Shown here piece by piece: positions 1-35,285 of a stretch of 35,285 nucleotides of DNA. The notes beneath the pieces were generated by a model, which saw only the letters and a list, made by a program, of their open reading frames with translations, did no database searches and had not been told where the DNA came from. The first letter of the stretch is position 1. Each line of letters opens with the position of its first letter. Made by a program: the position numbers and the translations under genes. This DNA is from Calditrichota bacterium. GTDB taxonomy: Bacteria; Calditrichota; Calditrichia; RBG-13-44-9. Location of the stretch: positions 1-35,285 of the forward strand of contig JAFGSO010000172.1 in assembly GCA_016934605.1 (NCBI GenBank). The letters run 5' to 3'.

Positions 1-2468
1 TAAATTCTTTCCCAGTTACTCTTTTCACCGGTATAACCACTACTGAGAATTACCGACAGGTGTGGATCTTTGCGAAGTAGTTCTTCAATGAGTTCCAAAC
101 CATTGCGATCTGGAAGCACAACATCAGAAAAAACCAGCCTTATATCTTCTTTCTGCTGATCGTATACTCTAAGCGCCTCGCTATAATTCGAAACAGCATA
201 TACCCTATATCCGTTATTGTTCAAAGCCTGTACAATAAAATCCCTGATCTCGGAATCATCTTCCACAAGAAGAATGACTTCCCCGTTGCCCTGAAAATCC
301 TGCAGTGATAATTTTTCGGCGGTAGCCTCCCCGGCCTCCTTAAAAGTTGCCGGAAAATAGATAGTGAAGGTAGTGCCTTCTTTTAGTTTGCTGTCCACAT
401 TTATCCAACCCTCATGCTGCGAAATAATTCCGTATATTACAGATAACCCCAGTCCGGTTCCCTTGCCAACTTCTTTGGTGGTAAAAAATGGCTCAAAAAT
501 ATGATTTACGATCTCTTCACTCATTCCTTCACCGGTATCCGAAAATCTAAATATTACAAATTTCCCCGGCCTGGATTTCGGAATATTTCGAACATCCGAC
601 TCCGTCAATATTATATTATGAGTATTCAGAGTTATTAAACCGCCCTTCGGCATGGCATCACGGGCATTCACTGCAAGATTCATAATCACCTGCTCGATGT
701 TGCCTTCATCTGCCCAGATTTTCCATAACTTGTTGTTCAAATCAGTTTTTATCTCAATATCCTCCCCGATTACCCTCTCCAGCATCATCAGCATATTTCT
801 GATTATCTCATTAATATTTATCGATGAGGGAGACATCATCTGTTTACGGCTGAAGAGAAGCAACTGATTGGTTAAATTACCGGCCCGCTGAACCGATTTT
901 TGAATCTGTTTCATATTACGTTCCAGCATATCCAGATCCCGGATATTCATCAGGGAAAGATCGGTATATCCTTTGATACTGGTTAACAGATTGTTGAAAT
1001 CATGAGCCATACCGCCCGCCAGAGTTCCGATGGCCTCCATTTTCTGCGCCTGAAGCAGCTGAGCTCTCATATTTTCCTGTTCGTTTTCCAGCTCTTTATG
1101 ACGACTAATGTCGGAAGTCGTCCCGATCATCCTGTAAGGCTCTCCTTCTTTATCCGTCAGAAAAGTTCCACTTACCTGAAACCACTTGATCCGTCCCTCA
1201 CGGTGTAACATCCGATAGGACACCTCCAGATGATTAGTCCTGCCCTTAATGTAATCTTCTACTCTCTGTCGCACCAGGGTCAAATCATCCGGATGAACAT
1301 GTTTTATCCAGCTTTCAATATTATTTTCAATTTCATAATCATCATAACCGAGCAATGCCTTCAGGATAGGATCTATAAAAATCTCACCGGTTTTCATGTC
1401 CCAGTCCCATACTCCAACACTACCGGCTGTTGTGGCCATTTTATATCTTCGTTCACTCTCCCATAAGGCCTCTTCTGCATTTTTCTTTTCGGTAATATCT
1501 TCATAGCTACCAAACAAACCTATGACCTCCCCATTTTCATTTATCAGGGGGATTTTGGTTGTTCTCAGCCACAGTTGTTTCCCGTTCTCCCTTACCTGCG
1601 GCTCCTCATAGTTGATCTTAGAAATGTTTTTTGCTATAATTTCTTGGTCATCCGACCGATATAGCGGAGCAGTTTCCTTCCAGGAAAGTTCAAAATCATT
1701 TTTCCCGATAATTTCCTCTGGTGAGTTCAAACCTGCATCGGTTGCGAAAGCTTTGTTACATCCGAGATAACGAAATTTTTTATCCTTCCAGAAGAGTCTC
1801 ACCGGAATCGTATCCATAACCAGCTGTAACATCTGCCGGGATTCCTGAAGATCTTCCCGGATCTTTTTCAGGTTCCGCTTTGTTCGCAAGGAACTTATTG
1901 CATAAGTCAGATTTCCGGCAATATTTTGAAATAATTTGATCTCGATATCATGAAATAATTCCGGTTCTTCAGAATAAATAGCAATTAATCCCAGTAATTT
2001 GAAATTTTCTCTAAGTGGAATGATTATAAAAGACTTAAAATTATATTTTTGGGCAAGCCTAGTCAATTTTTTATCCGGGACTCCGGAATTAATTTTCCAG
2101 TTAATAACTGAAATTTCATCCTTGAAAACATCTTTGATTCTACTCAGATCCCCCAGTAACGAACCCTTCTCCTGTATGAATTCATTGAATTGTTTCTCTG
2201 AGATTCCAGATGAAATTTGACGAATATCTTCTTCAGAACCTTCACTTTTAATTATTGCTATACAGCAGAATTTATAAATCTCGGATCCGGCCACTTTTTG
2301 ACAAACTTCAACTAGTACTTTATCTTCATCTTCAATGGCTGGAAGTACCATCGGGCTTTCCAGGAAAAGTCTGAGAACCCTGAACCAGCGAATGTTGTAT
2401 TCGCCGGGAAAGATATTTTCCTGAAATCCAATAAGCTGTTCTTTATTTATTTTTTGGTTACTCATCAT
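1..2468 (-). CDS. Hybrid sensor histidine kinase (GAF-like, two PAS, HisKA, HATPase_c, C-terminal receiver), C-terminus cut by the window edge
   Basis: Manual minus-strand translation from ATG at 2468 (MMSNQKINKEQLIGFQENIFPGEYNIRWFRVL...) stays open to the edge. H-box GTLAGGMAHDFNNLLTSIKGY, N-box NLAVNARDAMPKGG, DTGEGM, GKGTGLGLSVIYGI, then receiver ILLVEDDSEIRD...LVFSDVVLPDRNG. Absent from the ORF track because it has no stop in the window. Confidence 0.93.
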   Translation of the reverse strand, partial: MMSNQKINKEQLIGFQENIFPGEYNIRWFRVLRLFLESPMVLPAIEDEDKVLVEVCQKVAGSEIYKFCCIAIIKSEGSEEDIRQISSGISEKQFNEFIQEKGSLLGDLSRIKDVFKDEISVINWKINSGVPDKKLTRLAQKYNFKSFIIIPLRENFKLLGLIAIYSEEPELFHDIEIKLFQNIAGNLTYAISSLRTKRNLKKIREDLQESRQMLQLVMDTIPVRLFWKDKKFRYLGCNKAFATDAGLNSPEEIIGKNDFELSWKETAPLYRSDDQEIIAKNISKINYEEPQVRENGKQLWLRTTKIPLINENGEVIGLFGSYEDITEKKNAEEALWESERRYKMATTAGSVGVWDWDMKTGEIFIDPILKALLGYDDYEIENNIESWIKHVHPDDLTLVRQRVEDYIKGRTNHLEVSYRMLHREGRIKWFQVSGTFLTDKEGEPYRMIGTTSDISRHKELENEQENMRAQLLQAQKMEAIGTLAGGMAHDFNNLLTSIKGYTDLSLMNIRDLDMLERNMKQIQKSVQRAGNLTNQLLLFSRKQMMSPSSININEIIRNMLMMLERVIGEDIEIKTDLNNKLWKIWADEGNIEQVIMNLAVNARDAMPKGGLITLNTHNIILTESDVRNIPKSRPGKFVIFRFSDTGEGMSEEIVNHIFEPFFTTKEVGKGTGLGLSVIYGIISQHEGWINVDSKLKEGTTFTIYFPATFKEAGEATAEKLSLQDFQGNGEVILLVEDDSEIRDFIVQALNNNGYRVYAVSNYSEALRVYDQQKEDIRLVFSDVVLPDRNGLELIEELLRKDPHLSVILSSGYTGEKSNWERI

Positions 2469-2821
2469 AATCCATTAATAAAAAACCGTCTTGATATTCA
2501 CTGACAAAACCCCTTATCAGAATGTTATATGGTTATATAATATACATATTTATCTGAGTTTTGCAACCTCAAGTTTGCCTGCTTTAAAATCTTTGGATCT
2601 TATAAAATGTTTTTAAAACATCTGGTTTTGCAAATTTGAAAAAAGATGATAACTACTAGCTGATTTAGGAATTTGGTACAAGGTCTATCCAGAAATTTCA
2701 CCGATCCAAATATCTGTTTATGATAATTTTTATTGTATATCTTCCCCGGAAAGCTCCTCCCGCTGGAACAATGATTTCGGAAAAATCCAACCAGAAATTT
2801 TTGCTTTAGCACAATTGATCA

Positions 2822-3766
2822 TCACGCTGTTATGCTCAACCGGACATCATCAATATAAATTTCTACAGGCTTTTTCAGTTCAACAGAGAATAAGCCAAAA
2901 CCAAAAATGTCGTCTAATTGCATCCGACGGTTCAGGGGTGCCTCCCGTACTTCATCTAGCGAGATACTGATATGGTTCCAGCCGGGAATCAGTTTAAACC
3001 TTTTATTGAATCGGTCCTCATATTTCTCTCCTGTCATTACATGTAAGCGGTCATGAATACGGCAGGTAATCTGGATATGCTCGTTTTCAGTGTTATAAAT
3101 ACTGAACTTTAAGTAATTATACTCACTCCAATCCTTTGGAAAATACTTGAGAAAAATCCCGGAATACTTTTCTGTTGTTAGAAGAACTCTGCAAGAAAAA
3201 TCCCCTTTACAGACTGGATTATTCGAAATAGACATCCGGTTATCTGATTCCCAGCGTTTCAGTTCGGACTTTCTCTCAAAATCCGAAAAAATGGGGAATT
3301 CCTGATATGCTCGGTATTCATCCCTCAACGAGCTTACGGGGGCCATTATTTCCAAAAAGATGAGAAATATCAGGAGAATCCTTGCTGCTAATAAATTTTT
3401 CTGTGAAAATTTGCTTAACCTCTGTGAAAAAAACAGCCAGCCGGCCAGAGCGCCTAACGTATTTCTCCAAAGATCACCAAATTCAGCAATTCTGGAAAAA
3501 TGAACCTGAATCCATTCAATACCCAGACCTGAAAAAAAACTTATGAGAAAGACCAGTACAAGTTGAAAAAAAGGATCTTTTTTCTTCAAGTATCCCCATT
3601 TATGCAACAAAACGGCAGTCAAAAAAGTATAGAATATTATGTGTCCCAGATTCCAGGCACTTTTGAAGGATCTGCTCGAATGATAATCAGGACCACCGAA
3701 AAAGAGAAGAACGGCAAATACGATAATTATCAGATATATAAGAGCATCGAAATAACGATTTTTCAT
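2822..3766 (-). CDS. VanZ-like membrane protein with C-terminal carbohydrate-binding-like beta-sandwich domain
   Basis: 314 aa ORF. N-terminal TM segments with VanZ-like pattern (NLGHIIFYTFL...GIEWIQVHFSRIAEFGDLWRNTLGALAGWLFF); C-terminal ~150 aa ends in the galactose-binding-like signature VEIYIDDVRL. Confidence 0.75.
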   Translation of the reverse strand: MKNRYFDALIYLIIIVFAVLLFFGGPDYHSSRSFKSAWNLGHIIFYTFLTAVLLHKWGYLKKKDPFFQLVLVFLISFFSGLGIEWIQVHFSRIAEFGDLWRNTLGALAGWLFFSQRLSKFSQKNLLAARILLIFLIFLEIMAPVSSLRDEYRAYQEFPIFSDFERKSELKRWESDNRMSISNNPVCKGDFSCRVLLTTEKYSGIFLKYFPKDWSEYNYLKFSIYNTENEHIQITCRIHDRLHVMTGEKYEDRFNKRFKLIPGWNHISISLDEVREAPLNRRMQLDDIFGFGLFSVELKKPVEIYIDDVRLSITA

Positions 3767-4010
3767 GCCAGATTACCGGGTTTATCAAATAAATATGTTA
3801 AACGCAATCGGTTTATAATAAACTGCACCCATGGGCCAATATAAGTTCCTCCGGAAGTCTTTGAAAAATAATTTTCAATATCCATTGTACTTTACAACAG
3901 CCTATAGTCTGACTTATATTCTGAAATGCAAAATTATTTTTGAACTTTTAATCTGAAATTCGGTAATAAAAATATTAATTATTTCACAACTTCTATTAGT
4001 AGTCAAAAAA

Positions 4011-6851
4011 ATGAAGCAATTTTCACTGATTATTTTTCTGATTTTATCCCTTTCCATTTTCTTGCCGGAAAAATCTGAGTCACAATGGTATTATTACGGA
4101 CGGAATAAAGTTCAATACACAGATTTCGAATGGCATGTTCTTAAAACAGATCATTTTGATATTTACTATTACCCTGAGATGGCAGAGCTCGCGGAAAAAG
4201 GAGCCGCATTCGCAGAGGAGAGTTATCGCTATCTGGAAAACAAATTTAATTTCACAATTAACAGGCGGATCCCGCTCATCTTCTACAGTTCCCATCTCCA
4301 TTTTCAGCAAACCAATATAACCCCTTACTTTGTGCCGGAAGGAGTCGGCGGATTTTTTGAATTTCTAAAGGGTCGGGTTGTTATACCGAGCGATGGAAAC
4401 ATCAACCAGTTCCGTAAAGTCATTTTCCATGAACTGGTGCACGTTTTCATGCATAGTAAGATTTATTTCGAAAACAAAGAACATTCTCGATTTGAGGGTA
4501 CTTATCCCCCGCTCTGGTATGTGGAGGGACTTGCAGAATACTGGTCCTCTGAATGGGATGCCCAGGCGGAAATGGTGATAAGGGATGCTGTTTTGAACAA
4601 TTATATTGTTCCGCTTTCCAATATGTATCAGATAAACGGAACCTTTATGATGTACAAGGAAGGTCAGGCTATTCTCACCTACATAGCCAACACCTACGGC
4701 GAAGAAAAAATTCTTCAATTGATGGAAGAGATCTGGAAATATGGAAAATTCTCAGATGTTTTTCAGGAGGTTGTTGGAAAAACCTATGAACAGTTCGATC
4801 AGGAATGGCTGTATTATCTGAAAAAAAAGTACTATCCCCTTATGGAAGACAATGATTTTTCAAAAATGATAACGTATTCGGTTGTCACACGGGGATATAA
4901 CTTTAAACCGGCTTATTATAAAGATGTCAACGATGAGGAATATGTTGTGTTTTTCGGAAACCGGGGCGGTTACTCAAATATCTATATTAAAGATCTACGT
5001 CCTTTCCGGCTGGAACAGAAAGAGAAAGCGGAAATTCTGGTTAAGGGAGAAAGAACTCCGGATTTTGAATCACTCCATCTTTTTTCCAGCAAAATTGATG
5101 TTGATAAAGCAGGGAATCTTACATTTTCCTCCAAGAGTGGTGAGAATGACGCCCTCTACATTTACAGCATACCGGAGCGTCGGGTGCTAAAAAAACATCA
5201 ATGGTCGCAGATTGTCGCAATTTCCTCTCCATCATTCTCTCCGGACGGACATAAAGTCGTCTTTGCAGGAGTGGATTTCAGCGGAAAACAGGATCTTTAT
5301 ATTCTGGATCGGAATGAAAATTATTTAATCCGTTTAACCGATGATTTTTATGAAGATAAAGCTCCTTCTTTCTCTCCGGACGGACGAAAAATCGTTTTTT
5401 CTTCCGATAGAACCATGCATGGGAAAGACTGGTGTTACAACCTCTTTATCTACGATCTGGATACAGACCTGATACATTATGTAACATACGGCCGATTTCA
5501 GGACGAGACACCGGTCTGGAGTCCTGATGGTCAATATATCGCATTCACATCCAACAGGGATACTTCTTTGAATTTGTGGATAGCAGATTTATCTGACATA
5601 CAGGACTGGGAAATCGGATTTTATGATCGGGTAAAGCTAAAACAGATTTCCCGGTTTATTAATGCTGCTTTCGATCCGGAATGGACAGACGATAACCGTT
5701 TACTTTTTACTGTTTATGAGAACAATCGTTTTGAGATCCGAATGATGGACAAAATTAAAGAAAAAAGTGACTCCACTCAGTCCATTGTCAAGAATGAAAA
5801 AATGTTCGGACATCGCCAGTGGAAATATAATCGTGTTCCCGGAAGCAAAATACAATCGAAACTACGCTATCAGAAAAAATATGATCTTGATATTGCTCAG
5901 GCCCAGGTCAGCCAGGATCCGTTCTGGGGGACCACCGGTGGAGCGGTTTTTGCATTCACGGATATCCTGGGAAATGATCAATATTATTTCATGCTGTACA
6001 ACAATGCTCAGAGTCGAGGTGATTTTTTCAAGAGTTTTAACGGAGCAGTTACCAAAGTTTCTCTGGAAAACCGCCTTAATCACGCCTATGGCCTTTTCCG
6101 CTTTTCAGGAAGATATTTTAATTATAAAGACGGCTATTTCTATGAAGATAGGGTTGGAGGATTCTTTACCCTCAGCTATCCATTCTCACAATATAACCGA
6201 ATGGAATTTAATACCAACCTGAGTTATTCGGATAAGGATGTTATTGGACTGGACAGACGACATGCCATTATCACTTCCAATTCAATATCTTTTGTATCGG
6301 ATAATTCCATATGGTGGTATACCGGTCCCATGGAAGGTCATCGATATAATATTTCTGTGGGCAATACCTACGATTTGAGATGGTCGAATGTCAACTATTA
6401 CACATTCAGAGCGGATCTCAGACAGTATACCCGTCTCGCACCCCGGCTGAGTCATGCCATCCGTGTACTCCTGCTATATAATGAAGGGAAAGATTCCCGC
6501 TGGTACTATCTTGGGGGAAGCTGGGATCTGCGGGGATACCGGCAATGGTCTATCCGCGGGGAAAAAATCTTTTTTTTATCCAATGAACTAAGATTCCCAT
6601 TTATCGATTACATCGGTATTAAATTTCCATTCCTGGGTCTTGGTTTTCGGGCCATTCATGGAGCACTTTTCCTCGATGCAGGGAATGCATGGAATGACGA
6701 GTGGAATGGTTTGCTGGGAAGTACCGGTTTTGGTTTTCGCATGAATTTCGGAGGATTTCTGGTACTCAGACTGGACATTGGTAAAAAAACTGATTTCAGA
6801 GAATTTACTTCCGATTGGTTTACTCAATTCTTTTTTGGATGGGATTTCTGA
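4011..6851 (+). CDS. Peptidase MA-like gluzincin / TolB-WD40-like propeller / Omp85-like outer-membrane barrel fusion
   Basis: 946 aa ORF with signal peptide; HELVH zinc motif with downstream VEGLAEYW; repeated SPSFSPDGHKVVFAG / APSFSPDGRKIVFSSD / TPVWSPDGQYIAFTSN blades; C-terminal GGSWDLRGYRQW...FLDAGNAWNDEW...LDIGKKTDF and terminal Phe. Confidence 0.85.
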   Translation: MKQFSLIIFLILSLSIFLPEKSESQWYYYGRNKVQYTDFEWHVLKTDHFDIYYYPEMAELAEKGAAFAEESYRYLENKFNFTINRRIPLIFYSSHLHFQQTNITPYFVPEGVGGFFEFLKGRVVIPSDGNINQFRKVIFHELVHVFMHSKIYFENKEHSRFEGTYPPLWYVEGLAEYWSSEWDAQAEMVIRDAVLNNYIVPLSNMYQINGTFMMYKEGQAILTYIANTYGEEKILQLMEEIWKYGKFSDVFQEVVGKTYEQFDQEWLYYLKKKYYPLMEDNDFSKMITYSVVTRGYNFKPAYYKDVNDEEYVVFFGNRGGYSNIYIKDLRPFRLEQKEKAEILVKGERTPDFESLHLFSSKIDVDKAGNLTFSSKSGENDALYIYSIPERRVLKKHQWSQIVAISSPSFSPDGHKVVFAGVDFSGKQDLYILDRNENYLIRLTDDFYEDKAPSFSPDGRKIVFSSDRTMHGKDWCYNLFIYDLDTDLIHYVTYGRFQDETPVWSPDGQYIAFTSNRDTSLNLWIADLSDIQDWEIGFYDRVKLKQISRFINAAFDPEWTDDNRLLFTVYENNRFEIRMMDKIKEKSDSTQSIVKNEKMFGHRQWKYNRVPGSKIQSKLRYQKKYDLDIAQAQVSQDPFWGTTGGAVFAFTDILGNDQYYFMLYNNAQSRGDFFKSFNGAVTKVSLENRLNHAYGLFRFSGRYFNYKDGYFYEDRVGGFFTLSYPFSQYNRMEFNTNLSYSDKDVIGLDRRHAIITSNSISFVSDNSIWWYTGPMEGHRYNISVGNTYDLRWSNVNYYTFRADLRQYTRLAPRLSHAIRVLLLYNEGKDSRWYYLGGSWDLRGYRQWSIRGEKIFFLSNELRFPFIDYIGIKFPFLGLGFRAIHGALFLDAGNAWNDEWNGLLGSTGFGFRMNFGGFLVLRLDIGKKTDFREFTSDWFTQFFFGWDF

Positions 6852-8017
6852 TGAAACTGGCAATTCGGATGAATAAATACAAAATATTTCTACTGGTTTT
6901 ATCATTATCGACGGGATGTATTTTGTCCTGCAGCGGACTTATCAAATTAAAGGTCTCTGAAGAGGAACTGAGCTCAGACCAGGAAAAATGGACAACTGTA
7001 TTCTCATCCAATAACCGGCATAATTCGGTGGATTCAGACCTCATTCCCCCGTACCGGATCGCCTGGAGGAAAGGATACAAGTCTGTTATAACAGATCAAC
7101 CCCTGGCTGTGGCAGACCATCTGATATTTACCACCCGGAATGGAAACCTGGCTTTCCTGAATATATCCAAAGGTCAGATGCTTGGCGATGGACGGATTGC
7201 CCCTGGATTCGACCATGCCCCCGTCATTGAAAATTCCACTTTATTCTACGGCGCCAGTCTGGGAGAAAAAACTCTGGTAGCTTTGAATATGTTGAACCTG
7301 AAAAAAATCTGGGAAACCAAACTGGGACATGTTTATACCTCTCCTGTGATATGGAAGGAAAATATATACGTCGGGACCAATAATAATAAAATAGCAGCAG
7401 TGAATAAGAACAATGGTGAAAAAATCTGGCAATTCGATGCTGGCGCTTCTCCGGTTGGAATACCTGCAGAAAATGAGGGAAGATTATTTTTTTCTGATAT
7501 TCAGGGAAATCTGTATTGTCTGGATGCGGAAAGTGGAAAGGAAATCTGGAGAAAAACTCTTGAAACGAATGTATACAGCGGACCTGTAATTGCTGACGGG
7601 CGCTTATTCATCGGAACAACTGCCGGAACATTCTTCGCATTTTCTGCTGACTCTGGTAAGTTTTTATGGAGGACGCAAACTGAGGGTGCCATCTTTGGAC
7701 ATGCCTCTTACAGAGACGGTGTGGTTTACTTTGGAAATAATGCTCATGCAGTTCATGCCCTAAGGGCAGAAGATGGTAGTAAATTATGGAGTTTCAAAAC
7801 AGGCGGTATTGTAAATACAACACCTCTGGCCGGCAGAGAATATATATATGTTCTCTCCTGGGATAAAAAACTGTATATAATTTCCAGATTGGATGGTGAG
7901 GAGGTTTATCATATGGAATTTAATAAACCATTCAAGTCATCGCCGTTGATATATCGGAATAAATTGATTATACACACCGCAAATGATGATATCATTTGTT
8001 TGGAAAGCAGGGAATAG
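6851..8017 (+). CDS. PQQ-like beta-propeller lipoprotein, BamB-like
   Basis: Track ORF 6815-8017; probable start ATG 6851 overlaps the upstream stop (TGATG), alternative ATG 6869. Signal peptide with lipobox-like ILSC|SG; repeats GEKIWQFDAG, GKEIWRKTLE, GKFLWRTQTEG, GSKLWSFKTGG. Confidence 0.82.
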   Translation: MKLAIRMNKYKIFLLVLSLSTGCILSCSGLIKLKVSEEELSSDQEKWTTVFSSNNRHNSVDSDLIPPYRIAWRKGYKSVITDQPLAVADHLIFTTRNGNLAFLNISKGQMLGDGRIAPGFDHAPVIENSTLFYGASLGEKTLVALNMLNLKKIWETKLGHVYTSPVIWKENIYVGTNNNKIAAVNKNNGEKIWQFDAGASPVGIPAENEGRLFFSDIQGNLYCLDAESGKEIWRKTLETNVYSGPVIADGRLFIGTTAGTFFAFSADSGKFLWRTQTEGAIFGHASYRDGVVYFGNNAHAVHALRAEDGSKLWSFKTGGIVNTTPLAGREYIYVLSWDKKLYIISRLDGEEVYHMEFNKPFKSSPLIYRNKLIIHTANDDIICLESRE

Positions 8018-8024
8018 CAGAGGA

Positions 8025-8795
8025 ATGAAAATGAATAAATTAATCCTCATAATTTTGTTATTATCCTCTCTGGCCTGGGCCGGGGGACAAAAAATTGCCC
8101 ATTTGACCATATACTCTTCATCCGACGATATTGAAATCAGATTGAATTCGGCATTGCTTGGAAAAACGCCCATCCAAAAGCTCAGTCTGCAGGAAGGTCA
8201 TTATATCATAGAAGCTGTCAACAAAAATTCTGGTGTCTGGAGTGCTGAAAATGTTACCCGTGATATATTTCTTCAGAAAGGACAGGATACTACCATATAT
8301 ATTCATTTTCCTAAAATGGTGAAAATAAATTCCGTGCCCTATCACGCCAAACTGACACTGGATGACCAGTTCATCGGTCTCACACCGGCAACACTTGAAT
8401 ATGAAACCTACCGGGGGAAAAAATTCCTGCTCGAGAAATCCGGATATAAACCGGCAACTTTTGTTTTGGAGAATGACAAACCGCAGTTTTATACACTTGA
8501 ACCACTGGTTTTGAACAGGAATGAGGAAGAGAAACATTCATTCAGTCATTCACTTTTCCAATCGAATCTCAAAACAAAATTTTTATTCCTGACAGGAACC
8601 GTGGTAACGCACTGGCTTGCTTTTTATCTGAAAAATGAAGCGGATGATAATTTTGAGAAGTACTCTGTTACCGGCAATCCTGTTTTGATGAAAAAATACT
8701 GGGATAATACGCAAAAATATGATAGATGGTCCGATATTTCTCTGGGTGTATCTTATGCCTTGCTCGGTGGGTTAATATATACTGTAATCAAATAA
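8025..8795 (+). CDS. PEGA-domain protein with signal peptide and C-terminal TM segments
   Basis: Track ORF 7983-8795; likely start ATG 8025 (MKMNKLILIILLLSSLAWAGG) preceded by AGAGGA. PEGA-like segments IEIRLNSALLGKTPIQKLSLQEGHYIIEAVN and AKLTLDDQFIGLTPATLEYETYRGKKFLLEKSGYKPATF. Confidence 0.72.
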   Translation: MKMNKLILIILLLSSLAWAGGQKIAHLTIYSSSDDIEIRLNSALLGKTPIQKLSLQEGHYIIEAVNKNSGVWSAENVTRDIFLQKGQDTTIYIHFPKMVKINSVPYHAKLTLDDQFIGLTPATLEYETYRGKKFLLEKSGYKPATFVLENDKPQFYTLEPLVLNRNEEEKHSFSHSLFQSNLKTKFLFLTGTVVTHWLAFYLKNEADDNFEKYSVTGNPVLMKKYWDNTQKYDRWSDISLGVSYALLGGLIYTVIK

Positions 8796-9074
8796 AGTTT
8801 TGTAGTATAAATAAACAAATTCTGAAAATGATATTTATAACTTCCGATTTACACCAAAAATTTCATCCCGTAGGTGATCCACCAAGAAGTAATCCCATCA
8901 GGAGAATCCATTTTTACTATCAGTTAATCATTCCTATTTAAATATGTATGGCCTGTGCTTGGCATGATTAAAGGAATGATATCATATAATCTCTGAATTT
9001 ATAAGGTAAGTATTAACATTTTAATAATTTTTCAGAAGTTTTTCATATAAAGAAAAAACTCTTCAAAAAAAGAC

Positions 9075-9103
9075 TTGACAAGGTTAGGATTTTTATGTAT
9101 TTT
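9075..9103 (+). promoter_or_regulatory. Putative sigma70-like promoter
   Basis: TTGACA at 9075-9080, 17-nt spacer, TATTTT at 9098-9103 preceded by TG, directly upstream of the candidate small RNA. Confidence 0.45.
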
Positions 9104-9105
9104 TT

Positions 9106-9177
9106 GATCGACCTGAAAAGGTCAAAAACCTCCCTCCCAACTCCGCAGGGGACACGCACCGTGTCCCCTGTTTTTTT
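9106..9177 (+). ncRNA. Candidate small RNA, about 70 nt, unknown family
   Basis: Promoter-like boxes upstream; hairpin GACCT-GAAA-AGGTC (9110-9123); unpaired-looking C-rich CCTCCCTCCC (9129-9138); perfect stem-loop and T7 tract at 3' end. No ORF explains it. Confidence 0.5.
9146..9177 (+). terminator. Rho-independent terminator
   Basis: CAGGGGACACG (9146-9156) / CAC loop / CGTGTCCCCTG (9160-9170): 11-bp perfect stem followed by TTTTTTT (9171-9177). Confidence 0.88.
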
Positions 9178-9260
9178 ATTAAAGATGAATTAATGATCAA
9201 CTATTATTATTTTAGGGCGTTAGATTATGTAATATTGAATATTGATTTGGAGAATATTTT

Positions 9261-10667
9261 ATGAAACACTTACATCCGGTTATCTTATTCATATTAGTGA
9301 GCATAACCACCAATCAAGCACAAACAGGATTTATCCCTTTATCAATCGATCATGCGATTTTCAAAGCTGAAAAAAATAAAGTGTATCTGGAGATCTATCT
9401 CTCCTTCAACGAATCTCACTTGCAATATATTGATCAGGACCAACAGTATATGGCTGAGTACATGGCAACGGCACAGATACTACAGGGAGACAGCTTGCTC
9501 TTTCAGGATGTCGATAAACGGAAAAGTCAGCTGGATTCAATGAACGAAATTTCCGCCTACAGGAAATTTTTAAATATATTTGGATTCATTATTGATGACG
9601 GTAGCTATTCGGCAAAAATTACCGTTCAGGATCTGCATTCTCCCCGGAAAGGCGAGTATATATTCGATTTTGAAGCCCGACCATTTCCAGAACAGGAACT
9701 GATGATTAGTGATATTGAATTGTGCAGCCATATCAGCGCCGATACCGCAAAAGGTGATTTTCAGAAAAATTCTTTTCTGGTCATTCCCAACCCGGGAAGT
9801 ATTTTTAGTGTAAATATACCCGTGGTCTATTACTATGCAGAGCTTTATAATCTGAAAATGACAACCGGAGATCCCGGCCAATATAAATTAAGGACATCCA
9901 TCAGAGATTTAGAGGGTAATTCTGTTAAAGAATATCCCGAAAAAATCATAAAGAAACCCGGAGAAACCGCGGTTCTTGTTGGTGGTCATAATATTGTGAC
10001 CTTACTGTCTTCCACTTATTTTTTCAATATCGAAATTGAAGATTTGGACTCCCGGGAAATTACACGAACCTCAAAACGCTTCACTTTTTTTAAGCCGGAA
10101 ACTGAAGAAGGTCGTCCTGGTGATTCACTTTATGCAGCCGATAAAGAAACGGTTTCTATCGCGGAATATCTGCAGTACGGTGAAGAAGAACTTCTCACCC
10201 AATTTGAGAAGACCAGATATATCTCCACAAAAAAAGAACGGGATATTTTTAAGAATCTAAACCTTGACGGAAAAAGAGTATTTTTAGCCAGATTCTGGAA
10301 AAAATTTGATCCAACCCCCGCAACCGAGGTCAATGAATTTAAACAAAATTATACCGAGTTGATTAACTTCGCCGAAACCAATTTCTCCTCGATGAATAAA
10401 AAAGGCTGGGAAACAGACCGGGGACGGGTACTTCTTTCTTATGGCAGTCCTGATGAAATTGAACGGTTCTATATGGCTATTGATATGAAACCACATGAAA
10501 TATGGCATTATCATGAGTTGGAAGGCGGAGTGCTATTTGTTTTTGCCGATTTATCCGGATTTGGAGACTTTGAGCTGCTTCATTCAACCTACAGCAAAGA
10601 GCTATACCAGCCTGATTGGGAAAGATTGGTTAGAAGAACGCAGGGTGGATTTGATTATGAGCGATAA
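9261..10667 (+). CDS. GWxTD domain-containing exported protein
   Basis: 468 aa ORF with signal peptide; C-terminal KKGWETDRGRVLLSYGSPDEIERF matches the GWxTD signature. Confidence 0.85.
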   Translation: MKHLHPVILFILVSITTNQAQTGFIPLSIDHAIFKAEKNKVYLEIYLSFNESHLQYIDQDQQYMAEYMATAQILQGDSLLFQDVDKRKSQLDSMNEISAYRKFLNIFGFIIDDGSYSAKITVQDLHSPRKGEYIFDFEARPFPEQELMISDIELCSHISADTAKGDFQKNSFLVIPNPGSIFSVNIPVVYYYAELYNLKMTTGDPGQYKLRTSIRDLEGNSVKEYPEKIIKKPGETAVLVGGHNIVTLLSSTYFFNIEIEDLDSREITRTSKRFTFFKPETEEGRPGDSLYAADKETVSIAEYLQYGEEELLTQFEKTRYISTKKERDIFKNLNLDGKRVFLARFWKKFDPTPATEVNEFKQNYTELINFAETNFSSMNKKGWETDRGRVLLSYGSPDEIERFYMAIDMKPHEIWHYHELEGGVLFVFADLSGFGDFELLHSTYSKELYQPDWERLVRRTQGGFDYER

Positions 10668-10701
10668 GATTACTCCTTCAAAATTACCCTAGACAGAATT
10701 A

Positions 10702-11610
10702 TCAGGGAACAATAATTTTTCTTCTCTGTTCACAGGTTGGTCCTGGTGAAGCGTCCGCCTCATGATCCAGACCACAATACTCTGCACGGACATAACAGTC
10801 CCGGTAATCTGAAATTCCCTTTAGACAGAATAATTTACGTCTTGCTGAGGTATGATGATCCTTCTGGTAATCTACATCCACCAGAGCGCCAAATTCACAC
10901 TGAACGCATTTTTCGGGGTGCTCGGAAAATTCTGTGGCCGTTTCACGTGCCATCTGAATGGATTGATCATTCCATGCCGGCTCACCTCCGCATGAGAGCA
11001 CCTCGATCCCGCGGCTCCGATAAAGAATAATTCGTCCATGATCTGCTTTAATGTGGGCAAAACCTTCTATCCTGGCCCCGGCACCAATTCTTAAATCCTG
11101 GTAATAACGCTGCGATAAAAGCATATACAGTGGATCCTCAAAGTGTTCACGGTCTGTGAACGCATTGTCCAGAACTACGATATAACCACGGAACGATAAA
11201 AAACTGGTCTTTGGAAATACTTTCTGAACAAAATGGGGTTTTACTGCCCTCACAGTTCCTGCAAATTCTATTTGTTTATATTCTTTCTCTGCCAACCAGT
11301 CCTCAAATTCCTCAAACTCTTTCAAAAATGCCGCATATTCCTCCTCAGATATCTGAAGCTCCGGATAATTATGTATCTTTTCTTCATAAAAATCCCGACA
11401 GCCATAGCATTTCCGTCCCACATGAGAATAACCGCGATGACAGCTGTTCTTTTTATTCAGTTGCCTGCATTTCCATCGAAAATAAATGCAACCCTCCGGG
11501 AAACAGGATTTTTCTTTCAAAATATGATATACAGAAATAGAATTTTTGAACCCCCGGTGGGACTCATGAACACAACGAAATATGTCTGTTCTTTTATATA
11601 AATTTTTCAT
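10702..11610 (-). CDS. Uncharacterised cysteine-rich protein with OB-like central region
   Basis: Track ORF 10702-11646; probable start ATG 11610 (MKNLYKRTDIFRC...) with upstream AGAGAGG. 14 Cys: 7 N-terminal (CVHESHRG...SCFPEGCIYFRWKCRQLNKKNSCHRGYSHVGRKCYGC) and 7 C-terminal (SCGG...CVQC...FC...DC...YC...TC). Confidence 0.72.
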   Translation of the reverse strand: MKNLYKRTDIFRCVHESHRGFKNSISVYHILKEKSCFPEGCIYFRWKCRQLNKKNSCHRGYSHVGRKCYGCRDFYEEKIHNYPELQISEEEYAAFLKEFEEFEDWLAEKEYKQIEFAGTVRAVKPHFVQKVFPKTSFLSFRGYIVVLDNAFTDREHFEDPLYMLLSQRYYQDLRIGAGARIEGFAHIKADHGRIILYRSRGIEVLSCGGEPAWNDQSIQMARETATEFSEHPEKCVQCEFGALVDVDYQKDHHTSARRKLFCLKGISDYRDCYVRAEYCGLDHEADASPGPTCEQRRKIIVP

Positions 11611-11720
11611 GACCAGCCTCTCTGAAAAATAGAGAATAAATTTCATGACATCAAATACAAAATAGAAAGCCCGGTCAGGCTAAATTCCGGAAACAATCCA
11701 AACCCACCCACATTATTATT

Positions 11721-11770
11721 ACTTTGCGTAAAGTGCTACATCATATTATTTTTTATCTGTGCAGACAGAT
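11721..11770. promoter_or_regulatory. Pair of inverted repeats upstream of the MocA/XdhC operon
   Basis: ACTTT-GCGT-AAAGT (11721-11734) and ATCTGT-GCAG-ACAGAT (11755-11770), in the divergent intergenic region. Confidence 0.3.
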
Positions 11771-11840
11771 GAAACACTTGTGAGTAATTTTATACTAATT
11801 TAAAAATTGATGTGGTGAGGTTTACTCAAGGATATCCCCT

Positions 11841-12500
11841 GTGAACAAAGTTGATGGTTTAATTATTTCAGCTGGCTATTCAAGCCGTATGAGAGAATTC
11901 AAGCCCTTGAAATCATTTCAGGGTGTACCGTTTATTCTTTCCATAATTCTTAAACTGTCGACTGTCTGCCAGGATATAAAAATAATAACAGGTCATAAAG
12001 TAGAAGAGCTTAAGGATTCACTTTTATTATGGATTAAACATCCCGATGCGGAATGGCATCAAAAATTCAATTTACCAGAAACTGGCCGGAATTCGCTCTC
12101 CGAGCGTCTCACATTTATTCACAACGTCAATTTTAACGAAGGCATGTTTACTTCATTGCAGCTGGGATTAGCTCATTCAGCTTTATCGGAATGGATATTG
12201 TATCATTTTGTAGATCAACCCCACATTCCGCTATCATTTTATCGGGAATTCATTAATGAGATAAATCCGTTATATCAATGGATCCAGCCTGCTTACGGGA
12301 GAAAGAATGCTCATCCTATTCTATTGAAAAATGATATTTTTACTTCAATCATAAATGCGCCAGAGAATTCGAATCTGAAATTGATATCGCAGCAGAATTA
12401 TATCAGAAAGAAATTCTGGAATTGTCCCTATCCTGAAATATTACAGGATTTTGACAGCGAGAAAGATATACCCGAAGGAGAATACCGTGATACTAGCTGA
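11841..12500 (+). CDS. MocA/MobA-like nucleotidyltransferase (molybdenum cofactor cytidylyltransferase-like)
   Basis: 219 aa; GLIISAGYSSRMREFKPLKSFQG nucleotide-binding motif and VDQPHIPLSF; overlaps an XdhC gene. Confidence 0.78.
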   Translation: MNKVDGLIISAGYSSRMREFKPLKSFQGVPFILSIILKLSTVCQDIKIITGHKVEELKDSLLLWIKHPDAEWHQKFNLPETGRNSLSERLTFIHNVNFNEGMFTSLQLGLAHSALSEWILYHFVDQPHIPLSFYREFINEINPLYQWIQPAYGRKNAHPILLKNDIFTSIINAPENSNLKLISQQNYIRKKFWNCPYPEILQDFDSEKDIPEGEYRDTS

Positions 12501-13314
12501 AAAGATACTTGAACTGACCAGGCAGAACAGGGGCTTCGCTGTGGCCACTATTGTTAAGACCGGGGGATCAGTTCCCGGCAAAGTTGGATTCAAAATTTTG
12601 GTGGAAGCGGATGGAGGAACAACCGGAACAGTAGGGGGCGGAGAACTGGAGAAAGAAGTGATTCAGGAATGTCACCGCCGGATGAGCGAACGAAAATCAA
12701 GCCTGCAGGAATATATTCTGACTGAAAAAGAGGAAAATGTTCAAAGCAGGAAAGGTACAAAAATAATACCCATGATGTGCAATGGTCGCGCTACAGTTTT
12801 TTATGAGATTCATCACGCAGCCACCACGGTGTATGTAATGGGCGGTGGCCATGTCGGTCAGGCACTCACATATTTTTTACACCGCCTGGGATACTATATT
12901 ATTTTAATTGATAACCGAAAAGAATTTGCGAATAGTCAAATGAATCCCAAAACTCACCAGATTATTTGCCAGGATTACCTGACTTATGCAAGAGAAGTGG
13001 AAGTGATCCCTGATTCATTTTTTGTGGTACTGACTCACGGACATCAGTATGATTATGATATTGCACGAATCATACTTGAACGAAAATTACCTTTACACTA
13101 TCTGGGTATCATTGCTTCAAAATCGAAGGCGCATCAGATTAAATCAAAGTTGATTGAGGATCTTGGAGAAAAAGTTGATTTATCTGTTCTGTATACCCCA
13201 ATCGGACTTGATATAGGTGGAGATTCTGATATAGAAATTGCACTCAGCATTGCCGCTGAGATCCAGGCGGTTTCACATGAGAAAAAAGTGCCCCATATGT
13301 CCAGAAAAACATAG
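12487..13314 (+). CDS. XdhC/CoxI family protein
   Basis: Track ORF 12451-13314; probable GTG start at 12487 (VILAEKILELTRQNRGFAVATIVKTGGSVPGK) preceded by GAAGGAG. XdhC N-domain (GTTGTVGGGELEKEV) and C-terminal Rossmann domain (VYVMGGGHVGQALTYFLHRLGYYIILIDNR). Confidence 0.87.
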   Translation: MILAEKILELTRQNRGFAVATIVKTGGSVPGKVGFKILVEADGGTTGTVGGGELEKEVIQECHRRMSERKSSLQEYILTEKEENVQSRKGTKIIPMMCNGRATVFYEIHHAATTVYVMGGGHVGQALTYFLHRLGYYIILIDNRKEFANSQMNPKTHQIICQDYLTYAREVEVIPDSFFVVLTHGHQYDYDIARIILERKLPLHYLGIIASKSKAHQIKSKLIEDLGEKVDLSVLYTPIGLDIGGDSDIEIALSIAAEIQAVSHEKKVPHMSRKT

Positions 13315-13354
13315 TAAATACAGTAAATAAAGTCGGAAAATTTTGTTTATCAAT

Positions 13355-16300
13355 TTATCGCAACAGGACTAACTTTCTGGATTTGACAAAATCCCCGGCT
13401 GTGAGCCGAATAATATAAATACCGCTGGCCACAGGCACACCGTCATCGTTGCGTCCATGCCACTCTACCCGTTGCCCTCCGGGATCGGCATACCTATCGA
13501 CCAGTGTCCGGACCTTCTGCCCCAGAATATTATATATTTCCAGCTTTACAAGTCCTCCTGCGGATAAACGATATGGGATTGTCGTTATCATATTAAATGG
13601 ATTCGGAAAATTGGGATAAAGCTCATATGTCAGCCCATCAAAAAAAACCGGACCCGTTGATTCAATCAGCAGGATATCTCCTGCATAATTTGGTTTGGTT
13701 GTAATAATCCGGAAGACTGTGCCTTCTTCCGGCATCACAGCATTCAGGTTTGCCGGGAAATCTATGCTATAAACATTGCCGCCATCCCAGTTAACCAGCA
13801 CCGTCCTTGCCAGAACTTCCGGACTATCATAATCGTATGCTCCAGATCTTGCATCTGTAACATACTGATCATAACCGGCTGTCCCTGGTTCGGTATTTTG
13901 GGGATTCATCCAGTAAACCCAGTCCATATAAGGATCGTCCTCACCGTCAGAAACAATATGATCAGCAGGATTAATATTATACAATGTATCACCCGATTGT
14001 GCATTTCCAATATCATTGAAAATCCATGGTATCATCTTAAAATCATCTCCAGGATCTTCCGGGGTATTGATACCGATATTCCATATTTCAAATGGAACAT
14101 GTGCAAACAGATCACTATCAAAAACCCAGGCGGCAAGACTACCGGTGGAATTAAACCTCATTTCAAAATCATATGGAATAATTCTGTCAGAATTATCATT
14201 CCGCACTACCCGTTCTTTGAAATAGGAATATGTCCCATCATTGAAAAAGGTCATCCCGGTATGAAATCCCCAGACAGCATTTGAGTTAACCTGCTGTACG
14301 CCTGGAGTCGGATGGTCAGTCCCATCCGGATAACGTTCGTTATACAAGAGAGGAAATCCATTCCGATTAAATGCAAAGCAACCAATATCCGGGGGAACAA
14401 TCGGTCCGGCGGCGTTTGCTGTCACCAGAAACTGTTTAAAATCTTTTTGGAGTCCTTTTACGATAAATTCTATCCCATCAATCACCGGATGAGGATAATG
14501 GAGTTCATTGCTGGGAACTCCATCAACATATTTGTCTGTCCCGGTTGTGACATCAAAAAGACGCCATAGTAATTCTCCACTCTCCGAATTTTCATAAAAA
14601 TGAAGCTGGTAAATATGACGATTCAGCAATGAGGGATCGGCAACCACCGGAAAAATATTTTCTGCTGTTCCAGTTACCGACTGCACCTGCAATGTGTCTC
14701 TCCAGATGGAGGGGGATGCCCATTTGATGAGAGGATGCACATAAGATTGGATTATTGTATGGCTATCAAAAGCGAGGAAAATATAAAATGTAAGAAAATC
14801 TCCGGATTCCGGACCATAGAGTATAAGAAAGAGTGAATCGTTTCCAACCTTGCTTCCGGGAGAAATTATTTGGTGACTGCTACCACCATAATTCTCATTC
14901 GAAAAGAATATTGATGAAATAGAATTCAGCATGTCTGTGTTTTTTACCGAAAATCCGAGATACACTTTCTCATGATAATTGATCCCCCTGTCCTGCCGGC
15001 CGTTTTCCCAGATTACCTGCCAATCTGTCAATTCCGGGGTAGGCCGCAAAGTAAGATATTTTTCAATTGCGGGAATAGTATCTACTCCTGACATGGTTGT
15101 AACAAAAACATCTGCCTGATAGGGATATTTTCGGTTATTAACTGTTGTGCTGTTTCCCCAGATCCCGTCTCCGGCCAGACTGTCCTGATGCTGACCGTCA
15201 TCGTAAAGCTCTACATTAAAGGACGGTTCATTTCCCTCGGAGGGATAAAAAGTCAATCGACATCGGCTGGCTGGTAGAAAATCCTGCAGGTCAATCCGGG
15301 AATTTATTTTAGTTTCAGTATTAGACGGTTGCACTATGGATAAAGAGGTTTGTGGACTAATCAGTTTTCCCGTTTTAAACTTACGGCGGACATCACGCAC
15401 ATGATTTTGCATTTGTTCCACAGAGCGCAGACGGTTGTCTCCCAGCCCACCAACCGTGGCAATAATCACCTCCTGGGTATCTCCCGGTGCCATATCAAAT
15501 GGGCCACTGCAAAATGCGAATCTACGGGCACCGGTCCAAAAATTAGCACCCTGACCATCAATATCACCTGTCCCGGTTACAGGATCTCCGTTCAGGGGAA
15601 ATTTAGTAATCTGCCCGGTATTTCGATGGGTAAACGGTACCTGTTTCATACTGTCGGGAATGGGAAGGAATACATTCAGTGCATTATACCACTGGAGTGT
15701 TCCTGTGTATTCCTGTAAAACCGGGTCGCGCCATTCAGAATTACCGACAGCACCATACCAGAACGAAGTCATCGGACGGTTCGCGTAGTCCGGCACCGGC
15801 TTAAAATTAAAAAGTGCGGTATCTCCTGGCGACGGGTAGCGTGGACCCTGCAGTAAAACATAAGCGAACGCCGGAGGGGCGATTCCGAAGGGATCGAACT
15901 TTTCGTCAGAAGCGGTTCCATTATATACATATCCCATGTTCAGAACGGAGTCACAGCCACACAAGTCGTTGCTAAAATCTCCCAGATCACAATCACTCCA
16001 CTGACTCACAAACATGGAATCGATAGAGAAACCGGATTTATTGATCAGACGGTAGCGGCGAAAAACGGTTTCGCCCAGAGCTCCTTCCACATCGTAGGCC
16101 GATATGGTCACCTGTAATTCCAGTCCGATGGGATTAGATCCGTATAGAAAAGCTACTCTGGCCGGATCCAGATCATTACAGACGAACCAGATCACCTGGT
16201 CAGCTCCCTGGAGTCCCGGCTCCTCTCCCAGATGAGGTTCATACATTCCATTCATATTGTCATCATAAAACGGGGCACCGTATTCAACCGGCCACTCCTC

Positions 16301-16849
16301 CCAGTCCCTGGCATAGTTGGCCCGGATGCTGTCAATATGTGCCACACTTACGGTCGACAGCTCGATCCCGAAAAATTCGGCGGCATCCTGAAGCAGTACA
16401 CTTGCAGAAACCGTCCTGTAATCCCGTCTGATCCGGTAAATCCGAACATCCGGATCCTGCGGACTCTGGGCATTGCCGGGACTGATGATTCGTCCGGAAA
16501 CGGTACCGGTATTATAAGTCTGTCCCCCGACGCGGAGTGTCGGGTATGACCCGTCATGAATGTATCCTCCCCAGATCAGTCCATCCTGAAACACAACATT
16601 CCCGGTACCACGGGGATACCTGATTCCCGCATTTCCAGTGAGCGGATTTATGCCTGAGGTACCATCCCAGCAAATCCAGCCTCCTATTTTATTGGCATTG
16701 TAAAGCGTATACTTAATCTTGACCGGAGAAAATTCTTCACCATTGGAAATCTTTTCTGTCAGCTCTGGCGGGATCTCTGCACGGATGAAACTGATTAAGA
16801 ATAAAAAAACTAAAACGAGAAAAGCTAAATGGAATCTCATCCTTTTCAT
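13355..16849 (-). CDS. Large secreted protein with T9SS type A-like C-terminal sorting domain
   Basis: 1164 aa; signal peptide; C-terminus LYPNFPNPFNMITTIPYRLSAGGLVKLEIYNILGQKVRTLVDRY...ASGIYIIRLTAGDFVKSRKLVLLR. Confidence 0.85.
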   Translation of the reverse strand: MKRMRFHLAFLVLVFLFLISFIRAEIPPELTEKISNGEEFSPVKIKYTLYNANKIGGWICWDGTSGINPLTGNAGIRYPRGTGNVVFQDGLIWGGYIHDGSYPTLRVGGQTYNTGTVSGRIISPGNAQSPQDPDVRIYRIRRDYRTVSASVLLQDAAEFFGIELSTVSVAHIDSIRANYARDWEEWPVEYGAPFYDDNMNGMYEPHLGEEPGLQGADQVIWFVCNDLDPARVAFLYGSNPIGLELQVTISAYDVEGALGETVFRRYRLINKSGFSIDSMFVSQWSDCDLGDFSNDLCGCDSVLNMGYVYNGTASDEKFDPFGIAPPAFAYVLLQGPRYPSPGDTALFNFKPVPDYANRPMTSFWYGAVGNSEWRDPVLQEYTGTLQWYNALNVFLPIPDSMKQVPFTHRNTGQITKFPLNGDPVTGTGDIDGQGANFWTGARRFAFCSGPFDMAPGDTQEVIIATVGGLGDNRLRSVEQMQNHVRDVRRKFKTGKLISPQTSLSIVQPSNTETKINSRIDLQDFLPASRCRLTFYPSEGNEPSFNVELYDDGQHQDSLAGDGIWGNSTTVNNRKYPYQADVFVTTMSGVDTIPAIEKYLTLRPTPELTDWQVIWENGRQDRGINYHEKVYLGFSVKNTDMLNSISSIFFSNENYGGSSHQIISPGSKVGNDSLFLILYGPESGDFLTFYIFLAFDSHTIIQSYVHPLIKWASPSIWRDTLQVQSVTGTAENIFPVVADPSLLNRHIYQLHFYENSESGELLWRLFDVTTGTDKYVDGVPSNELHYPHPVIDGIEFIVKGLQKDFKQFLVTANAAGPIVPPDIGCFAFNRNGFPLLYNERYPDGTDHPTPGVQQVNSNAVWGFHTGMTFFNDGTYSYFKERVVRNDNSDRIIPYDFEMRFNSTGSLAAWVFDSDLFAHVPFEIWNIGINTPEDPGDDFKMIPWIFNDIGNAQSGDTLYNINPADHIVSDGEDDPYMDWVYWMNPQNTEPGTAGYDQYVTDARSGAYDYDSPEVLARTVLVNWDGGNVYSIDFPANLNAVMPEEGTVFRIITTKPNYAGDILLIESTGPVFFDGLTYELYPNFPNPFNMITTIPYRLSAGGLVKLEIYNILGQKVRTLVDRYADPGGQRVEWHGRNDDGVPVASGIYIIRLTAGDFVKSRKLVLLR

Positions 16850-17477
16850 CGTTTTACACCTTTATAGAAAAGACATACTTCGAAAATTGGTTTTCTCTGG
16901 TGCTATCTAATAAAAATAACCCCATCTCTCTTATCAGATTCGAGAAAAAAAAGGTAAATTACCATTATCTTATTTAAAATGTATAATCTTACCAATATTT
17001 TGCTGATCAGCTGGAAGGCAGTAATCTTTTCAGAATCAATAAATACGTCTTACTATTCTCTTTTATTAATCATCATTGGAATAATTTGGTCCTAAGTATT
17101 TATCAATATAAATCATCATATTAAAACCAATTATTCATATAAAATATACATTTTGACCAAACTAACTCCCCCCCACAGAGAAGAATTCATCAGAATATAC
17201 AGATTTATAAACGAAATCACAAATAATACACTACATATTTTCTGCATGAATGATTCATTGTGAATACTCCCAAACATGAAAAAAGACGCAAAAATTTTGC
17301 CATAGTAAACACTTGAATTCCTAATCGCATGATATAAAATAACTTATAAAATTTTTGTCTTTTAAATCAGGTTTAAGGGGGAAGAAATTTCCCGGTGAAA
17401 TGGGAAAAAATTTTCCTAACAGTAAAAAGAGCCTGAAATATCAAACAAGAATTATAGCGAAAATCAGAATCAATAAT

Positions 17478-19508
17478 TCATCGAACCAGCAGCATCTTCC
17501 TGGACAACTTTCGATTCTCAAAATGAATTTGATATATGTAAATTCCTGAAGAAACCTGCTTGTCGTGATCATCACACCCATCCCAGCGAATTTCCTCGCC
17601 CCTGGTAAAGTATCCGTCTATGAGTGTCCTGATCCTACTTCCGGTAATATCAAAAATTTCAAGCTTTACTTTGCCGCTGGTATCAATCGTAAACGGAATC
17701 ATAGTGGTTCCATTGAAAGGATTCGGATAATTCTGAGCCAGAGTGAAATCCCGGATTACCTCATTACCTGGCTCCAAAGTGGCTATCGGAACCTCCCTGC
17801 TCATCTTTAATATTCTCAAATCCGGATCAAACTGGACAACCAGTGGAGAACCGCTGATCGGGATATGAAAATCCTGAACTTCCAGTGAGTCCCAGATCAT
17901 CAGTGTATCCCGGTTAATATGTGTGTCTATCACCCTCACTTCTATAGGCATTTTATAGAGATGACTGTAACCATCGAGTTTCTGCTTCTGTGCAATCCAA
18001 AAATGCAGGTAATCCTGTCCATTCTGCTGATAATGTGTATAGCCCCAATCATAAACCGGATAATAAGGTTCATAAATCCACTGCTGAAAAAACCAGTCAA
18101 GATCCATTTCACTTTTCATTTCACAAAAATCTCGAAACTCTTCAGTGGTTGCATCATCGTAAGCAAATGAGGGATCATTCGGATAATCATGCATGATTTC
18201 AAAGAAAACGGAATCTCCGACAACGTAACGCAACATATGCAGTACCCACATGCCTTTGGTATAAATAGTTCTTGAGAAAAGGTTATTCGGATTACTGGTA
18301 TCATAACGGTAAACAGCCGATCTGAAAATTGTTGAAAAATTATAGGGTTCCAGTGTACTGTTAACATATGTCCGGAATGAACTTTTATCATAATATGCTT
18401 CAATCCATAAAGCCTCACTGTAAGTCGCAAATCCCTCATTCAGCCAGATGTGATGCCAGTCCCGGCAGGTGACCAGATCCCCAAACCACTGATGAGCCAG
18501 CTCATGTGCATAAATAGTTTCCCAGCTGTCAGACACTGTTCCAATACTTGTACAGGTCTGATGCTCCATACCACCGCCCCATCCGAAAAGAGCATGACCA
18601 TATTTTTCTTCAATAAAAGGATATAAACCATACAATCGACTGAATACTTCCAGCATATCCGGTAATTTTTCAAATGCAGATCGGGCAGCTGTTAGCTGAT
18701 ACGGGTAAACATAATACTCAATCGGCATGAATTCACCCGGGGCAAATTGGAAAGAATCCGAAAAAGTTGTATAATTGGCTATGGCCAGAGATACCAGATA
18801 AGTGGTAATCGGATATTTTTCTTTCCAGATAAAAGTTGTGGTATTATTCGGATTGGGAATCTGGCCCTGAAGCAATCCGTTGGATGCGACGGTATATCCC
18901 GTTGGCACCGTTACTGCAATTTTCACGGAATCCATCTTGTCCGACGGATCATCTTTGCATGGCCACCAGGTCTGTGCCGCATACGGCTCACTCAGAGTAT
19001 ACACACCGTTACCAAACCAGAATCCCGCAAGTCCTTCCGGACGCGGAATACCGGAATAATTAACTGTTACGGTAAATGTTTCCCCTGCATCATAAACAGT
19101 GTCCAGAACAACTGCCAGCACCCAGTTGGAATGAGTGTAACTATTTATATTCCCCGACACCCACATATCCGACCAGTAAGGGGGATAATCTTCCCGTGAA
19201 TCAAAATTCAGATTTATGCGATCCAAGCCGTTTACATTGCTTCGGAACAGTCCCGTGACGGTACCTTCAAGGTTCTGTGGATCCATGCTGATTCGAAAAT
19301 CAAGATCATAATAAAGTTGATCATAGTCAGCAGAATCCGGCATACTGATTTTTGAGAATACTTTCTTATACAAAGTGAAATTGTTCTTTTTAATATCGGG
19401 TAATTTTTTACTGGCTTCTATCAATTCCTCCAGCCGATCTGGAGTAATCTGCTGTGAAAGTCCATTTGACACCATCAGCATTAGAATTAGAAATTTCCAC
19501 AATCTCAT
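17478..19508 (-). CDS. M1 family (gluzincin) metallopeptidase with T9SS-type C-terminal sorting domain
   Basis: 676 aa; HELAHQWFGDLVTCRDWHHIWLNEGFATYSEALW (HExxH-x18-E), WWPCKDDPSDKMDSVKIAVTVP, GGGMEHQT; C-terminus LAQNYPNPFNGTTMIPFTI...SSGIYIYQIHFENRKLSRKMLLVR. Confidence 0.92.
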   Translation of the reverse strand: MRLWKFLILMLMVSNGLSQQITPDRLEELIEASKKLPDIKKNNFTLYKKVFSKISMPDSADYDQLYYDLDFRISMDPQNLEGTVTGLFRSNVNGLDRINLNFDSREDYPPYWSDMWVSGNINSYTHSNWVLAVVLDTVYDAGETFTVTVNYSGIPRPEGLAGFWFGNGVYTLSEPYAAQTWWPCKDDPSDKMDSVKIAVTVPTGYTVASNGLLQGQIPNPNNTTTFIWKEKYPITTYLVSLAIANYTTFSDSFQFAPGEFMPIEYYVYPYQLTAARSAFEKLPDMLEVFSRLYGLYPFIEEKYGHALFGWGGGMEHQTCTSIGTVSDSWETIYAHELAHQWFGDLVTCRDWHHIWLNEGFATYSEALWIEAYYDKSSFRTYVNSTLEPYNFSTIFRSAVYRYDTSNPNNLFSRTIYTKGMWVLHMLRYVVGDSVFFEIMHDYPNDPSFAYDDATTEEFRDFCEMKSEMDLDWFFQQWIYEPYYPVYDWGYTHYQQNGQDYLHFWIAQKQKLDGYSHLYKMPIEVRVIDTHINRDTLMIWDSLEVQDFHIPISGSPLVVQFDPDLRILKMSREVPIATLEPGNEVIRDFTLAQNYPNPFNGTTMIPFTIDTSGKVKLEIFDITGSRIRTLIDGYFTRGEEIRWDGCDDHDKQVSSGIYIYQIHFENRKLSRKMLLVR

Positions 19509-19526
19509 TATATCTCCATTTTCATT

Positions 19527-20426
19527 TCAAAAAAAATCATCCAGATAAATATCCTCATATTCCCTTAAAAAGGTTTGAACATTTGACTGGTGAGAATGTA
19601 AAGCAGCTATTTTAGGAAATTTTTGATTTAACTTCAGCTTGATTTCCTCCTCGGAATCGGCAGCATGTACTATTTCCATTCCTTCTACTGCCAGTTTTTG
19701 TACGTACGACTGTTCATTTTCAATGCGCCTGATAATATCCTCCTGGGATTTTGCAGGCTTACCATGACCGGGAATCAGGCAGCCAATATCATATAGAACA
19801 ACTACATCTTTCAATCGGCCCAGACTCTTCCAGTATTGCCTTATACTGTGTAAAATAAAGGGAGTTTGAGTCTGTATCAGCATATCTCCCGAAAAAAGCA
19901 TTTTTTCTTCGGGAATAACAATTGCAGTCATATCTGTGGAATGACCGGGAGTATGAAAAAATGCAAATGAATATGGCGGAATTTCCATGAACTCGCCATC
20001 CTTGATGAGGTTTACATCGTCCGGAAATCTGAGATCATCCAGATTTTCATACCCCTGCTTGCGATACATTCCTCTCAGGTATCTTACATCGTTGTTACGA
20101 ACATCCTCGGATTTACTTTTTAGACATTCATGGGCATACACCGGTAAATCATGAAAGGCGTGCCATCCTGAAATATGATCTCCATGAGTATGTGTGAGAA
20201 GAAGTATGGATTCAATCAGTTTCTGATCAATCATAAATTTTCTGATTCTTTGAAGTTCCGGAGGGAAAACACCAGGATCAATCAGGTAGGCCTCGGAATT
20301 ATCATAAACCAGTGTTGAATTCATTCCCAAAAATTGACTGCTGAAACGTCTGAGCATATTCATAAATTCCGGTTTGAAAGTTATAAGATCAGAAAAAATT
20401 TCTTTAATAGAAATGGTTATTTGCAA
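19527..20426 (-). CDS. MBL-fold metallohydrolase
   Basis: 299 aa (likely real start ATG 20363, MNMLRRF). LLTHTHGDHISGWHAF, FHTPGHSTDM, LFSGDML, LIPGHGKP motifs. Confidence 0.9.
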   Translation of the reverse strand: MQITISIKEIFSDLITFKPEFMNMLRRFSSQFLGMNSTLVYDNSEAYLIDPGVFPPELQRIRKFMIDQKLIESILLLTHTHGDHISGWHAFHDLPVYAHECLKSKSEDVRNNDVRYLRGMYRKQGYENLDDLRFPDDVNLIKDGEFMEIPPYSFAFFHTPGHSTDMTAIVIPEEKMLFSGDMLIQTQTPFILHSIRQYWKSLGRLKDVVVLYDIGCLIPGHGKPAKSQEDIIRRIENEQSYVQKLAVEGMEIVHAADSEEEIKLKLNQKFPKIAALHSHQSNVQTFLREYEDIYLDDFF

Positions 20427-20473
20427 TTGTTGCTTGAGGTTCGTAATATTTAATTTTCAAGGGAATATTTATC

Positions 20474-21052
20474 ATGTTTACGGATTTATTCGAGAACTTA
20501 CATTTCACCTATATATTTTGCACCGCTGTTCTGTTCATCGCAGGCATTTATTTTGCACCGACTATCGTTGATAAAAATATCCGCTGGATGCTGCGATACC
20601 CAAGATGGGTAGCCTCACTGATGGAGCGGTATTTCTCAGTCCGATGGGGATTTTTTTTCTTATTCCTTATCATTTTTATTCTCAACAATATGTCCCTTTT
20701 CCTTGGATTCCTGTCAGGTTTCCTGATAGTTCTTCCCCTGTTTTTTGCCTTTTTTACCGGGTTCAATGTAGCCGTTATCAGTTACGACCTGATGGGCTGG
20801 AAGGGAATCTGGCATATGTTGATGAATCCCATAGCCTGGCTTGAATTTCCGGCAGCATGGTTAAGTTTCGGGATGGGCATGAAAATCGGGGTAACAATCC
20901 TCACGTCAGGTAATTTTACACAAGCTGTCAGCCTTTTCAATACATTACTTCCTATCTATGGTAAATATGTTCTGGTATTATTATTGATTGCAGCGCTACT
21001 GGAATCGGGCCTCATTGTTCTGGCAGAGAAACACAAGGACGATATTTCCTGA
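20474..21052 (+). CDS. SpoIIM-like (stage II sporulation protein M family) multi-TM protein
   Basis: 192 aa, several hydrophobic helices; FFTGFNVAVISYDLMGWKGIWHMLMNPIAWLEFPAAWLSFGMGMKIG resembles the family core. Confidence 0.55.
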   Translation: MFTDLFENLHFTYIFCTAVLFIAGIYFAPTIVDKNIRWMLRYPRWVASLMERYFSVRWGFFFLFLIIFILNNMSLFLGFLSGFLIVLPLFFAFFTGFNVAVISYDLMGWKGIWHMLMNPIAWLEFPAAWLSFGMGMKIGVTILTSGNFTQAVSLFNTLLPIYGKYVLVLLLIAALLESGLIVLAEKHKDDIS

Positions 21053-21097
21053 AAACAGTCTGAAATTTTCCATTCTCAAGACTGCCGTCGCTAATCA

Positions 21098-21637
21098 TTA
21101 GTGATCCAGGGTCCAACCTTCCTGTTTCAGGTACCAGTTATCCGGATCTTTGAGATATTGATAGGTATTATCCAGAACATCTTCATGGTCCTGTTCCATA
21201 TCTCTCAGAAAAGCGTAAAAACGTCTTGCTTTTTCATCGGCTGTTTCGTTATACAATTTAGTATACATTTTGACGCCATTCCGCTCGAACTCAATCGCTT
21301 TCTGGTAGACTTCCATATCATTATCAGAGATAGTTTCCTTTCCCTGCTTAACTGCCTCCAGTGAATTACTGAAGATAGTCTGCATTTCGCCTTTAAGACC
21401 TTTGTAATCCTTTTCCTCTTTTGAAAGCTGGGCCCAGTTTCCTGATTCATTCAATCGGGCATAAAAACGCTTGATTAGATCGGTATGCATTAATTCATCT
21501 TTAAACAGTTGCCTAAAAATATTCTTTACAAATTCATTTTGGGTTTGTTCAGCTCCCTTTTTATATAGTTGATATCCCTCCTCTTCTGTTTGAAGGGCCA
21601 GTTTCAATGCTTCCAGACTGTTCTGAATGTCCGCCAT
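21098..21637 (-). CDS. Rubrerythrin-like ferritin-family protein
   Basis: 179 aa four-helix-bundle pattern with two ExxH motifs (KDELMHTDLIKRF, MEQDHEDVLD) and paired EEEGY / FERNGV helices; AAAAGGAGAT RBS upstream. Confidence 0.85.
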   Translation of the reverse strand: MADIQNSLEALKLALQTEEEGYQLYKKGAEQTQNEFVKNIFRQLFKDELMHTDLIKRFYARLNESGNWAQLSKEEKDYKGLKGEMQTIFSNSLEAVKQGKETISDNDMEVYQKAIEFERNGVKMYTKLYNETADEKARRFYAFLRDMEQDHEDVLDNTYQYLKDPDNWYLKQEGWTLDH

Positions 21638-21725
21638 ATTTAGATCTCCTTTTTGTTATGAATATCTAATAACTGTTAAAAATTTTCAATTAAGTAAAAT
21701 CTATATTTTTGAAAAGAAATTTAAA

Positions 21726-22667
21726 TCAATCAAACACCTGAAAACGGGCTCCCACCGGCCGGTGGTCTGAAACCTCATAAACATAAGAAGAAAAATACTG
21801 ATCCAGCTTGATAACTGCGGTAGTTCCATTTCCATATTCCTGCCGGGCATCGGCGGATATTAGAATATGGTCAATAATGCTTCTGGTGTTTCCTATATAC
21901 GTTGCATTTTCAAATGGATTTTCCAGAAGTATTGAGCTCAGAAATGTATAATCCTGGGAATCGTTGATGAACACCTGAAAAACATTATCCTCAGGGGGAT
22001 CATCCAGTTCATCATTCCAGTCACCGACTACAATATAATCTTTGTCACTGGAGCCAACTATTTCTGTGTCCAGATAATACTTAAGTTTTTCACATGCTTT
22101 GCGTCTCCTGTCTTCATTCTGCTCACCACCCAGAGCTTTCAGATGCAGGACGATAAGGGTAAAGTCGAAGGTTTTCAAATTGCTTGAAGCACTCATGTAG
22201 ATCTGAAGCGGTGGTCTCGGGAAACGATAAGAATCACCAGTAAAAATCAGCTTAACATCCGAAATAGAAATAATATTCTGTTTATAAATAACACCCGTTT
22301 TCTGGTATGAACCATCAGAATATATATCGAGAGAATAAATTCCGGAGTAATCGGGCAGTCTGTTCAACACCTCTCTGAAACTGATGGTATCTTCAATTTC
22401 CTGCATGCCAAAGATATCTGCATTCAAATCAATGATAATTTCAACAACATCCGAAATTGTTTCAGTTCCGAGTTTGGGAAAATTTTGAATATTCCAACTG
22501 ACAATATCTAGAGTTTCTTCTGCACCAAACTCAGGAACATCGATCCTGAGCGAATCCGGTATCCGACCATCTTCTGTTGATGTTATTCGTTTGTTACAGC
22601 TAAGTAAAAAAATAGTTAACCATACAAAACCGATGAATATAAACAGACGCACGAAATCTCCACTCAA
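21726..22667 (-). CDS. Endonuclease/exonuclease/phosphatase-family lipoprotein
   Basis: 313 aa; lipobox-like LLSC; LDIVSWNIQNFP, ADIFGMQEIED, VVGDWNDELDDPP, SDHRPVGARF. Confidence 0.9.
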   Translation of the reverse strand: MSGDFVRLFIFIGFVWLTIFLLSCNKRITSTEDGRIPDSLRIDVPEFGAEETLDIVSWNIQNFPKLGTETISDVVEIIIDLNADIFGMQEIEDTISFREVLNRLPDYSGIYSLDIYSDGSYQKTGVIYKQNIISISDVKLIFTGDSYRFPRPPLQIYMSASSNLKTFDFTLIVLHLKALGGEQNEDRRRKACEKLKYYLDTEIVGSSDKDYIVVGDWNDELDDPPEDNVFQVFINDSQDYTFLSSILLENPFENATYIGNTRSIIDHILISADARQEYGNGTTAVIKLDQYFSSYVYEVSDHRPVGARFQVFD

Positions 22668-22834
22668 TTTGATACTGATTATAATTAGATGAAACCCTTA
22701 ACCAAAAGCAAGCAGTTCAAAAAGTTCTCTACTGACTAACACAAAAATATTTATATGTCATTCTGGGGGAACTCAGTAATGTTGCAAATTTTAGCAAAAA
22801 ATGTTATATTACTCAATAAAACGGGGAGTAACTG

Positions 22835-23071
22835 ATGACATTTAAGAGAATTTTAATCTGGTTAATTGTATTTTTTGTTTTGATTCTTATCGTTCAAAAT
22901 CTGGATGTCATTCAACTGGACGTTTTTTTCTGGTCAATCCAGGCATCCCTTCTTCTGGTCATTTTGCTTCCTTTTCTCTTGGGTATCCTGGTCGGTTGGT
23001 TATTTACCTCTATTTATCTGAGACAACGCCGGCAGTTGAAAGAATCAAAACAAAAATCATCTGAAAGCTGA
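22835..23071 (+). CDS. LapA-domain small membrane protein
   Basis: 78 aa; two TM helices: NLDVIQLDVFFWSIQASLLLVILLPFLLGILVGWLF followed by basic tail, typical of LapA/DUF1049. Confidence 0.75.
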   Translation: MTFKRILIWLIVFFVLILIVQNLDVIQLDVFFWSIQASLLLVILLPFLLGILVGWLFTSIYLRQRRQLKESKQKSSES

Positions 23072-23363
23072 AAAATATGTTTTATATTTCAACATAGTGA
23101 TGATTTTTATAACATCAATATATAATTGGCTGTTTAAATATTCGCCAAAAGTTATTCCCGGAATATCTCACCGAATTTAACAATTTCGCAAAATTATAAA
23201 ACTTTGTTGTTCTTCAAGTTTGAACACTATTTATATCAATATTTTACAGTTACTTATAAGAAAACATATTTTGTCCGAATCTTATTGCATCGTGCTCTTA
23301 CTCTACTGTAAATTTATCATAATTTTATCAAAGTTTTTTAAATTAGTGTCGATATTTAATATA

Positions 23364-23382
23364 TTGTCTAAATTATAGACAA
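23364..23382. promoter_or_regulatory. Putative operator or leader hairpin upstream of gltX
   Basis: Perfect 7-bp inverted repeat TTGTCTA-AATTA-TAGACAA, 35 nt upstream of the gltX ATG. Confidence 0.35.
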
Positions 23383-23417
23383 GCGAAGTACTAGATAGCA
23401 ACAGGAAGAAAATTTAA

Positions 23418-24872
23418 ATGCCCACTAAGGTTATCACACGATTCGCACCCAGTCCGACTGGATTCCTTCATGTCGGGGGCGCAAGGACTGCACTGTTTAA
23501 CTTTCTCTATGCCCGGAAAAACGGGGGCTCGTTCAGACTTCGCGTAGAAGATACGGATCAGAGAAGATCCAGCGATCTGATGACTAGGGTAATTTTAAAC
23601 GGTCTGGAATGGCTGGGAATACAATGGAATTGTGATGTTATTTTTCAGGGTAAACGTCTGAATCAACACCAGAATACAGCATTTTCTCTGCTGGAAAAAG
23701 GGGCTGCATATCTCTGTTTTTGCACACCTGAAGAACTTAAGGAACACCGGAAAAATTTCCGTTACAATGGACATTGCCGAAACCTCTCCTCTAAAAGCAT
23801 CGAAATTAAGAAATCAGAAGGGATTCCCTATTCTGTCCGATTTAAAGTTCCAGATGGAGTAACAATCTGGAAAGATAAGATTCATGGTTCTATTTCTTTT
23901 CAGAATAAAGAAGTTGAGGATTTTGTAATCCTCCGTTCAGACCGAACACCAACCTACAATCTGGCCGTTGTGGCAGATGACCATGATATGGGAATTACCA
24001 TGGTAATGCGCGGTGATGATCATATTTCGAATACTCCCAAACAATTAATGCTCTATCAGGCTCTTGGATGGACGGCTCCGGATTTTGCTCATATCCCGCT
24101 TATCATGGGTTCCGATGGAAAACGCCTTAGTAAACGACATGGTGCAACCTCAGTAGAAGACTATCAAAAAAAGGGTGTACTTAGTGATGCACTCTTTAAT
24201 TTCCTGGCTATCCTCGGTTGGTCTCCCCCTGATAACCGGGAAATCCTTTCGCGCAAGGAAATTACAGAGCTGTTCTCTCTGGATGGTATATCAAAAAAAA
24301 GTGCTGTTTTCGATGAAAAAAAGTTGGCCTGGATGAATCAACAGCATATTATCCGAAAAAGTGCATCTGATTTATATGAACCTATAATGCAAATCTGGCT
24401 CGAAAATGGTTTTATTTCAGAAGTTGAGATAAAATCTAAAAAAAACTGGATGCTAAAAATAATCGACCTCTTAAAACCCCGGGCTACCTTTCTTGCCGAT
24501 TTTATTGATCTTGGTGAATACTTCTTTAAAAAGCCTGGGCAATTCGATGAAAAAGGGATACAAAAACATCTGAAATCAGCAGAAGTCTGGGACTATCTGA
24601 GGGAAACCACTGCTGAATTAAAAGATTTGACAACATTTTCTGAAGAAAATATCGAACTTGGCATAAGAAATTTTGCTCAAAAGTATGGAGTGGGTGCCGG
24701 AAAAATCATTCATCCTCTACGACTGGCCTTAACGGGACGCACAGCCACACCCGGACTATTTGAAGTCATGGTTTTATTAGGAAAAGAAATAGTTCTGAAT
24801 AGACTAAATAGTTTTTTAAAAATGGAAGAATCCATAAAAAAACAGTTTCACACTCAACGGAGTGCCCAATGA
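23418..24872 (+). CDS. gltX: Glutamate--tRNA ligase
   Basis: 484 aa; class I motifs FAPSPTGFLHVGGARTALFN and GKRLSKRHGATSV. Confidence 0.96.
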   Translation: MPTKVITRFAPSPTGFLHVGGARTALFNFLYARKNGGSFRLRVEDTDQRRSSDLMTRVILNGLEWLGIQWNCDVIFQGKRLNQHQNTAFSLLEKGAAYLCFCTPEELKEHRKNFRYNGHCRNLSSKSIEIKKSEGIPYSVRFKVPDGVTIWKDKIHGSISFQNKEVEDFVILRSDRTPTYNLAVVADDHDMGITMVMRGDDHISNTPKQLMLYQALGWTAPDFAHIPLIMGSDGKRLSKRHGATSVEDYQKKGVLSDALFNFLAILGWSPPDNREILSRKEITELFSLDGISKKSAVFDEKKLAWMNQQHIIRKSASDLYEPIMQIWLENGFISEVEIKSKKNWMLKIIDLLKPRATFLADFIDLGEYFFKKPGQFDEKGIQKHLKSAEVWDYLRETTAELKDLTTFSEENIELGIRNFAQKYGVGAGKIIHPLRLALTGRTATPGLFEVMVLLGKEIVLNRLNSFLKMEESIKKQFHTQRSAQ

Positions 24873-26401
24873 ACGGTTGGAAAACTCTGGTTGTTGATGA
24901 CGAACCTGAAGTTGCTTCTCATCTGAATAACCAGCTTGCACAGCGGGGACTGAAGGTAGAGGTGGCCCATACTACAAATGAGGCCCAATTTCTGATCGAA
25001 AAAAACGAATATGATCTCGCCATTCTCGATATAATGCTTCCCGATGGTAATGGAATTGATCTATTCCGAATCCTTCAGGAAGAAAATCCCGATATTTATA
25101 CGATAATGATAACCGGACATGCATCGGTTGAAAATGCGATTTTCGCTCTGAACGAAGGTATAAATGGTTACCTGATCAAGCCGTTCTCAGATTCACAACT
25201 CTCGGCCGTCTTGAATAAAGCCGAGAAAACACTTCGGCTCAAAGCTGAAAATAAAGCTCTATTCCAGCAAATTGAACTTAATAAACAGTTTTATGAAGAT
25301 GTTCTAAATTCCACTAGTGAAGCCATATTAGTTGTCGATTTAGATTATAAAATTCAGTATTCCAACCGGGCTGCAGCAGAATTACTGAATCTGGAGGAGA
25401 TTCCTCCTGCAAAACCCCCTTTAGAAACATATATATTAGACGGTTATAAAATTTTGTCACATATATATCAGCAACTCCTTCAGGGAAAGTCAGTCGCCGG
25501 ATATCGGGTCAGTATTTCACCTGACGGCTCCAGCTCTTTTGATGCCCATCTGACTGCCGATTTCCTTTATGGAAAGAACGAGCATGTTGAAGGTTTGATC
25601 ATTAATCTTTCGAATCCATTGATTCATAATGAAGTTCTGAACAGAATCCTCCGCAAAGAAAAATTGAATACAATTAATCGTCTCGCTCACGTATTGAATC
25701 ACGAAATCCGCAATCCAATAAATATTCTATTTGGCCGGTTGCAGCTTTTAAAAGATGAATTTAAAAACGCAAAATTCGACCAGGCTTTCCCTGGTATACA
25801 GAAACAGATCGACAGGATTGTTACGGTTACAGATCTTTTATCCAAGTTCAATCTCAGTCGCGAAGATACTATTCCTGAACAATGCGCTATTTCTGAAATA
25901 TTCGATGATATTCTCTCCGAAAAAAAACCAGAATTTGCTGCCAAAAACATACAACTGAATTATTCCCTGGAACGAAACGGATTTTACGTTGAAGGAAACC
26001 TTATTCAGTTTTCAGATGCTTTTCGATATCTCCTGGATACTATCATCGAAATATCTTCAGAAAACGCTGTATTGGATGTTCAGGGAAAAGAGACAGGACA
26101 TTATTCTTCATCAAGATGGTACGAATTCCAGTTTATTTTACCAACAGAACAAAGCGATATTCATCAATTTTTTGAACCCTATAAATCAATTGATATGGAA
26201 ATTGATGGACTCATCGGATTGGGCATGGCCATAATGCATACAATATTTAATAATTACGGTGCCAAAATCGAAACCAGTTTTCAAAATACTTCTAAAACAC
26301 TGTTAAAAATCCGTTTTCCACTTTTCGATCAGGACCAAAAAAGACCCTTTAAACCATCACGGGAAATAAAATCAAAAAAAAGAAAGCGGAGGAGTGCTTA
26401 A
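24869..26401 (+). CDS. REC-PAS-HisKA protein with degenerate ATP-binding domain
   Basis: 510 aa; REC TLVVDDEPEV...AILDIMLPDGNG...MITGHAS...LIKPFS; PAS; H-box NRLAHVLNHEIRNPINILFGRL; catalytic region lacks N-box Asn and DxGxG but retains FFEPY and GLGMAI. Start overlaps gltX stop (ATGA). Confidence 0.88.
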   Translation: MNGWKTLVVDDEPEVASHLNNQLAQRGLKVEVAHTTNEAQFLIEKNEYDLAILDIMLPDGNGIDLFRILQEENPDIYTIMITGHASVENAIFALNEGINGYLIKPFSDSQLSAVLNKAEKTLRLKAENKALFQQIELNKQFYEDVLNSTSEAILVVDLDYKIQYSNRAAAELLNLEEIPPAKPPLETYILDGYKILSHIYQQLLQGKSVAGYRVSISPDGSSSFDAHLTADFLYGKNEHVEGLIINLSNPLIHNEVLNRILRKEKLNTINRLAHVLNHEIRNPINILFGRLQLLKDEFKNAKFDQAFPGIQKQIDRIVTVTDLLSKFNLSREDTIPEQCAISEIFDDILSEKKPEFAAKNIQLNYSLERNGFYVEGNLIQFSDAFRYLLDTIIEISSENAVLDVQGKETGHYSSSRWYEFQFILPTEQSDIHQFFEPYKSIDMEIDGLIGLGMAIMHTIFNNYGAKIETSFQNTSKTLLKIRFPLFDQDQKRPFKPSREIKSKKRKRRSA

Positions 26402-26402
26402 G

Positions 26403-27761
26403 GTGAAAATCCGGATTCTTATAGTTGATGATGAAACAGATGCCCTAGATCTTATGGAAGAGGTATTTACCAAGCAGGGGTATGAAACGTATACTGCCCG
26501 GGATGGGCTTGAAGCATTAAATATTATTCGGGAAACTGAACCTGATATTCTGATATCCGATATGATGATGCCTGAGATGAATGGAATCGAACTTCTGGAT
26601 ACGGTATCGAAAAACTATCGCGATATATCTGTTATAATGATCACTGCATATGGAACCATTGAGACGGCCGTTGAAGCCATGAAGAAAGGAGCCAAGGATT
26701 ATTTTCTGAAACCCTTCCGTCTGGAGGAAATTATAGCCAAGGTGGGAACACTGGCCCAGCTGAAATCTTTGAAAGTAGAAAATCAATACCTGAGGGAAAA
26801 ATTATCTCAGCAATATAATTTCCATAATATCATCGGCAAAAATAGCAACATGCTCGAGCTATTTAATTTAGTTAAAGATATTGCCAAAACAACTTCTACT
26901 ATCCTGATAACAGGTGAAAGCGGAACTGGCAAAGAACTTATTGCAAACGCCATCCATTTTAACAGTGAGCGGATAAAAATGCCTTTTGTTAAAGTCAATT
27001 GCGGTGTACTTGCCGAGAATCTACTGGAGAGTGAACTTTTTGGTCATATAAAAGGATCGTTTACTGGTGCGATTCGTGACAAACTGGGACGATTCGAAAT
27101 TGCCGACGGGGGTACAATCTTTCTTGATGAAATAGGTGATATTTCACCAAATATGCAGCTAAAACTGCTACGCGTCCTCCAGGAGGGTGAATTCGAAAGG
27201 GTTGGAAGTACGGAAACCTTGAAAGTGGATGTTCGGATTATTGCTGCAACAAACAAAGACCTCACAGATTTAATGATGAAAGGAGAATTTCGACAGGATC
27301 TCTATTATAGGTTGAATGTTATTCCAATCGAAGTTCCGCCCCTGAGGGAACGTAAAGATGATATTCCCCTGCTCATTTCTCATTTTCTTGATAAATTTAA
27401 TAAGCAATTCAACAAAAATATTGATATTATTGATGATGACGCCATGAAATATTTGCAAAACTATTCCTGGCCTGGAAACATAAGGGAACTTGAGAATCTG
27501 GTAGAGCGGGCAGTGGTCCTGAACAAAACCGGTCGGCTTACTGCAAAAGATTTTCCCACTTATGTCAGCAAGCAGGAAGATGAAATAGATCTAAATTTGA
27601 TAAGTGATGGTTCCCTGATAGACATTGTTGATTCATATGAAAAACAAATTATTTTAAGAGCATTACGGGAAAACAATTTCAACAAGTTAAGAACCGCAGA
27701 AAAACTGGGTATTCATCGCAGTACTTTTATGTCAAAACTTAAAAAATACGAGATAAGCTAA
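26403..27761 (+). CDS. NtrC-family sigma54-dependent response regulator (REC-AAA-Fis HTH)
   Basis: Track ORF 26394-27761, probable GTG start at 26403 after GGAGG. Receiver LISDMMMPEMNG; GESGTGKELIANAIH; GSFTGA; GGTIFLDEIGD; C-terminal Fis HTH LRTAEKLGIHRSTFMSKLKKY. Confidence 0.95.
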   Translation: MKIRILIVDDETDALDLMEEVFTKQGYETYTARDGLEALNIIRETEPDILISDMMMPEMNGIELLDTVSKNYRDISVIMITAYGTIETAVEAMKKGAKDYFLKPFRLEEIIAKVGTLAQLKSLKVENQYLREKLSQQYNFHNIIGKNSNMLELFNLVKDIAKTTSTILITGESGTGKELIANAIHFNSERIKMPFVKVNCGVLAENLLESELFGHIKGSFTGAIRDKLGRFEIADGGTIFLDEIGDISPNMQLKLLRVLQEGEFERVGSTETLKVDVRIIAATNKDLTDLMMKGEFRQDLYYRLNVIPIEVPPLRERKDDIPLLISHFLDKFNKQFNKNIDIIDDDAMKYLQNYSWPGNIRELENLVERAVVLNKTGRLTAKDFPTYVSKQEDEIDLNLISDGSLIDIVDSYEKQIILRALRENNFNKLRTAEKLGIHRSTFMSKLKKYEIS

Positions 27762-27786
27762 ATAAAAATTCAAAAATGCCGAAACG

Positions 27787-29166
27787 TCACTCTTCAAGTT
27801 TCTTTTGATCCAGCCAGTCCGTTACCCAGCGGTAAATGAGTGATAAAATTAAGGCAAAAAGACCAATTGCAGCAAAGTAATACCAGATATAATGTGCCTG
27901 CCCGAAATGCATCGCAAATTGCTCTGGAGTCAACAAAGTTTTTGGATCAATTCCAAACTGATCAATTTTGATAATTTGTTGTGGTGTTAGAAATTTCCGG
28001 GGATCCGGGGCATAGGTGTCCAGTAAATATCCACTGATAGCGAATCCCACAAGCCAGGCAATAAATGTATGAATATGGGCATATCCCAGGTATAAACCTT
28101 CCTGACCTTTGGGAGCCTGTTTCGAAGCAAATTCATAATACCGTGGAGATAGGAAACATTCCGCCAGACCCTGAAGCGCAATTCCGATAATCATCATCAC
28201 TGTTATCGGGTGAAGGCTAAAAAGCCCAAAAAATTCAACGGATGTCCCAGTCCAGCTTTCCAAAACAGGACTCAGAGAAATTGACAGCGCAGAAAGCGGG
28301 ATGATAGCAAGTGAAATACTGATAGAACCGATTGGTCTCATATGTCTCACAAGATGAGTTATTGGTATTACGAAAAGTACCACCATCAGTGGATTCACAT
28401 TAGCGTACCACTCTGGAGCTGCATGGGCACCTACCAGGCGAAGAGTGTATTTCGGCATCGTTGCGTACAACTGCCCCTGTATCAGCCAGAATCCCGCAAC
28501 AATAAATATGAGCATCATAAAACGGAAATTCGTAAGAACAACTTTAAACTCCCCGAAAATTTCTTTAAATTTTTTGCCCTTCGCCTGAATTTCTACACTT
28601 TTGAAGAAAAACAGCACTACGAAAAACGCAATCAGTGAAATAAAAGCTGCATAATAATTGAGATACTCAAGTCCCAGTTCTGTGCGTAGAGGCTTTGCGA
28701 TTGTTTTTCCACTGAATGAGCCGATGTTCACCATCTGGTAAAAAATAGAATAAGCTCTGGCACGATTCACATCATCAGTAATTTTGGCCACAGTACCTGA
28801 TATAACTGGCTTTATGAAAGAGCCACCAAATACAATTAAAGCCAGAGATATAACAGAAAAAAGTTTGGTTGGAAAAGCTCCTAGCGCTGCATAACCCGCG
28901 GTTAAAACTAAAAATGCCAGCAGAAGGGCATTTCGAAAACCCAGTCTATCTGCAAGAGCACCATTAAAAATCGGGCCAAGGTAAAGCAATGCTGCAAAAG
29001 CCCCGCCTATCCAGCCTGCTTCGATGTCTGAGAAACCCACCACACTTGTCAGAAAAACAACCAGTGCGATAAACATCCCATAGTATGCTGCCCGCTCAAA
29101 TAGTTCGATTACATTTGCAATCCAGAATACTTTTGGAAATTTCCAGGTAAGTCGTTTATCCTTCAT
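27787..29166 (-). CDS. MFS transporter, POT/PTR-like
   Basis: 459 aa, about 12 TM; N-terminal VIELFERAAYYGMF resembles the POT ExxERxxYYG signature; GPIFNGALADRLGFRNAL MFS loop. Confidence 0.85.
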   Translation of the reverse strand: MKDKRLTWKFPKVFWIANVIELFERAAYYGMFIALVVFLTSVVGFSDIEAGWIGGAFAALLYLGPIFNGALADRLGFRNALLLAFLVLTAGYAALGAFPTKLFSVISLALIVFGGSFIKPVISGTVAKITDDVNRARAYSIFYQMVNIGSFSGKTIAKPLRTELGLEYLNYYAAFISLIAFFVVLFFFKSVEIQAKGKKFKEIFGEFKVVLTNFRFMMLIFIVAGFWLIQGQLYATMPKYTLRLVGAHAAPEWYANVNPLMVVLFVIPITHLVRHMRPIGSISISLAIIPLSALSISLSPVLESWTGTSVEFFGLFSLHPITVMMIIGIALQGLAECFLSPRYYEFASKQAPKGQEGLYLGYAHIHTFIAWLVGFAISGYLLDTYAPDPRKFLTPQQIIKIDQFGIDPKTLLTPEQFAMHFGQAHYIWYYFAAIGLFALILSLIYRWVTDWLDQKKLEE

Positions 29167-29243
29167 GGTGAGCTCCGGTAGTAGAAAAATGTAAAGATTA
29201 AGAAAATCAGATAGGAGATATAATCAATCAGATGATCGATGAA

Positions 29244-31877
29244 TTATTTCTCTCTTTTATTCAAAATCTTTTCCAGATGTTGAATCGCTGCATCCAGTTT
29301 ATCTGGATTTTTACCTCCTGCAGTCGCCAGATGAGCTCTACCTCCACCACCACCACCGGTGATTTTAGCAATATCCCTTAACATTTTCCCGGCGTGATAA
29401 CCTTCTTTCACCAAATCATCAGTAATAGTGTAAACAAAATTCAATTTGTCATCTGTCTGATTAACGAGCAGCAGTACTCCCAAATGTGTCTTTTGTCTGA
29501 AACGATCTGCAACCTGTTTCAGTAAATCCATGTCAATATCATGAAAAATGTGGAATCCCAGAGATATTTTACCAATTTTTTTTGACTTAGCTATTATTTC
29601 ATCTACGCGGCTGAGTATCTCTTCTGTTTGTATTTTTTGAAGGCGTTTTTCCTGATCCCTGATTTGTTCACTTAATATTTTCAGTTTATCGGTAATATTT
29701 TCATATGATGTATTTAAAATTTGGCTTACGTTTGATAAAATATTCCTTGTCTTCTGCATAAATTCAATCGCAGCTGGGCCAGTCAGCGCCTCAATTCTAC
29801 GGACACCACTAGCAATACCGCTTTCCTCAACAATAATGAAGGAACCGATCTGGCCGGTATGATTTACATGAGTTCCCCCACAAAGTTCCCGGCTGAAATC
29901 ACCGATTGTAATAACACGAACCTGTTCCTCGTATTTCTCATCGAAAAGAGCAATTACACCCATTTCCCGTGCTTTTTTAATATCCGTATAAAATATATCC
30001 AGTGAGATGTCTTTTCTGATCTGTTCATTAACAATTCGTTCTATTTCCTCCAGTTCTTCCCTTTCGATTTTTTTATAATGTGTAAAATCAAAACGCAACC
30101 TTTCAGGACTTACTAGCGAACCAGCTTGTTGTACATGTTTACCCAGTACCCGACGTAGAGCTTCATGGAGGAGATGCGTTGTGGTATGATTATACATGGT
30201 TGGGAACCGATGACCGGAATCCACCTCCGCCTTAGCTCGAGCATGGATGATATTCAAATCTTCTGGTCCTTCACAAATGTGGATAATTTCCGATCCTTCA
30301 CGCTTGACGTCAACAACTTTTAGATCAACATTTTCAACTGTTATCCTTCCTTTATCTGCAACCTGACCCCCTCCCTCTGGATAAAAAGGTGTTTCAGCCA
30401 GGACAAAATGAAATTTTCCACCCTTAAAGGCGAATTTACAAATCTCGGATTCCAGCGAAAGATTTTCATATCCCACAAAAACAGAGTTTGAGGCGCAGTG
30501 ATGGAGAACATTCCATTGATCTACCTGATCAAGATGTACTGAAAATTTTCCGGCCTGACGAGCTCTTTCACGTTGTTTTTCCATCTCTGAATCAAAACCC
30601 TCTTCATCAACAGTCATATTTTTCTCTTCAGCCATTACACGTGTTAAATCCAGGGGGAAACCGTAGGTATCATACAGACGAAATGCCTCCTCTCCAGGAA
30701 TAATTCTCTGTCCATTTTTCAGAATATTATTCGCAAGATTGTCAAAAATCTCAATACCGCGATCGAGAGTTTTATTAAAGTTTTCTTCTTCAGATCTAAT
30801 AACATCCATTACATGTTTCTTTTTCTGCAATATTTCAGGAAATGCTTCGGCCATTATCTCGACGACAATCGGTACCAATTCATAAATAATTGGTTCATGC
30901 AAATCTAATTTTCTAGCAAATCGGGATGCTCTGCGCAATATTCTCCGTAGCACATATCCACGTCCTTCATTCGATGGTATTGCACCATCGGTTATTGAAA
31001 AAGTAAGCATCCTTATATGATCAGCTAAAACCCGGAACGCTATCCTCCTGGATTCATCAGTTTCATTATATCGAAAACTACTTATTTCTTCAACTTTATT
31101 TATGATAGGTAGAAATAAGTCGGTATTATAATTTGAATTTACTCCCTGCAGAATTGCAACAATCCTCTCGAATCCCATCCCGGTATCGACATGTTTTTGA
31201 GGTAAAGAATGCAGTTTACCGTTCTCGTCTCTGTTATACTGAATAAAAACAAGATTCCAAAGTTCGATGTACCGACCACAATCTCCATTTACATGACAGT
31301 TGTGATTTTTTAAATACTTTTTATCACAATATTCTTCTCCCAGGTCAATATGAATCTCTGATGATGGTCCACATGGACCCGTCTCTCCCATTTCCCAGAA
31401 ATTGTCAGCTTCATCAAAGCGAAGGATTTGGGAATGCTCTATGTTAGTCTCACTTTTCCAGAATTCTTCGGCTTCATCATCATCCTTGAATACTGTTGCC
31501 CACAATTTACGCGGATTCAAATTCCAGACTTCCGTAAGTAGCTCCCAGGCCCATTGAATTGCTTCTCGCTTATAATAGTCTCCAAACGACCAATTACCGA
31601 GCATTTCGAAAAAAGTATGGTGGTATGTATCTGATCCCACTTCCTCCAGGTCATTGTGTTTTCCGCTAACCCGGATGCATTTTTGTGAATTTACTGCCCG
31701 TTTATATGGTCTGTTTCCGATACCAAGAAATACATCTTTAAATTGATTCATTCCAGCGTTTGTGAATAAAAGAGTTGGATCATCTTTTGGAATCACCGGC
31801 GAACTGGGAACAACTTTATGGGATTTATTTTTAAAAAAATCTAAAAATTCATGACGGATTGTCTTCGAATTTTTCAT
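29244..31877 (-). CDS. alaS: Alanine--tRNA ligase
   Basis: 877 aa; KCIRVSGKHNDLEEVGSDTYHHTFFEMLGNWSFGDYY, HTTTHLLHEALR editing motif, CGGTH, and C-terminal GGGGGGRAHLATAGG. Confidence 0.97.
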   Translation of the reverse strand: MKNSKTIRHEFLDFFKNKSHKVVPSSPVIPKDDPTLLFTNAGMNQFKDVFLGIGNRPYKRAVNSQKCIRVSGKHNDLEEVGSDTYHHTFFEMLGNWSFGDYYKREAIQWAWELLTEVWNLNPRKLWATVFKDDDEAEEFWKSETNIEHSQILRFDEADNFWEMGETGPCGPSSEIHIDLGEEYCDKKYLKNHNCHVNGDCGRYIELWNLVFIQYNRDENGKLHSLPQKHVDTGMGFERIVAILQGVNSNYNTDLFLPIINKVEEISSFRYNETDESRRIAFRVLADHIRMLTFSITDGAIPSNEGRGYVLRRILRRASRFARKLDLHEPIIYELVPIVVEIMAEAFPEILQKKKHVMDVIRSEEENFNKTLDRGIEIFDNLANNILKNGQRIIPGEEAFRLYDTYGFPLDLTRVMAEEKNMTVDEEGFDSEMEKQRERARQAGKFSVHLDQVDQWNVLHHCASNSVFVGYENLSLESEICKFAFKGGKFHFVLAETPFYPEGGGQVADKGRITVENVDLKVVDVKREGSEIIHICEGPEDLNIIHARAKAEVDSGHRFPTMYNHTTTHLLHEALRRVLGKHVQQAGSLVSPERLRFDFTHYKKIEREELEEIERIVNEQIRKDISLDIFYTDIKKAREMGVIALFDEKYEEQVRVITIGDFSRELCGGTHVNHTGQIGSFIIVEESGIASGVRRIEALTGPAAIEFMQKTRNILSNVSQILNTSYENITDKLKILSEQIRDQEKRLQKIQTEEILSRVDEIIAKSKKIGKISLGFHIFHDIDMDLLKQVADRFRQKTHLGVLLLVNQTDDKLNFVYTITDDLVKEGYHAGKMLRDIAKITGGGGGGRAHLATAGGKNPDKLDAAIQHLEKILNKREK

Positions 31878-32061
31878 CCTTCCCCCTCAGAATTTGTTCA
31901 TGTTCCTGTTAATAAGGAAAATAAAATTATCTATAAATTAGTTATTCAATAATTAGCTATAAAGAAAAAATATAGAGATGAGTAGTAGTTAAGGCAAGTG
32001 AATAAAAAGAGGCAAAATTTATAGTATATTGAAGTAAGATTAAGATTTTATCGACACAGTG

Positions 32062-34908
32062 CTAACTTAAAATCTGTCTGATTTTATAAGCTAATTCATT
32101 CAACCTGTATGGTTTTGATAAAACTCCTTCTAATTGAAGATCACTCGGAATCATTTTTTCTTCTTCAATATGTCCACTGGAAAGAAGAATTTTTATACTT
32201 CTATCAATATTCTGAATTTGTCTGATCGTTTCGATACCATTCATTTTAGGCATAGACATATCTACAATAGCAACATCGATATTTGCTTTTTTATCCTGAA
32301 CAATCTTCTCAGCTTCCATACCTGAAGATGCTTGTAGAACGATATACCCCAGTGACTCCAGAATATCTTTCACTGAGTTTCGTAGCATCATTTCATCATC
32401 AACTATCAGAATGGTTTCAGTTCCTTTCAGTAGTTCCTTATCAGGGAATTCTGTGTCAACTATTGATTTAGATCGTGCTGGGGGGAAAAAGAGTTTGAAA
32501 GTAGATCCTTCATTGAGTGTACTCTCCACCTCAACAAAACCACGGTGGCTCTGCATAATTCCATAGACAACAGATAATCCCAATCCTGTACCTTTACCAA
32601 CTGATTTTGTGGTAAAGAAAGGATCAAAGATTTTATCGATATCCGAGGCTTTTATGCCACTTCCGCGATCAGACATGCTTATGCACAGGTATTCTGAAAA
32701 TTGAGATTTACTGGTGTTTTTATTTTTATATTTACTCATCTGCGTACTTATAGTTATTTCTCCCCCTTCTGGCATCGAATCACGAGCATTTAAGGCAAGA
32801 TTTATTAAAACTTGGGTTAATCGATTTTCATCTCCTTCAATATCCGTCACATCAGGATTCAGATTCAATATGATATCATATTCTTTCCCTAGCGTCCGTT
32901 GAAACATATCTGACAACCGAGTTATTAGTTGATTCGGCGAGATGATTTGCAAATGAATATCCTGATTTCTCGAAAACATTAATAACTGTCGTGTAAGATC
33001 AGCTGCCCTTTGTGTTGCTTCGGCGATGGTATCAATCCGTCTTAAAATAGCTGGACTCCCATTAATCTCATTTCTAATCAAATCTGTATTGGGTAAAATT
33101 ATACCTAAAATATTATTAAAATCATGCGCAATGCCACCAACTAATGTACCAAGGCTTTCCATCTTTTGAAGCTGAATTACTTGCTGTTGTGATCTTTGCA
33201 ATTCACTATAGGCGTTTTCAAGACTTTGTGCTTTTTCTTTCAGTACTTTCAGAAGATTTCTATTATCTAATAATATGGCTGTTTGTGTCGCGAGTGTACT
33301 AATAAGATGAATTTCCTCGACTCGAAATGGATTTTCCCCTTCCCTCAGCAAAGCCATAACTCCAAAGCGGTAGTCTTTTTCACTTACTGGCAAAATCGCA
33401 ACCGATAGAGAATTTTGTCTGTTTAAGCCTAAATATTTCAGATCCGTTTCCAGCAATTGATTTGAATCAAGGATGATGGAATCGTTTTCAGCAAAGATTC
33501 TCCAGAGAATATTATTAGTTTTGGGAATTTCATCTGGTAAAAAACTTAATGTGTTTTGTGGTATTGATATTAATGGAACCAGTACTTCTACATTAGCATC
33601 AAAATTGTAGATTAGACATCCTGAAGTTTCTAAGAGCCCACCACTGTTATCTGCAAAACTTTTAATAATTTCAAATGAATCTGAAGATCTCATCATGTTT
33701 TGACTTATATCTATCAATCTCGCAAGATGGTTGGCATTTTTTCTATTCAGTTCACTTAATTTTTCTAATTCTTTTGTTTTTTTTGTTAATTCTGAATTTA
33801 TTTGTTGAAGTTTTGTCTGATTATGTAATATTTCTCTTTGAATTTGAATTTTCTCAGTAATATCTATGGCTGCCAGTATAATATTTCTAATCAGTTCATT
33901 CTCATCGACATAGGAAGTAACATTCAATTCCACAACTTTATTTGTTTCATCTGGCATTTTCATGGTGGTGACAAAATTTCGGATATTTTCTCTTTCTTCA
34001 ATAATTTTATTCAAAATTGAATGTAAGTCCTCTGACTGAATAAAATCTTTTAAGTTCATTTGAATCAGAAGATCATGATCTATACCAAAAAAATCGCAGG
34101 AATTTTCATTCACTTCTTCAATTTCACCTAGCGTATTTGCGATGATAATTGGAATTGGGTTCAGTTGAAACAATGTTTCAAGATATTTTTTAGAGCGGTT
34201 CAATTCAAGAATATTTTTATCGAGATTATCTGCGAGATGGTTGAATGCATTTCCTAGTTGTGCAATTTCATCGCTACCTTTTACAGGGAGTCTCAAATCC
34301 AACAATCCATTTTTATCCGAATATTTCTTGATAATATCAGCAGCTTTTTTCAATGGATTAGAGATAGTATATGCAAGAGCTGTAACAATTACAAAAAGTA
34401 GCAAACCGAGGAAACAGCTTAATAGCATAAGATTTTTTTTCTGATGATTCATCTTTTCTTTAATCCATGCCAGTCGAAAACCAACAAAAATATCACCTTG
34501 ATAATCGTCCCTGAAAAATATGCTCTGTTTAACCAAAAGGTTTTCTTCGGCATACTCATATACATTTCCAGAGCCTGCAAATTGATTCAGAGAAAATGAT
34601 TCTGGTGTAAATCCTGATTGATATTTTGTTTGTTTGTTTTCATCTTTGATTAACACAAATGACACATCTGGATCATTTTCCAAACCTTTGAGCAGATTAT
34701 GAACATAGTCCAAATCATTAGAATACAAGCCGTGTCCAAGGTTATAAGCTGCGGTTTGAACGAGGCTGATGCCTTTTCTCAGAAAACCCTCTCTGAACTG
34801 TTTCTCTACAGTTAAATTAAAATAAAAATAGAAGGTGACAACAAAAATCATAACGATAGTTGCAGTCATCAACCATAATTTTTTTGAAATGCTTAATTTG
34901 GAAAACAC
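32062..34908 (-). CDS. Membrane hybrid sensor histidine kinase (HAMP, PAS, GAF, HisKA, HATPase, REC)
   Basis: 948 aa; two TM flanking a periplasmic sensor; H-box GTLVGGIAHDFNNILGIILP, NLALNARDSMPEGG, DRGSGI, GKGTGLGLSVVYGI, REC ILIVDDEMMLRN...VAIVDMSMPKMNG. Confidence 0.95.
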   Translation of the reverse strand: MFSKLSISKKLWLMTATIVMIFVVTFYFYFNLTVEKQFREGFLRKGISLVQTAAYNLGHGLYSNDLDYVHNLLKGLENDPDVSFVLIKDENKQTKYQSGFTPESFSLNQFAGSGNVYEYAEENLLVKQSIFFRDDYQGDIFVGFRLAWIKEKMNHQKKNLMLLSCFLGLLLFVIVTALAYTISNPLKKAADIIKKYSDKNGLLDLRLPVKGSDEIAQLGNAFNHLADNLDKNILELNRSKKYLETLFQLNPIPIIIANTLGEIEEVNENSCDFFGIDHDLLIQMNLKDFIQSEDLHSILNKIIEERENIRNFVTTMKMPDETNKVVELNVTSYVDENELIRNIILAAIDITEKIQIQREILHNQTKLQQINSELTKKTKELEKLSELNRKNANHLARLIDISQNMMRSSDSFEIIKSFADNSGGLLETSGCLIYNFDANVEVLVPLISIPQNTLSFLPDEIPKTNNILWRIFAENDSIILDSNQLLETDLKYLGLNRQNSLSVAILPVSEKDYRFGVMALLREGENPFRVEEIHLISTLATQTAILLDNRNLLKVLKEKAQSLENAYSELQRSQQQVIQLQKMESLGTLVGGIAHDFNNILGIILPNTDLIRNEINGSPAILRRIDTIAEATQRAADLTRQLLMFSRNQDIHLQIISPNQLITRLSDMFQRTLGKEYDIILNLNPDVTDIEGDENRLTQVLINLALNARDSMPEGGEITISTQMSKYKNKNTSKSQFSEYLCISMSDRGSGIKASDIDKIFDPFFTTKSVGKGTGLGLSVVYGIMQSHRGFVEVESTLNEGSTFKLFFPPARSKSIVDTEFPDKELLKGTETILIVDDEMMLRNSVKDILESLGYIVLQASSGMEAEKIVQDKKANIDVAIVDMSMPKMNGIETIRQIQNIDRSIKILLSSGHIEEEKMIPSDLQLEGVLSKPYRLNELAYKIRQILS

Positions 34909-35145
34909 AGTTATGTAATTCCCGAAATAATATTAATTTTATAAAGATTTTTATTCAATTGAACTTTTTAATTGAGATGTACAGCACTCATATAAAAATC
35001 AAATATTTTCTTAGTGATATTTTTCAAATTGAATTACATATTTTATTTTTGACTTTCAACAGAATTTATTATTGATATCACAGAAAGATTTCAATAATTC
35101 GAGTAAAATTTAAGGGATTAAATATTAAAATTTATGATTATTGCC

Positions 35146-35285
35146 TTAGCTCCGAAATTTTTTGATATAAGTCAATAACGAACAATTCACTAATGTTTCT
35201 TGATTTGAAGCTGGTTCTGTACACTTGTTTTTGCAGTTTAGAATTGATGAAATCATGGTGTATGTTTTCATTGTTTTATGAGCCA
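35146..35285 (-). other. Possible C-terminal end of a truncated ORF at right edge
   Basis: Minus-strand open frame from the edge (...HKTMKTYTMISSILNCKNKCTEPASNQETLVNCSLLTYIKKFRS*) ending at 35146; short, no family recognised. Confidence 0.2.

Follow-up and report, generated by a model that had tools for sequence, protein, structure and literature searches.

A three-gene operon of a Calditrichota bacterium combines a POTRA-less Omp85 barrel, fused to a predicted peptidase and a propeller, with a BamB-like lipoprotein and a PEGA protein, and its gene order is conserved across several phylum- and class-level groups. The operon may encode a dedicated module of the cell envelope. The window analysed, 35,285 nucleotides long, corresponds to a single contig of a draft genome (G000) of 3.27 Mb that is 84% complete and consists of 555 contigs.

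Gene organisation

The fusion protein gene (946 aa) lies at 4011..6851, the lipoprotein gene (388 aa) at 6851..8017, and the PEGA protein gene (256 aa) at 8025..8795, all on the plus strand. The first was delimited from the open reading frame list, domain searches, and a structural model, the second from domain searches, an alignment, and a model, and the third from a profile search and hydropathy. The domain content given in the initial annotation, namely a protease with an Omp85 barrel, a BamB-like lipoprotein, and a PEGA protein, was confirmed by the domain searches. Its reading of the junctions was also correct. The TGATG overlap at 6849..6853 (+) is exact, with the barrel gene stop TGA at 6849-6851 and the lipoprotein ATG at 6851-6853. 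The gap before the PEGA gene is 7 nt, from the lipoprotein stop TAG at 8015-8017 to the ATG at 8025. The lipoprotein reading frame of the window was called as 6815/6851-8017, and a second in-frame start, the ATG at 6839 (MGFLM...), would give a 13-nt overlap with the barrel gene. An overlap of 13 nt is the most frequent barrel/lipoprotein junction in relatives (31/75 loci), which suggests that the two genes are translationally coupled.

The fusion protein

The fusion protein comprises a signal peptide (aa 1-24), a gluzincin-type peptidase MA domain (aa ~25-288), a TolB-like propeller (aa ~289-580), a POTRA-less linker (aa 581-640), and an Omp85 barrel (aa ~641-946). Its match to Peptidase_MA_2 (PF13485) scores 35.4 bits against a cut-off of 32.4. 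An alignment of 47 homologues locates the zinc-binding motif HELVH at aa 140-144 (4428..4442, +) and the EGLAE segment, which holds the candidate third zinc ligand, at aa 172-176 (4524..4538, +). The two histidines and the glutamate of the HExxH motif, and both glutamates of EGLAE, are invariant in 47/47 aligned orthologues and paralogues. By family score, HExxH, and downstream Glu the domain is a gluzincin-type peptidase with predicted activity; conserved residues alone are no proof of that activity. The peptidase is the most constrained domain of the fusion: homologues share on average 67% identity with the window protein in this domain, against 60% in the barrel and 49% in the propeller.

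In the AlphaFold model of the fusion protein (pLDDT 83, pTM 0.81), a helical peptidase is followed by a propeller and, after a short linker, by a barrel of ~16 strands. The propeller consists of PD40/TolB repeats according to the domain search. Foldseek matches it to TolB and the barrel to TamA/BamA, with a TMt of 0.69 to the TamA barrel 8us4. The Omp85 family PF01103 is found at 6072-6785 with 36.5 bits (cut-off 24) in the genome search and is unlisted in the whole-protein hmmscan. By PF01103 and Foldseek together, the barrel is that of the Omp85 superfamily. It lacks POTRA domains: PF07244 has no match on the window contig and does match other Omp85 proteins of the same genome, and the model has only the short linker at aa 581-640.

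The LRGY sequence at aa 840-843 (6528..6539, +) occupies the position of the loop-6 motif of Omp85 proteins. Its RG is retained in most fusion homologues of the alignment, and the barrel keeps ELRFP as well. RG is otherwise strongly retained in Omp85 proteins. Within one family of the class (L055, L057, L062, L065, L066, and relatives), many proteins have LRLY at this position, and the remaining barrel is conserved in them.

A second type of peptidase MA-propeller-Omp85 paralogue, of ~1000 aa and with a conserved HExxH, is widespread in the class. These longer paralogues occur on contigs C500, C214, and C270 of the source genome and at loci L083-L091, L094, and L095. They have no lipoprotein or PEGA neighbours; a lipoprotein gene follows in 0/9 cases with room downstream.

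The initial annotation had set the module apart from canonical Bam, and a separate canonical BamA of 803 aa with several POTRA domains is indeed present on contig C90 of the same genome. This rules out the fusion protein as the genome's only BamA.

The propeller lipoprotein

The lipoprotein matches PQQ_2 with 139 bits in the profile search, and its AlphaFold model (pLDDT 94) is an 8-bladed PQQ-type propeller. The lipoprotein signal is borne out by the lipobox ILSC, whose Cys27 does not vary among 32 aligned homologues. A soluble PQQ dehydrogenase is ruled out by this cysteine, the length of 388 aa, and the bare propeller. Fold matches (TMq) are ~0.72 to BamB, 0.75 to designed propellers, 0.79 to YxaL, and 0.80 to tetrathionate hydrolase. 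PDB entries 4xga and 4pk1, which are BamA-BamB complexes or fusions, are among the matches listed. The score against the BamB equivalog TIGR03300 is 136 bits, below the cut-off of 285. The protein is BamB-like and not demonstrably BamB, and other PQQ propellers resemble it just as closely.

No separate bamB was found: the operon gene is the only PQQ_2 match in the source genome (84% complete) and in genome G022 (98% complete). Of the canonical bamA/bamB pair that the initial annotation proposed to look for elsewhere, bamA was thus found and bamB was not. BamB docks on POTRA3 of BamA. As the fusion has no POTRA, a contact of the BamA-BamB type is not available to the barrel and the lipoprotein. 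The lipoprotein might dock on the canonical BamA in trans.

The PEGA protein

The third protein matches PEGA (PF08308) with 38.2 bits against a cut-off of 20.8. It has a signal-like N-terminus, one or more PEGA regions, and a C-terminal segment with W..F..K..AD.....Y that is the best conserved part across the family. In two members of one family the profile search detects no PEGA part, and the C-terminal segment is conserved there. The C-terminal hydrophobic stretches at aa ~186-202 and ~238-254 are both moderate. From hydropathy alone, the simplest reading is a putative inner-membrane hairpin.

Conservation of the operon

Relatives of the fusion number at least 485 in one scan of genome contigs. 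The best 80 of these belong to Calditrichota, KSB1, Ignavibacteria, Kryptonia, Rhodothermales, and unplaced Bacteroidetes. Loci were counted for 86 non-redundant orthologues of the fusion, each with at least 1 kb downstream, and their open reading frames were searched with profiles. A BamB-like gene directly follows the fusion gene in 75/86 loci. Among these 75, the PEGA gene comes after the lipoprotein gene in 62 of the 68 loci with room downstream. The synteny on which the initial annotation depended is thus conserved, and a chance adjacency of the three genes is ruled out by its recurrence in 75/86 loci. In profile searches the order is kept across Calditrichota, KSB1, Ignavibacteria, Kryptonia, and Rhodothermales for loci among the matches listed. 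A plasmid-borne module was also considered and rejected, with no full-length match to the fusion in a tblastn search against plasmids.

The fusion was matched in 47/61 genomes searched; paralogues account for some of the remoter matches. Nearly all genomes of its class have an orthologue with ~50-77% identity, and the flanks, when read, have the fusion, lipoprotein, and PEGA genes in the same order and on the same strand throughout the class. The lipoprotein falls to ~20% identity within the class, where the barrel protein is still at ~50% or more, and the gene order is kept.

Co-inheritance extends beyond adjacency. In seven Ignavibacteria-type genomes an unrelated gene adjoins the barrel gene, and a strong lipoprotein homologue is found elsewhere (225-322 bits). 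A PEGA homologue directly follows this unlinked lipoprotein gene in 7/7 of them, so barrel and pair are retained together even without linkage. Some genomes have the barrel without an adjacent lipoprotein-PEGA pair, and the barrel may therefore work alone, without the pair. The PEGA partner has no strong match in 20 distant genomes, the best being 48 bits and outside the conserved C-terminus. Propellers of the lipoprotein type are present in these 20 genomes at lower scores, and the lipoprotein profile alone is thus not diagnostic.

Neighbouring features of the window

A GWxTD-domain protein (9261-10667, +) is encoded after the operon. GWxTD and VanZ neighbours were rejected as operon members because they stand beside the trio in the closest relatives only.

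A strong candidate for a small RNA of ~70 nt (9075-9180, +) is located in the spacer that separates the PEGA gene from the GWxTD gene. It has a promoter-like TTGACA-17-TATTTT, a 5' hairpin GACCT/AGGTC, and a C-rich unpaired stretch, CCTCCCTCCCAACTCC, which could pair with Shine-Dalgarno sequences. A strong terminator hairpin and a T run come after the C-rich stretch (fold z -6.3). No Rfam family reaches its threshold for this candidate. Similar sequences occur in 6/7 genomes searched, at one place each, the match in G003 being only 22 bases. The four other aligned copies lie beside the same operon in G001 and G002, and elsewhere in G005 and G006. The C-rich stretch is kept in 5/5 aligned copies, and the terminator stem is altered on both sides at two pairs.

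Matches to the T9SS-type C-terminal sorting domain are found in proteins encoded at 13355-16849 (-), below the family cut-off, and 17478-19508 (-). One of the two has an M1 peptidase domain. These matches suggest type IX secretion in the source organism.

Relation to known systems

WD40-Omp85: This subfamily was defined by Heinz and Lithgow in 2014 as a propeller with a barrel and was likened to a BamA-BamB fusion (PMC4104836). One or more POTRA domains before the barrel are typical of the Omp85 superfamily, and the WD40-Omp85 and noNterm subfamilies lack them. The fusion fits WD40-Omp85 by architecture, with the same TolB-like WD40/PD40 propeller N-terminal to the barrel and no POTRA. The main text of the paper mentions neither a peptidase MA domain in this subfamily nor its gene neighbourhood. 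PF00149, which the same authors give for the Omp85-'Metallo' subfamily, is absent from the fusion, where the domain is PF13485.

BAM and BepA: The module and BAM (BamA with BamB) both have an Omp85 barrel and an 8-bladed propeller lipoprotein. In contrast to BAM, the module has no POTRA for BamB-type docking, and a protease and a second propeller are fused in. BepA of E. coli is an M48 zinc metallopeptidase that acts on proteins at the Omp85 complex BAM (PMC8423444). It is a separate periplasmic protein, whereas the peptidase of the fusion is a Peptidase_MA_2 domain joined to the barrel.

PlpD: This patatin-Omp85 protein and the fusion both carry an enzyme domain N-terminal to the Omp85 barrel, and in PlpD that domain is periplasmic (PMC11116518). 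PlpD has a lipase-type domain and POTRA, whereas the fusion has a peptidase, a propeller, operon partners, and no POTRA.

TolB: The TolB protein of Tol-Pal is the best fold match to the propeller of the fusion. The latter differs in being joined to a barrel and a peptidase, and its score of 102.9 bits is far under the cut-off of 343 for the TolB equivalog TIGR02800.

On peptidase-Omp85 fusions, the WD40-Omp85 term, and PEGA/BamB operons, the literature searched, which included few subscription papers, yielded only the study by Heinz and Lithgow. The barrel-propeller architecture is already named; judging by the papers searched, the peptidase and the operon partners are new.

Possible role of the module

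The POTRA-less barrel of WD40-Omp85 type would anchor the fusion in the outer membrane. Its peptidase and TolB-like propeller would face the periplasm, an orientation favoured by analogy with the periplasmic enzyme domain of PlpD. The lipoprotein propeller would sit on the inner leaflet of the outer membrane beside the barrel, and the PEGA protein would extend from the inner membrane via its C-terminal hydrophobic pair. The two propellers may bind clients or partners, and the three proteins would form a physical complex. At the barrel, the fusion would proteolytically mature or quality-control outer-membrane or exported proteins, by a logic like that of E. coli BepA at BAM, with the protease here part of an Omp85 protein. 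A dedicated envelope module of this kind, built on a periplasmic protease anchored in the outer membrane and assisted by two partners, is the reading preferred here and is plausible, if a little short of probable. The dedicated, Bam-like, protease-equipped complex suggested in the initial annotation survives in part. Its dedicated and proteolytic character agrees with the separate BamA, the synteny, the invariant cysteine, and the invariant protease motif. Its likeness to Bam is weakened by the absence of POTRA, the sub-threshold TIGR03300 score (136 < 285), and a fold no closer to BamB.

The lipoprotein could instead be the BamB of this lineage, bound to the POTRA domains of the canonical BamA, in an operon for general outer-membrane biogenesis with the fusion as a BAM accessory protease. 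No other PQQ_2 protein was detected in G000 or G022, the lipoprotein has the fold and lipobox of BamB, and a multi-POTRA BamA is present. However, gene order links it to the POTRA-less Omp85 and not to bamA, and neither the equivalog score nor the comparison with other PQQ propellers sets it apart as BamB. We consider this reading unlikely. The barrel might also serve only as an anchor for a Tol-Pal-like scaffold to the cell wall or inner membrane, the peptidase trimming a peptidoglycan-linked or lipoprotein partner in a process unrelated to barrel assembly. The propeller closest to TolB, the hydrophobic C-terminus of the PEGA partner, which suggests a trans-envelope link, and the lack of POTRA for handling unfolded barrels agree with such a scaffold, but the TolB score is far too low for an equivalog (103 against 343) and the barrel keeps the Omp85 features RG and ELRFP, which makes it quite improbable. 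Type Vd-like self-export, in which the barrel brings its own peptidase-propeller passenger to the surface and the other two genes aid secretion, was long believed of patatin-Omp85 proteins and is one of two topologies raised for enzyme-Omp85 fusions by Heinz and Lithgow (PMC4104836), but it is very doubtful given the proven periplasmic enzyme domain of PlpD (PMC11116518), a modelled barrel that resembles TamA/BamA, a passenger of ~550 folded residues, and partners that look periplasmic.

The preferred reading of a dedicated protease module can be extended to a third Omp85-centred machine besides BAM and TAM. It would join a POTRA-less protease Omp85, a BamB-like lipoprotein, and a PEGA protein probably anchored in the inner membrane, span the envelope, be ancestral to Calditrichota, KSB1, and Ignavibacteria-type Bacteroidota, and serve the maturation or quality control of outer-membrane proteins. 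This larger proposal is speculative and on balance rather unlikely. In the literature searched, WD40-Omp85 proteins have been assigned no function since 2014; through the conserved operon they acquire named partners and a catalytic motif that can be tested.

Follow-up and report, generated by a model that had tools for sequence, protein, structure and literature searches.

The Hfq-independent small RNA (sRNA) alpha-r14/NfeR1 of Sinorhizobium meliloti carries CCUCCUCCC in unpaired regions and acts at translation initiation regions (PMC10746234). Its C-rich anti-Shine-Dalgarno (anti-SD) motif is ultraconserved and unpaired, its stems are kept while their sequence varies, and it is transcribed from its own promoter (PMC10746234). 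The same traits mark the predicted RNA described here, termed type A, which is encoded in a window of 35,285 nucleotides (the whole stretch of DNA analysed) from a member of the Calditrichota. Yet, NfeR1 folds into three hairpins each with CCUCCUCCC, whereas type A is built from one hairpin, one linker, CCUCCCUCCCAACUCC, and one terminator in 14/14 homologues. Moreover, NfeR1 belongs to the Alphaproteobacteria, type A homologues occur in one Calditrichota order only, and no homology between the two was detected.

In Firmicutes, C-rich regions of RoxS and FsrA pair with mRNAs with no known RNA hub protein, and several sibling sRNAs have such regions in common (PMC8216469). Type A is also C-rich and resides in a phylum without recognisable Hfq, but it differs from RoxS/RsaE and FsrA in architecture and phylum and has no Rfam match to these families. 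The hairpin loops of the alphaproteobacterial CcsR or “cuckoo” RNAs carry CCUCCUCCC, and these recurring C-rich loops, a likeness to type A, are regarded as the active part. The cuckoo RNAs share a polycistronic transcript with a DUF1127 gene, from which RNase E releases them (PMC10253847), whereas type A appears as one gene standing alone, with promoter and terminator of its own and with neither DUF1127 nor another neighbour conserved across families. Finally, GibS of Bacteroides thetaiotaomicron is a trans-encoded intergenic sRNA in a host lacking Hfq and ProQ, and acts at start regions through a highly conserved, long single-stranded seed (PMC7366714). This seed is the unstructured 5' end of GibS; in contrast, the 5' end of type A is a hairpin, and its seed an internal C-rich linker.

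Type A displays features of the C-rich, trans-acting anti-SD sRNAs, namely a conserved, SD-complementary C-rich motif in a region predicted to be unpaired, and a free-standing intergenic gene with promoter and terminator of its own. In design we liken it to NfeR1, RoxS/FsrA and GibS, while it is a member of none of them; it is a new RNA family of a known functional kind. For the Calditrichaeota, one review counts just one annotated sRNA (PMC9029176), and our literature search retrieved no paper on the sRNAs of this phylum beyond that review. Rfam 15 gave no match in the window, in line with novelty, and a permissive Rfam scan of three loci returned chance matches only, none of them near the gathering score or on the RNA's own strand.

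Predicted architecture of the type A gene

The gene occupies a gap between a stop codon ending at 8795, 280 nt before the -35 element, and a start codon at 9261 (Table 1). The RNA is predicted to start at around 9107-9111 and to end within the T-run. Its linker comprises an A-run (9124-9128), CCTCCCTCCC (9129-9138) and AACTCC (9139-9144), or, read as a whole, the A-run followed by CCTCCCTCCCAACTCC (9124-9144). The terminator stem (9145-9171) consists of 12 pairs closed by a 3-nt loop, with the T-run extending to 9177.

Table 1. Coordinates of the type A elements in the window and of related features in Calditrichota genomes.
Feature	Location	Strand	Basis or remarks
-35 element TTGACA	9075..9080	+	sequence; same letters in 14/14 homologues
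-10 element TATTTT, 17-nt spacer	9098..9103	+	spacing 17 in 14/14 homologues, there mostly TATATT
Type A sRNA, predicted, ~70 nt	9106..9177	+	inferred from -10 position and terminator
5' hairpin GACCU-GAAA-AGGUC	9110..9123	+	fold; pairing across 14 homologues
Unpaired A-run and C-rich seed CCUCCCUCCCAACUCC	9124..9144	+	unpaired in predicted structure
Intrinsic terminator GCAGGGGACACG-CAC-CGUGUCCCCUGU and U-run	9145..9177	+	fold, terminator scan, covariation
Type B RNA, candidate	L097 1501-1606 (G000:C255:5060-5165)		further loci L098, L099, L100, L101
Y1 transposase of G004	G004:C1:400821	+	start region GUUGGAGGGAGGUUUAUCAUG

The type A unit of the window folds with a z-score of -6.2, a value reached by 0/200 shuffles, and its terminator is the only terminator-like site in the gap (0.2 expected). 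Promoter matches in the gap (3 found vs 2.4 expected) are at chance level taken alone; the promoter is significant because TTGACA and the exact 17-nt spacing are kept in all 14 homologues, and not as a single match. None of the start codons opens a conserved small open reading frame (ORF), and the entire unit, including the terminator hairpin, is present in a single copy in the window's genome.

Most of this layout had been read from the window by a first-pass annotation, which described a near-consensus promoter (TTGACA-17-TATTTT), a 5-bp hairpin capped by a GNRA-type GAAA loop, an apparently single-stranded C-rich linker complementary to ribosome-binding sites and an extremely strong terminator, and which held that a unit some 280 nt past the previous stop is not simply the terminator of the upstream gene. 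Promoter, linker, terminator and distance agree with our analysis. The hairpin was located correctly as well, yet its cap is GAAA in the window's genus and UUCC, GCAA, GUUAU or others elsewhere; type A is not defined by a GNRA loop.

Conservation and distribution

The linker is the invariant part of type A. The 21-mer AACCTCCCTCCCAACTCCGCA (9127-9147) is the same at every position in 14/14 homologues, and AACCUCCCUCCCAACUCCGCA is likewise identical at 21/21 positions. The search did not itself produce this invariance, because it permitted two mismatches and yet no mismatched homologue turned up. TTGACA is identical at all 6 positions in the 14 genomes, while identity amounts to 34% in the 17-nt spacer, 33% upstream of the -35 element and 25% downstream.

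The stems follow a different rule. Across the 14 homologues 98.6% of the cells in both stems are paired, with two-sided changes in 8/15 pairs; in slid controls the paired share is 36-52%. The 5' hairpin accounts for 97.1% paired cells and two-sided changes in 3/5 pairs, the terminator for 99.3% and 5/10 modelled pairs. Two-sided cells number 16, compared to 2.8 in shuffles, and 0/500 shuffles reach this count. The underlying alignment was fitted to the covariance model; an independent MAFFT/RNAalifold analysis yielded 7 pairs with two-sided changes. As judged from these substitution patterns, selection on the stems is for pairing with the letters free, and selection on the linker is for the letters themselves. 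The first-pass annotation had made its novel sRNA dependent on stem covariation and linker conservation in relatives, and both are found. Together with the conserved promoter, the single copy, the order-wide occurrence and the lack of an Rfam match, they bear out that proposal, and we hold with high confidence that the type A sRNA gene is real. With 21 nt invariant and 14 homologues aligned, there is enough material for an Rfam entry and for the design of a seed-mutation test.

Linker pattern searches in 40 genomes of the phylum revealed one type A gene per genome in 14/16 genomes of the window's order (3 families, 11 genera) and in 0/24 of the others. The two order genomes without type A are 62% and 88% complete. 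Each homologue comprises TTGACA, a 17-nt spacer, a TATA-type -10 element, the hairpin and the terminator. A DNA search within the family found type A in both other genomes of the genus; in one genome of another genus, identity was confined to the linker, with stems and promoter present in different letters. A covariance model (R2) run over the same 40 genomes recovered the same 14 (E <= 2e-12), followed by two chance terminators; the window itself, whose sequence is part of the model, matches at 9105-9178 (91.9 bits, E 5.6e-18). Weak model matches outside the order, in G015 and G030 (L052, L053), are ordinary terminators and were rejected as homologues.

An exact linker scan of 84,980 species genomes returned 13 records of the Calditrichota type and four others. 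The latter (Neorhizobium, Pontibacter, Chloroflexi and Ignavibacteria) have no promoter, stems or terminator and were likewise discarded. Linker matches in viral contigs were not found. As far as these searches reach, the predicted type A gene is confined to one order of the Calditrichota.

A second RNA with the same motif

The linker search also turned up type B, a candidate RNA of ~105 nt in five genomes (the window's own, G000, on contig C255, and G003, G001, G030 and G031). Its 12-13-bp closing stem, GGCAAUGGGGC/GCCCCAUUGCC, encloses a large loop with UCUCCCCUC and CCUCCCUCCC, and a terminator completes the unit. A TTGACA-17-TATATT promoter precedes type B in G030 and G031. In all five genomes type B follows a conserved ORF whose product ends in IYP and a short tail; the ORF after type B in G000 and G003 looks, by eye, like an aconitase gene. 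Scaffold and context differ between the two RNAs, and the C-rich motif alone is common to both. This suggests that CCUCCCUCCC is the active part, and type B is the strongest indirect argument for it.

Proposed mode of action

We propose that a free-standing gene with its own housekeeping-type promoter gives rise to a ~70-nt RNA whose 5' hairpin protects it, whose C-rich seed, AACCUCCCUCCCAACUCC, leaves 18 nt unpaired and whose 3' end is a strong terminator. The seed, which holds three anti-SD-like cores (CCUCC/CCUCCC/ACUCC), would pair with ribosome-binding sites rich in G (GGAGG/GGGAGG) on a number of mRNAs and thereby block translation initiation. SD sequences are in use in the order: GGAGG lies within 20 nt of 244/1,834 starts in G004, a count for which start choice was partly SD-guided. 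Type A would act in trans and without Hfq, which in none of the 40 phylum genomes (0/40) scores above the curated cut-off of PF17209, whereas five control genomes do. Two weak sub-threshold matches to Hfq (L112, L113) were noted in the 40 genomes.

Type A probably acts by such anti-SD pairing, because the C-rich motif is invariant and unpaired, recurs in the unrelated type B and resembles that of known C-rich sRNAs. Of the mechanisms considered, we rank anti-SD action in trans first, with moderate confidence. Type A looks like convergent evolution in compact form: its C-rich anti-SD-like seed sits on a scaffold unrelated to those of known sRNAs, Hfq is not recognisable in the phylum, and a second unrelated RNA bears the same seed.

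Exact-match searches at start sites and two patterns for translation initiation regions, applied to 16 genomes, gave no recurring conserved target, and the pattern matches were mostly non-genic ATGs; nor is GGAGGTTT, as a preferred target core, enriched among SDs. Duplex energies were calculated for 1,796 start regions in 2.4 of the 4.06 Mb of G004. Duplexes of -20 kcal/mol or better occur at 23 of these regions, as opposed to 12.5 +/- 4.3 for shuffled seeds, 2/60 of which reach 23. Start regions are no richer than internal coding regions, where 46 such duplexes occur. The best single start duplex is unexceptional (17/60 shuffled seeds equal it), and the best internal one reaches -29.6. At most, start regions are slightly more complementary to the seed than background, and these searches proved no target. 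The idea of an anti-SD riboregulator, raised by the first-pass annotation, gains from the invariant, unpaired motif and its recurrence in type B, and finds in the target searches a marginal excess and no conserved target.

The best of the 1,796 start regions belongs to an IS200-like transposase (Pfam Y1_Tnp) with GUUGGAGGGAGGUUU (-26.3 kcal/mol), and another Y1 transposase ORF, in G003 (L163; G003:C84), has GGGAGGGAG before its start. A radC-like gene (UPF0758_N) is among the top G004 matches; a similar ORF in G029 is preceded by GTTGGGAGG. S23-type four-helix ORFs (two in G004) and DUF559-like ORFs also rank near the top. S23 ORFs (PF05635) were dismissed as conserved targets, because a G-rich start region is not a constant trait of those in genomes with the sRNA (7 scored, against 14 in genomes lacking it). 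This family of 23S rRNA intervening-sequence proteins is present in 36/40 phylum genomes, with up to 14 copies per genome. That types A and B together make up a C-rich riboregulon, independent of Hfq and present across the order, which silences selfish genes among other mRNAs, is a speculative extension to which we give little credence.

Alternatively, type A may be a genuine sRNA whose C-rich linker is not an mRNA seed but the site of a single-strand RNA-binding protein, as in a sponge or an RNP scaffold. An invariant stretch of 16-21 nt exceeds the needs of most anti-SD seeds, pairing by which is partly redundant and seems to require less than 21 fixed positions; this leaves room for a protein partner. 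Furthermore, no target enrichment stands out, and RNA-binding proteins other than Hfq are likely in a phylum where Hfq is not recognisable. On the other hand, three registers of the motif are complementary to SD cores, type B contains the CCUCCCUCCC part only and in another structural setting, as expected of a pairing seed, and a candidate protein was not identified. We consider a protein site unlikely, though worth keeping in mind.

The anti-SD cores also bring to mind the 16S rRNA tail. By repeating CCUCC, the linker resembles the 16S anti-SD and might titrate a factor or SD-containing RNA globally instead of repressing particular mRNAs, and the order uses SD sequences to a moderate degree. 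Yet, the remainder of the linker, AACUCCGCA, is equally invariant and has no likeness to the 16S tail, and a global titrator would need extreme abundance. Such mimicry is improbable.

Genomic neighbourhood

The genes flanking type A change from family to family. In the window's family the upstream gene codes for a PEGA-domain protein on the same strand. In family f3 the upstream gene, which we take by eye to be trmB (tRNA m7G methyltransferase), is divergent and the same in all six homologues. Other genes lie upstream in family f2, divergent in 3/4 homologues. Downstream genes vary between families and are often convergent. Because neighbours differ between families and are often divergent, type A is, on this comparative evidence, not a leader, nor is it the terminator of what lies upstream.

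For the window and two sister species one could envisage a cis-acting role, type A being the leader or attenuator of the next gene, which encodes a GWxTD protein (start at 9261 in the window) and lies on the same strand. Beyond the genus, type A is followed by other genes, often convergent ones, a loss of synteny that largely refutes this explanation; in addition, the terminator forms unconditionally in every fold while the C-rich seed stays unpaired, and a leader function is very unlikely. A strong GC-rich palindrome with a T-run might finally be taken for no more than the terminator of the operon upstream, for a repeat, for a mobile palindrome or for a product of chance, but this is hardly credible and refuted by the comparative data, since the terminator hairpin occurs once in the genome (which rules out a REP palindrome), the upstream gene is divergent in most f2 and all f3 homologues, and the 17-nt promoter spacing, the invariant linker and the covariation are maintained.

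In the window, the surrounding cluster (4011-10667) includes, within the window's family, genes for a peptidase-MA/beta-propeller protein, a 400-aa protein (6815-8017) and the PEGA protein; the GWxTD-domain protein after the sRNA belongs to this cluster within the genus.
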